This document shows, piece after piece, positions 1 to 64,000 of a DNA stretch of 64,000 nucleotides. The position numbers and the translations under genes are program-made. This stretch comes from Desulfobacterales bacterium (GTDB lineage Bacteria > Desulfobacterota > Desulfobacteria > Desulfobacterales > Desulfosarcinaceae). The stretch's first letter is position 1. The number at the start of each line of letters is the position of its first letter. Where the stretch lies: contig JACRDD010000019.1 in assembly GCA_016218685.1 (NCBI GenBank), forward strand, positions 186,001-250,000, written 5' to 3'. The notes beneath the pieces were generated by a model. It was not told the DNA's origin. It saw only the letters and a list, made by a program, of their open reading frames with translations, and ran no database searches.

Positions 1-1792
1 TGTCCGCGGCATGCCCCCCGGGGATCACCTCGCCCAGGGCCAGGGCGACAAAAGCGTCTTCGATGGTGGGGTCGGGACGATCGGGGGTGCGCACCAACTT
101 GCGAATCTCGGCCGGGGTACCCATGGCCAGGCTCGCCCCCTGGGACATGATCAGCATGCGGTCGCAGTATTCGGACTCTTCCATGAAATGGGTGGTGACC
201 ACCACGGTGACCCCCTGTTCGGCAAATCCGTTAATGCGCAGCCAGAACTCGCGCCGGGCCAGCGGGTCCACGCCGGAGGTGGGCTCGTCCAGGAAGATGA
301 TATCCGGCTCGTGCAACAGCGCCGCCGCCATGGCCAGACGCTGCTTGTAGCCGCCGGGCAGTTGCCCGGCAGGTGTAGCGCGCCAGCGCGCCAGGTCGAA
401 CTCGGCATCGGCCCAGGCCAGGCGTTCCCGGAGCTTGGGGTCGCCCAGGCCATAGGCCCGGCCGTAGAAGGTCAGGTTTTCGGCGACACTGAGCTGGCCA
501 TAGAGCGAAAACTGCTGGGCCATATAGCCCAGGTGGGCCCGGGCCTGGGCGCCGGAGCGGCGCAGATCGTGCCCGGCCACGCGGATTTCGCCGCCGCTGG
601 CGCTGAGCAGACCGCACAGCATGCGAAAGGTAGTGCTTTTGCCGGCCCCGTTGGGGCCCAGCAATCCGAAGATTTCGCCGCGCCGCACCTCGAAGCTGAG
701 ATGCTTGACCGCTTCGAATGCGCCGAACCATTTCTCCAGCCCGCGGGTCTGAACCACCACTTCGTCCTGGGGCAACCCCTTTCGGACGGCGGGGTGCGGG
801 TCGATTTGAAAGTGCCCCTGGCGGCGCGGGATCAGGGCCATGAAGGCATCTTCGAACTGGGGCAAGGCCTCCCGGATATGGGGTCGCCACGCCGCGGGCA
901 ACGTCTCGGCCACCTGCGCCCCCCATCCATGTTCCGTGACCACGCGCACCCGGCCGGAGCGGATGGTGGCGTCTATGATACCCTTTTGGCCGGCCATGTG
1001 GTTCTGGATCTGTCGCGGCTTGACATCGGCCGGCGGTGTGATCAGGAACACGCGCCCGCGGATTCGATCCTTGAACTTCTGGGGCGCGCCTTCATCGAGG
1101 TTCCGGCCTTCGTGCAGCAGCACCACATGCTGGCAGCGCTCGGCTTCGTCCAGGTAGGCGGTGGAGAGCAATACGCCGATGCCCTCTTTTTCCACCAATG
1201 CGTATACGATCTTCCACAACTCCCGGCGCGACACCGGATCGACCCCCACCGTAGGCTCATCCAGCAGCAACATGCGCGGCGACTTGATCAAGGCGCAGGC
1301 CAGTCCCAATTTCTGCTTCATGCCGCCCGAAAGCGCACCCGCCCGGCGCCGGGTAAAGGCCGTCAGATCGGTCATGCGCAGGAGCCGCTGGAAACGCTCC
1401 GGCCGCTCGGCCATGGGCACGCCTTGCAGGTCGGCATAGAGCGTCATGTTCTCGTCCACGCTCAGATCCTGGTACAAGCCGAATTTTTGCGGCATATAGC
1501 CGACCCGGCGCTGAATTTCGATGGCCTCTTTGGCGCTGTCCAACCCCAGGACCGTTACCGTGCCGCTGGTGGGGAGCAGCAGACCGGCCGCCGTGCGGAT
1601 CAGCGTGGTTTTGCCGGCGCCGTCCGCGCCCACCAGGCCGGTGACCCGGCCGGCGTGGGCCTCCAGGCTGACATCGTCCAGGGCCCATTGGGCCGGCGCC
1701 CCCTTTTTGGTGACAAAGGATTTACACAGGTGCCGCACCACCAGCACGATGTCGCTTTTCGCGGCTTGGTCGTCCGCCGTCCCAAGGCCCAT
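1..1792 (-). CDS. ABC exporter ATPase with two nucleotide-binding domains, YbhF-like (partial, C-terminus off the left edge)
   Basis: The minus-strand frame opens with ATG at 1792-1790 and stays open to base 1, giving 597 codons with no stop. Two ABC ATPase modules lie in one chain. The first has Walker A GADGAGKTT near residues 55-63, signature LSGGMKQ and Walker B LLLDEPTVGVDP. The second has GPNGAGKST near residue 380, a variant signature PGGYKQR near 477 and LDEPTSGVDP. This is the layout of E. coli YbhF (about 578 residues), the ATPase of the YbhG-YbhF-YbhS-YbhR exporter. The membrane fusion protein gene ends 5 bases upstream, so they form one operon, and permease genes should lie beyond base 1. 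The substrate is unknown; a drug or xenobiotic is likely from the family. Confidence 0.88.
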   Translation of the reverse strand, partial: MGLGTADDQAAKSDIVLVVRHLCKSFVTKKGAPAQWALDDVSLEAHAGRVTGLVGADGAGKTTLIRTAAGLLLPTSGTVTVLGLDSAKEAIEIQRRVGYMPQKFGLYQDLSVDENMTLYADLQGVPMAERPERFQRLLRMTDLTAFTRRRAGALSGGMKQKLGLACALIKSPRMLLLDEPTVGVDPVSRRELWKIVYALVEKEGIGVLLSTAYLDEAERCQHVVLLHEGRNLDEGAPQKFKDRIRGRVFLITPPADVKPRQIQNHMAGQKGIIDATIRSGRVRVVTEHGWGAQVAETLPAAWRPHIREALPQFEDAFMALIPRRQGHFQIDPHPAVRKGLPQDEVVVQTRGLEKWFGAFEAVKHLSFEVRRGEIFGLLGPNGAGKSTTFRMLCGLLSASGGEIRVAGHDLRRSGAQARAHLGYMAQQFSLYGQLSVAENLTFYGRAYGLGDPKLRERLAWADAEFDLARWRATPAGQLPGGYKQRLAMAAALLHEPDIIFLDEPTSGVDPLARREFWLRINGFAEQGVTVVVTTHFMEESEYCDRMLIMSQGASLAMGTPAEIRKLVRTPDRPDPTIEDAFVALALGEVIPGGHAAD

Positions 1793-1797
1793 GCGAT

Positions 1798-2856
1798 TTA
1801 CTCCTTGACCGGCGGGGCGTCTTTTTTCGCTGCGGGTTGGCCCGGGGGAGCACCGGGCATGGCGGCAAGATCCACGGTGACGGTCACCGGCATCCCCAGG
1901 CGCAGCCGATTCCGGGGATCGTGGGCAAAGACCCGCGCTTCGTAGACCAGCTTGGTGCGCAGGTCCGTGGTCTCCACGCTCTTGGGGGTGAATTCGGCCA
2001 CCGGCGAGATGAAGCCGATCCAGCCTTCAAACCGCTGATCCGGAAAGGAGTCGCTCTGGATCAGGGCTTTCATGCCCAGGGCGATGCGCCCCAGATCGGG
2101 TTCCGGCACATAGGCCCGCACCCATTTCGGATCGGTCAGGGCCAGGGTGAAGACCGGCCGGGTTGGGCCGGCCATTTCGCCCGGCTCCAGAAGCCGGTTT
2201 TGGATCACGCCGTCGGCCGGGGATTTCAGGACCATGTCGTCCAGGCGAATTTTCAAGAGCGCCAGGCCGGCATTGGCCGCCTGCAACTGGTTGCGCGCCT
2301 CGGCGATATCCTCCTTGCGCGGGCCTTCCAGGGCCAGGTTGAGCGCCTTGGTTTTGACTTCGAGCTGGGATTTGGCCACGGCCAGTTGGGTGCGGGCATT
2401 GTCCAGGTCCTGTTCGCTGGTGACGCCGCCGCTGGAAGTCTTTTGCAGACGCTGGTAGGTTTGCTCGGCATTGGCCACGGTGGTCCTGGCGGCCGCCGCT
2501 TCGGCCCGGGCCTGGTCGATCTGCTGAATGCGAGTTCCGGCTTCGAGGCGGTTAACCACCTCCTGCAGGGCGTCGGCCTGGGATTGGGCCTGGTCCGTTT
2601 GGGCTTCCAGGCGCTGGGTCTGCAACGTCGCCAGGGTCTGTCCGGCAGTAACAGGATCGCCCTCTTCCACCAGCACTTGGGCAATACGTTCCTGCTCGAA
2701 GAACGCCAATTGCGCGGTACGGATATCCACGTTGCCGTACAGGTTCAGATGGGTTTTAGCGTTTTTTTCTTCGACGTTCAGAAAGTGCCGGAGGGTCAGG
2801 GTGCCGATGCCGATCAGCACAAGCATCGGCAGGATGATTCTCAGTTTGCGTTTCAT
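1798..2856 (-). CDS. HlyD-family membrane fusion protein, YbhG-like
   Basis: Periplasmic adaptor of an ABC exporter, linking the inner-membrane pump to an outer-membrane channel. A start at ATG 2856 gives 352 residues, close to YbhG, and puts a membrane anchor (RIILPMLVLIGIG) right at the N-terminus after MKRK. An AGGTGG ribosome site lies about 11 bases upstream. A longer frame reaching 2967 adds 37 residues that do not look like a signal. After the anchor come a lipoyl half-motif, a long Ala/Gln-rich coiled-coil hairpin (roughly residues 75-190), the second lipoyl half (SPADGVIQNRLLEPGE) and a beta-barrel region. The tail is Pro/Lys rich. It is followed after 5 bases by the double-ATPase gene. 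It diverges from marR, so MarR control is likely. Confidence 0.85.
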   Translation of the reverse strand: MKRKLRIILPMLVLIGIGTLTLRHFLNVEEKNAKTHLNLYGNVDIRTAQLAFFEQERIAQVLVEEGDPVTAGQTLATLQTQRLEAQTDQAQSQADALQEVVNRLEAGTRIQQIDQARAEAAAARTTVANAEQTYQRLQKTSSGGVTSEQDLDNARTQLAVAKSQLEVKTKALNLALEGPRKEDIAEARNQLQAANAGLALLKIRLDDMVLKSPADGVIQNRLLEPGEMAGPTRPVFTLALTDPKWVRAYVPEPDLGRIALGMKALIQSDSFPDQRFEGWIGFISPVAEFTPKSVETTDLRTKLVYEARVFAHDPRNRLRLGMPVTVTVDLAAMPGAPPGQPAAKKDAPPVKE

Positions 2857-3076
2857 CGGTTTGCTCAGCCACCTTTCGTATCCATGACGGTTTGCGCTTT
2901 GGCCGGCCGCTTCAGTGACATCACGATCCCGCGCAGGCGTTTTAGCCCGAAAACGTAAGTGCTGCATTGCAAGTTGCGCAATATTTCACAGTTATCTCTG
3001 ACTTTCAACTGCCGTCCCGCCATTCCACCAATTCAAAACGTCCTTCACGTCGCCCACCCAAACCACACATCTTGGC

Positions 3077-3103
3077 TTGACAAAATTTGCCGGGCCATTT
3101 AAT
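3077..3103 (+). promoter_or_regulatory. Candidate promoter of marR
   Basis: A consensus -35 box TTGACA lies at 3077-3082 and TTTAAT at 3098-3103 would serve as the -10. The 15-base spacing is shorter than ideal, so the exact -10 is uncertain. The -10 candidate touches the first of two TTAG-N5-CTAA palindromes, as expected for an autorepressed marR gene that starts at 3147. Confidence 0.45.
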
Positions 3104-3137
3104 TAGCAAAACTAATAATTAGAGTGCCTAACTAATT
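3102..3137. promoter_or_regulatory. Tandem MarR-type operator palindromes
   Basis: Two copies of TTAG-N5-CTAA stand in a row: TTAGCAAAACTAA at 3103-3115, extended to ATTAG/CTAAT, and TTAGAGTGCCTAA at 3119-3131. Their centres are 16 bases apart, and a further CTAATT half site lies at 3132-3137. They are between the divergent exporter arms, just upstream of marR. Short AT-rich palindromes of this size are typical MarR dimer sites, so autoregulation plus control of both efflux operons is the natural reading (inference). Confidence 0.6.
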
Positions 3138-3146
3138 GAGAGCGCC

Positions 3147-3662
3147 ATGGCCGAAGACACCTTATTAAAGCAGGCCCAGTACCTCTTCACCACCAGCCGT
3201 CTCATCCGCAGCCATATTTCCAAGATCAACGCCGACCGAGTCAAAAACAGTCCGGTCGGCACCGCTTATCAGAATCTGACCATGGCGCAGCATGCCGCCA
3301 TCATGATCATCGACGCGCGCGGGCCATCGACGATCAAAGCTCTGGCCGAGGCGCTCGGCATCTCGGCCCCCTCGGCATCGGCCATGGTGGACAAGCTTGT
3401 CTCAAAGGGCGTTCTCGATAGGGAACAAAGCCAACAGGACCGCCGCGAGGTTCGGGTGAGCATATCGGCGGCTTCCGCTAAAAAAATCGAAATGCTCAAG
3501 CAGCTTGCCTTGGAAGCGTATGTGGACCTGATTCGCAAAGCAGGCCCCCAAACCGTGCGCAAGTGGTGCGAAGTCGCCGAGGCGATCCAGGCAGTGGTCG
3601 AAACCGACTTGGGGATTCGGCCGGCCAAAAACGACACGGGTGGAGATAACCAGGGCGCCTAA
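3147..3662 (+). CDS. MarR-family transcriptional regulator
   Basis: Winged-helix repressor of 171 residues. The recognition region reads STIKALAEALGISAPSASAMVDKL (shown in part: LAEALGISAPSASAMV), followed by the wing with the family-typical LDREQSQQDRREVRVSIS. MarR proteins usually repress nearby efflux genes and release DNA on binding small aromatic ligands. The gene lies between a divergent YbhG/YbhF exporter and the co-directional macA-macB genes, with two palindromic sites just upstream. The adjacent macA frame could overlap its 3' end if the earliest GTG were used. Its regulatory target is inferred from position only. Confidence 0.88.
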   Translation: MAEDTLLKQAQYLFTTSRLIRSHISKINADRVKNSPVGTAYQNLTMAQHAAIMIIDARGPSTIKALAEALGISAPSASAMVDKLVSKGVLDREQSQQDRREVRVSISAASAKKIEMLKQLALEAYVDLIRKAGPQTVRKWCEVAEAIQAVVETDLGIRPAKNDTGGDNQGA

Positions 3663-3696
3663 AACTTGCGCCGATCAAAACGAACGAGGTGCGTCC

Positions 3697-5304
3697 GTGA
3701 AAAGGAAATGGATGATTCTCACTGGGTTGGGCATTGGGCTGCTCCTGGCTTCGTGGGCCGCTTCCGGCGGAGGAGAAAACCACGATGGCCAGACCTACCG
3801 CCTGGCCCCGGTCACACAGGGCAGCATCAAGGCCACGGTCTCTTCCACCGGCACCTTGAACCCGCTGAACACGGTCAAGGTGGGCAGCCAGGTCTCGGGC
3901 ATTATCAAGGCACTTTCCGTGGATTTCAACTCGGCCGTGCATCGGGATCAGGTCATCGCCTTGATCGATCCGGCCTTTTACGAAGCCCAGGTCGAGCAGG
4001 CCAGGGCGCAGGTGCTCATGGCCCGGGCCCAGCACGAAGAGAACCAGAAAAATATTCTGACGGCCGAAGCGGCCGTGGAAAGTGCCGTGGCCCAGCTCAA
4101 CTCGGCCAAGGCCACCCAGCACGAAGCCGAACTGAAATTTCAACGTTTCCAAAGCCTCGACAAAGAAAAGGTCATCGCCAAGGCCGACCTGGATGCGGCC
4201 CTGGCCAGAAGAGACAATGCCCAGGGCGCCCTGGAGGTGGCCCAGGCCCAGGTCAAAAGCGCCCGGGCCAACCTCAATCGCGCCCTTGCCCAGAATCAAG
4301 GCTCCAAGGCCTCGATCGCCCAGCGGGAGGCGGCCCTGCACCTGGCCGAAATTCAGCTCAACTACTGCACCATTACCTCGCCCATCGAAGGCATCGTGAT
4401 TTCCCGGCACGTGGATGTGGGCCAGACCGTGGCGGCCAGCCTGCAGTCGCCCACCCTGTTTACCATTGCTGAAGACCTGGCCCGCATGCAGGTCGAAGCG
4501 GACGTGAGCGAGGCCGATGTCGGACAGATTCAGGCCGGGCAGCCGGTAGAATTCACGGTAGATGCTTTTCCGGAGCAAAAGTTCAAGGCCGAGGTGCGGC
4601 AGGTACGCAACGCCGCCAGCAACGTGCAGAATGTCGTCACCTACACCATCGTGGCCGATGTCCAGAACGATTCCCTGCAACTGCGGCCCGGCATGACCGC
4701 CAACGTCACCATCGTAACGGCCGAGGTCGGCGACGTGCTCAAGGTGCCCAACGCCGCCCTGCGCTTCAAGCCGGCCAACGAAAGCCAGGATACCAGCGAC
4801 CGGAGCAGGATACCGATCCGCGAACGCCCCAGCTTCAAGAAGGCGGTGCAGGACATCGGACTGGATGCGGCCCAGACCGATCAACTGGAAAGCTTTGTCA
4901 AAAACGCCGGCGTCAAGCTCAAGGCCGCCTATGCCCTGCCCGAGGAGCAAAGGGACATCCCTTCGGCCTGGAAGAATTTCTACACCGAAATCAACCGCAA
5001 CCTCTACGGCATCCTGCACAGCGATCAGCACGAGAAGTTCAACACCTATATCGCCGAACTCAAGGCCTCCTTCGAGAAGCGCAAAAGCAATAAAAAGATA
5101 CGGCCGGCCGAAATCTATGTGCTGAATGAAGCGGGCCGGCCCGAAGTCCGAAACATTCTGGCCGGCGTCACCGACGACGCCCAGACCCAGATCATGACCG
5201 AAGAGCTCAAGGCCGGCGACAGCGTGGTCATTGGCATCGCCCTTGACGGGGATCCCGCCAAAAAAGAAAAAACCAATTTCTTCTCCACCCTCATGAGGAG
5301 GTAG
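3697..5304 (+). CDS. macA: MacA-like membrane fusion protein with an extra C-terminal domain
   Basis: Periplasmic adaptor of a MacB-type tripartite efflux pump. The start is taken as GTG 3697 (VKRKWMILTG...) because GAACGAGG lies about 8 bases upstream and the membrane anchor then begins at once. An alternative GTG at 3640 overlaps marR. Visible parts are a signal-anchor, lipoyl halves (STGTLNPLNTVKVGSQVSG; ITSPIEGIVISRHVDVGQTV), a long coiled coil between them, and a beta-barrel region. At about 535 residues it exceeds usual MacA (about 370). The excess is a stretch of roughly 110 charged helical residues inside the membrane-proximal domain, after VPNAALRFKPAN and before EIYVLNEAGRPEVR. It is followed by macB ATPase after 2 bases. 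Confidence 0.85.
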   Translation: MKRKWMILTGLGIGLLLASWAASGGGENHDGQTYRLAPVTQGSIKATVSSTGTLNPLNTVKVGSQVSGIIKALSVDFNSAVHRDQVIALIDPAFYEAQVEQARAQVLMARAQHEENQKNILTAEAAVESAVAQLNSAKATQHEAELKFQRFQSLDKEKVIAKADLDAALARRDNAQGALEVAQAQVKSARANLNRALAQNQGSKASIAQREAALHLAEIQLNYCTITSPIEGIVISRHVDVGQTVAASLQSPTLFTIAEDLARMQVEADVSEADVGQIQAGQPVEFTVDAFPEQKFKAEVRQVRNAASNVQNVVTYTIVADVQNDSLQLRPGMTANVTIVTAEVGDVLKVPNAALRFKPANESQDTSDRSRIPIRERPSFKKAVQDIGLDAAQTDQLESFVKNAGVKLKAAYALPEEQRDIPSAWKNFYTEINRNLYGILHSDQHEKFNTYIAELKASFEKRKSNKKIRPAEIYVLNEAGRPEVRNILAGVTDDAQTQIMTEELKAGDSVVIGIALDGDPAKKEKTNFFSTLMRR

Positions 5305-5306
5305 GC

Positions 5307-5999
5307 GTGGCCAAGGATCTCCCGGTCATTCGGTTTCGCGGCGCCTGCAAAAGCTATCCCATGGCGGGTGAAACGGTGCAGGCCTTAAGGGGCGTGGATG
5401 TGGATATCCATGCCGGAGAGTTTGTGGCCATCATGGGGCCGTCGGGTTCCGGCAAGTCCACCCTCATGCATATCGCCGGGCTGCTGGACAGCCTGAGCGG
5501 CGGGCGATACGAACTCGAAGGCGAAGATGTTTCGGCCATCTCCAGAAGAAATCGCGCCGACATCCGCAATCGAAAAATCGGATTTATCTTCCAGAGCTTC
5601 AATCTGCTCTCGCGTTGCAGCGCCGTGGAGAACGTGGAACTGCCCATGCTCTATCACCGGCCGGCCATTGCCGATTGGCGCGAAAGAGCCATGCAGGCGC
5701 TGCGCAGCGTGGGCATGGAAAGCCGGGCGGCCCATTTGCCGACCCAACTGTCCGGCGGTCAGCAGCAGCGCGTGGCCATTGCCCGCGCCCTGGTCAACCG
5801 GCCGGCCCTGATTCTGGCCGACGAGCCCACCGGCAATCTCGACAGCCGCACCGGCCGGGAGATCATGGAGCTGCTCGAATCGTTGAATACCGAGGGGATT
5901 ACCCTCATCCTGGTTACCCACGATCCTGAAGTGGGACAAGCGGCGCATCGCCGCATCCGTTTGCGGGACGGCATGATCGAGGCCGACGAGGTGAATTGA
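5307..5999 (+). CDS. MacB-type ABC transporter ATP-binding protein
   Basis: Cytoplasmic ATPase of 230 residues that powers the neighbouring permease. It carries Walker A GPSGSGKST, Q-loop FQSFNLL, signature LSGGQQQRVAIARAL, Walker B LILADEPTGNLD and the H-loop in LVTHDPE. These match the LolD/MacB class, which works by mechanotransmission rather than by moving substrate through the membrane. The start is GTG 5307 with AGGAGG just upstream. In E. coli, MacB fuses ATPase and permease; here they are separate genes in the order macA-ATPase-permease. No TolC gene is present in the window. Confidence 0.92.
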   Translation: MAKDLPVIRFRGACKSYPMAGETVQALRGVDVDIHAGEFVAIMGPSGSGKSTLMHIAGLLDSLSGGRYELEGEDVSAISRRNRADIRNRKIGFIFQSFNLLSRCSAVENVELPMLYHRPAIADWRERAMQALRSVGMESRAAHLPTQLSGGQQQRVAIARALVNRPALILADEPTGNLDSRTGREIMELLESLNTEGITLILVTHDPEVGQAAHRRIRLRDGMIEADEVN

Positions 6000-6000
6000 G

Positions 6001-7233
6001 ATGCACATCTGGTGGACCATCGTGCGGCTGGCCGTGCGGGCTTTGATGGCTTACAAGGTCAGGAGCTTGTTGACCATGCTGGGGATCATCATCGGCATCG
6101 GCTCGGTGATCGTCATGATCAGTGTGGGCCGGGGCGCCAATGCCAGCATTCAGGATCAGATCCACAGCCTTGGCGCCAACATGCTGATGATCTTTTCCGG
6201 CACGGTCAAAAGCGGCGGAGTACAATCGGGCTATGGCACCAAACCCACTTTGACCATCGGCGATGCGGAGGCCATTGCCCGGGACTGCCCCGCCGTGCTG
6301 AGGGTATCCCATGCCACCATCCAGCCGGAGCAGATCGTGGCCGGCAAGAAGAATTGGGGTGCCAGGGTCTACGGCACCACCGACACCTACGCCGTGGTTC
6401 GGGACTGGCCCCTGCGCAGCGGTGAATTCCTGAACGAGCAGCAGGTGCGGTCGGCGGCCAATGTGGTGGTCTTGGGGTCGGCCGTACACGAAAACCTGTT
6501 TGAACCCGGCGAGGAGGTGGTCGGGCAGACCATTCGCATCAAAAACGCCCCCTTTCGCATTATCGGCGTGCTGCAGCCCAAAGGCCGCACGCCCAGCGGA
6601 CAGGATCAGGACGACGCCGTGTTTATCCCCCACACCACCATGGAACGCAAAATCGCCGGAGGACGGCTGCCCGGGCTGGTCCATTTCATCTTGGTCTCGG
6701 CCCAGACCGGGGAGCTGGTGGCCCAGGCCAAACGCGAAGCGGAAGAACTGCTGCGACAACGGCACCGGATCGCGCCCGGCGCCGAAGACGATTTTACGGT
6801 GCGCACCCTGGACGAGTTCGCGGACATGGCCGGCAAAACCACCGACATCATGACCTATCTGCTGACGGCGGTGGCCGCCATCAGCCTGCTGGTGGGCGGC
6901 ATCGGCATCATGAATATCATGCTGGTATCGGTCACCGAGCGCACCCGCGAGATCGGCATCCGCATGGCCCTGGGGGCCAGGGAGGGCGACGTGCTGATTC
7001 AATTCCTGGTCGAAGCCATGGTCATCAGCATTGCCGGCGGCATCATCGGCACCCTGCTCGGCATTACCGCCGCCAAGGTCATCGCCCAATTGGCCGGCTG
7101 GATGGCCATCATCTCCCTCGACTCGATCCTGATGGCCACGATCTTCTCGGCCATGGTGGGTATTTTCTTCGGTTTCTACCCGGCCCGCAAAGCGGCCGGC
7201 CTCGACCCGATCCAAGCGCTGCGACACGAATAG
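6001..7233 (+). CDS. MacB-type (FtsX-family) ABC transporter permease
   Basis: Inner-membrane permease of 410 residues. The N-terminal helix (LLTMLGIIIGIGSVIVMISVG) is followed by a MacB periplasmic core domain of about 220 residues. Three C-terminal helices lie around residues 280-400, and the family motif VTERTREIGIRMALGAR falls between the first and second of them. The protein ends with FYPARKAAGLDPIQALRHE, the usual MacB ending. The start lies 1 base after the ATPase stop, so translation is probably coupled. With the adaptor upstream it makes an exporter of unknown substrate, probably under the adjacent marR gene. Confidence 0.92.
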   Translation: MHIWWTIVRLAVRALMAYKVRSLLTMLGIIIGIGSVIVMISVGRGANASIQDQIHSLGANMLMIFSGTVKSGGVQSGYGTKPTLTIGDAEAIARDCPAVLRVSHATIQPEQIVAGKKNWGARVYGTTDTYAVVRDWPLRSGEFLNEQQVRSAANVVVLGSAVHENLFEPGEEVVGQTIRIKNAPFRIIGVLQPKGRTPSGQDQDDAVFIPHTTMERKIAGGRLPGLVHFILVSAQTGELVAQAKREAEELLRQRHRIAPGAEDDFTVRTLDEFADMAGKTTDIMTYLLTAVAAISLLVGGIGIMNIMLVSVTERTREIGIRMALGAREGDVLIQFLVEAMVISIAGGIIGTLLGITAAKVIAQLAGWMAIISLDSILMATIFSAMVGIFFGFYPARKAAGLDPIQALRHE

Positions 7234-7297
7234 AAGCAGTGTGCGTCGCCTGATAATGATACGCTCGGCACGGTTACATCGCGCGCATCTGTCTTCG

Positions 7298-10200
7298 CTA
7301 AACCTGGCCGCCTTCGTCCAGAACCCGTCTCACGGTCCGCGACATTTCCATAAGGGTGATCGGCTTCATCAGAATTTCTTTGATCCCGGTCGCTTTGGCT
7401 TTTCCACGGCCCAGCCTTTCGCTAAACCCGGTGCAAATGATGATGGGGATGTCCGGTTGGATTGCAATCAGTTCTTTCGCCAATTGTTCGCCCGTCATAT
7501 TCGGCATCGCCATGTCGGTAATCACCAAGTCGTAGCCCTGCGGATTGGCCCTGAACGCCTCCAGGGCATCCACGCTGCTCAATCGGGTGGTGACCTGGTA
7601 GCCGAGACGGGCGAACATTTGTCCTTCCAGCTCGGCAATCATTTTCTCGTCGTCGACCAGCAAAATTCGTTCATGGCCGGTTGGAAAACCGCTCGCTCTT
7701 TCGGGCGAAGCCGCTTGGGCCGAATCCTCTGTCAGGGGCAAGTAAACATGGAAATCCGTTCCTTTTCCCACTTCGCTAAAAACCTTGATCTCGCCCTGGT
7801 GTTCCTTGACGATCCCATATACTACGGCAAGCCCGAGGCCCGTGCCCTTGCCCTGCTCCTTGGTAGTAAAATAGGGCTCAAAGATCTTGCCCATAATAGC
7901 CGCGTCTATGCCGCAGCCCGTATCGGACACGGACAGCCGGGCGTATCGCCCCGGTGCCAGTGCGGCCTCCGCCGACGCATCTTTTTCCAACTTTTCTTCC
8001 CGTAAGCCGATCGATAGCCGCCCGCCGGTCTTCTCCATGGCGTGAAAGGCGTTGATGATCAAATTCATGGCAATTTGATGCAATTGGGTGGGGTCAGCCA
8101 TGATATGGGCGCAATCTTTTTGAATGTCTTGGACGATCTCGATGTTGGAAGGGATGGTCGACCGGCTCAGCTTGATTACTTCTTTAAGTATCGTCTGAAT
8201 CCGAATGGGCGTTGATTTAGGTTCCGATTGACGGCTGAAGAAAAGAATCTGTTGAACGAGTTCCTTGGCCCTCAGGCCCGAAGAATAAATCCCATCCACA
8301 TATCGCCGCTGCGGGCTTCCGGCGGGCAGATCCTGCGAGAGCAACTCGCTATACCCGATCATGGGATGCAGGATATTGTTAAAGTCATGGGCGATCCCGC
8401 CGGCCAAAGCGCCGATGGCCTCCATCTTCTGGGATTGGGTGAGCCTGGCTTCCAGCCGCATCTTTTCTTCTGCGGCCTTTTTCTGCTCGGTGATGTCGCG
8501 CAGGATCGCGACGATGAAATGTTCGCCCTTTTTATCCGCGTAGAGGGTTTTTTTGGTCACAATGGTGTGGACGCCGCCCTGGGCGTCGGTAAAGGATGCT
8601 TCACTGATGTTCTCCTTGCCGCTGTTCAGGGCAAGTTCGTCCGTGGCCCAGAAGACATCGGCTTCGTCCGGTGCAAAGAAGTCATGCTCGGTTTTTCCCA
8701 GCAGCTCTTCGCGGGCGTGTCCGACGAAGGCGCACATGGCATTGTTTACCAGCACCCACCGATGCCCCCGGTCTTTGACAAACATCGGATCGGCCACGGC
8801 ATTGATGATCTCGTCCAGATAGTTCCGCGACTCCGCAAGGGCCTCTTCGGCATGTTTGCGGTCGCTGGCATCCATGAGGAACCCCTCGATCCATGCTGGC
8901 AGCCCATCGTCGCCGTTCACCATGCGGGCGCTAATGGAGGCCCATATCTTCTCCCCATCCTTGCGGTAGAGCTGGATTTCAAAGCGGTGAGCTGTACGGT
9001 TTTTTAAAATTTGAGCAAGCAACCTGCCCCGGTCATTCGGGTTGAGGTAGAGATGCTGCCGGACATTGGTCAGTTCTTCGGCCGAATCGTGCCCCAGAAT
9101 GCGGGCCAAGGCCGGATTCGCGTTGAGGATGCGGCCTTCAAGGGTAATTTGAAAAACCCCTTCGATGGCGTTTTCGAAGATCCCCCGATATTTCTCCTCG
9201 CTTTTGCGCAACCCCTCGATGGAGTGCCGGAGCTTCCCGGTCATGAGATTGAAGGTGCGGGCCAGGCTGCCGATCTCGTCGTGGGACTGCACGTCAACCA
9301 CCTGATCCAGGTCGCCCTGGATGATCCTTTCAGCCACTTCGGTCATGTGGCGTACGGGCCGTGTGATGGTCCAGGCGATGATACTTCCGATCATCCCGAC
9401 GATGAGAATGATAATGATGCCCGCCAAACCCATAACGCGGGTCATCCGGAGCCGCCCCGTGTCGAGCAAGCCGCGGTAAGTCAAAAGCTCGGCCTCGTTC
9501 ACGCTCGTTCCGATGACCCAGTTCCAGGGCGCATAATAGGCCAGGCGGGCGATTTTCCAGTGGGCCTCTGTGTCGCCCGGATTCTGCCAGCGATATCGAA
9601 CGGTCGTCATCTCTCCAGGTTTGAGCAAGGTCGCCTTCTCGATGATCTCTTGAATCACGTGGTGATCGTCACTATCCGTGACCGACCAGATATTTTCGCC
9701 GTCCCGCTTGCCGTTCTGCGAGATCACATACCGTCCGCGGTCTTCGCCTTTGCCGCTGAGGACATAGACATAGCCTGTCCGGCCCACCCTGGTCTGCAGG
9801 ATGGCTTGTCTCACCCGGGACTCCGGGACCTCCTGTTTGATGCCGACATAAAGCATGCCCACCAGGCTGCCGGTGATATCCCAGATCGGTTCATACGCCG
9901 TAAGGTACCAGGCGTTCACCACATAGGCGCGGCCATGGTAGGTTTGGCCTTTTAGAATCGCTGAAATAACTGGATTCTCCGTGCCGTCGGGATTGACCGA
10001 TGGGATATAGGTGCCAATGGCCCTTTGATTGGCGGCTGTCCTGACGGTGGTGGCGACCCGCAGCATGTCGCCCCTGGCATTCATCCGCTGGAAGATAGTA
10101 GCGGTTTCCCCGACCAAACGGGTGACTTCATCGACGATCGGGGTCTTAATGGCCAGGTCCATGTTCTGACCCAACCAGGTCTGTCCGATCAGGAACTTGG

Positions 10201-10537
10201 GCAGCTTGAGATCTTGGGATTCCTTATTGAACTGGTTCACGGCCTTCCAACCGACCGTCTCTTTCGCCAATTGGACGCGGCCCGCTCCGGTCAAAAAGTG
10301 CCTGGCCACATTGAGGTTGTAGTCCACCTGCAACTGGACAGCCTCGTTCTCGGTGCGCACCAGGTTGTAAACCCCTTGCGTGATATGATCGAGGTCGGCA
10401 TCGATTAAAGCGTCCACCTCTTGCCTGGCCAATTGGTTGTATTCGCCGCTCTGCCACACAGCGATCAGCACGAGCGCGATGGCCGTAATCAGCACGCTGC
10501 TCGCCCCCATGAGGGCCACCTTGGCATTCAGCTTCAT
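7298..10537 (-). CDS. Hybrid sensor histidine kinase (Cache-HAMP-PAS-PAS-HisKA-HATPase-REC)
   Basis: Membrane sensor kinase of 1079 residues. Order: first membrane helix near 8-28, a large periplasmic Cache-type region to about 365 (with the YVGIKQEVPES and GRTGYVYVLSG segments typical of Cache folds), second helix near 368-390, HAMP to about 440, PAS near 448-560, second PAS near 572-685, HisKA with GGIAHDFNNIL (phosphorylatable His717), HATPase with N-box (NLIINAFHAM) and G boxes DTGCGI and GKGTGLGL, then a receiver with Asp1008 in VITDMAMPNMTG. The His motif is the class found in many hybrid kinases. No DNA-binding output is present, so phosphate would pass to another protein. It is convergent with macB. 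Ligand unknown. Confidence 0.92.
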   Translation of the reverse strand: MKLNAKVALMGASSVLITAIALVLIAVWQSGEYNQLARQEVDALIDADLDHITQGVYNLVRTENEAVQLQVDYNLNVARHFLTGAGRVQLAKETVGWKAVNQFNKESQDLKLPKFLIGQTWLGQNMDLAIKTPIVDEVTRLVGETATIFQRMNARGDMLRVATTVRTAANQRAIGTYIPSVNPDGTENPVISAILKGQTYHGRAYVVNAWYLTAYEPIWDITGSLVGMLYVGIKQEVPESRVRQAILQTRVGRTGYVYVLSGKGEDRGRYVISQNGKRDGENIWSVTDSDDHHVIQEIIEKATLLKPGEMTTVRYRWQNPGDTEAHWKIARLAYYAPWNWVIGTSVNEAELLTYRGLLDTGRLRMTRVMGLAGIIIILIVGMIGSIIAWTITRPVRHMTEVAERIIQGDLDQVVDVQSHDEIGSLARTFNLMTGKLRHSIEGLRKSEEKYRGIFENAIEGVFQITLEGRILNANPALARILGHDSAEELTNVRQHLYLNPNDRGRLLAQILKNRTAHRFEIQLYRKDGEKIWASISARMVNGDDGLPAWIEGFLMDASDRKHAEEALAESRNYLDEIINAVADPMFVKDRGHRWVLVNNAMCAFVGHAREELLGKTEHDFFAPDEADVFWATDELALNSGKENISEASFTDAQGGVHTIVTKKTLYADKKGEHFIVAILRDITEQKKAAEEKMRLEARLTQSQKMEAIGALAGGIAHDFNNILHPMIGYSELLSQDLPAGSPQRRYVDGIYSSGLRAKELVQQILFFSRQSEPKSTPIRIQTILKEVIKLSRSTIPSNIEIVQDIQKDCAHIMADPTQLHQIAMNLIINAFHAMEKTGGRLSIGLREEKLEKDASAEAALAPGRYARLSVSDTGCGIDAAIMGKIFEPYFTTKEQGKGTGLGLAVVYGIVKEHQGEIKVFSEVGKGTDFHVYLPLTEDSAQAASPERASGFPTGHERILLVDDEKMIAELEGQMFARLGYQVTTRLSSVDALEAFRANPQGYDLVITDMAMPNMTGEQLAKELIAIQPDIPIIICTGFSERLGRGKAKATGIKEILMKPITLMEMSRTVRRVLDEGGQV

Positions 10538-10653
10538 GTTTTTACAGGACCTTCCCCCTCAATCTTTTCAGTCATAGAGATATATCGCCAAATTCAAAGA
10601 AATCATAAGCTGCAAGCAGCGCATCCCAATTCTCCCACACGCGGTCAAACCAT

Positions 10654-10694
10654 AAAAAAAGGGGGAAGCAGCATGAGCGCTGCAACCCCCCCTT
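10654..10694 (-). terminator. Rho-independent terminator of the tRNA transcript
   Basis: Read on the minus strand, AAGGGGG then GCAGC, a short loop, GCTGC and CCCCC are followed by seven T residues. The hairpin plus T-run directly follows the tRNA-Arg gene and is a good intrinsic terminator. Confidence 0.8.
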
Positions 10695-10702
10695 AATTCT
10701 GA

Positions 10703-10779
10703 TGGTACGCCCGGCCCGATTCGAACGGGCGACCTACGGATTCGAAGTCCGGTGCTCTATCCAGCTGAGCTACGGGCGC
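10703..10779 (-). tRNA. tRNA-Arg (anticodon TCG)
   Basis: The minus strand folds as a cloverleaf: acceptor GCGCCCG with CGGGCGT, D-arm GCTCAGCTGGATAGAGC, anticodon loop CTTCGAA, T-arm GCCCGTTCGAATCGGGC, and an encoded CCA at 10703-10705. The first acceptor pair is a G-T wobble. The gene is 77 bases long including CCA and reads arginine codons CGN (CGA by direct pairing). Confidence 0.95.
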
Positions 10780-10838
10780 GTACGCAAAAACGATAAGACC
10801 ATTGCGGCAATGATCCGACAATGGTCTATTTTTATCGA

Positions 10839-10915
10839 TGGGGTGAGTGATGGGGCTTGAACCCACGACACCCAGGGCCACAACCTGGTGCTCTGCCAAC
10901 TGAGCTACACCCACC
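10839..10915 (-). tRNA. tRNA-His (anticodon GTG)
   Basis: The cloverleaf on the minus strand has acceptor GTGGGTG with CACTCAC, D-arm GCTCAGTTGGCAGAGC, anticodon loop TTGTGGC, T-arm CGTGGGTTCAAGCCCCA (approximate ends) and an encoded CCA. The base before the acceptor stem is G (position 10915), which fits the extra G-1 of tRNA-His, opposite discriminator C. It lies 59 bases upstream of tRNA-Arg in the same direction, probably in one transcript. Confidence 0.95.
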
Positions 10916-10929
10916 ATGAGAAAGCGCAA

Positions 10930-10958
10930 CTGATATCAAAAAGGACGGGGGGGCGCAA
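10930..10958 (-). promoter_or_regulatory. Candidate promoter of the tRNA-His/tRNA-Arg transcript
   Basis: On the minus strand TTGCGC (10953-10958) and TATCAG (10930-10935) are separated by exactly 17 bases. Transcription would begin a few bases before tRNA-His. The boxes are only partial matches to consensus. Confidence 0.4.
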
Positions 10959-11087
10959 GCGCAAATATGGAATCATCGAGCGCCGTCTCAGCGCTTGACA
11001 CCTTCGACCCTTTGCTCCTATGGATGATTAGCGGACAGCACGCGCCCTCGTTTTCCCACCATCAACACCCTACCTTGAGAGGCTTTT

Positions 11088-12929
11088 ATGGAATGCGACA
11101 AAGCGCTCAGCCTGGTTGAAATCCTCAATGCCATGGAAGACGGCATCTATATTACACGCAGCGACCACACCGTGGAGTTCATGAACCGGGCCATGCTGAA
11201 GCAGTTCGGCCCGGGTGTGGGCAAGAAATGCTATGAGGTGGTCAACGACAGCGAGGTGATGTGCCCCTGGTGCCAGGCCAAGGAGGTGTTCGGGAAGGGT
11301 ACCAGCGTGCAGTCGGAGATCTATATCCCGCGCCAGGACAAGACCTACCGCATCATCGAGGTACCCATCCAGAACCTGGACGGCACAGTCTCCAAGCTCA
11401 ACATTTACCGGGACATCTCCCTACGCAAGGACCAGGAGCTCAAGCTGCGGGCCAGCGAGCAGGACTACCGGCGCCTGTTCGAAAACGTGGCCGCCGGCGT
11501 CTACGTCAGCTCCAAGGAGGGACGCTTTCTCAATGCCAACCAAACCATGCTTCAAATGCTCGGATATGCCAGCAAAGAAGAATTTTTAATGATCCAGATC
11601 CAAAAGGATCTTTACGTGCGGCCCGAGGACCGCATTGCCTTCCAGCAGATGATCGAAGACCACGGCCAGGTGGTCAACTACCCGGTCAACTTCAAACGCA
11701 AGGACGGCAGCACCCTGCCGGTGTTGCTGACCTCCCACACCCTGCGGGATCATGCCGGTCAGGTGGTGGGCTACGAAGGCATCTGCGTCGACCAAACCCA
11801 GATCACCCAAATGGAACAAAAGCTGCGCGAGGCCCACGATTTTCTGAACAACATCATCCAAAGCTCGCCCAACGCCATCCTCGGCGCCGACATGGAAGGC
11901 AAGATCATCATGTGCAACAAAGGCGTCCAAGAGACCATGGGCTACAGTGCCGAAGAACTGATAGGCGTCGATGTCCGCCGCATTTACGACGGCAGCATGG
12001 CCTACGAGGTCATGCGCATGATGCGCAGCCCGGAATATGGGGGTCAGGGCAAATTGCGCACCTATCCCATTACCTTCAAGCACAAGGAAGGCCATCCGGT
12101 GGAAGGTACCTTGTCAGCCAGCATCATTTACGACGAGAACGGCAAAGAAAAAGCTTCAGTGGGCATTTTCGTCGATCTGGAAGAGCGCCTGGAGATGGAG
12201 CGCAAACTGCGGCGTACCCAAGAGCAACTGCTGCAATCGGAAAAGCTGGCGGCCATGGGGCGACTCACCTCTCAACTGGCCCACGAGCTGAACAACCCGC
12301 TGTACGGCATCATGAACACCCTGGAATTGATGAAAACCGAGATCAAACCCGACAACAAGCGCCGCCGGCTGTTGGACATGTCCCTGTCCGAAACCATGCG
12401 CCTGGCCGACATGCTGCGCAAGATGCTCTCCTTTTCAAAGCCGGACCAGGAGCAGCGCAGCCCGGTGGACATCAACACCATCGTGGACGAAATCATGTTG
12501 CTGCACGAGAAGCAGTTACGCGAGGTGGACATCAAGATCGAGCTGAATTTCGCCAAAGACTTGAAGCCCGTGATGGCCAGCAAGAACCAACTGCGCCAGG
12601 TGTTTCTCAACATGGTCTCCAACGCCAAGGATGCCATGCCCAACGGTGGGGTTTTAAAAGTCGCCACGGTCGGCAACGGCGGCCACGTGCGGGTGGATAT
12701 CAGCGATACTGGCACGGGCATCAAACCCGAGCACCTGGACCACATTTTCGACACCTTCTTCACCACCAAAACTGACAGCGGCCGGGGCGTGGGCCTGGGA
12801 TTGTCGGTCTGCTACGGATTCGTCAAGGACCATGGGGGCGACATCCAAGTAGAGAGCAGTTGGGGCCAGGGCACGACCTTCAAAATCATCCTGCCGGTGA
12901 TCGCCGCCGCTGAACCGGACCCGCATTGA
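11088..12929 (+). CDS. PAS-domain sensor histidine kinase (three PAS domains)
   Basis: Soluble kinase of 613 residues without a membrane helix. PAS domains lie near 8-115, 122-240 and 248-370. The first includes a CPWC pair at 60-63, a feature of some PAS domains where it may bind metal or respond to redox (inference). The HisKA motif is LAHELNNPLYGIM with His399. The ATPase has FLNMVSNAKDAMP, DTGTGI and GRGVGLGLSVC. There is no receiver domain. The HTH-receiver gene follows about 330 bases downstream on the same strand, but that gene has its own promoter. A kinase-regulator pair controlling the metF-hdr genes is a reasonable guess from position. Confidence 0.9.
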   Translation: MECDKALSLVEILNAMEDGIYITRSDHTVEFMNRAMLKQFGPGVGKKCYEVVNDSEVMCPWCQAKEVFGKGTSVQSEIYIPRQDKTYRIIEVPIQNLDGTVSKLNIYRDISLRKDQELKLRASEQDYRRLFENVAAGVYVSSKEGRFLNANQTMLQMLGYASKEEFLMIQIQKDLYVRPEDRIAFQQMIEDHGQVVNYPVNFKRKDGSTLPVLLTSHTLRDHAGQVVGYEGICVDQTQITQMEQKLREAHDFLNNIIQSSPNAILGADMEGKIIMCNKGVQETMGYSAEELIGVDVRRIYDGSMAYEVMRMMRSPEYGGQGKLRTYPITFKHKEGHPVEGTLSASIIYDENGKEKASVGIFVDLEERLEMERKLRRTQEQLLQSEKLAAMGRLTSQLAHELNNPLYGIMNTLELMKTEIKPDNKRRRLLDMSLSETMRLADMLRKMLSFSKPDQEQRSPVDINTIVDEIMLLHEKQLREVDIKIELNFAKDLKPVMASKNQLRQVFLNMVSNAKDAMPNGGVLKVATVGNGGHVRVDISDTGTGIKPEHLDHIFDTFFTTKTDSGRGVGLGLSVCYGFVKDHGGDIQVESSWGQGTTFKIILPVIAAAEPDPH

Positions 12930-12950
12930 CGCCTGCAGGACATATTTGAG

Positions 12951-12972
12951 AGGGCGACCGCCGGTCGCCCCT
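12951..12972. repeat. REP-like GC palindrome, copy 1
   Basis: GGGCGACCG and CGGTCGCCC form a nearly perfect hairpin with one central base, just past the kinase stop. A related palindrome lies about 120 bases further on. Small palindromes of this kind recur between genes in many genomes; here they may also end the kinase transcript, although no T-run follows. Confidence 0.6.
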
Positions 12973-13071
12973 ACGGTTACATCGGCGCATCGCGGCATGC
13001 GCTGGTCCTTTTTGGTCCCCATGACCTCCAAATTTCTCTGACCCATTCCATCTCCGGATGTCGTTGCGGAG

Positions 13072-13090
13072 GGGCGACCGGTGGCCGCCC
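13072..13090. repeat. REP-like GC palindrome, copy 2
   Basis: GGGCGACC-GGT-GGCCGCCC repeats the sequence of the palindrome at 12951-12972 with a few changes. The two copies bracket about 100 bases without a gene, as in a paired REP arrangement. The 110 bases that follow are strongly AT-rich and lead into the promoter at 13204. Confidence 0.5.
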
Positions 13091-13203
13091 TAATTTTTAT
13101 GGCCTTATATCTATATTTTCTATAATACCTATATTAACTGAACATATTAGCGCTTTTTTGGCTGTTTAAGGTTTAGCTATTATAACTTTTATGATTTTTT
13201 CTA

Positions 13204-13232
13204 TTGACAACATTTTCAAGCCACCTTATAAG
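13204..13232 (+). promoter_or_regulatory. Sigma-70 type promoter of the HTH-receiver gene and metF-hdr operon
   Basis: TTGACA at 13204-13209 and TATAAG at 13227-13232 are separated by 17 bases, close to ideal. The upstream 110 bases are AT-rich, which may act as an UP element. The expected start of transcription near 13240 lies before ATG 13264 and therefore excludes the earlier ATG at 13204 as the protein start. Confidence 0.75.
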
Positions 13233-13263
13233 TAGCCAGACACGTAAAAAAGGGGGTGCTCAG

Positions 13264-13836
13264 ATGGAAGACACTTTGACGGTCTACAAAGCCAGCCAAT
13301 TGTGCAAGGTCTCCTCCAAGTCCATTATCAACTGGATCGAGGCCGGTCATATCAAGGCCTACAAAACCGTGGGCGGCCACCGGCGCATCAAGCGCGAGGA
13401 TCTCGAATTTTTCATGAAACGCCAGGGAATTCCCTTCCCCAGCGAGGAGCCGGATCGCGCCCACAAACGCATCCTGGTGGTGGACGACGATCCCATCATC
13501 GTGGAAACCATCGTGCAGTCCCTCGAGGAAGACGAGTACGACTACGAGGTGATCTCCGCGGCCGATGGCTTCGAAGCCGGGTTGCAGGTCAATCATTTCA
13601 AGCCGGACTTGCTGATCCTGGACATCATGATGCCCGACATCAAGGGCAATGAAGTGTGCCGCAAGATCAAATCCAACCCGGACACCAAGAACACCAAGAT
13701 CATCGTTCTTTCGGCCTATCTGGACGACGACAAATTCAAGGAGATGAAGGCCCATGGCGCGGACATGTGTTTTTCCAAGCCGCTGCCGCTACCCCAACTC
13801 AAAGAGGAGGTCGCCCGGCTGCTGGGTATCGTTTGA
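13264..13836 (+). CDS. Response regulator with N-terminal excisionase/MerR-type HTH and C-terminal receiver
   Basis: Protein of 190 residues with the reverse of the usual regulator order. Residues 1-55 form a MerR/excisionase-like helix-turn-helix (TVYKASQLCKVSSKSIINWI then AYKTVGGHRRIKREDLEFF). After a short linker comes a receiver domain: RILVVDDDP, phosphoacceptor Asp in LLILDIMMPDIKG, and the Lys in SKPLPLPQL. The start at 13264 is preceded by GGGGGTG and lies downstream of the promoter. It stands 35 bases before metF and is probably the local regulator of the metF-hdr genes, perhaps phosphorylated by the kinase at 11088-12929 (inference). Confidence 0.88.
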   Translation: MEDTLTVYKASQLCKVSSKSIINWIEAGHIKAYKTVGGHRRIKREDLEFFMKRQGIPFPSEEPDRAHKRILVVDDDPIIVETIVQSLEEDEYDYEVISAADGFEAGLQVNHFKPDLLILDIMMPDIKGNEVCRKIKSNPDTKNTKIIVLSAYLDDDKFKEMKAHGADMCFSKPLPLPQLKEEVARLLGIV

Positions 13837-13871
13837 TCGATCCAGGCCGGAGCAATGAAAGGAGGCCCGCC

Positions 13872-14750
13872 ATGAAATTGAAAGACGCCCTGGGTAATAG
13901 AAAATTCGTGGTCACCTCCGAGGTGCAGACACCTCTGGGGGATGACTCTCCGGAACAACTCGTCGATCGCCTGAAACGCATCCGCGGAAGAGTGGACGGC
14001 GTGTCGGTTAGCGATGTGGACCTGGAAGGGGTCGTGGGCGACAGCATCCACACCTGCGAACTGCTGCAACGCAGCCGCTTCAACGCCATCTACCAGACCA
14101 CGACGCGCGACAAGAACCGCATCCAACTGCAAAAGGATCTGGCCCTGGCGCACCAGTCGGGCATCGAAAACCTGCTGGTCTTCACCGAAGACTACCGCAT
14201 CACCGGCGACAGCGTGCAGGAGCAGATGTTCTTCCATGTGGACGCGGGCAAGCTCAGCTCGGTGCTGCAGCACATCCGCGACGGCCGGGCCATCGACGGA
14301 GAAAAACTGCCGGAACCCATCGACTTCACCCTGGGCTCGGGCATCGAGTCGCTCTGGGGCAAAAAGGTCCCCAAGCAGGGCATGGAAGGCATGGAGACCC
14401 TCAAGCTCATGGGCGCCGGCTACTTCCTGACCACCCCCATCTTCGATCTGGAGCAGTTCGAGAAGTTCATGCGCCAAATCAAGGTGCTGGATGTGCCGGT
14501 GATCGCCGAAGTACTGCTGCTGCGCAACGCGGCCATGGCGCGCTTCATCAACCGCCACTTCAAGCCCGGCCTGGTGCCGGAATGGGTGATCCAGAAGCTG
14601 GACAACGCACCGGACAAGCAGAAGGCCAGCATCGAGCTGTTCGGCGACCTGGCCCGGGGCCTGAAAGAGATTTGCAGCGGCCTGCACATCATCACCCTGG
14701 GCGGAGAAGACAAGCTGCAGCCGTACCTGGACGCCGCCAATTTGCGCTGA
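13872..14750 (+). CDS. metF: MetF-like methylene-tetrahydrofolate reductase family protein
   Basis: Protein of 292 residues with the MetF TIM-barrel pattern: an N-terminal FVVTSEVQTPLGDD strand with the conserved Glu, a Ser/Asp segment (VDGVSVSDVDLEGVVGD), YQTTTRDKNRIQLQKDL matching the family's T-x-RD-N motif, and QIKVLDVPVIAEVLLLRN near the C-terminus. The enzyme would interconvert methylene- and methyl-tetrahydrofolate, as in the Wood-Ljungdahl pathway. The start ATG 13872 has GGAGG upstream; a longer open frame from 13656 is antisense-free read-through of the regulator and is not used. Next to it are Hdr-type electron carriers, not the MetV seen in many acetogens, so NAD(P)H or ferredoxin coupling through Hdr proteins is likely (inference). 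Confidence 0.85.
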   Translation: MKLKDALGNRKFVVTSEVQTPLGDDSPEQLVDRLKRIRGRVDGVSVSDVDLEGVVGDSIHTCELLQRSRFNAIYQTTTRDKNRIQLQKDLALAHQSGIENLLVFTEDYRITGDSVQEQMFFHVDAGKLSSVLQHIRDGRAIDGEKLPEPIDFTLGSGIESLWGKKVPKQGMEGMETLKLMGAGYFLTTPIFDLEQFEKFMRQIKVLDVPVIAEVLLLRNAAMARFINRHFKPGLVPEWVIQKLDNAPDKQKASIELFGDLARGLKEICSGLHIITLGGEDKLQPYLDAANLR

Positions 14751-14920
14751 AGTTCTTTCCATAGACGAGCATCCCCGGCGCGGGGCGACGCCCCTGACCG
14801 TCGCCTCCCGCCGGTACAACTTTCACAGGCTGTCCTTCTGAATTCGTCAGCCGCACCTCAAGTTCCAGCTCCTCCGCCCGACAGCCGAAAAACTCTTTCC
14901 GCGTCAAAGGAGGTTCCGCC

Positions 14921-16204
14921 ATGCCCCTCATCGAAATCAACGAAATGACGCCCGAATTCAAAGAGGTCGTCAAGGAAAAGGTCCCCACCGCCAACTTCGA
15001 CCTGTGCCTGACCTGCGGCACCTGCACGGCCGGCTGCCCGGCTTCGGAGCTCTTCGACATGGACCCGCGCAAGCTGGTGCGCATGCTGGTGCTGGGCATG
15101 GATGAAGAGATCCTCAAAACGCCCTGGGCCTGGGTCTGCACCATGTGCACGCGTTGCGTCAACGCTTGTCCCATGAAAGTCGACATCCCCAAACTGGTCT
15201 ATAACATGCGCAACAGTTGGCCCCGGGAAAAGCGGCCCAAGGGCATCCGCGGTTCGTGCGACCAGCACATCCGCGCCGGCAATGCCATGGGCGTGCCCAC
15301 CGACGACTTCATCTGGACCGTGGAGGACGTGGCCGAAGAGATCCGCGAAAGCCAGCCCCAGTTCAAGGAGATGCAGGTCACGGTGGACCGCAAAGGGGCC
15401 TTGATGGCCATCAACCAGAACTCCCGCGAGCCGGTCACGGAACCGGAAGAGTTGGGCCCGCTGTGGAAAATCCTGCACTCGGTGGGGGCGGACTGGACCT
15501 ATCCTTCGGTCATGTGGGCCGGGGAGAATTACTGCCTCTTTCTGGCCGACGACGAAGGCTGGCGCTATATCCTGGAGGAGTTTGTCAGCCATATCGACAA
15601 CACCCTCAAGTGTCCGCTGGTGGTCAACACGGAGTGAGGGCACTCCTTCTTCGCAATCCTGGAAGGATTGAAAAAGTTCAAGATTCCCCACAAGTTCGAG
15701 TTCACCAACATCATCGCGCTCTACGCCCAATGGATCCGGGAGGGCAAGCTTAAGGTCAACAGCGACTGGAACAAGGATTTGAAGATCAAATTCACGGTCC
15801 AGGACCCGTGCAACATCGTGCGCAAAACCTGGCGCGAGCGCATGGCCGAAGATCTGCGCTTCGTGGTCAAGACCATCGTGGGCGAAGAGAATTTCATCGA
15901 TATGATTCCCAGCGGCATCAACAACTACTGCTGCGGGGGCGGCGGCGGCGCCCTGCAGGCCGGCTATACCGAACAACGCCGGGCCTACGGCAAGGTCAAG
16001 TTCGACCAGATCATGGAAACCGGCGCCCAATACGTGCTGGCGCCCTGCCATAACTGCCACGCCCAGATCGAAGATATCGGCCATCACTACGGCGGCAAAT
16101 ACCTCGTGGCTCATATCTGGACTATCATGTGCCTGGCCATGGGCATTTTGGGAGAGAACGAGCGCAAGTATCTTGGAGATGATTTGAAGGATTTCGGCTT
16201 ATAG
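14921..16204 (+). CDS. HdrC-HdrB fusion (HdrD-like) iron-sulfur protein, selenoprotein with UGA at 15635-15637
   Basis: The frame from ATG 14921 (AAAGGAGG upstream) meets TGA at 15635-15637, then continues in the same frame for 188 more codons to the true stop. Reading TGA as selenocysteine gives 427 residues. The N-terminus is HdrC-like with two [4Fe-4S] motifs (Cys29, 32, 35, 39 and Cys73, 76, 79, 83). The rest is HdrB-like with two CCG domains. In the first, Cys205 is followed after 33 residues by E-U-G-H, so Sec239 stands where the family has TECGH. The second is intact (DPCNIV... CCGGGGG ... CHNC). A hairpin follows the UGA. It lies between metF and the hdrA-like gene and would take part in thiol/disulfide or electron-bifurcating chemistry. 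A sequencing or nonsense change is possible but fits less well. Confidence 0.85.
15638..15670 (+). promoter_or_regulatory. Bacterial SECIS element of the HdrB-like selenoprotein
   Basis: Right after the UGA (15635-15637), CAATCC (15654-15659) pairs with GGATTG (15665-15670) around the loop TGGAA. The loop begins 22 bases after the UGA and has G at its second position. Both features fit the known bacterial SECIS pattern (loop some 16-37 bases downstream, G among its first bases). A weaker lower stem, CTTCTT with AAAAAG, could extend it. Confidence 0.7.
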
Positions 16205-16219
16205 TAAGGAGGAAGAACG

Positions 16220-19200
16220 ATGGAAAAGACAACGACCGGCGCGGTATTGGTGGTCGGCGGCGGTATCGCCGGCATTCAAGCCTCCCTGGACCTGGCCGAA
16301 TCGGGTTTCAAAGTCTACCTGGTGGAGAGCGGTTCGGCCATCGGCGGCAAGATGGCCCAGTTGGACAAGACCTTTCCCACCAACGACTGTTCCATGTGCA
16401 TCATCTCGCCCAAGCTGGTGGAGGCCGGACGTCACCTGAACATCGAATTGCTGCCCCTGACCGAGGTGGATGGGATCAGCGGTGAGCCCGGCAATTTCAC
16501 GGCGCGCCTGCTGCAAAAGCCACGTTTCATCCACATGGACAAATGCACGGCCTGCGGCGAGTGCGCTAAGGTGTGCCCCATCGAAACCCCCAACCGCTTC
16601 GACGAGGGCCTGCGCGGCCGCAAGGCAGCCTACAAACTCTACCCCCAGGCCATGCCCGGGGCCTATGCCATCGAAAAACGGGGCACGGCGCCGTGTAAGG
16701 CCACCTGCCCGGCCCACGTGAGCGTGCAAGGCTGGATCGCCCTGATGCACCAGAACAAGTACGCCGAGGCCCTGGCCCTGTTCAAGTCCGAGCACCCCTT
16801 CCCCGGCGTCTGCGGCCGCGTCTGCCACCATCCCTGCGAAACCGCCTGCACGCGCCTGAAGGTCGATGAACCCCTGGGCATCCAATACCTGCACCGCCAA
16901 CTGGCCGACTGGGACCTGCAGGCGCCCCAGCGCTACGTACCCGAGAAGAAACCGGCCAACGGCCAGAAGGTGGCCGTGATCGGTTCCGGACCGGCCGGCC
17001 TGACCTGCGCCTACTTTCTGGCCATTGAGGGCTACGCGGTCACGGTCTTCGAACAGCAAAAGGAATTGGGCGGCATGCTCGTGCTGGGCATCCCCGAGTA
17101 CCGTTTGCCGCGCAGCATCGTGGAGGCCGAAATCCAGACCATCCGCGACCTGGGGGTGGAATTTCAGACCGGCGTCACCATCGGCAAGGGCGGCATCACC
17201 ATCGGCCAGCTGCGCAAAGAGGGCTACAAAGCCTTTTTCATGGGCATCGGCGCCCAGGAGTGCAAATCCCTGGGCATCGAAGGCGAAGAATTCAAAGGCG
17301 TCTTTCCCGGCATGGAGTATTTGCGCCGGGCCAACCTGGGCGAGAAGATCGCCCTGGGCGATCGGGTGGCGGTCATCGGCGGCGGCAACGTGGCCATGGA
17401 TGCCGTACGCACCGCCTTGCGCCACGGCGCGGCCAAACCCTTCATCATCTACCGCCGGGGCGAAGCCGAAATGCCGGCCAGCAAAGAAGAGATCGCCGAG
17501 TGCCGCGACGAAGGCATCGAGATCATGACGTTGACCAATCCAATAAAGGTCATCGCCGAAAACGGCCGGGTCACGGCCATCCAGTGCATCCGCATGCAGT
17601 TGGGTGAGGCGGACAAAAGCGGCCGGCGGCGGCCCGAACCGGTGGCCGGCTCGGAGTTCACCATTCCGGTGGACGCCATCATCCCGGCCATCGGTCAGGA
17701 GAGCGATTGGGCCTGTCTCACCGATGAGTGCGCCTGCACCCTGAGCGACTGGGGCACCATGAACGTGGACCCGCTCAGCCTGCAAACCAACGACCCCGAC
17801 ATCTTCGCCGGCGGCGACGCGGTCAGCGGCCCGGCCACGGTGGTGGAAGCCATTGCGGCAGGCAAAGAGGCGGCCATCTCCATCCAGCGCTTCATCCAGG
17901 GCGGCGATTTATACCAGGATCGCCCCCATCACTGGGAAACGGTCAGCGATGTGCCCTTGGACGACGAGCCCCGCAAGCCGCGCACCGCCATGTCCCACCG
18001 GCCGGCGTCCGAACGGGTGCAGAGTTTCGCCGAAGTGCAGACCGGCTATTCCGCCGAAGAGGCCCTGGCCGAGACGGATCGCTGCCTGGCCTGCGGCGTG
18101 TGCTCCGAATGCTACCAGTGCGTCAAGGCCTGCCTGGCCGGCGCCGTGGATCACGCCCAGTGCAGCCAGACGCGGGAAGTCAAGGTAGGGGCCGTGATCC
18201 TGGCCCCCGGCTTCAAACCCTACGATCCCAGCCTTTACGAAACCTACAGTTACGCCAAACACCCCAATGTCGTCACCAGCCTGGAGTTCGAACGCATGCT
18301 CTCGGCCTCGGGGCCGTATGCCGGGCACCTGGTGCGGCCCTCGGACGGCCAGGAACCCAAGCGCATCGCCTGGCTGCAGTGCGTGGGCTCGCGCGACATC
18401 AACCACTGCGACAACGGCTACTGCTCGTCGGTGTGCTGCATGTACGCCAACAAGCAGGCAGTGATCGCCAAGGAGCACAGCGCCGAGCCGCTGGACGCGG
18501 CCATCTTCTACATGGACATGCGCACCTTCGGCAAAGACTTCGACAAGTACAACCTGCGGGCCGAAGACGATCACGGCGTGCGCTTCGTGCGCTCGCGCAT
18601 CCACTCGGTCTTTCCGGCCAAAGAAGATCGCCTGCGCATCGTTTACGCCACCGAGGCCGGACGCACGGCCGAAGAGATCTTCGACCTGGTGGTGCTCTCC
18701 GTTGGCCTGACCGCCGATCCCCAAGCCACGGCCCTGGCCGGACGCCTGGGGGTTGAACTCAATGGTTACGGTTTTGCTCAGACCCATGGCACATCGCCGG
18801 TACTCACCTCCCGCGACGGCATCTACGTCTGCGGCGCCTTCCAGGAACCCAAGGACATCCCTCATTCGGTCATGGAGGCCTCGGCCGCCGCGGCCTGCGC
18901 CGGCGAACGTCTGGCGGCCAGCCGCTGGAGCCTGACCCAGACCAAGGAGCTGCCCCCGGAGCTCGACTTCTCCGGCCAGCCGCCGCGCATCGGCGTCTTC
19001 GTCTGCAACTGCGGCATCAACATCGGTGGGGTGGCCGACGTGCCGGCCGTGCGCGACTATGCCCGCACGCTGCCCCATGTGGTGCATGTGGAAGACAATC
19101 TGTTCACCTGCTCCCAGGACAGCCAGGTGCACATCAAGGAAGTCATTAAGGAGAAGCAGATCAACCGCGTAGTAGTGGCCTCCTGCTCGCCGCGCACCCA

Positions 19201-20653
19201 CGAGCCGCTCTTCCAGGAGACCATCCGCGAGGCGGGCCTCAACAAATATCTCTTCGAGATGGCCAACATCCGCGACCAGAACACCTGGGTGCACATGAAC
19301 AACCCGGCCAAGGCCACCGAAAAGGCCAAGGACCTGGTGCGCATGGCCGTGGCCAAGGCGCTCTACATCGAACCGCTCTACACCGTCTCGGTGCCGGTGA
19401 CCAAAGCGGCCCTGGTGGTCGGCGGCGGCGTGGCCGGCATGGAAGCGGCCCTGGGCGTGGCCGAACAAGGCTGCGAGGTCCACCTGGTGGAACGCGACAG
19501 TCGCCTGGGCGGCAATGCCCGCCACCTGCGCAGCACCTGGCAGGGCGACGACCTGCAAGCCTATCTTAAAAATCTGGTGGAACGGGTGCAGGGCCATCCG
19601 CGCATCCGACTGCACCTGAACAGCGAAGTCACCGCCACCCACGGCTCGCTGGGCAACGTCACCAGCGTCGTCGCCGACGGCAGCGGCCGGGACCAGACCA
19701 TCGTCCACGGCGCCACCATCCTGGCCGTAGGCGCCAAAGAGCACAAACCCACCGAATTTCTCTACGGCAAGCATCCCAATGTCATGACCCACCTGGAGAT
19801 GGACGATGCCTTCACCCGCAAGGACGAGCGCATCACCCGGGCCGACTGCGCCGTCTTCATCCAGTGCGTGGGCTCGCGCAACAACGACCGGCCCTATTGC
19901 AGCAAAACCTGCTGCACCCACAGCCTCAAGGGGGCCCTGGCGCTCAAGGCCCAAAACCCGGAGATGAAAGTCTTCATCATCTACCGCGACATCCGCTCCT
20001 ACGGCTTCCGCGAGCAGCTCTACCAGGAGGCCCGCAGCCAGGGCGTGATTTTCATCCGCTACGACCTGGACAACCCGCCCAGCGCCGCCATCGGCGACCG
20101 CGATCAACTGCTGCTCACCGTCACCGACCACGTCTTGAAGCGGCCCATCCGCATCAAACCCGACCTGCTCGTCCTGGCGGCCGGCATCGTGGCCACGGAC
20201 AACCACCGGCTCTTCGAGCTGTTTAAGGTACCGGTCAACGACGACGGTTTCCTGGTCGAAGCCCACGCCAAGCTGCGCCCGGTGGACTTTGCTTCCGAAG
20301 GCATCTTCCTGGCCGGCCTGGCCCACTACCCCAAACCCATGGAAGAGAGCATCGCCCAGGCCAAGGCCGCCGCGGCCCGCACCATGACCCTGCTCTCCAA
20401 GGAGGCCCTGCTGGTGGGCGGCGTGGTCGCCATGGTGGACAGCGCCCGCTGCGCCGCCTGCCTGACCTGCGTGCGCGCCTGCCCATACGGCATCCCCGAA
20501 GTCCGCGAGCACTCCCACGCCGTCATCGATCCGGCCCAGTGCCACGGCTGCGGCACCTGCGTCGCCGAATGCCCGGGCAAGGCCATCAGCCTCAAGCACT
20601 TCACCGACGAACAGCTCATCGCCAAGACCGCGGCGCTGTTTGCCCGCGGGTGA
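16220..20653 (+). CDS. Giant HdrA-type flavoprotein: HdrA with GltD-like NAD(P)H module, fused to a second HdrA
   Basis: Protein of 1477 residues. Residues 1-150 start an HdrA FAD domain (VVGGGIAGIQASLDLA, then CSMCIISPKL and a 4Fe-4S motif CTACGECAKVCP at 109-119). Residues 155-590 are a GltD/NfnB-like module: CKATCPAHVSVQ, a Cys cluster CGRVCHHPCETAC near 198-210, a GSGPAGLTCAYFL dinucleotide fold near 255 and GGGNVAMDAVRTA near 387. A further Cys-rich segment (CLACGVCSECYQC, 622-634) returns to HdrA sequence. From about 925 a second HdrA begins (VCNCGINIGG), with its FAD fold VVGGGVAGMEAAL near 1067 and two C-terminal 4Fe-4S motifs (CAACLTCVRACP, CHGCGTCVAECP). It is last in the metF-hdr operon, 15 bases after the selenoprotein, and probably couples NAD(P)H to ferredoxin and Hdr chemistry. 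Confidence 0.9.
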   Translation: MEKTTTGAVLVVGGGIAGIQASLDLAESGFKVYLVESGSAIGGKMAQLDKTFPTNDCSMCIISPKLVEAGRHLNIELLPLTEVDGISGEPGNFTARLLQKPRFIHMDKCTACGECAKVCPIETPNRFDEGLRGRKAAYKLYPQAMPGAYAIEKRGTAPCKATCPAHVSVQGWIALMHQNKYAEALALFKSEHPFPGVCGRVCHHPCETACTRLKVDEPLGIQYLHRQLADWDLQAPQRYVPEKKPANGQKVAVIGSGPAGLTCAYFLAIEGYAVTVFEQQKELGGMLVLGIPEYRLPRSIVEAEIQTIRDLGVEFQTGVTIGKGGITIGQLRKEGYKAFFMGIGAQECKSLGIEGEEFKGVFPGMEYLRRANLGEKIALGDRVAVIGGGNVAMDAVRTALRHGAAKPFIIYRRGEAEMPASKEEIAECRDEGIEIMTLTNPIKVIAENGRVTAIQCIRMQLGEADKSGRRRPEPVAGSEFTIPVDAIIPAIGQESDWACLTDECACTLSDWGTMNVDPLSLQTNDPDIFAGGDAVSGPATVVEAIAAGKEAAISIQRFIQGGDLYQDRPHHWETVSDVPLDDEPRKPRTAMSHRPASERVQSFAEVQTGYSAEEALAETDRCLACGVCSECYQCVKACLAGAVDHAQCSQTREVKVGAVILAPGFKPYDPSLYETYSYAKHPNVVTSLEFERMLSASGPYAGHLVRPSDGQEPKRIAWLQCVGSRDINHCDNGYCSSVCCMYANKQAVIAKEHSAEPLDAAIFYMDMRTFGKDFDKYNLRAEDDHGVRFVRSRIHSVFPAKEDRLRIVYATEAGRTAEEIFDLVVLSVGLTADPQATALAGRLGVELNGYGFAQTHGTSPVLTSRDGIYVCGAFQEPKDIPHSVMEASAAAACAGERLAASRWSLTQTKELPPELDFSGQPPRIGVFVCNCGINIGGVADVPAVRDYARTLPHVVHVEDNLFTCSQDSQVHIKEVIKEKQINRVVVASCSPRTHEPLFQETIREAGLNKYLFEMANIRDQNTWVHMNNPAKATEKAKDLVRMAVAKALYIEPLYTVSVPVTKAALVVGGGVAGMEAALGVAEQGCEVHLVERDSRLGGNARHLRSTWQGDDLQAYLKNLVERVQGHPRIRLHLNSEVTATHGSLGNVTSVVADGSGRDQTIVHGATILAVGAKEHKPTEFLYGKHPNVMTHLEMDDAFTRKDERITRADCAVFIQCVGSRNNDRPYCSKTCCTHSLKGALALKAQNPEMKVFIIYRDIRSYGFREQLYQEARSQGVIFIRYDLDNPPSAAIGDRDQLLLTVTDHVLKRPIRIKPDLLVLAAGIVATDNHRLFELFKVPVNDDGFLVEAHAKLRPVDFASEGIFLAGLAHYPKPMEESIAQAKAAAARTMTLLSKEALLVGGVVAMVDSARCAACLTCVRACPYGIPEVREHSHAVIDPAQCHGCGTCVAECPGKAISLKHFTDEQLIAKTAALFARG

Positions 20654-20682
20654 GCAAGGGATTTTTTGCCAACGCGACAATG

Positions 20683-20712
20683 GGTTTCCAGGTGGCTTGC
20701 CACCTGGAAACC
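20683..20712 (+). terminator. Hairpin after the metF-hdr operon
   Basis: GGTTTCCAGGTGGC and its exact complement enclose a two-base loop (14 paired bases), 30 bases after the hdrA-like stop. Only TTT follows, so it may be a weak terminator, an RNA-stabilising hairpin, or a repeat palindrome. Confidence 0.55.
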
Positions 20713-20950
20713 TTTAACCGCAAAGTGGTTTTGCCTTCATCGACCTTGCCGACTTAATTATTTCACCTGCCCATGACCGAATGACGCGCAGTCCGTTTTT
20801 CCAGCGGCTGCTCTGGGCCTTTTGCGCGAATGCGCGCCTCTGAATCGGGATTTTAATTGACTCCATGAAACCACGGGATAGATACTCATTGTGCCGAACG
20901 GGCATCGCGTTCGTTCCAGCCGCGGGGGTGAACCGCCAAATGCAGGGGGG
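20713..20950. other. Gene-free stretch between the hdr operon and uspA
   Basis: No start-to-stop gene is convincing here. One plus-strand frame ending at the TGA near 20842 reads like protein (FAFIDLADLIISPAHDR...), but lacks a start after the TAA at 20714-20716 and may be a remnant of a lost gene. TTGACT at 20857-20862 could belong to a uspA promoter, but no good -10 is seen. Confidence 0.4.
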
Positions 20951-20958
20951 CATGTACC

Positions 20959-21477
20959 ATGGAGACATACAACACCATTTTATTTACATCGAACTTATCT
21001 GAAAACAGCCGGTACGCTTTTGCGCATGTCGCCATCTTGGCAAGACGTTTCGGTTCGAAAATTGTTCTGCTGCATGTCATCGATGAAATTCCCGGACAAC
21101 TCCATTATAGGATATCGAAGCTCTACGGTGAGGGCCGGTGGAAACAAATGCTTAATAGTCATATGAAAGAGGCCAAGCGTGCGCTGACCGGCAAAGTCTC
21201 TTCCAAGGAGATGATTCAGGCGGCGTTGAAGGGTTTTTGTGATGAAGAGGGGGTTTCCGGGGCCAAGGGCGGCGTTGCCGGACATGAAGTCATCATCAAA
21301 GAGGGTGAGGTCGCTAAAACGATTTTGGAGCAAAGCGAGCTTAACCATTGCGATTTAATCGTCATGGGGGCCAGCAAAGGCCTCCTGAACGGAACGGCTG
21401 TGGGGAACAATATAAAGTCGGTTCTGAAAGGCGCGAAAGTGCCTGTAGTGGTGGTGCCCCCTGCACCGGACCGTTAG
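20959..21477 (+). CDS. Universal stress protein (UspA family)
   Basis: Single Usp domain of 172 residues. It opens with YNTILFTSNLSENSRYAFAHV, has the LLHVIDE strand, and ends with the ATP-binding pattern MGASKGLLNG...GNNIKSVL and VPVVVVPP. Members bind ATP or act as stress-linked dimers; a precise role cannot be set. A middle stretch (residues about 55-95) is more polar and longer than in the smallest members. GGGGGG precedes ATG 20959. The gene stands alone between two gene-free stretches. Confidence 0.85.
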   Translation: METYNTILFTSNLSENSRYAFAHVAILARRFGSKIVLLHVIDEIPGQLHYRISKLYGEGRWKQMLNSHMKEAKRALTGKVSSKEMIQAALKGFCDEEGVSGAKGGVAGHEVIIKEGEVAKTILEQSELNHCDLIVMGASKGLLNGTAVGNNIKSVLKGAKVPVVVVPPAPDR

Positions 21478-22192
21478 TATTGGTTTTCAGATGGCTCGGG
21501 CTGGGTCGGCCGTTGGCACCCACCACGCCAATGTCCGTTTTTTGCATCCTCATCCAGACGTGGCCCGATGACCCGAACAGATCGATGCTCGCGACCGCTA
21601 AGAAGGGCAGCCGGCACGCATAGACCCCTTCCGCCTTGCTTCCAGGGATGGGCCGGACCCGGTGACGCTTATATACAATCCTTGATCCGCCCCCGAATCC
21701 AGCGGCCCCTCATCGATGTCATGCCCCACCTACTTAGCCAGCGCATTGCTCTCAATCGACGTCAATCGCACCCGCCTGCGAATTCTTTCGCTACCTCATC
21801 CTTGAGCAACCTGCTCCAAGCCGCGTGCCTACCGGTTCCCATGCGCTCGCTCTATAATCCCGTTCAGCCCGCTCTTTTCCCTGGTGTCACTCGCATCCAA
21901 CAATCCCAACGGAAGCATCCCCCCTGGCATCACCGATGTGGTAACACAGGTACCCACACCACAGGAAGACTTCACTCACGGGCGAGCGGATGCGGTCCTC
22001 GGCGATGTCGAATATGTTTTTTGCCGCTTTCCGCGATGCTCTTTAAAATGATCGAGAATTGGTTTGCATAATCTTGCTCATCGTGAAAGATCGGGGTGCT
22101 TTTATTCGATGGCAAACCGCTGAAAAACTGATGTAAGATGAAATATTTGGAGTGACGGGTTCAAATATCGGGTTGTGAGGAGGGCGCGCAAA
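21478..22192. other. About 700 bases without a recognisable gene
   Basis: Short open frames occur on both strands, the longest on the plus strand at 21568-22071, but its composition (many Pro, Ser, Arg, His, no motif) and lack of a ribosome site argue against coding. The stretch may hold decayed sequence. The final part contains GAGGAGGG, the ribosome site of the following transporter gene. Confidence 0.5.
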
Positions 22193-23197
22193 ATGATGAG
22201 GCACTACAAGATCGAGGAGAAGCGTTTTGTAGAATCGGACGAGGGCTCCGGGCAGGTAGTGGTCGTGATTGCACCCGATGTTACCGAACAGGGCTACGCT
22301 CAGCAGCAGTTCCGGCTTGACGATTACGATTTGGCTTCGACGCTCGACCCGGACGAGGTCCCGCGGTTGGAACTGATCGATGGACGCATGCTTCTCATCT
22401 GGAAGTTGCCTTTCAGCGCAACGGTGGCCGATAACGTCGAGCTGGGCGTAGGGGGCATCGGGTTGGCGTTCGCCAACGACCGCCTTCTATTTTGTCGCGC
22501 AGCCGGCGAGGTATCCTTCAAGGACCGGGAATTTCGCAATGTCGGCGGCACTACGGACGCGATGTTGGCCTTTCTGCTTCGCACCGTGCGCCACTTCGTC
22601 GGTCACCTGCGAGTCATCAAGCAGATCAGCAGTGAACTCGAACGCAAGGTTACGGTATCCATGGAGAACAGGCATCTGCTGCAAATGTTCTCTCTGAGCG
22701 AAAACCTTGTCTATTATGTGGACGCGATCGAAGGCAATGCCGCCGTACTGACCAAGCTGCGCAGCTTCGGTAGCCAAATCGGATTCCAGGCGAGGCATTT
22801 GGAGATACTCGATGACATCATTCTCGAGAATAGTCAGGCCGCCCGGCAGGCCAACATCTATAGCTCCATTCTGAGCGGCCTGATGGATGCCCGTGGAACG
22901 ATAGTGAACAACAACATGAACGTCTTGTTGAAGAATCTGACGCTGATCAACATCGTGTTCCTGCCGCTCAACTTGATCGCCAGCATCGGGGGGATGTCGG
23001 AGTGGAGCGTGATGACCAAAGGTCTCGATTGGAGAATTTCATACAGCCTGTTCTGCCTCGCGATGGTCGCCATCGGCTGGGCGACCTGGATGCTTATGAA
23101 AAGGGTAATCGAACGACGCGCACCGAATACCGATGAGGGCCAGCCGGGAGCGCCCGCAATGGCCGCCAAGCCAATGAAGCCGACGAGCAATCCGTAG
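22193..23197 (+). CDS. CorA/ZntB-family divalent cation transporter with GMS in place of GMN
   Basis: Protein of 334 residues. The N-terminal two thirds form the cytoplasmic alpha/beta funnel and long helices typical of CorA. Two C-terminal membrane helices follow: LTLINIVFLPLNLIASIGGM (near residues 263-282) and SYSLFCLAMVAIGWATWMLM. The usual signature GMN after the first helix is GMS-E here (IGGMSEW), so ion selectivity may differ. CorA proteins act as pentamers for Mg2+ or Co2+/Ni2+, and ZntB exports or imports Zn2+. ATG 22193 is chosen because GAGGAGGG sits 9 bases before; a GTG at 22175 overlaps that site. The tail is Pro/Ala rich. Confidence 0.8.
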   Translation: MMRHYKIEEKRFVESDEGSGQVVVVIAPDVTEQGYAQQQFRLDDYDLASTLDPDEVPRLELIDGRMLLIWKLPFSATVADNVELGVGGIGLAFANDRLLFCRAAGEVSFKDREFRNVGGTTDAMLAFLLRTVRHFVGHLRVIKQISSELERKVTVSMENRHLLQMFSLSENLVYYVDAIEGNAAVLTKLRSFGSQIGFQARHLEILDDIILENSQAARQANIYSSILSGLMDARGTIVNNNMNVLLKNLTLINIVFLPLNLIASIGGMSEWSVMTKGLDWRISYSLFCLAMVAIGWATWMLMKRVIERRAPNTDEGQPGAPAMAAKPMKPTSNP

Positions 23198-23236
23198 TAA
23201 TAGTCCGGATCACGCCACGCCAAAGGGCGCGAGCCA

Positions 23237-23416
23237 TTACATTTTATCCGACGGCTGATGGATATCGATAAACCCGATAACGAAGAGCACCACGATGATC
23301 ACGAGGATGGTGCCAATGGCAATGTAGTTGCCGATGGGACTGAGCAGCAGGGCCAGCCAGCCCAGCAGGAGGGCGGTGACGAGCAAGATGCGTTTGCGGA
23401 CAGGGTTCGGTTTCAT
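23237..23416 (-). CDS. Small membrane protein, 59 residues
   Basis: The minus-strand frame from ATG 23416-23414 to TAA 23239-23237 encodes a basic N-terminus (MKPNPVRKR), a first hydrophobic helix ([16 protein letters not shown]), a short SPIGNY turn, and a second helix ([16 protein letters not shown]), ending DIHQPSDKM. The hydrophobic pattern and third-position GC/T preference look like a real gene, although the ribosome site (GAGAATGGA) is modest. It is divergent from the lemA gene. No family was recognised. Confidence 0.6.
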
Positions 23417-23603
23417 CGGTTTCCATTCTCAGCACACACAACACCCCGTGGACACCCGTGTGTCCTTTGTCCACCTCCTTCAGACCGTTATCGGCCTTGC
23501 ATCAGAAAACTTTAGAGATTATTGTCGGGGGCATGATGAAAAGGGTCGGCCGCGACGGGTGGCCGGCTTAAGACTTCGAATGGACTTCAAGAGGAGGCTT
23601 ACA

Positions 23604-24191
23604 ATGCGAAAGCGTGCGGCCGGGTTAGGGATGCTGGTGATGGTGGCCTTGCTGGTCACCGGTTGTGGCTACAACACCTTGATCGCCAAGGAAGAGGCGG
23701 TCAAAAAGGCCTGGGGCGACATCGATGCCAGTTTGCAGCGCCGGGCCGACCTGATCCCCAATCTGGTGGCGACGGTCAAAGGCTACGCCGCCCACGAGAA
23801 AGAGACGCTGGAGGCGGTGATCGAAGCCCGGGCCAAGGCCACCCAGACCAAGCTTTCGGTGGATGATCTGGAAAATGTCGAGGCCATGCAGCAATACCAG
23901 CAGGCCCAGGCCGGGCTCTCCTCGGCCCTGGCGCGCCTGATGGTGGTGGTGGAGCGCTACCCGGACCTGAAAGCCAATCAGAACTTCCTGGATTTGCAGA
24001 ACCAGTTGGAGGGCACCGAAAACCGCATCAACGTGGCCCGGCAGCGCTACAACGAGGCGGCCCAGGATTTCAACACCATGGCGCGCAAGCTGCCGTACAG
24101 CATCACCAACAGCCTGCTGTTGCATCTAAAGCAAAAAGAGTACTTCAAGGCCGAGAGCGGGGCGGAAAAAGCCCCCCAGGTTAAATTCTGA
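23604..24191 (+). CDS. LemA-family lipoprotein
   Basis: Protein of 195 residues. The N-terminus is a lipoprotein signal ([11 protein letters not shown], lipid-bearing Cys near 21). The LemA fold follows, with family-typical [34 protein letters not shown] and [18 protein letters not shown]. LemA proteins are helical and attached to the membrane, with unclear function; in bacteria they are commonly encoded beside TPM-domain proteins, as here. GAGGAGG lies before ATG 23604, so the longer open frame upstream is not used. Its stop overlaps the next start (TGATG). Confidence 0.9.
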
Positions 24192-25081
24192 TGAAGCGAC
24201 CGGGGCGCATCGCGCAACTGCTTTTGGCCGTCGGCCTGCTGGTGGCGGCTTGCATGCCGTTGGCCTGGGCCGAGTCGGTGCCGCAACTTAAGGGGCGGGT
24301 GAACGACTACGCCCAAATGCTCAGCGCGCCCGCCGAGCGCCAGCTCGAAACCATGCTGGCCGATCTGGAGCGCACGGACGGCACCCAGATGGCGGTGCTC
24401 ACCGTCCCTTCCCTGGAGGGCCGGCCCATCGAGGAGTTTTCCATTCAGGTGGCCGAACAGTGGGGCCTCGGCCAGAAGCAAAACGACAATGGTGCCCTGC
24501 TGGTGATCGCCAAAAATGACCGTAAACTGCGCATCGAGGTGGGCTACGGGCTGGAGGGGCGCCTCACCGACCTTGCCACCGGCCGCATCATCCGCAATGT
24601 CATCGGCCCGCAGTTCAAAACCGGCCGCTTCGACCAGGGGGTCATCGACGGCGTGAGCGCCATGATCGCCACGGCCAAGGGGGAGTACACGGCCCCCGAA
24701 AGGCCCTCGGGCGGCGGGAGCGGCGAGGGCCACGGCTCTCCCGGGGTGTTCGGCCTGATCGTCTTCTTCTTTCTGGTCAATGTCGTCGGCCGCATCAATC
24801 GCCTGGTGGGCGGCGTGGCGGGCGCGGTGCTGGCGCCCATCGGCGGGCTCTTCTTCGGCCTGGGCGCACTGGCGCTGCTGGCCCTCGTTCCCGTGGGTTT
24901 CATGGCCGGTTTTCTGGTCAGCCTGTTGGGGCCGGCCCTTTCGTTTGGCCATGGGTCGCATCGTTCGCGGGGCGGCACCTATTGGGGTGGTGGTGGCGGC
25001 TTTTCCTCGGGTGGCGGCTTCGGGGGCTTTTCCGGGGGCGGCGGCGGATTCGGGGGCGGCGGCTCCTCGGGCAGTTGGTGA
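24191..25081 (+). CDS. TPM-domain (YgcG-like) membrane protein with Gly-rich tail
   Basis: Protein of 296 residues with signal peptide (LLLAVGLLVAACMPLAWA), a TPM domain of about 140 residues (VNDYAQMLSAPAERQLETML, QMAVLTVPSLEGRPIEEFS, GLGQKQNDNGALLVIA, RIEVGYGLEG), two hydrophobic helices between about 180 and 255, and a Gly/Ser/Phe-rich C-terminus. The same layout occurs in E. coli YgcG. TPM domains have been linked to photosystem repair phosphatases in plants; the bacterial role is not settled. It is translationally coupled to lemA and followed by another TPM gene. Confidence 0.88.
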   Translation: MKRPGRIAQLLLAVGLLVAACMPLAWAESVPQLKGRVNDYAQMLSAPAERQLETMLADLERTDGTQMAVLTVPSLEGRPIEEFSIQVAEQWGLGQKQNDNGALLVIAKNDRKLRIEVGYGLEGRLTDLATGRIIRNVIGPQFKTGRFDQGVIDGVSAMIATAKGEYTAPERPSGGGSGEGHGSPGVFGLIVFFFLVNVVGRINRLVGGVAGAVLAPIGGLFFGLGALALLALVPVGFMAGFLVSLLGPALSFGHGSHRSRGGTYWGGGGGFSSGGGFGGFSGGGGGFGGGGSSGSW

Positions 25082-25096
25082 GGTCAGGAGCATAAA

Positions 25097-25756
25097 ATGA
25101 AAAACCCGGCACATGGTTTCTTGTCTTCCCAGGATCGCGACCGGATCGACGCGGCCGCCAAGGCCGCCGAAAAGCGGACCGCCGGCGAGATCGTCTGCAT
25201 GATCGCGGCCGCAAGCTACCGCTATCCCATGGCCAATGTGCTGGGCGCCGCGGTGTTGACCCTGCCCCTGGCCTTGCTGCTCACCGCCCTGATCGGCGGC
25301 TGGCTCTGGATCGGTCACCAGAACATGTGGCTCTTCATCGGCCTGTTCGGCCTGCTGTTCAGCGCCTTTTACCTGCTGGTGGACCATGCGCCATGGCTCA
25401 AACGGCGCTTCATATCGGCGCGCGAGATGCAGGAGGAGGTCCAGGAGGCGGCCATCACGGCTTTTTTCAACCAGGGTCTCTATCGTACCCGCCATGCCAA
25501 CGGCATCCTGATCTTCATCTCCATGCTCGAACACAAGGTGTGGATTCTGGCCGACCACGGCATCAACGCCAAGGTGCCCGCCGGCCACTGGGATGCGCTG
25601 GTGGCGGCGATCACCACCGGCATCCGCCAAAAGCGCGCCGCCAACGCCCTTTGCGAGGCCGTGGCCGCCATCGGCGCCATTCTGGAAACCCATTTTCCCG
25701 TTCAGGCCGACGACCGCGACGAGTTACAGGGTGTGATCATCGGCGATGGCCGCTGA
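25097..25756 (+). CDS. TPM-domain protein with two central membrane helices
   Basis: Protein of 219 residues in which the TPM sequence is split by two helices: the N-terminal part (SSQDRDRIDAAAKAAEKRTAGEIVCMI) precedes helices near 47-70 and 77-96, and the second part contains NGILIFISMLEHKVWILADHGINAKVP. This is the second TPM type that commonly follows lemA and ygcG-like genes. It lies 15 bases after the previous stop. Its role with LemA is unknown; the operon order suggests one membrane complex. Confidence 0.85.
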   Translation: MKNPAHGFLSSQDRDRIDAAAKAAEKRTAGEIVCMIAAASYRYPMANVLGAAVLTLPLALLLTALIGGWLWIGHQNMWLFIGLFGLLFSAFYLLVDHAPWLKRRFISAREMQEEVQEAAITAFFNQGLYRTRHANGILIFISMLEHKVWILADHGINAKVPAGHWDALVAAITTGIRQKRAANALCEAVAAIGAILETHFPVQADDRDELQGVIIGDGR

Positions 25757-25879
25757 CGCCGGTCCGCCGGTAACCCCGACCTTGTCACTCCCCCCCGCTT
25801 CTGCTAAGGTTCTCACATTACTTCATAGCGTCGCGAATCCGCGGTGAGCGTTTCCCCTCAATCCCCTGCGGAGGCATGG

Positions 25880-28800
25880 ATGATCAAGTCCAAAGCGCTG
25901 GAAATCAATCTGGCCCGCACCCAGGTGGATGTGGCCATCGATCCCCGTTACGAATGCCTGCAAGCGGTGATGGCCAACTACTATGGCCTGCTCGAAGGGC
26001 TGGACGGATTCCTCAAAGAGGTTTCCCACCCCTATAAAAATTGGCATTTCATCATCGCCGGCGCCCGGGGCTATGCCCTGGATTACTTCCACTTGATGCG
26101 CGCCCACCCCCTGGGGGTCGAGGCCGCCGGCCAGCTCATCCATATCTTCTTGCAGCCCCTGGCCGAGGAGACGCCGCCGGCCGTGCAGGTGGATGCCGCC
26201 GACAACCTGATCCTCTTCCTGCAAAAAATCCTGAAAACGGCCGAGGCCCACCTGGCGCGCTTTCTACCGCTGATCGAGGCCGGCCTGACGCGCATCCAGG
26301 CCCTGCCCGAGGGGCCGTTCACCCTCTTCGTGCGCAGCTTTTACCCCCTCAAGCGCATCGCCCAAGCCTGGGTCGATGCCCGCCCCGAACAGACCGCAGG
26401 GTTCGGCGCCCTGAACCGCCTGCTGATCCGAGCCCTTGGGCACAACACGGCCTACTGGCTCTCGGAAAAAGATCCCCAGCGCTGGTTCCTGGAGGAGGCC
26501 GAGGCCGCGCCGCCCTCGCGCGAGCTGGATGCGATCTTCGCGCCGGTGACCCATGCCACCCTGCGCCTCCAGCAGGAGCGCCTGACCCGTTTGGCCGCGG
26601 CCAACGATCCGGGCGGCCGGGAGACCCTCGACACCCTGCTGCGCATGACGGACCACAACGAGCTGGTGCAATGCTACCGCGACATCCCCCAGTTGTTGCT
26701 GGACGCAGGGGGCGAAGATCCGGGGCACCCGTGGAAAGTGCTGTTTCTGTTTCACAGCATGAGCATCGCCGGCCTTTCGCTGATTCACGAGGACACCCTG
26801 CGGGACATCAACCGTTCCCTGAACTGGCTCATCGCCCATCAGAGCAGCCGCTATGTCAACAGCCTGATTCAGAAGACCTTTTCCATCCTGGCGGTCAACG
26901 TCCAGAACTACCCGGCCACGACTCTCTCCTGCGTGCTCAACATGGGCAAGGGCATCTTTCAGACCAATGACGGCGAACTGATGCAAACCTTCATCGATGC
27001 CGTCATCGATCTGGGCTTTCAGGCCCCCAATATCAAGGGCGTGGGCAACGACTGGCAGATCCAGGTCAACAGCGCCCACATCCAGAACATCCGCACCTGG
27101 CTGGAGCTGGTGGAGCTGCGGCCCAAGCGCACCCACCGCCTGCTCTCCAACCTGATCATTCACATGGCCGTCAGCGGCGTCTTCATTCGCGACAACGATC
27201 TGTTCGGCCGGGACGTCACGCGCCTGCTCAACAGCAAAATCGCGCCGGTCTACAACCTGACCAAGCAGTTGGCGCGCCTGTTTCCGGTCTACTTCAACGA
27301 GCTCGGCGCCGAGGGCGAGCTGCGCGACATCTCCACGCGCATCGACGAGCTCTGCCAGCGCCGGGACCCGCTGATCCATTTTTTGCGCAAGCAGAGCCAC
27401 GTGGAGGGCAGCAACCGCATTCTCAACCTGATGCTGGCAGCCCTGCAATTCTGGATCACGTCGGACAAAGCGCACCTGGTGCCGTTTCTGCCGCCGGACA
27501 TCTACGAACAGATCGCCGATACCGGCCCTTACATCAACGGCGTGCACCTGGTGTCCCGCCGCCTGGCCGAATCGGCCGAAGCGCTGTCGGCCCTGATGCT
27601 CAGCCTGGACGCCGATGCGCTTCGGGAGATGGCCTGGAAGGTGCAGGATGTCACCGACACCGACCGCGAGCGCCTGGTGCTCTTCGCCGAATTCTACAAG
27701 CAGCTCAACCTCAAATACAATCTGGATTCCAAGAACCTGCGCCAGTACGTGCAGCAGTTGCCGGCCGATGCCTTTCCCCACCTCGATCGGTTGCGCGCGG
27801 CCCTGGATCAGACCGATCTGAAAACCAAGATCGGCCAACTGCTCGACTACCTGGAGCTGCTCAAGGCCGTCATCCTGTCGCCGGAGTGCTTCGAGACCCA
27901 GGAGAATATCTACAAGAAGCGGCACTTCACAGTGGATATCCCCTCCATGTACGGCAGCTACCGCGAAGCCAAATTCGATGCCATGGGCCTGACCCTGCGC
28001 ATCGAAGCATTGATCAACGTGCTGTTCGAAGAGCTGATCGACGGCTTGGATCTCTCGTTCATCACCAAGGCCACCTGCCATCAGATCCATGACCGGTTGC
28101 GCCTGCTGGACCGGGCCCTGAAGATCGACGGCATCGCCTCGGCCGAACTGGAGCGCGAGCTGGAGCTGTTGGACCGATCGCTGGAGATCCGCGGCTTCAG
28201 CTTCACCCAGTACCTGGATATCTTCAAGGGCTTTGCCCAGGCAGTCAAGAACGTGATCCACGACTACTTCAACAACGTGCATGGCGAAGCCTTGACGCGC
28301 GTGCTGAGCCGCCTGCCGGCGGAGAGCATTCTGGAGCGGTATTTCGCCAACGGCTGCCGGCTGGACGGCGACAAGGAGCGCGTCTGCCACCGCACCTCGG
28401 AGATTTTCTTCCGCGATCGCCTGGCCACCTCTCTGGGGTTGCAGCAGTTGGACCTGTTCCTGAGCCGCATCCTCAATACTTTGTTCCAGCAATCCCATCA
28501 ATTGCCGCGCGAAAAGCTGCGTTTACTGCTCAACTACGACCCCGAGCGAGTTTTGACGCCCTTGCACCGTCCCAATCCCAGGGCGGACGGCATCATCTAC
28601 CTGGGCAACAAGGGACTCAACCTGGTCAAGCTGCTGCGCATGGGGCTGCCGGTGCCGCCGGGTTTCATCCTCACCACCGAAGTATTTCGCTGCCGTGAAA
28701 TCCTGGACGCCTTCGCGCCGGCCAAGCATCACTTCGACGAGCAGATCGTGCAGAGCATCCGCGAGCTGGAACTGATTACCGGCAAGTACTTCGGCAAGGC

Positions 28801-30067
28801 CGACAATCCCTTGCTTTTTTCGGTGCGTAGCGGTTCGTCCATCTCCCAGCCAGGCATGATGGACACCTTTTTGAACGTGGGCATGAACGAAGCGATTGCC
28901 CAGGGCCTGGCCGCCCGCAGCGGCAACACCTGGTTTGCCTGGGACAGCTACCGGCGCTTTTTGCAATGTTACGGCATGGGGCTGGGGCTGCGTCGGGACG
29001 ATTTCGACGCGGTCATCGACGCCTTTAAAAAGGAGCTGGGCATTCCCCTCAAGCGCGATTTCAGCGGCGAGCACATGCACCAGCTCGCGTTAAATTACAA
29101 GCGCCGCATCCAGGATGAAGGCCTGGTGGTGCCGGACGACCCCATGGCGCAATTGCACAACACGATCAACAGTGTGCTGGACTCCTGGCAGTCGGACAAG
29201 GCCAAAACCTACCGGGAGATCATGGGTATCTCCGATGACTGGGGCACGGCCATCACGGTGCAGGCCATGGTCTTTGGCAACTTGTCGGCCCATTCGGGCT
29301 CCGGCGTGATCTTCACCCACAACCCGCGCTGGTCCGGCGAACGGCTCAGCCTGTGGGGCGACTTCACCCTGGAAAATCAGGGCGAGGATGTGGTGGCCGG
29401 CCTGGTCAAGACCCTGCCGATCTCCGTCAAACAGCAGGAGATCGAAATGCGTGAGACCGACATCACCCTGGAGACCCACTTTCCCGATATCTACCAGACC
29501 ATGACGGCCTGGGCCCAGGAGCTGGTCTTCCAGAAGGGATGGAGCCCCCAGGAGATGGAGTTTACCTTCGAAAGCCCTTCGGCCAAGGATCTGTACATGC
29601 TCCAGACCCGGGACATGGCCATCCGCGAGCGCAAGCGGGTGCTGGCCTTCGATGCCGACCACAAGAAGACCCAGGCCTACCTGGGCCACGGCATCGGGGT
29701 GAGCGCCGGGGCCATGAGCGGTCGCCTGGTCTTCAGCCTGGAAGAGGTGGAGCATTGGCGCGCCCATGAACCGCAAACGGCCCTGATCCTGGCCCGGGGC
29801 GATACGGTGCCCGACGACATCAAGGAGATCTTCGCCACCGACGGACTGCTCACGGCCCGGGGCGGCGTCACCTCCCATGCTGCGGTGGTGGCCCACCGCC
29901 TGGGCAAGACCTGCGTGGTGGGCTGCGGCAGCATGGTGTGCGACGAGCGCCGGCGCACGGTCAATTTCGGACCCTACCACCTGGGTTCGGGAGATTACAT
30001 CAGCATCGATGGCCGCGAAGGCGCCGTCTATCAAGGCTGTCTCAAAATCAAGGAGGAGGTCGCATGA
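25880..30067 (+). CDS. PPDK-like phosphotransferase: large unknown N-terminus, ATP-grasp and phospho-His domains, no PEP barrel
   Basis: Protein of 1395 residues. The first 890 or so residues are helical and match no domain I recognise. Residues about 900-1240 are a PPDK/PEP synthase-type ATP-grasp (GNKGLNLVKLLRMGLPVPPGF, FSVRSGSSISQPGMMDTFLN, HSGSGVIFTHNP). Residues about 1280-1390 are the swivelling His domain (GDTVPDDI, GGVTSHAAVVAHRLGK, catalytic His near 1329). The PEP/pyruvate TIM barrel that should end a PPDK is missing. The chain could therefore phosphorylate an acceptor other than pyruvate. GGAGG stands 5 bases before ATG 25880, preferred over GTG 25844. Its stop overlaps the GAPDH start (ATGA), so the genes are coupled. 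Confidence 0.85.
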   Translation: MIKSKALEINLARTQVDVAIDPRYECLQAVMANYYGLLEGLDGFLKEVSHPYKNWHFIIAGARGYALDYFHLMRAHPLGVEAAGQLIHIFLQPLAEETPPAVQVDAADNLILFLQKILKTAEAHLARFLPLIEAGLTRIQALPEGPFTLFVRSFYPLKRIAQAWVDARPEQTAGFGALNRLLIRALGHNTAYWLSEKDPQRWFLEEAEAAPPSRELDAIFAPVTHATLRLQQERLTRLAAANDPGGRETLDTLLRMTDHNELVQCYRDIPQLLLDAGGEDPGHPWKVLFLFHSMSIAGLSLIHEDTLRDINRSLNWLIAHQSSRYVNSLIQKTFSILAVNVQNYPATTLSCVLNMGKGIFQTNDGELMQTFIDAVIDLGFQAPNIKGVGNDWQIQVNSAHIQNIRTWLELVELRPKRTHRLLSNLIIHMAVSGVFIRDNDLFGRDVTRLLNSKIAPVYNLTKQLARLFPVYFNELGAEGELRDISTRIDELCQRRDPLIHFLRKQSHVEGSNRILNLMLAALQFWITSDKAHLVPFLPPDIYEQIADTGPYINGVHLVSRRLAESAEALSALMLSLDADALREMAWKVQDVTDTDRERLVLFAEFYKQLNLKYNLDSKNLRQYVQQLPADAFPHLDRLRAALDQTDLKTKIGQLLDYLELLKAVILSPECFETQENIYKKRHFTVDIPSMYGSYREAKFDAMGLTLRIEALINVLFEELIDGLDLSFITKATCHQIHDRLRLLDRALKIDGIASAELERELELLDRSLEIRGFSFTQYLDIFKGFAQAVKNVIHDYFNNVHGEALTRVLSRLPAESILERYFANGCRLDGDKERVCHRTSEIFFRDRLATSLGLQQLDLFLSRILNTLFQQSHQLPREKLRLLLNYDPERVLTPLHRPNPRADGIIYLGNKGLNLVKLLRMGLPVPPGFILTTEVFRCREILDAFAPAKHHFDEQIVQSIRELELITGKYFGKADNPLLFSVRSGSSISQPGMMDTFLNVGMNEAIAQGLAARSGNTWFAWDSYRRFLQCYGMGLGLRRDDFDAVIDAFKKELGIPLKRDFSGEHMHQLALNYKRRIQDEGLVVPDDPMAQLHNTINSVLDSWQSDKAKTYREIMGISDDWGTAITVQAMVFGNLSAHSGSGVIFTHNPRWSGERLSLWGDFTLENQGEDVVAGLVKTLPISVKQQEIEMRETDITLETHFPDIYQTMTAWAQELVFQKGWSPQEMEFTFESPSAKDLYMLQTRDMAIRERKRVLAFDADHKKTQAYLGHGIGVSAGAMSGRLVFSLEEVEHWRAHEPQTALILARGDTVPDDIKEIFATDGLLTARGGVTSHAAVVAHRLGKTCVVGCGSMVCDERRRTVNFGPYHLGSGDYISIDGREGAVYQGCLKIKEEVA

Positions 30068-31323
30068 CACAAAGTACTACCAAAGGCAGCAGAACCCTGG
30101 GAATCAATGGTTTTGGCCGCATCGGCAAGCTGAGCCTCTGGAATCACGTGGGCCGGAAGTACTTCGATGAAATCGTGGTCAACATCGGACGCCCGGCCGG
30201 CACCTCGCTGGCCGACATCGCCCACTACCTGCAACGCGATTCCACCTATGGCCATCTGCACGCCTATCTATACGGATACAACGCCAAGCCGGTCGTCTCC
30301 GAGCTCAACGAAAGCAAGGGGTCCCTGCGCGTGGACGGCATCAAGGTGTATTTCCTGCGTGCCGAACGCAACCCCGGGGCCATTCCCTGGCACAGTCACG
30401 GCGCCCGCCTGGTGGTGGATACCACCGGCGCATTCCTCGACCCCACCATCCCGGCCGACCATGCCAAGGGATCGCTGCGCGGGCACCTGGCCGCCGGGGC
30501 CGAAAAGGTGATCGCCTCGGCACCCTTTAAGATCAAGGCCAAGGCCACGCCCATGCCCGAGGACGCCGTCACCACGGTGATGGGCATCAACGCCAACCAC
30601 TACGATCCGCGCCGCCACCGCCTGATCTCCAATGCTTCGTGCACCACCACCTGCCTGGCGCACATGATCAAGCCGCTGCTGGACGCCTTCGGTTCCCAAC
30701 GCATCCTGTCGGCCTCCATGGCCACGGTGCACGCCGCCACCGGCTCCCAGGAGGTGCTGGACCGTCTGCCGGCGGCCGGCAAGAGCGACCTGCGCAAGAA
30801 CCGCAGCATCCTCAACAACATCATTCTGACCACCACGGGCGCGGCCGGGACCCTGGCCCTGGTGATCCCGGAAATGAAGCGCATCGGCTTCATCGCCGAA
30901 TCGGTGCGCATCCCCACCACCACCGGCTCGCTGATCATCCTGGTGCTCAGCATCCAGGAGGAACTCTCCGGCCGCGCCGTGACCCGCGAGGCCGTCAACG
31001 GCATCTACGCCCGGGCCGCCGCCGACGATCCCAACGGCTATCTGCACTACACCGACGAGCAGAACGTGTCGGTTGACATCATCGGCATCCCCAAGGCCGC
31101 GACCATCATCGAGGGCCATGAGACCCACACCCGCACGGCCGAGCTTTCCATCGACCTGAAGAAGGTGCCGGGCATCTCCGAAACGCTGCTCAAATCCATG
31201 GAGAGCACCATTGTCCGGCCCCAGGTGACCCAGGCGGTGGTCTACGGCTGGTACGACAACGAGATGGGCAGCTATGTTAACATGCTGGGCGACCGCACCG
31301 TCTCGGTGGCCGAACAGATGTAA
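30064..31323 (+). CDS. gapA: Glyceraldehyde-3-phosphate dehydrogenase
   Basis: Protein of 419 residues, longer than the usual 335 or so. It shows the NAD(P) fold GINGFGRIGKLSLW near residue 13, catalytic Cys193 in SNASCTTTCLA, SMATVHAATGSQ, and the closing WYDNEMGSYVNM. GAPDH oxidises glyceraldehyde-3-phosphate with phosphate to 1,3-bisphosphoglycerate, or the reverse in gluconeogenesis. Extra residues lie in the N-terminal half (around IKVYFLRAERNPGAIPWHS) and in the C-terminal domain. AGGAGG precedes ATG 30064. Coupling to the PPDK-like gene suggests a joint role at the lower end of glycolysis or gluconeogenesis (inference). Confidence 0.92.
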   Translation: MTQSTTKGSRTLGINGFGRIGKLSLWNHVGRKYFDEIVVNIGRPAGTSLADIAHYLQRDSTYGHLHAYLYGYNAKPVVSELNESKGSLRVDGIKVYFLRAERNPGAIPWHSHGARLVVDTTGAFLDPTIPADHAKGSLRGHLAAGAEKVIASAPFKIKAKATPMPEDAVTTVMGINANHYDPRRHRLISNASCTTTCLAHMIKPLLDAFGSQRILSASMATVHAATGSQEVLDRLPAAGKSDLRKNRSILNNIILTTTGAAGTLALVIPEMKRIGFIAESVRIPTTTGSLIILVLSIQEELSGRAVTREAVNGIYARAAADDPNGYLHYTDEQNVSVDIIGIPKAATIIEGHETHTRTAELSIDLKKVPGISETLLKSMESTIVRPQVTQAVVYGWYDNEMGSYVNMLGDRTVSVAEQM

Positions 31324-31394
31324 GCTATGCTTTCCAAGCGCACGCGCAGGAAACCAAACCATCCAGAGTATACGAAGGACGGGCAAAGCGAGCC

Positions 31395-32594
31395 ATGATC
31401 GAAATCACCAGCTACCTGCACCGCGAAGAGTTCAAGAACCTGATCCGGCGCTGGATGTACCACCAGGCCCGGCCCACGGATGCCGACGACATCAACCGGC
31501 TGGTGCACTTCAACAATGCCTTTGTCTCCCGCTATCTGCCGGCCTTCGCCGAGCGCTTGTTCGCCCAGTTGCACACGCAACCCTTTTACGGGCGCCGCTC
31601 CCGGCGCAAGGCCGATCTCAAGGACGCCATCGTCATCAACTGCCCGGAGCATAACGCGCGCATCGACCAGATGCTCATCGACTACCGCACCGATCCGGGC
31701 CTGTTCTACCGCGAAACCCCATTCCACGGCATGCTCTACTTCCGCCAGGGGCCGGACGGTCCGGCCATCATCGGCTCCAGCCGCATCAAGCGCGTGCGCC
31801 GCCTGGCCGAAAAAACGGCCCGGCGGATCATCGACGCCGTCTTCGAGAGCATCCGCGGCCGGGCCGACCGCCTGGCCCAGGATCGCGCCGCCAAGGTGGG
31901 CGTGCCGGTCAGCGCGCTGATCACCCCCCCGGACCAGATGGTGGAAGAGTTTCAACGCGCCGAAAGCCGGCTGCTGGAAGACTTGAAGCTGGATCGGCCG
32001 ATTTTACGCCAGAAGCAGATGGTGATCCAGGATGTGGCCGGCATAAAGGTGCTGGTGGAAGATCAGGGACGGGACGCTTTTCTGGAAAAAGCGGCGCGCC
32101 TGGAAAGCTGCGAACTGATCGAAGTGGAGCCCCATTCCGGGGCCTACAATGCCGTCAATCTCATCCTGCGCCATCGGCCGGACAAGGCCGCCCTGATCGC
32201 AGCGCCGCCCAGCAGCCGCCTGATCGGCCTGATGAAGCTGCACGGCCTGGCCCCCGAGCAGGTTCACGAGCATTTCCGGCAGTTCGTGCTGCAAGGCGAA
32301 GAGCACGTGCACATCGAGGTGATCGTGTGCAACTACCAGGAGATGCTCGAGAGCGAGATCGGCCGCTGCATGCACGAAGACCGCATCATCCAGCAGCGCC
32401 TGACCCAGCAGTACAACGGCCAACTGGCCCGCAACATCGAATTTCTGATCGCCTACCTCTTCGCCTTCGCCGCCTCGGATCGCAAAGAGCTGGGCGAACT
32501 GCCGATCCGCTTGTGGGACCGTTATCTTCCCGATTACTTCGATGAGGTCTTGATGGGGCTGTACGACATGCCGCGCTTGGAAGTGATGGAATGA
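31395..32594 (+). CDS. Protein with a RelA/SpoT-like nucleotidyltransferase region (tentative)
   Basis: Protein of 399 residues, not firmly recognised. The central part resembles the (p)ppGpp synthetase fold: a basic segment SSRIKRVRRLAEKTARR, then IQDVAGIKVLVEDQ (compare D-x-x-G-x-R-I/V), GAYNAVNLILRH (compare GYxSxH), and HIEVIVCNYQEMLESEIG (compare VEIQIRTxxMHxxAE). The usual Arg and several catalytic positions differ, so it may be inactive, or may act on another substrate. No HD hydrolase, TGS or ACT domain is seen. It lies 72 bases after gapA in the same direction and overlaps or abuts the AraC-type gene. A link of central carbon enzymes to an alarmone-like signal is speculation from context. 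Confidence 0.5.
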   Translation: MIEITSYLHREEFKNLIRRWMYHQARPTDADDINRLVHFNNAFVSRYLPAFAERLFAQLHTQPFYGRRSRRKADLKDAIVINCPEHNARIDQMLIDYRTDPGLFYRETPFHGMLYFRQGPDGPAIIGSSRIKRVRRLAEKTARRIIDAVFESIRGRADRLAQDRAAKVGVPVSALITPPDQMVEEFQRAESRLLEDLKLDRPILRQKQMVIQDVAGIKVLVEDQGRDAFLEKAARLESCELIEVEPHSGAYNAVNLILRHRPDKAALIAAPPSSRLIGLMKLHGLAPEQVHEHFRQFVLQGEEHVHIEVIVCNYQEMLESEIGRCMHEDRIIQQRLTQQYNGQLARNIEFLIAYLFAFAASDRKELGELPIRLWDRYLPDYFDEVLMGLYDMPRLEVME

Positions 32595-32656
32595 GAAGCA
32601 TAGAGCGGCGGCCGGCAGCGGAAATAGAGACGATGGGCCGGCCCAAAGAGGAGTGC

Positions 32657-33688
32657 ATGCTTGCCAAAGCAGATAGCGACGATCTGAAAATATCGATGGT
32701 GATGCTGCACATCATCGTGACCACGGCCCAGAAGCTGGGGATCGATATCCAGGCCATCCTAAGGCAGCACGGTATCGCTCTCGATCTGGGACATATCACC
32801 CAATCCACGATCGAACGGCGGAAGGTGTTGGCCGTAGTCCGGGCCGTGGAGCATGCCGCCGGCAATCCGGCCGTCAGTCTGTTGTGCGGCGAGGATTACG
32901 ATTTCGAGTATACCCCCCAAGTCAAGACCTTCCTCATGTCCGCCGCTACCTTTCGGGAGGCCCTCGATACCGTGCTGGTCGTCCAAAGACTCATTTCGCC
33001 GGCACTGCTCCTCGACATAGAAGAGGTCGGCGACACTGCGGTCATCCGCATGCATATGGACCGGGTGTTGCCCGAGGAGGACGAGCGGCGTCACGCGGAG
33101 TTGGTCTTCGCCTGCTTGAAAACCATCGGCAACCGCCTGATGCGCAAAAGCATTCATCCGCGCAGCGTGCATTTCCGTCACGGCCGCGCCGAGATCGCCC
33201 CCTTGTATGCGGAATTCTTCTGCTGCCCCATCGTGCTCAACGCCCCGCACAATGCCTTGATCTATGATCGGGCCCTGGCCGATATTCCCTTGCCGGGCCG
33301 ATTTCCGGAACTGCGCAAACAAGCAGCCCATATTTTGGATCAGCAAGTGGCCGATTCACCCCTCGGCGATGACCCCATCCAGGATCTTAAACGGCTGTTG
33401 GCCCAGCGCGGCGACCTGCTGCACGCCCCGTTGGAACGGGTGGCCGAAGCACTTCATATGAGCGCGCGCACCTTGCAGCGCCGACTGGCCAAGCGCGATA
33501 CGAGCTGGGTCCGCTTTCGGGAGCAGATCCTTTTTCAAATGGCGGACCAGGATCTAAAATCCAGGCGTCTCACCATCGATGCAATCTGCGACAAGCTCGG
33601 CTTTTCCGACCGCCGCAGCTTCGCGCGGGCCTTCCAACGCTGGGCGGGAGTGTCGCCCAGCGCCTACCGCAAGCGTTATCTTCCTTAG
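32657..33688 (+). CDS. AraC-family transcriptional regulator (arabinose-binding-like sensor domain)
   Basis: Protein of 343 residues when started at ATG 32657, which has AGAGGAG 4 bases upstream; a frame-matched ATG at 32591 overlaps the previous stop. The N-terminal 200 residues match the sensor domain found in OruR/ArgR-type AraC proteins (GNPAVSLLCGE, FREALDTVLVVQRL). The C-terminal HTH pair has VAEALHMSARTLQRRLAKRD and ICDKLGFSDRRSFARAFQRWAG, ending SPSAYRKRYL. It points toward the secreted carboxylesterase gene 157 bases downstream, its most likely target (inference). Confidence 0.88.
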   Translation: MLAKADSDDLKISMVMLHIIVTTAQKLGIDIQAILRQHGIALDLGHITQSTIERRKVLAVVRAVEHAAGNPAVSLLCGEDYDFEYTPQVKTFLMSAATFREALDTVLVVQRLISPALLLDIEEVGDTAVIRMHMDRVLPEEDERRHAELVFACLKTIGNRLMRKSIHPRSVHFRHGRAEIAPLYAEFFCCPIVLNAPHNALIYDRALADIPLPGRFPELRKQAAHILDQQVADSPLGDDPIQDLKRLLAQRGDLLHAPLERVAEALHMSARTLQRRLAKRDTSWVRFREQILFQMADQDLKSRRLTIDAICDKLGFSDRRSFARAFQRWAGVSPSAYRKRYLP

Positions 33689-33845
33689 CCGACCGTTAGC
33701 GTTACGTTGTCGCAAAGTGTTCATTTTTTGTCGTGCCCCGCTCTATTGGAATCCACCCTATTTCATTATGATGCGCCCAATCCATTCATTTTCCATAGGT
33801 CACGACCGAATTGCCTTGAGAAGAACCAAACGAGAGGGGGAGATC

Positions 33846-35546
33846 ATGCTCTTTACTTCTGTGTTCGGAAAGTGGGGCGGCCCGCTGGGTCGCCGCGTGT
33901 GGGCGGCCGGGCTTGGCGCGGCTCTGGGTCTTGGTTTGCTTTTTTCGCTCCTGAGTGCACCTTCGGCGGTATCGGCGGACGCTTCGGACGGCACCATCGT
34001 CCGCACCTGTTCGGGACCGGTGCAGGGGGTGTTGAACGGATCGGTCCGTGAATTCTTGGGCATTCCCTACGCCGCACCGCCGACCGGCGCGCTGCGCTGG
34101 CGGCCGCCCCAGGCGCCGCGGCCGTGGACGACGGTGCGCGACGCATCGCAACCCGGCCCGGCCTGTCCGCAATCGCCGAATTTCTTCGGGCCGGCGAGCT
34201 GCAACGAAGCATGCCTGTCTCTGAACGTCTATGCACCGCGGCAAGGCGGGCCAGCGCGGCCCGTAATCGTGTGGATTCACGGCGGCGATTTCATCACCGG
34301 ACAGGGTGCCGACTACGACGGTGCGGCCCTGGTCCAGGCCGGCGACGTGATCGTCGTCACCGTCAACTACCGCCTCGGCATATTCGGCTTCCTCGCCCAC
34401 CCGGCCTTGGATCGCGAGTCGGCCGATGACAGCTCCGGCAACTACGGCCTGATGGACCAGCAGTTTGCCCTGCAATGGGTCCGGGATAATATCCAGGCCT
34501 TCGGCGGCGACCCGCGCAACGTGACCGTGGCCGGCGAATCGGCCGGCGGGCTGAGCATCCTCACCCATCTGGCCTCGCCCACGGCGGCCGGCCTGTTCCA
34601 GCGGGCCATTGTCGAGAGCGGGGGCTATCGCCTGGCGTGGCCCACCCAGCGCGATGCGGATGCCGCAGGGTACAAACTCGCCAAGGGCATGGGATGCACC
34701 ACGGCGGTCGCCGGATGCCTGCGCAAACTACCGGTTGCGGAGCTGCTGGCCGCTCAAGATAGCGCCACGGGAACCTCCATTGGGTCGCTGCTCATGTGGG
34801 GACCTCACGTCGGCGGCGATATCCTGCCCGAGCAGCCGTTGATCGCCATCCGCAACGGCGCGCTCAACCGCGTGCCGGTCCTCATGGGCACCAACCATGA
34901 CGAGGGGCGCATGTTCATTGCGTATAGCTACGATTTGGGCGATGGCCCGATTACCGCGGACGCCTATCCGGAAGTCGTAAAGAGCGTCTATGGCCCCATC
35001 GCCAAACCCATGGTGCTCGCGGCGTATCCGGCCGGCGACTATGCCAATCCCGATCTGGCTTTCGCCACCCTGTTCGGCGACTCCGGATTGAGCTGCATGG
35101 GCTTTGTCATCGAGTGGGCGCTATCCAAGCAGGTCGATACGTATGTCTACGAATTCAGCGACGAGAACGCGCCCCAGGTTTACTTGCCGCCCATCGACAG
35201 TTTCACCTACGGTGCCACCCACGGCAGCGAGCTGCCGTATCTTTTCCCCCAGGCCCAGGGGCACGCGCACGATCTCGGCCCGGCCGTGCTGGACGCCGAC
35301 CAGCAGCAGTTGGCGGATGCCATGAAAGCGTATTGGACGCAGTTCGCCCGAACCGGCGATCCGAACCGCAACGGCTTGCCGTCCTGGTCGCCTTATGTCG
35401 CCGGCAACGACAACATCCTGTCGCTGGTGCCGCCCATGCCGGCCATGACCACCGGCTTCGTCGCCGAGCACAAATGTCTTTTCTGGACCCCGTTACTCGA
35501 ACTCTCTGCGGTACTGCCGCCGTGGATGACCGGCGCGGTGGAATAA
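33846..35546 (+). CDS. Secreted type-B carboxylesterase
   Basis: Protein of 566 residues with a signal peptide (RRVWAAGLGAALGLGLLFSLL, cleaved near SAVSA-DA). The alpha/beta hydrolase shows oxyanion motif HGGDF, nucleophile elbow GESAGG with Ser232, acidic residue Glu353 in HDEGRMF and His459 in THGSELPYLF. EACLSLNVY is the conserved type-B signature. It would hydrolyse esters in the periplasm or outside the cell; the exact substrate is unknown. GAGAGGGGGAG precedes ATG 33846. An AraC regulator lies upstream and a second esterase faces it from downstream. Confidence 0.9.
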   Translation: MLFTSVFGKWGGPLGRRVWAAGLGAALGLGLLFSLLSAPSAVSADASDGTIVRTCSGPVQGVLNGSVREFLGIPYAAPPTGALRWRPPQAPRPWTTVRDASQPGPACPQSPNFFGPASCNEACLSLNVYAPRQGGPARPVIVWIHGGDFITGQGADYDGAALVQAGDVIVVTVNYRLGIFGFLAHPALDRESADDSSGNYGLMDQQFALQWVRDNIQAFGGDPRNVTVAGESAGGLSILTHLASPTAAGLFQRAIVESGGYRLAWPTQRDADAAGYKLAKGMGCTTAVAGCLRKLPVAELLAAQDSATGTSIGSLLMWGPHVGGDILPEQPLIAIRNGALNRVPVLMGTNHDEGRMFIAYSYDLGDGPITADAYPEVVKSVYGPIAKPMVLAAYPAGDYANPDLAFATLFGDSGLSCMGFVIEWALSKQVDTYVYEFSDENAPQVYLPPIDSFTYGATHGSELPYLFPQAQGHAHDLGPAVLDADQQQLADAMKAYWTQFARTGDPNRNGLPSWSPYVAGNDNILSLVPPMPAMTTGFVAEHKCLFWTPLLELSAVLPPWMTGAVE

Positions 35547-35589
35547 GTAAAGATCCCGAGCCGCATTATCCGCGATTCGGGATCTTTAC
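35547..35589. terminator. Hairpin between the two convergent esterase genes
   Basis: GTAAAGATCCCGA (35547-35559) is exactly complementary to TCGGGATCTTTAC (35577-35589). It starts right after the carboxylesterase stop and lies 60 bases from the end of the facing gene. No clear T-run follows on either strand, so it may act on both transcripts with help from the AT-rich flanks. Confidence 0.65.
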
Positions 35590-35649
35590 CTGGATCGAAT
35601 GGGTGAACAAATACAAAGTCAGCTTTTGGCCGAACTCTGTTTTTATACC

Positions 35650-36486
35650 TTAGTTACAACCACCACTGCTGCTGCCGCCACTGCAAGAGCTGGGCGGGCT
35701 GCCTATACCGTACATGTAATAACCCATCCAGGCGATGGTGTCGCGGCTTACCGATGGGGCACTGCTGGCAAACATCATATGGCCGCCGGAGTAGGTCGCA
35801 TAACATTTGTTGGTAGCGCCCACACCGTTGTACTCGCCCCGTGTCATGGAGCTGCTTGCAAGGGTGTCGCTGGAGCCGGCCTGGATTATGGTCGCGGCGG
35901 TAATGCTTCTCAAGGTGGAATCGGTAAATCCTTCCTGGTAAGGCGCCATAGCCACTGTGGTCGCCAAGGTGCCGCGCAGCTCGGATGAAGCCCACAATGA
36001 GCCGCCGCCGCCCTTGGAGTGACCGTTGGTGGAGAGTTTTTCGATCTTACCGCGCAGCACGGAATGGCTTGTATTTAGGGTTTGAAGCCTTGAAACGCAA
36101 TTTTTATGGGCCGTTCGCCAACCGCTCACCATGCCCATGATGTTGCTCGGGGTAAAAGACAGAACCACATACCCTGCCTCGGCAAGATCATCGGCCAACC
36201 AACGAACCTGGCTCAGTGTCCCTGTATAACCGCTGGTCAGGGTGGTGGCGCCGGTGGGTCTGGATAAGTTGCAGGGGTATTTCAGCTCGGTGTCGGAAGT
36301 GCCGCTGACGCTGCCGCCATTCTCCGTACAAACACGACCACCCGGAACGGGACCGCTGCCGCCGCTGCTGCTGCCGCTGCTGCTGCTACCGCCGCTGCTG
36401 CTGCTGCCGGTGTCACAACCATAGCCGAAAAAGGCGACCATTGATAAAACCAACAATACGATGAGTTGAGTTTTAAACAAACGCAT
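35650..36486 (-). CDS. Lipoprotein alpha/beta hydrolase, cutinase/PET-hydrolase-like
   Basis: Protein of 278 residues. A lipoprotein signal ends in FFGYGC (Cys24), followed by a Ser/Gly linker to about 45. The hydrolase domain shows the nucleophile elbow NGHSKGGGG with Ser157 (PET-hydrolase and cutinase members usually have GHSMGGGG), acid Asp207 in AGSSDTLA and His236 in SGGHMM. VVLSFTP and QVRWLADDLAEAGYVV match the fold. Cys pairs near 53/72 and the C-terminal end may form disulfides. It would sit on the outer membrane or be surface exposed and cut polyesters, lipids or similar esters. The DNA is less GC-rich than its neighbours and the upstream gap is AT-rich, which hints at separate origin. 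Confidence 0.75.
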   Translation of the reverse strand: MRLFKTQLIVLLVLSMVAFFGYGCDTGSSSSGGSSSSGSSSGGSGPVPGGRVCTENGGSVSGTSDTELKYPCNLSRPTGATTLTSGYTGTLSQVRWLADDLAEAGYVVLSFTPSNIMGMVSGWRTAHKNCVSRLQTLNTSHSVLRGKIEKLSTNGHSKGGGGSLWASSELRGTLATTVAMAPYQEGFTDSTLRSITAATIIQAGSSDTLASSSMTRGEYNGVGATNKCYATYSGGHMMFASSAPSVSRDTIAWMGYYMYGIGSPPSSCSGGSSSGGCN

Positions 36487-36867
36487 AATCTTCCCCCCCT
36501 AAATTAGATGTGAATTAAACTGTTCGCCGTCGATTCTTTTCTTATTCGATGGATTTCACCCCCTTTCCAATAGGTCTCAAATTGGATATCCGTTTTTTCA
36601 TAAAACGACTCCTAATAAAATCTTATCGGATCTTAATGCAGTAAAGGGAGCTTGAGGCATGCAATTAAAAAGTCGACTTTTGCATTTACACTTTAAACGG
36701 ATCGAACATAATAAAAGAAAATCCAAAAGTGTAACAAAGCGCACAAAAATAACGCTTGTGAACTACGTACTATATTAGAGATTTGTGATCAATCAGGGAA
36801 GGTACTGAATATGTGCTTCGCAATTCCTAAATAGTGTTCATCCGGGGATGAGATATTTTCGTCGAGT
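36487..36867. other. AT-rich gap of 381 bases between the hydrolase and the sigma-54 activator
   Basis: No gene is seen. The stretch is far more AT-rich than its surroundings. It holds an inverted repeat, TTACACTTT at 36686-36694 and AAAGTGTAA at 36726-36734, with 31 bases between the arms, that could be an operator for the hydrolase gene, whose promoter should lie here. Confidence 0.5.
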
Positions 36868-38577
<1,710 letters not shown>

Positions 38578-38605
38578 GGGGGCCTCGCTCCGGATATTTC
38601 AGCTT

Positions 38606-38657
38606 TGTTTCGGTAGTGTTTCTCTTGTTTCATTCATGTTAAGCATAAATTGAAACA
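38606..38657. promoter_or_regulatory. Array of TGTTTC/GAAACA sites, candidate activator-binding region
   Basis: TGTTTC occurs at 38606-38611, 38617-38622 and 38626-38631. The last is part of TGTTTCA, matched by the inverted copy TGAAACA at 38651-38657. Four hexamers in 52 bases, spaced at about one helical turn, lie some 70-120 bases upstream of the sigma-54-like promoter, the usual place for enhancer sites. They also overlap the likely promoter zone of the activator gene itself. Confidence 0.6.
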
Positions 38658-38727
38658 CGTCCGGCTGTCAATCGTTCGCCCTCATCAATTAGTCCAGCAA
38701 TATCAGGACTAAATTTGATTCGGTGCT

Positions 38728-38744
38728 TTGGCATCAACCTTGAA
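38728..38744 (+). promoter_or_regulatory. Sigma-54-type promoter of the acyl-CoA degradation operon
   Basis: TTGGCAT-CAACC-TTGAA matches the -24/-12 pattern TGGCAC-N5-TTGCA with the invariant GG and the 10-base spacing; the -12 GC is GA. It lies 60 bases before the first gene and downstream of the TGTTTC array, beside a divergent sigma-54 activator gene. Confidence 0.6.
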
Positions 38745-38803
38745 AGGAAATATGAATCGATCAAAAACAAAGGCGTACCCCCCCACAGAAGGCAGGCGAC
38801 ACC

Positions 38804-40420
38804 ATGCATGTGATCGAATCCCGCATCGACACCCAATCGGATGCCTATCGCAAGAACTTTGAGGCCATGGCGGCCCGGGTAGCCGATCTTTCCACGGAAT
38901 TGAACCGAGCGATGAACGAACGTCCGGACAAGGACCTGAAACGGCTGGCCGCGGCGGGCAAACTGCCCACGCCCAAAAAACTGGAACTGCTGCTGGACCC
39001 CAACACCCCCTTTCTGGAAATCGGGCCGCTGGCCGCCCGGGGGATGTACGACGGCAAGGTGCACAAGGCCGGCATGATCATCGGGATCGGCATGGTGGCC
39101 GGCCGGGAAGTACTCGTGTCGGTCAACGACCCCAGCATCAAGGGCGGGGCCTCCTATCCCATGAGCGTGAAGAAATCCTTGCGCAGCCAGACGATCGCCA
39201 TGGAGAACCGGCTGCCCATGGTCAACCTGCTCGATTCGGCGGGCGCCTTTCTGCCGTTGCAGTCCGAGATCTTCCCGGACGTGGATGACGGCGGCCGCGT
39301 CTTTTACAATCAGGCGCAGATCAGCAAGATGGGCATTGCCCAGATCACGGCCGTCATGGGATTGTGCACGGCCGGCGGCGCCTATATCCCGGCCATGAGC
39401 GACGAGGTGGTCCATGTGAAGGGCCACGGCGCGATCTTCCTGGGCGGCCCGCCGCTGGTCAAAGCCGCCACCGGCGAGGAGGTCACGGCCGACGAACTGG
39501 GCGGCGCGGAGGTGCACTGCGCCGAATCGGGCGTGTCGGATTACTTCGCCGAAGACGACGCCCATGCCATCGAGATCGTGCGCCGGCTGGTGGCCAACCT
39601 GCCCGACAACCCCAAGGCCCGCCTGACCACCCGCGATCCCCGGCCGCCGCTCTACGACCCTAAGGAGATCTACGGCATCGTGCCCGGGGACATCTCCGAA
39701 GCCTACGACATCCGCGAGGTCATCGCCCGCATCGTGGACGGCAGCGAGTTCATCGAGTTCAAGGAGATGTACGGGCCGACCCTGATCTGCGGCTTCGCCC
39801 ACATCCACGGCTACCCGGTGGGCATCCTGGGCAACAACGGCATTCTCTTCTCCGAGAGCGCCCTGAAGGGCACCCAGTTCATCCAGTTGTGCGACAAGCG
39901 CCAGATTCCCCTGGTGTTCCTGCAGAACATCACCGGCTTCATCATCGGCCGCGATTACGAGCGCACCGGCATCACCAAGAACGGCCACAAGATGGTCAAT
40001 GCGGTGGCCACGGCCACGGTGCCGAAGTTCACGGTCATGGTGGGGGCCTCGTTCGGCGCCGGCAACTATGCCATGTGCGGAAGGGCCTATGGGCCCCGCT
40101 TCCTGTGGACCTGGCCCAACCACCAGATCGGCGTCATGGGCGGCCGGCAGGCGGCCGACGTGCTCATCACGTTGCAGAACGACCAGCGGGCGCGCGCCGG
40201 ACAGCCGCCCATGACCGAAGACGAAGTCGCCTTCATCCGGGAGCCGGTCATGGCGGCGGCCCTCAAGGAGGGCAATGCCTATTACAGCACGGCCAACCTT
40301 TGGGATGACGGCATCATCGATCCGGCCAAGACCCGCGACGTCCTGGGGCTGGGCATTTCCGCGGCCCTCAACGCGCCCATTCGCAACGACGCGCACGGCT
40401 ACGGCATTTTCCGCATGTAA
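38804..40420 (+). CDS. Acyl-CoA carboxylase, carboxyltransferase subunit (MCC/geranyl-CoA carboxylase beta type)
   Basis: Protein of 538 residues with the two crotonase-like halves of biotin-dependent carboxyltransferases. Marks include KGGASYPMSVKKSLRSQ, the MCC/GCC signature VFYNQAQISKMGIAQ, MGLCTAGGAYIPAMSDE and FLGGPPLVKAATGEE in the N-half, and GFIIGRDYERTGITKNG, VGASFGAGNYAMCGRAYGP and ANLWDDGIIDPA in the C-half. It moves CO2 from carboxybiotin to the gamma-carbon of a 3-methyl-2-enoyl-CoA such as methylcrotonyl- or geranyl-CoA. DSAGAFLP replaces what I recall as DSGGANLP in methylcrotonyl enzymes, which leans toward a longer substrate. First gene of the operon; biotin carboxylase and carrier genes follow. 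Confidence 0.88.
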   Translation: MHVIESRIDTQSDAYRKNFEAMAARVADLSTELNRAMNERPDKDLKRLAAAGKLPTPKKLELLLDPNTPFLEIGPLAARGMYDGKVHKAGMIIGIGMVAGREVLVSVNDPSIKGGASYPMSVKKSLRSQTIAMENRLPMVNLLDSAGAFLPLQSEIFPDVDDGGRVFYNQAQISKMGIAQITAVMGLCTAGGAYIPAMSDEVVHVKGHGAIFLGGPPLVKAATGEEVTADELGGAEVHCAESGVSDYFAEDDAHAIEIVRRLVANLPDNPKARLTTRDPRPPLYDPKEIYGIVPGDISEAYDIREVIARIVDGSEFIEFKEMYGPTLICGFAHIHGYPVGILGNNGILFSESALKGTQFIQLCDKRQIPLVFLQNITGFIIGRDYERTGITKNGHKMVNAVATATVPKFTVMVGASFGAGNYAMCGRAYGPRFLWTWPNHQIGVMGGRQAADVLITLQNDQRARAGQPPMTEDEVAFIREPVMAAALKEGNAYYSTANLWDDGIIDPAKTRDVLGLGISAALNAPIRNDAHGYGIFRM

Positions 40421-40441
40421 CACCAACCCATGGGGAACCGC

Positions 40442-41926
<1,485 letters not shown>

Positions 41927-41941
41927 GGGAGGATCTGCTGC

Positions 41942-42463
41942 ATGGACTACAAGCTCAAGCACAATGAAGAGGTCATCGCCCTGGCGGTGGAAACGGCCGG
42001 CGACGGCCTGCTATCGGCCACCGTCGGAGATAAGAAGATGGAGGTGGCCTTCGCGCGCATTTCCGAAAACCGGCTGCGCCTGGTCGTGGACGGCCGGCAG
42101 ATCCTGGCCTTCGTGGCCGAAACCAGCGACGGCAAGGCGGTGATGGTCGACGGGCGCACCTTTCTGCTGGCGGACGAGCGCACGACGGGAACGCGCCCCA
42201 GGTCCGGGGCGGCCAGCGGCCCGAAACTGGTCACGCCCCCCATGCCGGCCGTGGTGACCCAGATCCTGGTAGCCCAGGGCCAGACCGTGGAAAAGGGGCA
42301 GGGGCTGCTGGTGGTGTCGGCCATGAAGATGGACACGATCCTCACGGCGCCCTTCGCCGGCGTGATTGCGCGGATCAACGTGGCGGAAGGGCAGAAAGTG
42401 GCCCCCAAGCAGGTGCTGGTGGATATCGAACCCGCGGCAGCAAATGAGGAGGTCCATGGCTGA
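41942..42463 (+). CDS. Biotin carboxyl carrier protein of the acyl-CoA carboxylase
   Basis: Protein of 173 residues. The first 90 or so residues resemble the linker domain that joins carboxylase and carrier in one-chain alpha subunits. The C-terminal 75 are a biotinyl domain with the acceptor Lys129 in VSAMKMD, preceded by PPMPAVVTQILVAQGQTVEKGQ. It ferries carboxybiotin between the two catalytic subunits. This pair of genes corresponds to one fused alpha subunit in most bacteria. The stop overlaps the start of the enoyl-CoA hydratase gene by 8 bases. Confidence 0.9.
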   Translation: MDYKLKHNEEVIALAVETAGDGLLSATVGDKKMEVAFARISENRLRLVVDGRQILAFVAETSDGKAVMVDGRTFLLADERTTGTRPRSGAASGPKLVTPPMPAVVTQILVAQGQTVEKGQGLLVVSAMKMDTILTAPFAGVIARINVAEGQKVAPKQVLVDIEPAAANEEVHG

Positions 42464-43229
42464 ACAGGATTTGATCTACCGAGTCGACGGGCCGGTGGCC
42501 TTCGTGACCATCAACCGGGCGCCCGCGCGCAACGCCATCACCCCCGAAGCCGTCGGCCTGTTCCACGCGGCCCTGGACCAGGCCCAGGCCGATCCGCTCG
42601 TGCGTGTGGTCTGCGTCACCGGCGCCGGCGACAAAGCCTTCTGCTCGGGCGCCGACCTGGGCGGCGGCATGCAGGACGCCGGCCGCCGCAGCCACTTCGA
42701 TAACTATGCCCGGCTCATCAGCCGCCTGGCAGAGTTTCCCAAGCCCACCGTGGCGCGGGTCAACGGGCACTGCCTGGCCGGCGGCACCGGCTTCATGCTG
42801 GCCTGCGACATCGTCGTCGCCAAGGCCTCGGCCCAGTTCGGCACCCCGGAAGTCAACGTGGGGCTCTTCCCCATGATGATCGGCGCCCTGATCTTCCGCA
42901 ACGTGCCGCGCAAGAAGGCCATGGAGATGATCCTGCTGGGCCAGCGGCTCACCGCCGCCCAGGCCCTGGAAATGGGGATGGTCACCCGGGTGGTGGCCGA
43001 TGCCGATTTCGACGCCGAGGTGGCGGCGGTGCTGGCCGCCCTGGCCGCCAAGAGCCCCATCGGCCTCCGGCTGGGCAAGCAGGCCTTTGCCGCCGTCGAG
43101 CAGATGCAGCTGGCCGAGGCCGTGCGCTATCTGGCCGGCCAACTGCTCGAAGTGGCTGGCACCCAAGACGCCCGGGAGGGCATCACCGCCTTTCTGGAAA
43201 AACGCACGCCGCAATTCAAAGGAGAATAG
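42456..43229 (+). CDS. Enoyl-CoA hydratase/isomerase family protein
   Basis: Crotonase-fold protein of 257 residues. The oxyanion-hole segments are AFCSGADLGGGM and GHCLAGGTGFMLACD. The second catalytic Glu is kept in FGTPEVNVGLFP, while the position of the first Glu in classical hydratases holds a hydrophobic residue. This one-Glu pattern is common in methylglutaconyl-CoA or isohexenyl-glutaconyl-CoA hydratases and in other lyases of the superfamily. In this operon hydration of the carboxylated 3-methyl-enoyl-CoA is the expected step, matching AtuE or LiuC. GAGGAGG precedes ATG 42456. Confidence 0.85.
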   Translation: MAEQDLIYRVDGPVAFVTINRAPARNAITPEAVGLFHAALDQAQADPLVRVVCVTGAGDKAFCSGADLGGGMQDAGRRSHFDNYARLISRLAEFPKPTVARVNGHCLAGGTGFMLACDIVVAKASAQFGTPEVNVGLFPMMIGALIFRNVPRKKAMEMILLGQRLTAAQALEMGMVTRVVADADFDAEVAAVLAALAAKSPIGLRLGKQAFAAVEQMQLAEAVRYLAGQLLEVAGTQDAREGITAFLEKRTPQFKGE

Positions 43230-43234
43230 ACCGC

Positions 43235-43813
43235 ATGCTGTACCGCTTCGAAGGCCGGACGCCGTCCATCGGTAAAGAGACCTATGTCAGCGAACTGGCC
43301 CAGGTCATCGGCGAAGTCATCATCGGCGATCACTGCTATATCGGGCACGGCGCCATTCTGCGCGGCGACTACGGCCGCATCGAAATCGGCGACGGCACCG
43401 CCGTGGAGGAAGGGGTCATCATCCACGCGCCCCCGGACCACCTCAACCGCATCGGCCGGCGCGTCACCCTGGGCCACGGGGCGATTCTGCACGGCAGCAG
43501 CATCGGCGACGGCGCCGTCATCGGCATGGGGGCGGTATTGAGCATCCTCAGCGACATCGGCGAGGGCGCCATCGTGGCCGAAGGCGCCCTGGTCAAGTGG
43601 GGCCAGAAGATCCCGGCCCGCATGGTGGCTGTGGGCAACCCGGCCGAAGTCAAACGCCCGGTGAGCCCCAAGGACGAGGAGATCTGGGCTTTCGGCAAGC
43701 AGCTCTACGTGGACCTGGCCAAGCGCTACCTGGCCTCCGACCTCGAGCCAGTGAGCCTCGACCAGTGCCGGCACAGCGGCGATTCAGCCGGTGACGCAAC
43801 CCAAGGGAGGTAG
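43235..43813 (+). CDS. Gamma-class carbonic anhydrase-like hexapeptide protein
   Basis: Left-handed beta-helix protein of 192 residues with repeated hexapeptides (VIGEVIIGDHCYIG, AVIGMGAVLSILSDIGEGA). The gamma-carbonic anhydrase zinc ligands can be placed at His64 (VIIHAPP), His81 and His86 (LGHGAILHG). The spacing is that of the short CamH/CaiE-like group. Its place within a carboxylase operon suggests that it supplies bicarbonate from CO2 to the biotin carboxylase. Alternatives are a PaaY-like thioesterase or a CaiE-like helper. It begins 5 bases after the hydratase stop. Confidence 0.8.
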   Translation: MLYRFEGRTPSIGKETYVSELAQVIGEVIIGDHCYIGHGAILRGDYGRIEIGDGTAVEEGVIIHAPPDHLNRIGRRVTLGHGAILHGSSIGDGAVIGMGAVLSILSDIGEGAIVAEGALVKWGQKIPARMVAVGNPAEVKRPVSPKDEEIWAFGKQLYVDLAKRYLASDLEPVSLDQCRHSGDSAGDATQGR

Positions 43814-43817
43814 GTTC

Positions 43818-45608
43818 ATGCGCGATCCCGAACGACTGATCATCGCCAACTGCAGCGGCTTTTTTGGCGACCGCCTCTCGGCGGCCAGGGAGATGGTCCA
43901 GGGCGGCCCCATCGACGTGCTCACCGGCGATTATCTGGCCGAACTGACCATGGCGCTCCTGTTCCAGAAGAAGCTCAAGTCACCGGAGGGCGGCTACGTG
44001 CCCACCTTCCTCAAACAGATGGAAGCGGTCATGGGCGCGTGCCTGGAAAAAGGCATCCGCGTGGTGGCCAATGCCGGTGGGCTCAACCCCGCGGCCATGG
44101 CCCGGGCGCTCAAGGCCGCGGCCCAGGCGCTCGGTCTGGCGCCCCGGATCGCCTACATCGAAGGAGACGACCTGATGCCGCGTCTGGCCGAGCTGCAGCA
44201 GGCCGGCGAGAGCTTCATCCACATGGACAAGGGCATCCGCCTGGCCGACAGCGGGGCCACGCCCATAACGGCCAATGCTTATCTGGGAGGCTGGGGCATT
44301 GCCGCGGCCCTGGAACAGGGAGCCGATATCGTGGTGTGCGGCCGGGTGGCCGACGCCGCCCTGGTAGCCGGCCCCTGCGCCTGGCGCTTCGGCTGGCGGC
44401 GCAGCGACTGGGACCAACTGGCCGGAGCCTACGCCGCCGGGCACATCATCGAGTGCGGCGCCCAGGCCACGGGTGGCAACTATTCGTTCATCCACGAGGT
44501 GCCCTCCTACCGCAACGTGGGGTTCCCCATCGCCGAAATGCACCCCGACGGCAGCTTCGTGATCACCAAGCATCCCGGCACCGGCGGGCTGGTGTCGGTG
44601 GGCACGGTCACGGCCCAACTGCTCTATGAAATCGCCGCGCCGACCTACCTGACGCCGGATGTGGCCGTGCGCTTCGACACCCTGACCCTGACCCAGGAGG
44701 GGCCCGACCGGGTGCGCGGCACGGGCACCCGGGGCGAACCGCCGCCCGAGACGACGAAGGTGTGCATCAACACCCTGGGCGGGCACAAGAATGCCATGAC
44801 CGTGATCTTGACCGGCCTGGACATCGACCGCAAGGCCGAGATCGTCACCCAGACCCTGTTCGACAGCCTGGGCGGCCGCGAGCGGTTCCAAACCGTGGAC
44901 GTACAGTTGGTGCGCTCCGAAAAGACGGATCCCGGCACCAACGACGAGGCCTTCGCCTACCTGCGCGTCACGGTGCTGGACCCGGATGCCAACAAGGTGG
45001 GCCGGCGCTTTTCGGCCGCGGTGGTGGAGATGGCCCTGGCCAGCATTCCCGGCTTCACGCTCACCTCGCCGCCCGGCGAAGGGGGGCCGGCGGTGGTGCA
45101 CTGGCCAGCGCTGGTGGCCAACCGCCATATCCATCAGACGGTCTGCCTCGACGAGCGGCCGGCGGTGGTGGTCGAGGCGGCCTGGGACTGCGAGCCTTTT
45201 AGCGTATCGCCCACCACCCCGGAGATCCCCCCGGTTCCCAAGGGCCAAAGCGTCCGGGCGCCGCTGGGCCGGGCCTTCGCCACCCGCTCGGGCGATAAGG
45301 GCGGCAATGCCAACCTGGGCATCTGGGGCCGGACGCCGGAAGCCTATGCCTTCCTGCGAAGCTTTCTGACCACCGAACGCCTCAAGGCGCTGCTACCCGA
45401 TTGCGCGCCGTATGCCATCGAGCGCTACGAACTGCCCAACCTGCTGGCAATCAACTTCTACATCCGCGGACTGCTGGGCGACGGCGTGGCGGCCTCGGTG
45501 CGCAGCGACCCCCAGGCCAAGACCCTGGGGGAATACCTGCGGGCCAAAGTCGTGGAGATGCCGGCCGCGATCCTGGTGACCCAGCCGGAAGCAAAGGAGA
45601 TGCGATGA
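43818..45608 (+). CDS. atuA: AtuA-family acyclic terpene utilisation protein
   Basis: Protein of 596 residues. The first 450 residues are the AtuA (DUF1446) domain: IANCSGFFGDRLSAAREM, VLTGDYLAELTMALL, VVANAGGLNPAAMARALK and GRVADAALVAGPCAW. The last 110 residues form the separate AtuA-like C-terminal domain (ATRSGDKGGNANLGIWGR). The biochemical function of AtuA is not known; it is tied to geranyl/citronellyl-CoA breakdown in Pseudomonas. ATG 43818 with GGGAGG upstream is preferred to an in-frame ATG at 43791 inside the previous gene. The stop overlaps the next start (ATGA). Confidence 0.9.
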   Translation: MRDPERLIIANCSGFFGDRLSAAREMVQGGPIDVLTGDYLAELTMALLFQKKLKSPEGGYVPTFLKQMEAVMGACLEKGIRVVANAGGLNPAAMARALKAAAQALGLAPRIAYIEGDDLMPRLAELQQAGESFIHMDKGIRLADSGATPITANAYLGGWGIAAALEQGADIVVCGRVADAALVAGPCAWRFGWRRSDWDQLAGAYAAGHIIECGAQATGGNYSFIHEVPSYRNVGFPIAEMHPDGSFVITKHPGTGGLVSVGTVTAQLLYEIAAPTYLTPDVAVRFDTLTLTQEGPDRVRGTGTRGEPPPETTKVCINTLGGHKNAMTVILTGLDIDRKAEIVTQTLFDSLGGRERFQTVDVQLVRSEKTDPGTNDEAFAYLRVTVLDPDANKVGRRFSAAVVEMALASIPGFTLTSPPGEGGPAVVHWPALVANRHIHQTVCLDERPAVVVEAAWDCEPFSVSPTTPEIPPVPKGQSVRAPLGRAFATRSGDKGGNANLGIWGRTPEAYAFLRSFLTTERLKALLPDCAPYAIERYELPNLLAINFYIRGLLGDGVAASVRSDPQAKTLGEYLRAKVVEMPAAILVTQPEAKEMR

Positions 45609-46414
45609 AAGCGTTATGCGCCGATCTGGCCTGGGAGCAGGACTCCCTGGACGAACGGGTGAGCAACCTCGCCCCCGCCGCGTGGCAGACCCTGGCGCCG
45701 TGCGGCAACTGGACGGTCAAGGACGAAATCTGCCATCTGGCCTACTTCGATTATACGGCGCGCCTCTCGGCCACCGACCCGGCGGCGTTCCAGCGCCACC
45801 TGGTCGAGGACCTGGGCCGGATCAAAAACATGGACGAGGCCACCGAGATCACCCTGGCCAAGGGACGCGCCATGGCCACCGACGATCTGCTCGCCTGGTG
45901 GCGAATGGAGCGCCGGCAACTGGTCGCGGCCCTGGCGCGCCTGGCCCCCAAAGACCGCCTGCCGTGGTACGGGCCGCCGATGAGCGCGCGCTCGTTTGCC
46001 AGCGCCCGGCTCATGGAGACCTGGGCCCATGGCCAGGATATCTATGATGTGCTCGGCCTGGAGCGGCCCGCCAGCCCGGGGCTGCGCCACATCGCCCACT
46101 TGGGGGTCACCACCTTCGGCTGGAGTTTTGCCAACAGGGGCATGCCGGTTCCCGAAACGTCCGTGCATGTGGAATTGACTGCGCCCTCAGGCGAGATCTG
46201 GAGCTGGGGCGATGACGCCGCCACCCAGCGCATCAGCGGGCCGGCCGTGGATTTTTGCCTGGTGGCGATCCAGCGCCGGCACGTGGACGATACGGCCCTG
46301 GTGGTCATCGGCGAGGTCGCCCGCCAGTGGATGGAGCTGGCCCAGTGTTTCGCCGGGCCGCCCACCCTGGGACCGGCCGCCGGAACGCGACTGCCGCGCT
46401 CACAGAAAACGTAA
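45605..46414 (+). CDS. TIGR03084-like protein (maleylpyruvate isomerase/DinB-type fold)
   Basis: Protein of 269 residues. The N-terminal four-helix part (PCGNWTVKDEICHLAYFD, ARLMETWAHGQDIYDVLG) has the conserved His residues of the DinB/mycothiol-dependent isomerase fold, which binds a metal. The C-terminal part (VHVELTAPSGEIWSWGDD, ISGPAVDFCLVAIQRRH) matches the TIGR03084 group. These proteins occur next to atuA and acyl-CoA carboxylase genes in several phyla, and the reaction is unknown. Translation is coupled to atuA through ATGA. Desulfobacterota are not known to make mycothiol, so another thiol or no thiol would be used. Confidence 0.8.
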   Translation: MKALCADLAWEQDSLDERVSNLAPAAWQTLAPCGNWTVKDEICHLAYFDYTARLSATDPAAFQRHLVEDLGRIKNMDEATEITLAKGRAMATDDLLAWWRMERRQLVAALARLAPKDRLPWYGPPMSARSFASARLMETWAHGQDIYDVLGLERPASPGLRHIAHLGVTTFGWSFANRGMPVPETSVHVELTAPSGEIWSWGDDAATQRISGPAVDFCLVAIQRRHVDDTALVVIGEVARQWMELAQCFAGPPTLGPAAGTRLPRSQKT

Positions 46415-46423
46415 GGAGAACGA

Positions 46424-48448
46424 ATGTATCCCTATCTGTTCAGTCCGATCCGCATCAACCGGCTGGAAATCAAAAACCGCATCGCCTACCCGGCCCTGGG
46501 GCTGGCCTATTCCCATGACCGCCGGCTCAACGAGCGCTACTTCAATTACTTCCGGGAGATCGCCCGGGGCGGCGCCGGCATCGTGACCGTCGGGCCCGTG
46601 GGGGTCGATGTGCTCGGCGCGGGCTTTCTGGTGCTGACCCTGGACAACGACGGCGCCATCGCCGATTTCAAGCGCCTGACCGATGCCATCCGACGCGAAG
46701 GCGCCAGCCCCTGGATTCAGCTCTTTCACGCCGGTGGCTACTCCCATCCCATACTGATCGACATGCAGACGCCCATGGCGCCTTCGGCCGTCTTCTCCAA
46801 CTATTCCCGCACCACCCCGCGGGCGATGAGCCTCGAAGATATCGAGGGCGTTCAAGAGGCCTTCGCGGCGGCGGCCCGGCGGGCCCGGGAGGCCGGCTTC
46901 GACGGCGTCGAGATCATCGCCAGCGGCGGGTATCTGCTCACCCAGTTCTGGTCGCCGCTCAAGAACCAGCGCACCGACGATTACGGCGGCAGTTTCGAAA
47001 ACCGGGCGCGCTTTCCCCGGGAGACGATCCAAAAGGTGCGTGCCGCGGTGGGGGCGGCGTTCCCTCTTGGCATCCGCATGGCCGGCAACGACTTCGTGCC
47101 GGGCAGCAACAGCGACGCGGAAACCCCGGCCATTGCCCGGGTGTATGAAGCGGCGGGCATCGACGTGATCAACGTCACCGGCGGCTGGCACGAAACCCGG
47201 GTGCCCCAACTGCCCATGGACCTGCCCCGGGCGGCCTACGGGTATCTCGCCTTGAACATCAAGAAGGCCGTCTCCGTGCCGGTGATGGCTTCCAACCGCA
47301 TCGCCAGTCCCGATGCGGCCGACCGACTCCTGCGCGACGGGTACGCCGACATGGTCAATCTGGGCCGGGTGCTGATCGCCGACCCTTTCTGGCCCCAAAA
47401 AGCCTTCGAGGGGCGCGCCGCCGAGATCCGGCCCTGCACGGCCTGCGGCCAGGGGTGCTCGGACCAGGTGTTCTCGGGCCAGGCGGTCTTTTGCGCCGGC
47501 AATCCCCGCGCCGGCTTCGAGGCCGAGCGCATCATCGGGAAAACCGACGCGCCGCGGCGCATCCTGGTGGCCGGCGCCGGTCCGGCCGGACTGGAGGCGG
47601 CCGTCACCGCCGCCCAGATGGGGCATCGGGTGGAAATCTTCGAACAGTCGGGCGACATCGGCGGACAGCTCTGGCTGGCCGGCGCGCCGCCGCACAAGCA
47701 GGAGTATCTGGAGTACATCCGCTACTACCGGGCCATGCTCAACCGGCTCGCCATCCCGGTGCACCTGAACACGCCGGTGAACGCGGAGCTGATCCAATCC
47801 CGCAAGCCGGCGCATGTCATCGCTGCCACCGGGGCCGAGGCGCTGCGGCCGCCGATTCCCGGCGTGGACGCCGAAGGAGTGCTCACCGCTTGGGAGGTGT
47901 TGCGCGCCAACCCGCCCCTGGGACGAGAGGTGGCCATCATCGGCGGCGGCGCCGTGGGGCTGGAGACCGCCTTGTTTGTGGCGGCCAAGGGCACCATCAA
48001 CGCCGAAACGTTGGCCTTTCTCTTCACCTACCGGGCCGCCGCCGAGGAACGGCTGCGCGAATTGCTTTTCAACGGGAGTTCAAAAGTTACGGTGTTCGAA
48101 ATGCTGCCCAGGGCCGGCGGCGACGTGGGGCGCTCCACGCGTTGGGTGCTCTTCGAGCGCCTCAAACAGTATGGGGTGGCCATCGAAACCGGCACCAAGG
48201 TAACTGAGCTGACCGCCCGCTCGGTGAGCTGGGAGCAGGACGGCGGAGTGGGCTGCCGAGCATTCGACCAGGTCATCGTGGCCTCGGGCTCGCGCCCGGT
48301 CAACCCCCTGGCCGCGCGCCTGGCGGCCCTGGGCATCCCCTTTACGGCGGTGGGCGACTGCACCGGACCGCGCAAGATCCAGGATGCCATTCACGGCGGT
48401 TTCCTGGCCGCCCTCAACCTTGACCAGAAACAGGGAGTTGCAGCATGA
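46424..48448 (+). CDS. 2,4-dienoyl-CoA reductase (FadH-like) FMN/FAD/iron-sulfur enzyme
   Basis: Protein of 674 residues, nearly the length of E. coli FadH (672). The N-terminal old-yellow-enzyme barrel binds FMN and has Tyr in SGGYLLTQFWSP and His in TGGWHETRVP, the positions of the FadH acid-base pair. A [4Fe-4S] motif CTACGQGCSD...FCAGNP lies near 340-365, closely like FadH. The C-terminal half is an FAD/NAD(P) fold (VAGAGPAGLEAAV, IIGGGAVGLETALFV). It would reduce conjugated double bonds of unsaturated acyl-CoA. In this operon it fits removal of extra double bonds from terpenoid or polyunsaturated chains. An insertion, GTINAETLAFLFTYRAAAEE, follows the second dinucleotide fold. Confidence 0.87.
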   Translation: MYPYLFSPIRINRLEIKNRIAYPALGLAYSHDRRLNERYFNYFREIARGGAGIVTVGPVGVDVLGAGFLVLTLDNDGAIADFKRLTDAIRREGASPWIQLFHAGGYSHPILIDMQTPMAPSAVFSNYSRTTPRAMSLEDIEGVQEAFAAAARRAREAGFDGVEIIASGGYLLTQFWSPLKNQRTDDYGGSFENRARFPRETIQKVRAAVGAAFPLGIRMAGNDFVPGSNSDAETPAIARVYEAAGIDVINVTGGWHETRVPQLPMDLPRAAYGYLALNIKKAVSVPVMASNRIASPDAADRLLRDGYADMVNLGRVLIADPFWPQKAFEGRAAEIRPCTACGQGCSDQVFSGQAVFCAGNPRAGFEAERIIGKTDAPRRILVAGAGPAGLEAAVTAAQMGHRVEIFEQSGDIGGQLWLAGAPPHKQEYLEYIRYYRAMLNRLAIPVHLNTPVNAELIQSRKPAHVIAATGAEALRPPIPGVDAEGVLTAWEVLRANPPLGREVAIIGGGAVGLETALFVAAKGTINAETLAFLFTYRAAAEERLRELLFNGSSKVTVFEMLPRAGGDVGRSTRWVLFERLKQYGVAIETGTKVTELTARSVSWEQDGGVGCRAFDQVIVASGSRPVNPLAARLAALGIPFTAVGDCTGPRKIQDAIHGGFLAALNLDQKQGVAA

Positions 48449-49596
48449 GCCAGAATTTGTATTTCACCAAGGAGCACGAGCAGGTGCGCGCGGCCTTACG
48501 CGACTTCGTAAACAAGCGGATCAACCCCTTCGTCGACGAATGGGAGGAAAAGGGCGCCGCGCCCCTGCACGATCTGTTCAAGGAGATGGGGGAACTGGGG
48601 TTCCTCGGCATCCGCTACGACGAGCGGTACGGCGGCATAGGCCTGGACTACTGGTATGAGACGGTGATGCTCGAAGAGATCGCCCGGGCGCGCTGCGGCG
48701 GCGTGCCCATGGCCATCGCGGTCCAAACCAACATGGCGACCCCGGCCATCGCCGAGTTCGGCAGCGAATATTTGAAGGACAAGTATCTGCGCGGGGCCAT
48801 CCGCGGGGAGATGGTGGGCGCCATCGCCGTCACCGAACCGGACGCCGGCTCGGACGTGGCGGCGCTGCGGACCTTTGCCCGCAAAGAGGGTGACGTCTAC
48901 GTGCTCAATGGCTCGAAGACCTATATCACCAACGGCACCCAGGCCGATTTTCTGACGCTGCTGGCGCGCACCAGCGAGGCGCCGGGGTATCATTCGTTCA
49001 GCCTCTTTGTCGTCCCCACCGCGCTGCCCGGGTTCAAGATCAGCAAGAAGCTCGACAAACTGGGCATGCGCAGCAGCGATACGGCCGAGCTGTACTTCGA
49101 CGACCTGCGCATCCCGGCCGAAAACCTCATCGGCCAGGAGGGCGAAGGCTTCATCTACCAGATGCAGCAGTTCCAGCACGAGCGTTTTTCAGCCCTGCCG
49201 GTCTGCTACATCGGCGCAGAAGAGATGATCCGCGAAACCGTGGCCTACATCAAGAAGCGCATCGTTTTCGGCAAGCCCCTGATCAAAAAGCAGGTGCTGC
49301 GCCACCGGCTGGTGGACTGGCTCAGCGAGACCGAGTGCCTGCGCCAGCTCACCTATCACATCGTGCGCCTGAAGATGGCCGGCAAGGATGCCACCAAGGA
49401 GATCTCCATGGGCAAATTGATCGGCGGGCGCCTGCTCAACCAGGTGGCCGACGGCTGCCTGCAGATGCACGGCGGCATGGGCTTCATGAACGAGATGCAT
49501 GTCTCCCGGTTCTTCCGGGACGCCCGGCTGATCTCCATCGGCGCGGGCGCCAGCGAAGTGATGAGCGATATCATCGCCAAACTCGAAGGTTTTTGA
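48445..49596 (+). CDS. Acyl-CoA dehydrogenase
   Basis: Protein of 383 residues with the standard fold: AVTEPDAGSDVAALRT, VLNGSKTYITNG, QMHGGMGFMNE and the ending RDARLISIGAGASEVMSDII. The Glu of the YEGT motif used by straight-chain enzymes is absent (GAGAS), and a Glu at helix G (FQHERFSA) is in the place used by isovaleryl-CoA and citronellyl-CoA dehydrogenases. This supports branched acyl-CoA as substrate. Electrons would go to an electron transfer flavoprotein, whose genes are not in this window. The start overlaps the FadH-like stop by four bases. Confidence 0.9.
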   Translation: MSQNLYFTKEHEQVRAALRDFVNKRINPFVDEWEEKGAAPLHDLFKEMGELGFLGIRYDERYGGIGLDYWYETVMLEEIARARCGGVPMAIAVQTNMATPAIAEFGSEYLKDKYLRGAIRGEMVGAIAVTEPDAGSDVAALRTFARKEGDVYVLNGSKTYITNGTQADFLTLLARTSEAPGYHSFSLFVVPTALPGFKISKKLDKLGMRSSDTAELYFDDLRIPAENLIGQEGEGFIYQMQQFQHERFSALPVCYIGAEEMIRETVAYIKKRIVFGKPLIKKQVLRHRLVDWLSETECLRQLTYHIVRLKMAGKDATKEISMGKLIGGRLLNQVADGCLQMHGGMGFMNEMHVSRFFRDARLISIGAGASEVMSDIIAKLEGF

Positions 49597-49673
49597 GCGT
49601 TTTGAGTGTTCCATAACGTGCGGAGGGTCCAGTGTAAACGCCAACCATTCATAATTAAAAAGGAGCTGGGGTC

Positions 49674-51179
49674 ATGAAGATCAACATCGGTTATCTGCTC
49701 TACAAGCGGGCCATGCTGAGTCCCAAGATGGAGGCCTTGGTGGTGGGAGATGTGCGGCGTTCCTTTCCGGAGTTGAACGCGGGCGCCAACCGGGTCGCCA
49801 ACGCCATGCGCAAGATGGGGGTCCAACGCGGGGATCGGGTGGCGGTGCTGGCCCTCAACGATCCCGAGTACCTGGAACTCTTCTTCGGCCTGGCCAAGAT
49901 CGGCGTGGTCATGGTGCCGCTCAACCACCGCCTGGCGCCGCCCGAGGTGGCCTACATCGCCAACGACTGCGGGACCCAGACCTTCATCTTCGGCAAGGAG
50001 TTCACCCCGGTGGTCGAGGCCATCCGCGGCCAGATCCCGGCCAAGACCTTCATCGGCATCATGGACGATCCCCCGGCCTGGGCCAGACCGTACCGAGCGG
50101 TCATGGACGCCCCGGCCACGGAGCCCGAGCTCGTCGGCGGCGACGACGACACCCTGACCATCCTCTACACCTCGGGCACGACCGGCCGGCCCAAGGGCGC
50201 CGAGCTGACCCACAACGGTTATTACCACACCTCGGTGGACCTCAAGGCCACCCTGGGCGATGTCGGCACCCGCATGCTGATGCCGCTGCCGCTGTTCCAC
50301 ATCGGCGCCCTGGCGCCGGTGCCCATGTGCGCCCACTTCGGCTCGACCATGATCTTCCAGCGCGCGTTCGAACCGGCCGAATTTCTCAAGCTGATCCAGA
50401 CCGAGCACATCTCCTGGTTCGGCTCCGTGCCCCAGGTGCTGATGTTCCTGCGTTCGGTGCCGCAGTTCGAGACCTTCGACTGGTCCACCATCAAGCTGGC
50501 CCTGGTGTATGCGGCGCCCGTGCCGGTGCCCCTGATCAAGGCCTTTGCCGAAAAGGGCATGGAGGTGCGCCAGCTCTACGGCCTGACCGAGTGCACCGGC
50601 CCGGCCTCGGTCATCGACGGGGAATGGGCGGTGAAGAAAGCCGGCTCATGCGGCCCGCCCTTCTTCCAGACCGATATCCGCGTGGTGGATCTCGAGGGCA
50701 AGGATTGCGCCCCCGACGTGCCCGGCGAGGTGCTCATGCGCACCACCCATCTCATGAAGGGCTATTACAACAATCCCACGGCCACGGCCCAGACCATCAT
50801 CGACGGCTGGCTGCACACCGGCGACATCGCCAAGATGGACGCCGACGGTTTCCTGTACATCCTGGACCGCAAGAAGGACATGATCATCTCGGGCGGCGAG
50901 AACATCTATCCGGCCGAAGTGGAAGAGTGCCTGCACGCCCACCCGGCCATCGCCGATGTCGGCGTGATCGGCATTCCGGACGAAACCTGGGGCGAGGCGG
51001 TCAAGGCCATCGTGGTGCTCAAAAAGGGCGAGAGCCTCACCCAGGAAGCACTGATAGGCTGGTGCCGCGACAAGCTGGCACGCTTCAAGACCCCCAAACA
51101 GGTGGTCTTCATCGATCAGATCCCGCGCACGCCCACCGGCAAGATCCTCAAGCGGGTGCTGCGGGAACAGTTCAAATAG
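49674..51179 (+). CDS. Acyl-CoA synthetase (AMP-forming)
   Basis: Adenylate-forming ligase of 501 residues. Motifs are LYTSGTTGRPKGAELTH (ATP loop), QLYGLTECTGP, GWLHTGDIAKMDADGFLYI, GGENIYPAEVEE and the catalytic Lys in PRTPTGKILKR. It activates a carboxylic acid to its CoA thioester, feeding the dehydrogenases on either side. The acid is unknown; operon context suggests a methyl-branched or isoprenoid acid. AAAGGAG precedes the start. Confidence 0.92.
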   Translation: MKINIGYLLYKRAMLSPKMEALVVGDVRRSFPELNAGANRVANAMRKMGVQRGDRVAVLALNDPEYLELFFGLAKIGVVMVPLNHRLAPPEVAYIANDCGTQTFIFGKEFTPVVEAIRGQIPAKTFIGIMDDPPAWARPYRAVMDAPATEPELVGGDDDTLTILYTSGTTGRPKGAELTHNGYYHTSVDLKATLGDVGTRMLMPLPLFHIGALAPVPMCAHFGSTMIFQRAFEPAEFLKLIQTEHISWFGSVPQVLMFLRSVPQFETFDWSTIKLALVYAAPVPVPLIKAFAEKGMEVRQLYGLTECTGPASVIDGEWAVKKAGSCGPPFFQTDIRVVDLEGKDCAPDVPGEVLMRTTHLMKGYYNNPTATAQTIIDGWLHTGDIAKMDADGFLYILDRKKDMIISGGENIYPAEVEECLHAHPAIADVGVIGIPDETWGEAVKAIVVLKKGESLTQEALIGWCRDKLARFKTPKQVVFIDQIPRTPTGKILKRVLREQFK

Positions 51180-51192
51180 GGGTAGGAAGGCC

Positions 51193-52350
51193 ATGTCGAC
51201 GCAACCCGGTAAGGTCGGTGTTCAGGAGTATTTCGGCAAAGAGCAGGAACGCCTGCGTCTGGCCGCGCGCGAGGTGATCCGCAAGGAAGTGATCCCGCAT
51301 ATCGACGAATGGGAAGAGGCCGGTGCCTTTCCCCGCGCGATGTACGATCTGTTCGGAGAACTCGGCTTTCTGGGTGTGGGCTATCCCGAGGCGGTGGGCG
51401 GCAGCGGCGGCGATCTGTTCGACCAGATCGCCATGAACGAGGAGCTGATGCGCTCCGGCTCCGGCGGTTTCGCCGCCGGCATCGGCTCCTTGAATATCGC
51501 CCTGCCGCCCATCGTCCGAAAGGGCACCGCCGCGCAGAAAGAGCGCTTCGTCCAGCCGGTGCTGGCCGGCAAGCGCATCGCCGCCCTGGGCATCACCGAG
51601 CCGGGCGGGGGATCGGATGTGGCCAACCTGCAGACCACGGCCGTGCGGGAAGGGGACTACTATGTCATCAACGGCGGCAAGACCTTCATCACCAGCGGTG
51701 TGCGCGCCGATCAACTGACCTGCGCCGTGCGCACCGGGGGGCCTGGCGCTCACGGCATCAGCTTTCTGGTCATCGAGCGCGACACACCCGGCTATTCGGT
51801 GGGCCGGGCCTTGAAAAAGACCGGCTGGTGGGCCTCGGACACCGCCGAGATTTTCTTCGACAACTGCCGGGTGCCGGCCGCCAACCTCATCGGCGAAGAG
51901 AACCAGGGGTTCTATATCATCATGGAGAATTTCCAGATGGAGCGGCTGCAGTTGAGTGTCATGGCCAACATGACCGCCCAGCTCGCCCTGGAGGAGGCAC
52001 AGCGCTACACCCGGGAGCGCCAGGCCTTCGGCAAGCCGCTTGCGGGGTTTCAGGTGACCCGCCACAAGCTGGTGGACATGGCCACCCTGGTGGAAGTCAG
52101 CCGAGAGTTCACCTACCGCGTGGCGGCCAGGATCAACGCCGGCATCGATCAGGTCAAGGAGGTCTCCATGGCCAAGAATTTCGCCTGCGGTGTCGGCGAC
52201 CGGGTCACCTACGATGCCGTGCAGCTCTTCGGCGGTTACGGCTACATGCGCGGCTGTCTGGTGGAACGGCTCTTCCGGGACAACCGGATTCTCTCCATCG
52301 GCGGCGGTACCACCGAAATCATGAAAGAGATCATTTCCAAGTTGATGTAA
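51193..52350 (+). CDS. Acyl-CoA dehydrogenase (branched-chain type)
   Basis: Protein of 385 residues. Marks are GITEPGGGSDVANLQT, VINGGKTFITSGVR, QLFGGYGYMRG and the ending RDNRILSIGGGTTEIMKEIISKL. As in the dehydrogenase three genes upstream in order, the C-terminal Glu is replaced (IGGGT), and Glu at helix G (FQMERLQL) is the likely base, a pattern shared with isovaleryl- and citronellyl-CoA dehydrogenases. It follows the synthetase gene by 13 bases. Two related dehydrogenases in one operon may act at successive turns of the pathway. Confidence 0.9.
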   Translation: MSTQPGKVGVQEYFGKEQERLRLAAREVIRKEVIPHIDEWEEAGAFPRAMYDLFGELGFLGVGYPEAVGGSGGDLFDQIAMNEELMRSGSGGFAAGIGSLNIALPPIVRKGTAAQKERFVQPVLAGKRIAALGITEPGGGSDVANLQTTAVREGDYYVINGGKTFITSGVRADQLTCAVRTGGPGAHGISFLVIERDTPGYSVGRALKKTGWWASDTAEIFFDNCRVPAANLIGEENQGFYIIMENFQMERLQLSVMANMTAQLALEEAQRYTRERQAFGKPLAGFQVTRHKLVDMATLVEVSREFTYRVAARINAGIDQVKEVSMAKNFACGVGDRVTYDAVQLFGGYGYMRGCLVERLFRDNRILSIGGGTTEIMKEIISKLM

Positions 52351-52417
52351 TCTTATCCTTCTCCAGCAGAGTTCCTCGCTACAGACCAATTCTCTCAAAG
52401 CTAAAGGAGTGGCCGCC

Positions 52418-54028
52418 ATGAGCTATCCCGATGCCCAGAATCCTTATGGTTTCGATCCTTTTCTCCAGTGGCGGGAAAATTGCGACTACTACCTGGAGGA
52501 TGCCTTTGCCCGGAAGGCCGTGCGGGTCTTCACCGGCGCGCAGGCAGACCAGGTGGAGGCCGCCGCCCGGCAGGTTTCCACGAAAGCCTCCTTCCGCTGG
52601 CGCAAGCTGGCCGAAGCCATCGCCGCGCCGGAAAAGCGGCCCTTCATGCTGCATTACGATGGCCACAAGAACCGCATCGACCGCATCGTCCGGCCTTATG
52701 AAACCCTGGTGATGGAAAAAGAAGTATTTGGGGAAGCCCTTTTTTCGGACCAAACCCATCCCTGGGTGCGTTTCATCAAGATGTACCTCATCTATCAGAA
52801 CGGAGAGGCCTGCACGGCCTGCCCCCTGACCTGCACCGAGGGGATGGTGGCGGTGCTGGAGCGCTTTGCCGACACGCCCGAAACCCAGGCCATTCTGGCC
52901 CACTGTAAGGAAGGCCGTAACGGCGAGTTCGGCATCGGCGCCCAATACTTGTCGGAAATCCACGGCGGTTCGGATGTGGGGGCCAACCGGCTGGAGGCCC
53001 GCCTTGAAAACGGCCAGTGGCGGCTGTATGGCACCAAATTCTTCTGCTCCGCAACCCACGCCGACTATGCCGTGGTAACCGCCAAACCCACCGGCTCGGA
53101 AAAGGTCGGCCTCTTTGTCATGCCCTCCTGGCTGCCCGGCGACAAGGAACGGGAACACAGAAACGGCTTCACCATCGACCGGCTCAAATGGAAGCTGGGA
53201 ACCTCCGAGCTGACCACCGCCGAAATCACCCTGAACGGCGCCATCGGCTATCCGGTGGGGCCGCTGGACCGCGGCCTGGCCAACATGGTGGCCATCGTGC
53301 TCACCTACTCCCGGCTGACGGTGGGTCTTTCCGGGGCGGCCAGCATGATGCGCGCCTGGCGCGAGGCGGCCAAGTACTGCCAATTCCGGGAGGCCTTCGG
53401 TCTTCCCATCGACCACTTTCCCATGGTGGCCGGGCAACTGGCCCGCATCGAACGCGGCGCCAAACGCACCCTGGCAGGCGCCTTCCAGCTTTACCGGGCC
53501 GTCCTGGCGCTTCCCGGCGGCCTGGCCCCCCAATCGGGTCCCGAAGAGAACGACGAACTGAAGAAAAAGCGTTTCGAGGTGCGTGAGCTGATCATGCTCC
53601 AGAAAATCGCCACCAGCTTGGATGCGCCGGAGGCGTTGCGCCTGGCCATGAGCCTGTTCGGCGGCCACGGGGTGATGGAAGATTTCTCCGCCCTGCCCCG
53701 GCTTTATCGCGATGCGGCCGTCAACGAGCTGTGGGAAGGCCCCCGCAACGTGCTGCTCTCCCAGATCCACCGCGACCTTTTGAACGCCGCCGGCTGGTAT
53801 GGCCCGGACCAGTTTGTCGCCAACATTCTGGCCGGCGCCCCCTCGGCTGTGATCGAAGATCTCCAACGGGAAATCGTGGCTATCTTCGCCCATCCCAACC
53901 TGTTTGAAATGAGTCCGCTCGCCCTGCTGACCTGCGAGCGCTGGGACCGCTTCTGCCACCGGCTTTTCCACGCCTATCAAGACGTGGTCAAGGATCTGGT
54001 GGAAAGGTTTATTGTATCCTTGACATAA
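52418..54028 (+). CDS. Large acyl-CoA dehydrogenase (AidB-like class)
   Basis: Protein of 536 residues from ATG 52418 (AAAGGAG 9 bases before; an in-frame GTG at 52409 is also possible). It belongs to the longer AidB-related class: ACPLTCTEGMVAVLE, GAQYLSEIHGGSDVGANR, KFFCSATHADYAVVTAKP, FGGHGVMEDFSALPRLYRDA and the catalytic Glu in NELWEGPRNVLL. A C-terminal helical extension of about 120 residues follows the dehydrogenase core. E. coli AidB also binds DNA, but in this operon a catabolic role on an acyl-CoA is more likely. Its stop lies 60 bases before the selenoprotein gene. Confidence 0.87.
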   Translation: MSYPDAQNPYGFDPFLQWRENCDYYLEDAFARKAVRVFTGAQADQVEAAARQVSTKASFRWRKLAEAIAAPEKRPFMLHYDGHKNRIDRIVRPYETLVMEKEVFGEALFSDQTHPWVRFIKMYLIYQNGEACTACPLTCTEGMVAVLERFADTPETQAILAHCKEGRNGEFGIGAQYLSEIHGGSDVGANRLEARLENGQWRLYGTKFFCSATHADYAVVTAKPTGSEKVGLFVMPSWLPGDKEREHRNGFTIDRLKWKLGTSELTTAEITLNGAIGYPVGPLDRGLANMVAIVLTYSRLTVGLSGAASMMRAWREAAKYCQFREAFGLPIDHFPMVAGQLARIERGAKRTLAGAFQLYRAVLALPGGLAPQSGPEENDELKKKRFEVRELIMLQKIATSLDAPEALRLAMSLFGGHGVMEDFSALPRLYRDAAVNELWEGPRNVLLSQIHRDLLNAAGWYGPDQFVANILAGAPSAVIEDLQREIVAIFAHPNLFEMSPLALLTCERWDRFCHRLFHAYQDVVKDLVERFIVSLT

Positions 54029-54088
54029 AGATCCTGAACCAGCGATGATCGAATGAATCTTGAAAACCAGTGAAATGGAGCATCTCCC

Positions 54089-54976
54089 ATGGCCCTGAAC
54101 AGACGCAGCCCACATCGTTCCTTCGTCAGCTACATCGATAAAAGCCGCATTTATTACGAAGCCCAGGGATACAAACAGCCATACACCTGGGCTGTTCATG
54201 ACCATGCGCCTTTCACCCTACCCGCAAAACCCCTGTCACAGTGCAAGGTGGGCTTCACCACCACCGCCTCGCCGATCGATTTCGGCGAAGGCGTGGAAAG
54301 CCTGATGAGAGAGAGGGAATGTTGCTTTGCGCCGTGCGACCCTCCACCCGAGCGACTCTTCACTGGCCACCTTTTCTGGGACAAGGAGGCGACCCACACC
54401 GGCGACGTCGAATCTTTTCTACCATTGAAAGGGCTGTCAGAATACGTCCGCATGGGCCGTGTGGCGGCGGTATCACCCCGTTTTTATAACGCTCCGACCG
54501 ACTACAGCCAGGGCAGGACGATCAAAAAGCACGCTCCGCAGATTCTGAAATGGGCCAGGGAAGACGGCGTGGATGCAATGCTTCTGTCGGCCCTCTGACC
54601 GGTATGCCACCAGACCGTGAGTCTGGTCGCCCGTGAACTGGAGGAGAACGGCATCGCCACCGTTGTCATAGGTTCGGCACGTGACATCGTCGAGGAATGC
54701 GGTGTCGCCCGTTTTTTGTTCACTGATTTCCCCTTGGGCAATCCTTGTGGGAGGCCTGGCGATGTGGAAATGCAGCATGCCATATTAGGGCTGGCACTCG
54801 ACCTGCTGGAAGGCGCCTGGTCGCCCTGCACCACCGTGCGGGCTCCGTTTCAGTGGCCGGACGATCAATGGCGTCATAATTTCATGCGCGTCGATGACGA
54901 CAACCGGGAGGAGTTGGCCCGGGCCGGGGAGCAGCGACGGCGTTTGAATGAGAGCATTAAATATGGCAAGCCTTAA
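54089..54976 (+). CDS. GrdB-family selenoprotein (glycine/betaine/sarcosine reductase B-like) with UGA at 54596-54598
   Basis: The frame from ATG 54089 meets TGA at 54596-54598 and continues in frame to TAA 54976, giving 295 residues with selenocysteine at position 170. The N-terminal part (SYIDKSRIYYEAQGYKQPY, PLSQCKVGFTTTASP) and the region after the UGA (PVCHQTVSLVARELEENG, then GIATVVIGSARDIV) match the GrdB-like family. The motif is U-P-V-C, a U-x-x-C redox pair; as I recall, many relatives have Cys in its place. A hairpin follows the UGA. It is last in the acyl-CoA operon and may reduce or cleave a C-X bond, or serve as a thiol-redox partner, substrate unknown. It ends tail-to-tail with the M24 gene, the stops overlapping. 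Confidence 0.83.
54599..54627 (+). promoter_or_regulatory. Bacterial SECIS element of the GrdB-like selenoprotein
   Basis: After the UGA at 54596-54598, ACCAGAC (54609-54615) pairs fully with GTCTGGT (54621-54627) around the loop CGTGA. The loop starts 17 bases after the UGA and has G as its second base, within the range of bacterial SECIS elements. Confidence 0.7.
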
Positions 54977-56226
54977 CCGGTAACGCCCGGCGTTTCTATC
55001 AGCTTTCGCGGAACTGTGGTCAGTATTTCGCAGCCGGTATCGGTGACCAGTATCATGTCTTCCAGTTTAACCGCGCCGAAAGCAGGATCGAGGATATGCA
55101 GTTCGATGGCCAGAACGAATCCTGGGTCAATCACAGTTTTGTCTGACAAAGCGAGCAGGGGCGGCTCGTTGCATTCCAGGCCTACGCCATGGCCGACCAG
55201 ATGACTTCTGCGGCCATTTCCGAGATTCAAAAAATGATCGGCGACGCCGAGCTGTTCCGCTTTCTGCACGGCGGCGGCATATATCTCTGAGGCTCTGATT
55301 CCCGGATGGATCAAGTCGATTAGGTGATCGGAAATGGTCAGGATCGCCTGAAACATGCGGTGGGCTTCTTCGGATGCCTTGCCGAGGGCATAGGTTCTGG
55401 TTTGGTCGGCATGATATCCTTTTACCAGAGCCGGAATATCCACAATCAGCAGATCGCCCTGTTTAATGCGCCGCAGCGAAGGGCCGGCCGGCACCGCCGC
55501 ACTGAGACCGATACCGGTCAAGCTGAGCAGTGCCCCGCTTGGATTCGTAAGATTACCACCCGAAGCCAGGGGGCCCGTACTCATGTAAAAATCGGGATGC
55601 CGAAAGAAAAAGGTTCCTTCGTGGCCGGCCAGACGATGGGCATATTCCACGGCAGCCGCGAGTTGCAGTTCGCTGATGCCAGGTTTTAAATGGGACAGCA
55701 CGGCTTCATAGCCTGCATGCACAGCCCGGCAAGCCTCTCGAATGCAGGAAATTTCGGTGGGCTCCTTTCGCATGCGCTGTTTTAGAACAATAGGCGAGAT
55801 ATCGATCAGCTTGAAGTCTGAAAATACTTTCCGCAATCCATCGACTTGCGTAACTGGCAATATATCCAATTGGGTGCCGAGACACTTGCAGGAGATTTGC
55901 GGCAGTATACGGCTTTTTATTTTGTCTAGCTTGCGCTCTTCTATGATTTTGTGCGGTTCGATGAAGGACTCTTGAAGCGCAAAATCGATCCCGTAGCGCA
56001 CAAAAAGATAATAGTCATCCTGCAGGACCACCAAAAAGCTGGGCTGTGCGGTCCCCGAATAGTACAGCACATCACGGGAGAACACGATCCATGCCACGCC
56101 TATGGCCTGTTGCCGCATCACGGTTTGCAGGGCGGCAATGCGCCCCAGCAGCTTTTTGGGATCTGGCGCTTGGGCAGGGCTTCGATGCCCAAGCGGGTTT
56201 TTGGTCAGGGATTCATCCTTTTTCAT
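54973..56226 (-). CDS. M24-family metallopeptidase (Xaa-Pro aminopeptidase/creatinase-like)
   Basis: Protein of 417 residues with a creatinase-type N-terminal domain to about 165 and a pita-bread catalytic domain. The five metal ligands are visible: two Asp in LIVDIPALVKGYHADQTRT, His in LVGHGVGLECNEPP, Glu in LAIELHI and Glu in VKLEDMILVTD. The family cleaves an N-terminal residue before Pro or hydrolyses creatine-like amidines; the substrate cannot be told. It lies about 66 bases downstream of rsmA in the same direction and may be cotranscribed. The ribosome site is weak (AAGGAC). It faces the selenoprotein gene, with the two stops sharing bases. Confidence 0.87.
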   Translation of the reverse strand: MKKDESLTKNPLGHRSPAQAPDPKKLLGRIAALQTVMRQQAIGVAWIVFSRDVLYYSGTAQPSFLVVLQDDYYLFVRYGIDFALQESFIEPHKIIEERKLDKIKSRILPQISCKCLGTQLDILPVTQVDGLRKVFSDFKLIDISPIVLKQRMRKEPTEISCIREACRAVHAGYEAVLSHLKPGISELQLAAAVEYAHRLAGHEGTFFFRHPDFYMSTGPLASGGNLTNPSGALLSLTGIGLSAAVPAGPSLRRIKQGDLLIVDIPALVKGYHADQTRTYALGKASEEAHRMFQAILTISDHLIDLIHPGIRASEIYAAAVQKAEQLGVADHFLNLGNGRRSHLVGHGVGLECNEPPLLALSDKTVIDPGFVLAIELHILDPAFGAVKLEDMILVTDTGCEILTTVPRKLIETPGVTG

Positions 56227-56292
56227 AGTGGTCCTTGGCGCCCCTTTGATCGATGGCGTGTGGCGCCCTACTGCCCGCGGTAGGCCGGCGGG

Positions 56293-57144
56293 CTATCCGC
56301 GCAAATACTTTTCGACGGTATCGGTCAGCCGCACAAACTCGTTGACGCTCAAGGTCTCGGCCCGCCGCATGGGATCGATGCCGGCCTGGGTCAAGACCGC
56401 CAGGGCCCCCTGGCCGCCCAACTGGGGCATGCCGCCGGCCAGGGCGTTGCGCAAGGTCTTGCGGCGCTGGCCGAAGGCCGCCTGGACGACGCGCACCATG
56501 AGCGCTTCGTCGCCCACGCGCGGTTCGATGACTGGCTTGAAGACGATCTCCAGCACCGCCGAGCCCACCTTGGGTTTGGGGAAGAACATGTCGGCCCGGA
56601 TCTCGCGCAGCATTTTCAGGTCGGCGCAATAGCCCAGCAGCACCGAGAGCCGGCCATAGTCTTTGCCGCCCGGTCCGGCGATCAAGCGCTCGGCCAGCTC
56701 TTTTTGAAACATCAGGGCCGCGCGGCGCACGGCGGCGCGTTCGGTGACCAGTTTGACCACGACCTGGGAGGATATATTGTAAGGCAAGTTGCCGATGACG
56801 GTCAGGGGCTGCCCCATTTCGGCGGACAGCAGGCCCAGATCGAGCTTGAGGATATCCTGCTGGCGCACCTGCACCTGCGACAGCCCCTGGGCCAGCAGCT
56901 CGGCGCGCAGCAGGGGCACCAGTTGGGTGTCCTTTTCCACGGCCACCAGGCGCTGGGTGCGGCGGCCGGCGGCCAGGGTCATGGCGCCCAGGCCGGCGCC
57001 GATCTCCAGCACGGCATCGTCGGGGCCGATGCCGGCCAGGTCAACGATCTTCTCGGCCAGGGTGGGTTCGGTGAGAAAATTTTGTCCCAGCTCTTTGCGG
57101 GCCCGCAGGTTCCAGGCCTTGAGCAGGGTATGGGGAGCGGTCAT
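56293..57144 (-). CDS. rsmA: 16S rRNA dimethyladenosine transferase RsmA (KsgA)
   Basis: Protein of 283 residues from ATG 57144, with GGGAAGGAA upstream; a longer frame to 57201 adds 19 unlikely residues. It shows KELGQNFLTEP at the N-terminus, the S-adenosylmethionine loop VLEIGAGLGAMTL, the acidic VAVEKD, and the catalytic NLPYNISS, then FPKPKVGSAVL. The enzyme dimethylates two adjacent adenines near the 3' end of 16S rRNA during small-subunit assembly. It is a housekeeping gene of usual length. Confidence 0.95.
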   Translation of the reverse strand: MTAPHTLLKAWNLRARKELGQNFLTEPTLAEKIVDLAGIGPDDAVLEIGAGLGAMTLAAGRRTQRLVAVEKDTQLVPLLRAELLAQGLSQVQVRQQDILKLDLGLLSAEMGQPLTVIGNLPYNISSQVVVKLVTERAAVRRAALMFQKELAERLIAGPGGKDYGRLSVLLGYCADLKMLREIRADMFFPKPKVGSAVLEIVFKPVIEPRVGDEALMVRVVQAAFGQRRKTLRNALAGGMPQLGGQGALAVLTQAGIDPMRRAETLSVNEFVRLTDTVEKYLRG

Positions 57145-57346
57145 GAAAAATGGATTCCTTCCCGGTTGCACCTTAGGGTGTATCGGAGCGGAAGCTAACA
57201 CACGGTGCCCGCCAATTCAATCATTATGCCGTTTTGCGCCCTTTCCCTTGACTTTTGGGCCGTGATTCATTAGTCATGCAGGGACATAGGCAATAGTTAC
57301 TAAACATATCTAATAGTTAGAGCCGCGCCGGGACACAGAGGGACAT

Positions 57347-57715
57347 ATGGCCAAAAAGAAGGGCAAATCGGTCAGCTTCGATGCCATGGTCAAATTCTTC
57401 ATGCACAGTTACCATATTCCCACCAAGCGGGACATAGAGGGCATCAACGCCCGGCTGGAGCGCATCGAGCGCTTGCTCCTCACCCCTGCCCCTGCCTCCC
57501 GCCGCACCGCCGCCAAGGACCCGGACAAGCAAAACGCCGAAACCGCCTCCGGCGCGGTGCTGGCCATCATCCGCCGTAACCCGGAGGGCGTGGGTTTTTC
57601 CGAAATTCAGGTGCAAACCGGATTCGACGAGAAAAAACTGCGGAATATTTTGTTCCGGTTGCACAAATTGGATAAGATCAAACGCAAGAGCCGCGGGGTT
57701 TACCTGCACGCCTGA
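57347..57715 (+). CDS. Small protein with predicted winged-helix C-terminus, function unknown
   Basis: Protein of 122 residues. The N-terminal half is basic and then helical (MVKFFMHSYHIPTKRDIEGI, LERIERLLL), resembling a short coiled coil. After a Pro/Ala/Arg linker (53-72), residues about 73-120 look like a winged helix (AVLAIIRRNPEGVGFSEIQV, LRNILFRLHKLDKIKRKSRG). Lys-rich ends suit DNA binding, so a nucleoid or regulator role is possible, but no family was recognised. The start is preceded by AGAGGGACAT. The protease gene follows about 50 bases later. Confidence 0.7.
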   Translation: MAKKKGKSVSFDAMVKFFMHSYHIPTKRDIEGINARLERIERLLLTPAPASRRTAAKDPDKQNAETASGAVLAIIRRNPEGVGFSEIQVQTGFDEKKLRNILFRLHKLDKIKRKSRGVYLHA

Positions 57716-57765
57716 TGCGTGGCGACCATGCCCCGCCACCCCAACCGAAAGAAGAGCGAAGCGCC

Positions 57766-60756
57766 ATGACTATTCCCAGCGATCCCAACAATCCAGGCCT
57801 CAAAATCGGGGACACCCTCAGCGGCTATCGGATTGACCGTATCACCCATCTGCCCGAACTGGACGCCGTGTTCTACCGGCTGGCGCACGTCGCCACCGGC
57901 GCCCGCCATGTGCATATCAGCATCAAAGACCAGGAGAACACCTTCGGGGTCGCCTTCAAGACCGTACCCACCGACTCCACCGGCGTGGCCCATATTCTGG
58001 AGCACACGGTCTTGTGCGGATCGCGGCTCTTTCCGGTGCGCGACCCATTCTTCTCCATGCTCAAGCGAAGTTTGAGCACCTTCATGAACGCTTTTACGGC
58101 TTCCGACTGGACCATGTACCCCTTCGCCACCCAGAACCGCAAAGACTTCTACAACTTGATGGATGTCTATCTGGACGCGGCCTTCTTCCCCAACCTGGAC
58201 GAGCTGAGCTTCAAGCAGGAGGGGCATCGCCTGGAGATCGAACCCGATGCCTCGGCTGCCGAAAAACGCATGCTGGTGCACAAAGGCGTCGTCTACAACG
58301 AAATGAAGGGGGCCATGTCCTCGCCGGACCAGGTGATGGGCCGCTCGATGCTCAACGCCCTTTATCCGGACACCACCTACAGCAACAACTCAGGCGGCGA
58401 TCCGGCCGTAATCCCCCAATTGAGCTACGCCCAGCTCAAGGCGTTTCACCAGCACCACTACCATCCGAGCAACGCCTACTTCTACACCTACGGCCATCTG
58501 CCGCTCCAAGACCATCTATCCTTCATTGCCGGCAAGATCATGGGCCACTTCCAGCGCATCGATCCGGCCACCGATGTGCCGACCCAGCCCCGCTGGAACG
58601 CGCCGCGCACGGCACGCTACACCTATCCCCTGGCGGCCGGGGAAGATCCGGGCCGCAAGTGCCAGGTGGCCCTGGGTTGGCTGGCCTGCGACATCTTCGA
58701 CACCTTCGAAGTGCTGACGCTGACCGTGATCGAGCAGATCCTGCTGGGCAACGCCGCCTCGCCCCTGCGCAAGGCCCTGATGGATTCGGGCCTGGGCAGC
58801 ACCTTGAGCGACGGCAGCGGCTACGATGCCGACAACCGCGACACGGCCTTTTCCTGCGGGTTGAAAGATACGGCCGAGGGTTCGGCCGAGGCCGTGGAGC
58901 AGATCGTCTTCGACACGCTCAACCGGCTCGTGAGCGAAGGCCTCGACCCGGAAACGATCGCTTCGGCCATTCACCAGATCGAATTTCACCGCAAGGAGAT
59001 CTCCAACACGCCTTATCCTTACGGCATCAAATTGCTGCTGATGACCATCGGCAGTTGGCTGCACGGCGGCGACCCGGAGCGCATTCTGCAACTCGATGCC
59101 GATTTCCAGCGACTGCACCGGGAGATCGCGGCCGGGCCTTTCCTGGAAGGCCGCATCCGGCGCTACCTGATCGACAACCCCCACCGGGTGAGATTGCTCC
59201 TGGCGCCGGACCCGGCCAAGGCCCAGGCCGAAGAGCAGCAGGTCCGGCAGCAACTGGACGATCTGTGGCAAACCCTGAGCATCGGCCAGCGCCGCCAGAT
59301 CGAGATGGACGCCCAAAAACTAAAGGAACGCCAGGAGCATGCTGAAGATGCTTCCTGCCTGCCGACCCTGGCCCTGACCGATATTCCGCCCCAGGTGCAG
59401 ATTTACGCGCCCAGCGACGTGCTTGCCGATCCGCCCATGTGGCGCTACGCGCTGCCAACCTCGGGCATCTACTACCTGAACGGGGCGGCCGGGGCGGCCG
59501 CGGTTCCAACGGAGCTGCTGCCCTGGGTGCCGTTCTTCTGCTACACCTTCACCAAGATGGGCACGCGCCAAAACGATTATGTGCGCCTGGCCCGGCGCAT
59601 CGATGCGGCCACCGGCGGCCTGGGACTCAGCGCCCAGGCGCGGGTGCTCTGCGACCAGAGCCAGCGCTGCCTGCCGCTGATCCAGCTCTCGGCCAAGTGT
59701 CTGAATCGCAACGTCGATCCAATGTACGGCATCGTCGAGGAGTTGATCGCCGAGTTCGACAACAGCGATCTGGCCCGGTTGAAACAACTGCTGGGCGAAT
59801 ACCGCTCCGGGCTGGAGGCCATGATCGTCCAGAACGGCCACCGGCTGGCGATCTCCCTCTCGTCGCGAACCTTCGGTCCGACCAACTGGTTGGCCGAATT
59901 GTGGAGCGGTATCCACCAGGTGCGCACGGTGCGCGACCTGGACGCCAAGCTGGACGATGCCCGGCTGGCCGAGCTGGCCGGTTATTTGAAAAGCATTGCC
60001 CAGGCAATCTTCACGCCCGACAACTTCATCATGGCCGCCATCGGCGAAAGCGAGGCGGTGGACGCGGCCCGCCACCGCACCCGTCAGAGCCCGGTGTTGA
60101 CCGCTTTCAAACGCGACCGGCCGCATACGGCTTTCCGGCTGCTGGAGATGCGGACCCAGGAGGCCTTGCCTTATGAAGGCTGGAGCACCTCCACGGCCGT
60201 GGCCTTCGTGGCCCAGACGGTGCCCACGGTCTTTCTCGGGCACCCTGACGCGCCGTCCCTGGCGGTATTGGGCAAGATGCTGCGCTCGCTCTACCTGCAC
60301 CGCGAGATCCGCGAAAAGGGCGGCGCCTATGGCGGCTTTGCCCTCTACAACCCCGAAAACGGGCTTTTCAGCCTGGCCTCCTACCGCGATCCGCACATCG
60401 TCCAGACCCTGAAGGTCTACGCCGGCGCGGCCGACTTCATCCGCACGGCGCCCATCACCGACGAAGATATCAAGGAGGCCGTGTTGCAGGTCTGCTCGGA
60501 GATCGATAAACCTGACCCGCCCGGACCGGCGGCCCGCAAGGCCTTCTTCCGCATGATCGTGGGCCTGGACGACGAATCCCGCCAAGCCTTCAAAGCCCAG
60601 TTGCTGCAAGTCACCCGCGAGCGGGTGTTGGGGGTGTGTGAAACCTACCTGGGTGCCGGCCATCCATGGGGCGTGGCGGCGATCGCCGGCCAGGAGCATC
60701 TGGCCGCGGCCAACGACCAACTGAAAGAGCGGCCCTTGGCGCTGCAAGCCATTTGA
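57766..60756 (+). CDS. M16C metalloprotease, PreP-like
   Basis: Protein of 996 residues from ATG 57766. The inverted zinc motif is HILEH (His76, Glu79, His80), with third ligand Glu179 in VVYNEMKGAMSSPD. AHILEHTVLCGSRLFPVRDPF and the closing RDPHIVQTLKVY and RMIVGLDDESRQAF segments match the presequence-protease type of M16, a one-chain enzyme of two halves forming a closed chamber that degrades short unfolded peptides. Bacterial members occur in the cytoplasm and no signal peptide is seen. An in-frame start at 57715 would overlap the previous stop and is less likely. Confidence 0.93.
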   Translation: MTIPSDPNNPGLKIGDTLSGYRIDRITHLPELDAVFYRLAHVATGARHVHISIKDQENTFGVAFKTVPTDSTGVAHILEHTVLCGSRLFPVRDPFFSMLKRSLSTFMNAFTASDWTMYPFATQNRKDFYNLMDVYLDAAFFPNLDELSFKQEGHRLEIEPDASAAEKRMLVHKGVVYNEMKGAMSSPDQVMGRSMLNALYPDTTYSNNSGGDPAVIPQLSYAQLKAFHQHHYHPSNAYFYTYGHLPLQDHLSFIAGKIMGHFQRIDPATDVPTQPRWNAPRTARYTYPLAAGEDPGRKCQVALGWLACDIFDTFEVLTLTVIEQILLGNAASPLRKALMDSGLGSTLSDGSGYDADNRDTAFSCGLKDTAEGSAEAVEQIVFDTLNRLVSEGLDPETIASAIHQIEFHRKEISNTPYPYGIKLLLMTIGSWLHGGDPERILQLDADFQRLHREIAAGPFLEGRIRRYLIDNPHRVRLLLAPDPAKAQAEEQQVRQQLDDLWQTLSIGQRRQIEMDAQKLKERQEHAEDASCLPTLALTDIPPQVQIYAPSDVLADPPMWRYALPTSGIYYLNGAAGAAAVPTELLPWVPFFCYTFTKMGTRQNDYVRLARRIDAATGGLGLSAQARVLCDQSQRCLPLIQLSAKCLNRNVDPMYGIVEELIAEFDNSDLARLKQLLGEYRSGLEAMIVQNGHRLAISLSSRTFGPTNWLAELWSGIHQVRTVRDLDAKLDDARLAELAGYLKSIAQAIFTPDNFIMAAIGESEAVDAARHRTRQSPVLTAFKRDRPHTAFRLLEMRTQEALPYEGWSTSTAVAFVAQTVPTVFLGHPDAPSLAVLGKMLRSLYLHREIREKGGAYGGFALYNPENGLFSLASYRDPHIVQTLKVYAGAADFIRTAPITDEDIKEAVLQVCSEIDKPDPPGPAARKAFFRMIVGLDDESRQAFKAQLLQVTRERVLGVCETYLGAGHPWGVAAIAGQEHLAAANDQLKERPLALQAI

Positions 60757-60884
60757 GTGAAGGCAACGCGCATCCAGACCCTCGTCGGCCTTCAGGGGCG
60801 CACCGACTTTGCGGAAGTTATCTTTCATGCTAAAAACGCTCGGCCGATCTCGAATAGCCGTGAAGAGCAGGATTTGAATTGACA

Positions 60885-61697
60885 ATGACTGAAATTGAGA
60901 AAGCCGCCCCAAAGCCAAGCCCCATCGCCCTCATTGGCCAGCGCGCCATTGAGGCTGTCCAGGCCATGGGACGCGCAGGCCTGTTTTTCCTCCAGGGGCT
61001 GCGCCACATCTTCTCCTGGCCCTGGCAGATCGACAAGATTTTCGACCAGCTCTATTTCATCGGGTTCAAATCGCTGTTCGTCATCAGCCTGACCGGCGCT
61101 TTCACCGGCATGGTGCTCGGCTTGCAGGGCTATTATACCCTCGTCAAATTCGGTTCCGAGGGCATGCTGGGCGCGGCCGTGGCCTTGTCATTGATTCGCG
61201 AGATGGGGCCGGTGCTCACGGCCGTCATGGTGATTGCCCGCGCCGGTTCGGCCATGGCTGCGGAAATCGGCATCATGCGCATCTCCGAACAGATCGATGC
61301 CCTGGAAACCATGGATATCCAGCCGATCCGCTTTCTGTTCAGCCCACGCATGGCCGCCGCGCTCATCAGCTTTCCGCTGCTGACGGCGCTGTTCGATGTC
61401 ATCGGCATCGTGGGCGGTTATGTGACCGGTTCGCTGCTCCTGGGCCTGCATTCCGGCACCTATTTCGCCCGGGTGGAGTCGAGCGTGGAGATGAGCGATA
61501 TCACCGGCGGGTTTATCAAAGCGCTGTGCTTTGCGGCCCTGGCGACCACCATTTGCTGCTATCAGGGATACTACACCCACTTTCGCCGGGAGGCCTTCGG
61601 GGCCAAAGGCGTGAGCCTGTCCACCACCTCGGCGGTGGTGCTCTCGTGCGTGGTCATCCTGGTTGCGGACTATATTCTGACTTCCTTTTTGCTGTAG
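60885..61697 (+). CDS. mlaE: MlaE-type ABC transporter permease
   Basis: Protein of 270 residues with five or six membrane helices. Family motifs are LTGAFTGMVLGLQGYY, SLIREMGPVLTAVMVIARAGSAMAAE (shown in part: REMGPVLTAVMVIARAG) and EQIDALETMDIQP. MlaE forms the inner-membrane core of the phospholipid transport system that works with MlaF ATPase and MlaD to keep outer-membrane lipid asymmetry. The next two genes are MlaF and MlaD, in the usual order. MlaB and MlaC genes are not found here. A TTG six bases earlier is a possible alternative start. Confidence 0.92.
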   Translation: MTEIEKAAPKPSPIALIGQRAIEAVQAMGRAGLFFLQGLRHIFSWPWQIDKIFDQLYFIGFKSLFVISLTGAFTGMVLGLQGYYTLVKFGSEGMLGAAVALSLIREMGPVLTAVMVIARAGSAMAAEIGIMRISEQIDALETMDIQPIRFLFSPRMAAALISFPLLTALFDVIGIVGGYVTGSLLLGLHSGTYFARVESSVEMSDITGGFIKALCFAALATTICCYQGYYTHFRREAFGAKGVSLSTTSAVVLSCVVILVADYILTSFLL

Positions 61698-61708
61698 CGA
61701 TATCTCCT

Positions 61709-62470
61709 ATGACGACACCGCTGATCGAATTCAAAGGGGTTCACAAGGCCTTTGGCACCAATCAGGTGCTCAAGGGGGTCGATTTGACCATCCTTCGCGG
61801 GCAGATCACCACCATCATCGGCAAAAGCGGCATCGGTAAAAGCGTGCTGCTCAAGCATATCATCGGGCTGCTCGATCCCGACCGGGGCCGGATTCTATTC
61901 AACGGCCGCGCCCTGGATGAGATGGCACCTGCCGAACACAAGGCGATCAAATCCAAGTGCAGTTATATGTTCCAGGGAACGGCACTGTTCGATTCCATGA
62001 ATGTGTATGAAAACATCGCACTGCCGCTCAAGGAGAAGAGAGGATTCAGGTCGGCGGCCATCCGGCCCAAAGTGCTGGATAAGATGGCGCAACTGGATAT
62101 CGCAGAAATCGCTTCCGCCTATCCTTCCCAGCTCTCCGGCGGTATGAAAAAGCGGGTGGCCATGGCGCGGGCGCTGGTCACGGAGCCTGAAATCATTTTG
62201 TTCGACGAACCGACCACCGGCCTCGACCCCATACGCAAGAAAGCCGCTCACCAGATGATTTCGGACTACCAGACGCGCTTCGGCTTTACGGGCGTCATGG
62301 TCAGCCATGAAATACCGGATGTTTTTTTCATCTCCCAGCGCATCGCCATGCTCGACGAGGGCCTGATCATCTTCCAGGGAAGCTGCCAGGAGATTCAAGC
62401 CAGCAGCCATCCAGCCATCCGGGCCTTCATCAACGGCGAAGCAAAAATGGAAAAGGGTTGTTTGGAATAA
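61709..62470 (+). CDS. mlaF: MlaF-type ABC transporter ATP-binding protein
   Basis: Protein of 253 residues from ATG 61709, 11 bases after mlaE. Walker A is [16 protein letters not shown]-loop [20 protein letters not shown], signature [15 protein letters not shown] and Walker [14 protein letters not shown], all typical of MlaF. It drives lipid movement with MlaE and MlaD. The ribosome site upstream is weak; coupling to mlaE is likely. Confidence 0.92.
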
Positions 62471-62510
62471 CTTAGACGATTGACGTCGAGGAGTATAATG
62501 GAGGATTCGC

Positions 62511-62957
62511 ATGCAAAGGAAAGGCATTGAAACCGCGGTTGGTGTTTTCGTATTGATCGGCATCCTTTGTGTGGCCTATCTGGCGATTCGCCTGGGACGC
62601 ATGGAAATGTTCGGTGGCGATTACTACACGCTCAGCGCCTATTTTACTACGGTCACCGGACTCAAAACCGGCGCCCCGGTTGAATTGGCGGGCGTGGAAG
62701 TGGGCCGGGTGGACAGCATCGGGTTGGACATGCAAACCCAGATGGCCGTAGTCCAGTTGAAGATCCAAAATGGACTCGAAATAAAGGATGACGCAATTGC
62801 ATCGATCAAGACCTCCGGGTTGATCGGCGATAAATTCATCCGCTTGACGGTCGGCGGATCGCCCCAGACGCTCAAGCCGGGCGACACCATCATCGATACC
62901 GAAGCGCCCCTGGACATCGAAGAACTAATCGGCAAATTTGTCTTCGGTAAAGTTTAA
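62511..62957 (+). CDS. mlaD: MlaD-type lipid-binding MCE protein
   Basis: Protein of 148 residues: an N-terminal anchor (VGVFVLIGILCVAYLAI) and one MCE domain (YFTTVTGLKTGAPVELAGVEVG; IKTSGLIGDKFIRLTVGG). It forms a hexamer in the periplasm that receives phospholipid. The length is that of short one-domain MlaD proteins with only a small C-terminal tail. GGAGG stands before the start. Confidence 0.92.
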   Translation: MQRKGIETAVGVFVLIGILCVAYLAIRLGRMEMFGGDYYTLSAYFTTVTGLKTGAPVELAGVEVGRVDSIGLDMQTQMAVVQLKIQNGLEIKDDAIASIKTSGLIGDKFIRLTVGGSPQTLKPGDTIIDTEAPLDIEELIGKFVFGKV

Positions 62958-62968
62958 AGGCCACCGCG

Positions 62969-63697
62969 TTGGAAACCAATGAACTGCCCCCTCCCGATTC
63001 CGATGATCGCGCCCATAATTTAAATGCGCTCCTGACCCTTGCCCGCAAAGCCGTGATCCGCGCCGCGGTTGTGATTTCCGTGCTGGCCGTGGGCGGGTAT
63101 TATTGCGCCGAAACGGTCCTCGCCTATCTGCAGCGCCTCTCGGGGGCCAAGCTGGTGGCCTATGGCCTACCGGACAGTTTTTTGGCCTTTCTGATGATCT
63201 CCCTGGCCCTAGGATTGATGGGGGCCATGCCCTACACCCTCTATGCCCTGCTTTCGGTAGTGCATAGGTATCGACCGGGCTTTACCCGCCAAAGCCTGTG
63301 GGGCTTCTGGTCCGCGGCCGTGGTCTTGTTTGCCCTGGGCATGTTCTTCTGCCTTTCGATCACCCTGCCCTACGGTATCCGTTTTCTGCTCAGTTACGAA
63401 ACTACCGATATTGTAGCCCTGATTTCGGTCAAAAAATTCGTATCGTTCTGCTTCTGGGTGGTCTTCGGCTTCGGTTTGATTTTCGAACTGCCCCTGGTGA
63501 TGATGCTGCTGGCCCGCGTTGGCCTGGTGAATCCCCAAAGAATTGCCGGCTACCGGCGCTATGCCCTGGTCGGCATCTTGATCGTGGCGGCCATCGTGAC
63601 CCCTACGCCCGACATCCTCAACCTGATGCTGATGGCCGTGCCGCTCTATCTGCTGTTCGAAATCGGGTTGATCGGAATGCGCTTTTGGAATAGGTGA
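62969..63697 (+). CDS. tatC: TatC-like twin-arginine translocase subunit
   Basis: Membrane protein of 242 residues with about six hydrophobic helices. It shares with TatC the helix FWVVFGFGLIFELPLVMMLLARVG (shown in part: FGFGLIFELPLVM), the arginine loop QRIAGYRRYALVG and the ending IVTPTPDILNLMLMAVPLYLLFEIGL. TatC is the receptor for folded proteins carrying twin-arginine signals. The N-terminus starts at TTG 62969, 11 bases after mlaD; the usual short TatC opening is changed (LNALLTLARKAV). No tatA or tatB is adjacent. It may be a second, divergent TatC linked to the lipid transporter. Confidence 0.78.
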   Translation: METNELPPPDSDDRAHNLNALLTLARKAVIRAAVVISVLAVGGYYCAETVLAYLQRLSGAKLVAYGLPDSFLAFLMISLALGLMGAMPYTLYALLSVVHRYRPGFTRQSLWGFWSAAVVLFALGMFFCLSITLPYGIRFLLSYETTDIVALISVKKFVSFCFWVVFGFGLIFELPLVMMLLARVGLVNPQRIAGYRRYALVGILIVAAIVTPTPDILNLMLMAVPLYLLFEIGLIGMRFWNR

Positions 63698-63740
63698 ATT
63701 CGACGCTGCCATCCAACACTTCATTATAAGGAGCCTTCAA

Positions 63741-64000
63741 ATGACCCCTGGAATGGAGAAATTAGTCGTCCTGGCAGTCTTCGTCCTCTGTTACGCCCTG
63801 GCCCTGAGCCGCAAGGTCAAGATCGCCTATGCGTCCCTGGGCGCCGCCGCCGTCTTGATCGTCAGCGGCATTCTGCCGCCCGCCGATGCCCTCTTCAAAG
63901 CCGTCAAATGGGATGTGCTCGGCATCTACTGGGGCTTCATGATGGTCTCATTCGTCTTCATGCAGAGCCACATGCCCGACCTGATCGCCAACCGCATCCT
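63741..64000 (+). CDS. ArsB/NhaD-type (SLC13-like) permease, partial at right edge
   Basis: The frame opens at ATG 63741 (ATAAGGAG upstream) and runs through the edge with 86 codons visible. Two or three hydrophobic helices are seen (LVVLAVFVLCYALAL, AYASLGAAAVLIVSGIL, DVLGIYWGFMMVSFVFM). The pattern ALSRKVKIAYASLGAA followed by KWDVLGIYWGFMMV is characteristic of the ArsB/NhaD/CitT permease superfamily, which moves arsenite, Na+ or organic anions. The substrate cannot be told from this fragment. Confidence 0.7.
   Translation, partial: MTPGMEKLVVLAVFVLCYALALSRKVKIAYASLGAAAVLIVSGILPPADALFKAVKWDVLGIYWGFMMVSFVFMQSHMPDLIANRI

Follow-up and report, generated by a model that had tools for sequence, protein, structure and literature searches.

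Several described systems bear on the locus studied here. One of them, published in 2006, is a selenoprotein family of GlpC-type Fe-S oxidoreductases (PMC1794560), and a 2026 review carries the entry 'Fe-S oxidoreductase-like protein, PTHR43551, motif UGH' (PMC13188914); according to excerpts of these two sources, the UGH proteins (GlpC; PTHR43551) have selenocysteine (Sec) in a U-G-H motif, occur in Deltaproteobacteria and are encoded adjacent to hdrA. The sulfate reducer Desulfobacterium autotrophicum has Sec-containing HdrD4 and HdrF2 proteins with HdrC- and HdrB-like parts, HdrF2 also carrying transmembrane parts, and the excerpts of that report tell of no MetF linkage (PMC2702500). The Hdr-type methylene-THF reductase of Moorella thermoacetica is encoded as hdrBCA-mvhD-metVF and brings a MetF-family protein together with Hdr proteins, including an HdrA of about 1,487 residues with a GltD insert; in Sporomusa ovata, pulldowns recovered MetF together with HdrA and HdrB, although no stable complex was purified (both from excerpts of PMC9430772). 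In EtfD of Mycobacterium smegmatis (9ojn), a membrane-bound, heme-containing protein with ferredoxin and CCG parts, four cysteines of the N-terminal CCG domain (Cys503, Cys538, Cys581 and Cys584) are the ligands of a linear [3Fe-4S] cluster, and the noncubane cluster D2 has its ligand set completed by His583 (excerpts of PMC13083937).

We analysed a 64,000-nucleotide stretch of DNA from a Desulfobacterales bacterium (the window), whose forward strand reads through at 14921–16204 as a frame of 427 residues with a single in-frame TGA at 15635–15637, corresponding to residue 239 (U239); homologues of 93% to 33% identity share both frame and site. The ordinary list of open reading frames divides the gene at this TGA into two pieces of 238 and 178 residues, and since such a list splits UGH-type genes in this way, annotations may miss them. 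Pfam searches with the undivided frame matched Fer4_8 at residues 27–87 and CCG at residues 292–383. The former is an HdrC-like dicluster ferredoxin domain (14999–15181, forward strand) with eight cysteines (29, 32, 35, 39, 73, 76, 79 and 83), each of which is Cys in 88 of 89 aligned rows and falls in a gap in the remaining one. In the C-terminal CCG domain (15794–16069, forward strand), C297, C337, C338, C376 and C379 are Cys in 89/89 rows and by comparison probably represent a full set of noncubane cluster ligands. The HdrB/HdrD-type arrangement with a full Cys set in both CCG domains is absent, only the C-terminal set being complete.

The predicted fold agrees with this layout. An AlphaFold2 model built from 27 sequences (mean pLDDT 83.1, pTM 0.85) matched EtfD (9ojn) best among solved structures (Z 22.9 over 364 residues), followed by HdrB chains (Z 19.2–20.1 over 247–253 residues), 3kwl (Z 19.5 over 338), LutA (9a6l; Z 19.2 over 226) and an HdrC chain (Z 10.7 over 148); EtfD and HdrB also ranked first with Foldseek. 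Frame, Pfam matches and fold thus bear out the preliminary description of the gene, made from the letters alone, as an HdrC-HdrB fusion of 427 residues split by an in-frame TGA. The best-scoring NCBIfam models were those of HmcF, TmcB and DsrK, yet all three scores lie far below the cut-offs (174.6 of 750, 159.4 of 735 and 111.8 of 400, respectively), and these identities were rejected. The gene most likely encodes an HdrC-HdrB (HdrD/EtfD-like) selenoprotein, hereafter HdrCB, which in contrast to EtfD has no membrane part. Its U-G-H motif agrees with that of the known UGH selenoproteins, whose published members, like HdrD4 and HdrF2, were compared through partial descriptions.

To examine the site codon we compared 90 tblastn rows from 87 sources, namely the window, 26 named loci and 60 stretches hand-picked among the matches listed; the hand-picked stretches took in places both with and without a TGA, and all 87 sources covered the site. 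The codon is TGA in 68 rows, TGC in 17, TGT in 3, TTC in 1 and AAG in 1, the AAG row being a second match in locus L093 with only 24% identity. Homologues thus align across the site with TGA, TGC or TGT in 88/90 rows, as had been anticipated from the position of the TGA at the Cys of a TECGH-like motif. In the close family (rows above 50% identity) the motif is NTE-U/C-GH, read as NTEUGH at residues 236–241 of the window protein, and in a sister family of 33–37% identity it is PE-U-GHAY, with TGA in 16/16 rows. The genome of the window holds two further places of 60–62% identity, each with exactly one TGA, and the single distant row L129, from the own genome, has Cys at the site (TECGH, in a TE-GHAY context). 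All 60 genomes of the first search contained some homologue at E≤0.001. In 148 genomes drawn evenly from the phylum, that of the window among them, the close family was present in 19 at E≤1e-100, and 22 of its 27 places carried one TGA and 5 none.

A tree of the 88 rows with Sec (68) or Cys (20), calculated without the TTC and AAG rows and with the site masked in the Sec rows, implied four or more switches between Sec and Cys. Sec and Cys rows are intermingled; for example, the Cys row L130 lies beside the Sec row L050, and the Cys rows L068 and L069 are nested inside the metF-linked group. The deep placement is unsure because of the long branches that lead to L129 and to three of the sister rows. 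Judged on these aligned codons, the alternation of TGA and Cys at exactly one codon is beyond chance.

A SECIS-like hairpin follows the codon at 15654–15670 (forward strand), with arms at 15654–15660 and 15664–15670 forming 7 bp around a GGA loop (15661–15663). Its G-containing loop was correctly predicted in the preliminary description; its distance was not, as 16 bases and not 22 separate it from the TGA. We compared the rows column by column from the site, ungapped, with the stem defined as columns 19–25 paired with columns 29–35. All seven pairs form in 50 of 52 distinct close-family TGA rows and in 0 of 19 close-family Cys rows, and the next best of 400 offsets scanned in this family reached 0.19. 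At three of the seven stem positions the bases change between rows but still pair (A-T, G-T and T-A; G-C and A-T; T-A, G-C and G-T), with one odd cell in the first pair and one in the last, and the loop begins with G (column 26) in 52/52 TGA rows. When the 3' letters were shuffled, at most 32 of the 52 rows were fully paired in 10,000 trials; the shuffles ignore relatedness, but the Cys rows serve as a related control for the stem. Furthermore, synonymous-codon conservation, measured in 13 TGA rows from the orthologue group, is highest at the hairpin (identity of 0.98 at codon offset +7 and 0.95 at +6, relative to a mean of 0.56 over 259 windows).

Single-sequence folding of 15629–15690 was no better than that of shuffled sequences (z −0.58) and so is not evidence alone; the case for the hairpin rests on the comparison. 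Rfam models at gathering scores found two tRNAs alone in the window. In the TGA rows of the sister family, the stem was present in 2/16 rows in one register (A) and 0/16 in another (B), register B as set holding one pair that never forms, and these rows show other hairpins. An unrelated offset of −188 reached 0.81 in the sister family, so that a scan of fixed geometry can be misleading in 16 related rows.

The machinery for Sec insertion was sought by profile searches of the window's own assembly, which placed SelB on contig C5 (367 bits) and SelA (611 bits) and SelD (382 bits) on contig C22, all above curated cut-offs, SelD itself having one in-frame TGA. Of the four sel genes whose presence had been proposed as a check, selA, selB and selD were thereby found, and selC (tRNA-Sec) did not rise above its cut-off in this assembly, which is 64.6% complete (best match 42.7 bits). 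tRNA-Sec exceeded the cut-off in 8 of 10 genomes of the same genus and in 51 of the 60 genomes searched, and SelB in 56 of the 60. Taken together, the codons at the site, the hairpin, the sel genes and the TGA stop of the gene next door make residue 239 very probably selenocysteine. We regard it as close to certain, on this comparative evidence, that the UGA at 15635–15637 is decoded as Sec with the hairpin at 15654–15670 acting as the SECIS element.

Two other readings of the codon were weighed against Sec. Were the TGA a real stop, the locus would hold two proteins, of 238 and up to 178 residues, or else a decaying pseudogene or an assembly error, and an open reading frame with a TTG start does exist downstream (15668–16204); many separate genomes, however, retain TGA at this codon within a frame that is open to either side of it, homologues have Cys instead and the hairpin covaries, which is not the behaviour of a pseudogene. 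We consider this explanation very improbable. Genome-wide reassignment of UGA, for example to Trp or Cys, is less credible still: we found nothing in its favour, the neighbouring MetF-like gene ends with a TGA (14748–14750), which indicates that the code is not reassigned, and in a genome with selA, selB and selD the site alternates with Cys codons, not with Trp.

To locate Sec239 within the fold, the CCG part was compared with solved structures by profile, which matched HdrB over the C-terminal half (E 4.5e-10) and EtfD across the site (E 3.7e-7). In the alignment to EtfD (9ojn), U239 falls on Cys581, the first Cys of the CPHC motif, and His241 (15641–15643, forward strand), which is His in 89/89 rows, on His583; by aligned sequence, Sec239 thus takes the position of the first Cys in the CxxC-type motif that ends the N-terminal CCG domain. 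Residue 242, at the position of EtfD Cys584, is Ser, Val, Glu, Ile or Ala across the rows. The window protein hence resembles EtfD in its C-x-H motif but starts with the ferredoxin part and, of C-P-H-C, keeps only Sec239 and His241. It shares the two-CCG-domain fold and the full C-terminal Cys set of methanogen HdrB (5odc), from which it differs in having mostly lost the cysteines of the N-terminal CCG domain, and for this reason only one noncubane cluster would be expected. The mapping overturns the earlier argument that the 33-residue spacing from Cys205 obeys a C-x(31-38)-CCG rule, since U239 aligns with the first Cys of CPHC; the argument also fails because Cys205 (15533–15535, forward strand), which is Cys in 71/71 covered close-family rows, is Ala in L129 and Gly in all 16 sister rows, which retain the TGA.

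The position of Sec239 suggests how it might act. Its alignment with EtfD Cys581 would put it two residues ahead of the His that ligates the noncubane cluster, and with the counterpart of Cys584 gone its selenol probably faces an emptied pocket beside that cluster. There is about an even chance, by our estimate, that the selenol is redox-active within this N-terminal cluster or substrate pocket, possibly with Cys205 as its partner in this subfamily. Direct ligation of iron, with Sec239 tuning the potential either of the noncubane cluster or of a small cluster shared with Cys205 in the degenerate N-terminal CCG domain, appears somewhat less probable. The aligned Cys581 does ligate the linear [3Fe-4S] cluster of EtfD (PMC13083937, in excerpt), and Cys205 does not vary among the covered rows of the selenoprotein's own subfamily; against an iron ligand, residue 242 is never Cys. 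The Gly at position 205 in the sister family, where the TGA is kept, means that a cluster shared by Sec239 and Cys205 cannot be the general role, and we rejected it as such. A redox-active selenol in the emptied pocket is the role that we favour.

We next compared the gene neighbourhood. HdrCB lies in a block of four genes on the forward strand, in the order of a helix-turn-helix and response-regulator receiver protein (13264–13836; Pfam HTH_17 and Response_reg), a divergent MetF-like protein of the MTHFR family (13872–14750; PF02219, 71.8 bits), HdrCB and HdrL (16220–20653), an HdrA-type protein of 1,477 residues into which a GltD-type NAD(P)H domain is inserted (matches to NCBIfam HdrA2/HdrA and GltD-type models and to Pfam); the MetF-like and HdrL genes thus flank the selenoprotein gene on the same strand. 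By comparison the order appears conserved: among rows of at least 70% identity, the regulator and MetF-like genes lie upstream in 15/16 and a GltD-bearing HdrL downstream in 14/16, the exceptions being L052, at a contig edge, and the Cys row L130, which has a different arrangement. The earlier designation of the upstream neighbour as metF stands as to the family and not as to the canonical enzyme, since the protein is a divergent paralogue. The Gln of the MetF TQ motif contacts the pterin. In the MetF-like protein this Gln is replaced by Thr or Asn in 15/15 aligned orthologues, and a Glu near the N-terminus is retained; this divergence makes a methylene-THF reaction at the HdrCB complex uncertain.

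In relatives, the block is extended by genes of the Moorella type. L053 and L054 (Sec) and L068 and L069 (Cys) have, after HdrL, an MvhD-type frame with an in-frame TGA and then a MetF with the canonical TQ; between MvhD and MetF in L053, L054 and L068 lies a MetV-like frame, assigned by visual comparison with the MetV of L058, itself tested with Pfam. In L058 the order is HdrCB (Sec), divergent MetF, HdrA, MvhD, MetV and a MetF with the canonical motif, and L059, L062, L063 and L064 have HdrCB, divergent MetF, HdrA and a second MetF spaced as in L058. The window's own genome has such genes at a contig end, as an MvhD(TGA)-MetV-MetF set on C26; on contig C4 there was no FlpD match, and the sole MetV-type match lay more than 50 kb from the operon. 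The genome has three more PF02219 places (C26, C22 and C4:261272), each with a MetV-type PF12225 match beside it or within the same frame. The TGA of the MvhD-type frames stands at C-x-Y-U in L053, L054, L068 and L069, and one is also present at C26:234232–234600 of this genome (G000). As these MvhD-type genes of the cluster carry an in-frame TGA, two selenoproteins can share one operon.

Relative to the Moorella system, HdrC and HdrB are here a single fused selenoprotein, the MetF is divergent, and MvhD and MetV are encoded outside the window operon, elsewhere in the genome, although in some relatives they are joined to it. Sec is not tied to folate chemistry, as shown by L130, a Cys orthologue (75% identity) without MetF beside it, and by 20 of 52 close-family TGA rows in which there was no MetF or HdrL-type protein among the matches listed (up to about 9 kb on each side, some stretches being short; the N-terminal match of HdrL fell outside the matches listed for these counts).

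HdrCB, the MetF-like protein and HdrL, the HdrA/GltD fusion, may form an Hdr-type module in which electrons would move between the NAD(P)H and flavin sites of HdrL, the two [4Fe-4S] clusters, the C-terminal noncubane cluster and the folate reaction. From the operon and the protein families we infer the partner proteins, the clusters bound and the direction of electron flow, and we lean, with some reserve, towards a module that moves electrons between NAD(P)H/flavin, the clusters and methylene-/methyl-THF. The explanation as a whole, that of an HdrC-HdrB selenoprotein, with the Hdr/MetF-like module and the redox selenol as its less firm parts, is in our judgement highly likely. A more specific proposal, put forward tentatively and rather doubtful at present, is that the locus encodes a sulfate-reducer version of the Moorella-type Hdr-methylene-THF reductase, in which the fused selenoprotein replaces HdrBC, a lone Sec in the emptied N-terminal CCG pocket acts directly on the noncubane cluster or ligates it, and the MetF-like protein is remodelled, shifted from canonical THF binding.

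This kind of selenoprotein is already known. The families described in PMC1794560, PMC13188914 and PMC2702500, even as excerpted, do not bear out the earlier view that Sec is unusual in such a protein. The literature searched, which mostly excluded subscription journals, yielded no account of a metF-linked UGH selenoprotein, and within it the setting beside folate genes and the mapping to single residues are new; none is told of in the excerpts of PMC13188914, PMC1794560, PMC2702500, PMC9312934, PMC5109826, PMC13083937 and PMC9430772. The reported UGH operon is glpC-hdrA-frhD-frhG-frhA (as excerpted), whereas the window gene has a MetF-like gene on one side and an HdrA-GltD fusion on the other. 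The little-characterised UGH kind thereby gains a likely fold, a position for its Sec residue (that of EtfD Cys581, beside the His ligand) and a pathway setting in the folate branch with an HdrA-GltD module. Furthermore, as the same operon has a Sec orthologue in L053 and L054 and a Cys orthologue in L068 and L069, the effect of selenium beside a noncubane cluster can be compared between natural variants.

Some loci hold more than one HdrCB copy. Desulfocicer vacuolatum (L055) has a Cys copy at 10001–11269 on the plus strand and a Sec copy at 5439–4162 on the minus strand, about 4.6 kb apart. In L110 the second copy is degraded, its Sec site (position 2632) reading TTC (Phe) and its frame being interrupted by a TAA; it lies beside a Cys copy without inner stops. 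A second, lower-scoring selB together with a tRNA-Sec (TCA) was found in L112 (G017), L110 (G019), L096 (G042), L148 (G045) and L149 (G007), about 0.6–9.4 kb from a Cys-type HdrCB copy, and L110, L112 and L148 also have nearby a homologue, by N-terminal sequence, of the PF06050-type protein of L055 (2-hydroxyglutaryl-CoA dehydratase D-like). The closeness of these additional selB/tRNA-Sec pairs to several Cys copies led us to test the idea that Cys codons are read as Sec through a tRNA-Sec with an alternative anticodon; the five tRNAs scanned (L112, L110, L096, L148 and L149) all have TCA, and the idea was dropped for these genes. In another genome, a tRNA at L153 (G034 C128:37718–37805) matches the tRNA-Sec family at 53 bits and is called tRNA-Cys with anticodon GCA; it lies near a partial selB at a contig end, in a genome with further tRNA-Sec matches of 77 and 61 bits, and is possibly a selenocysteine tRNA for Cys codons.
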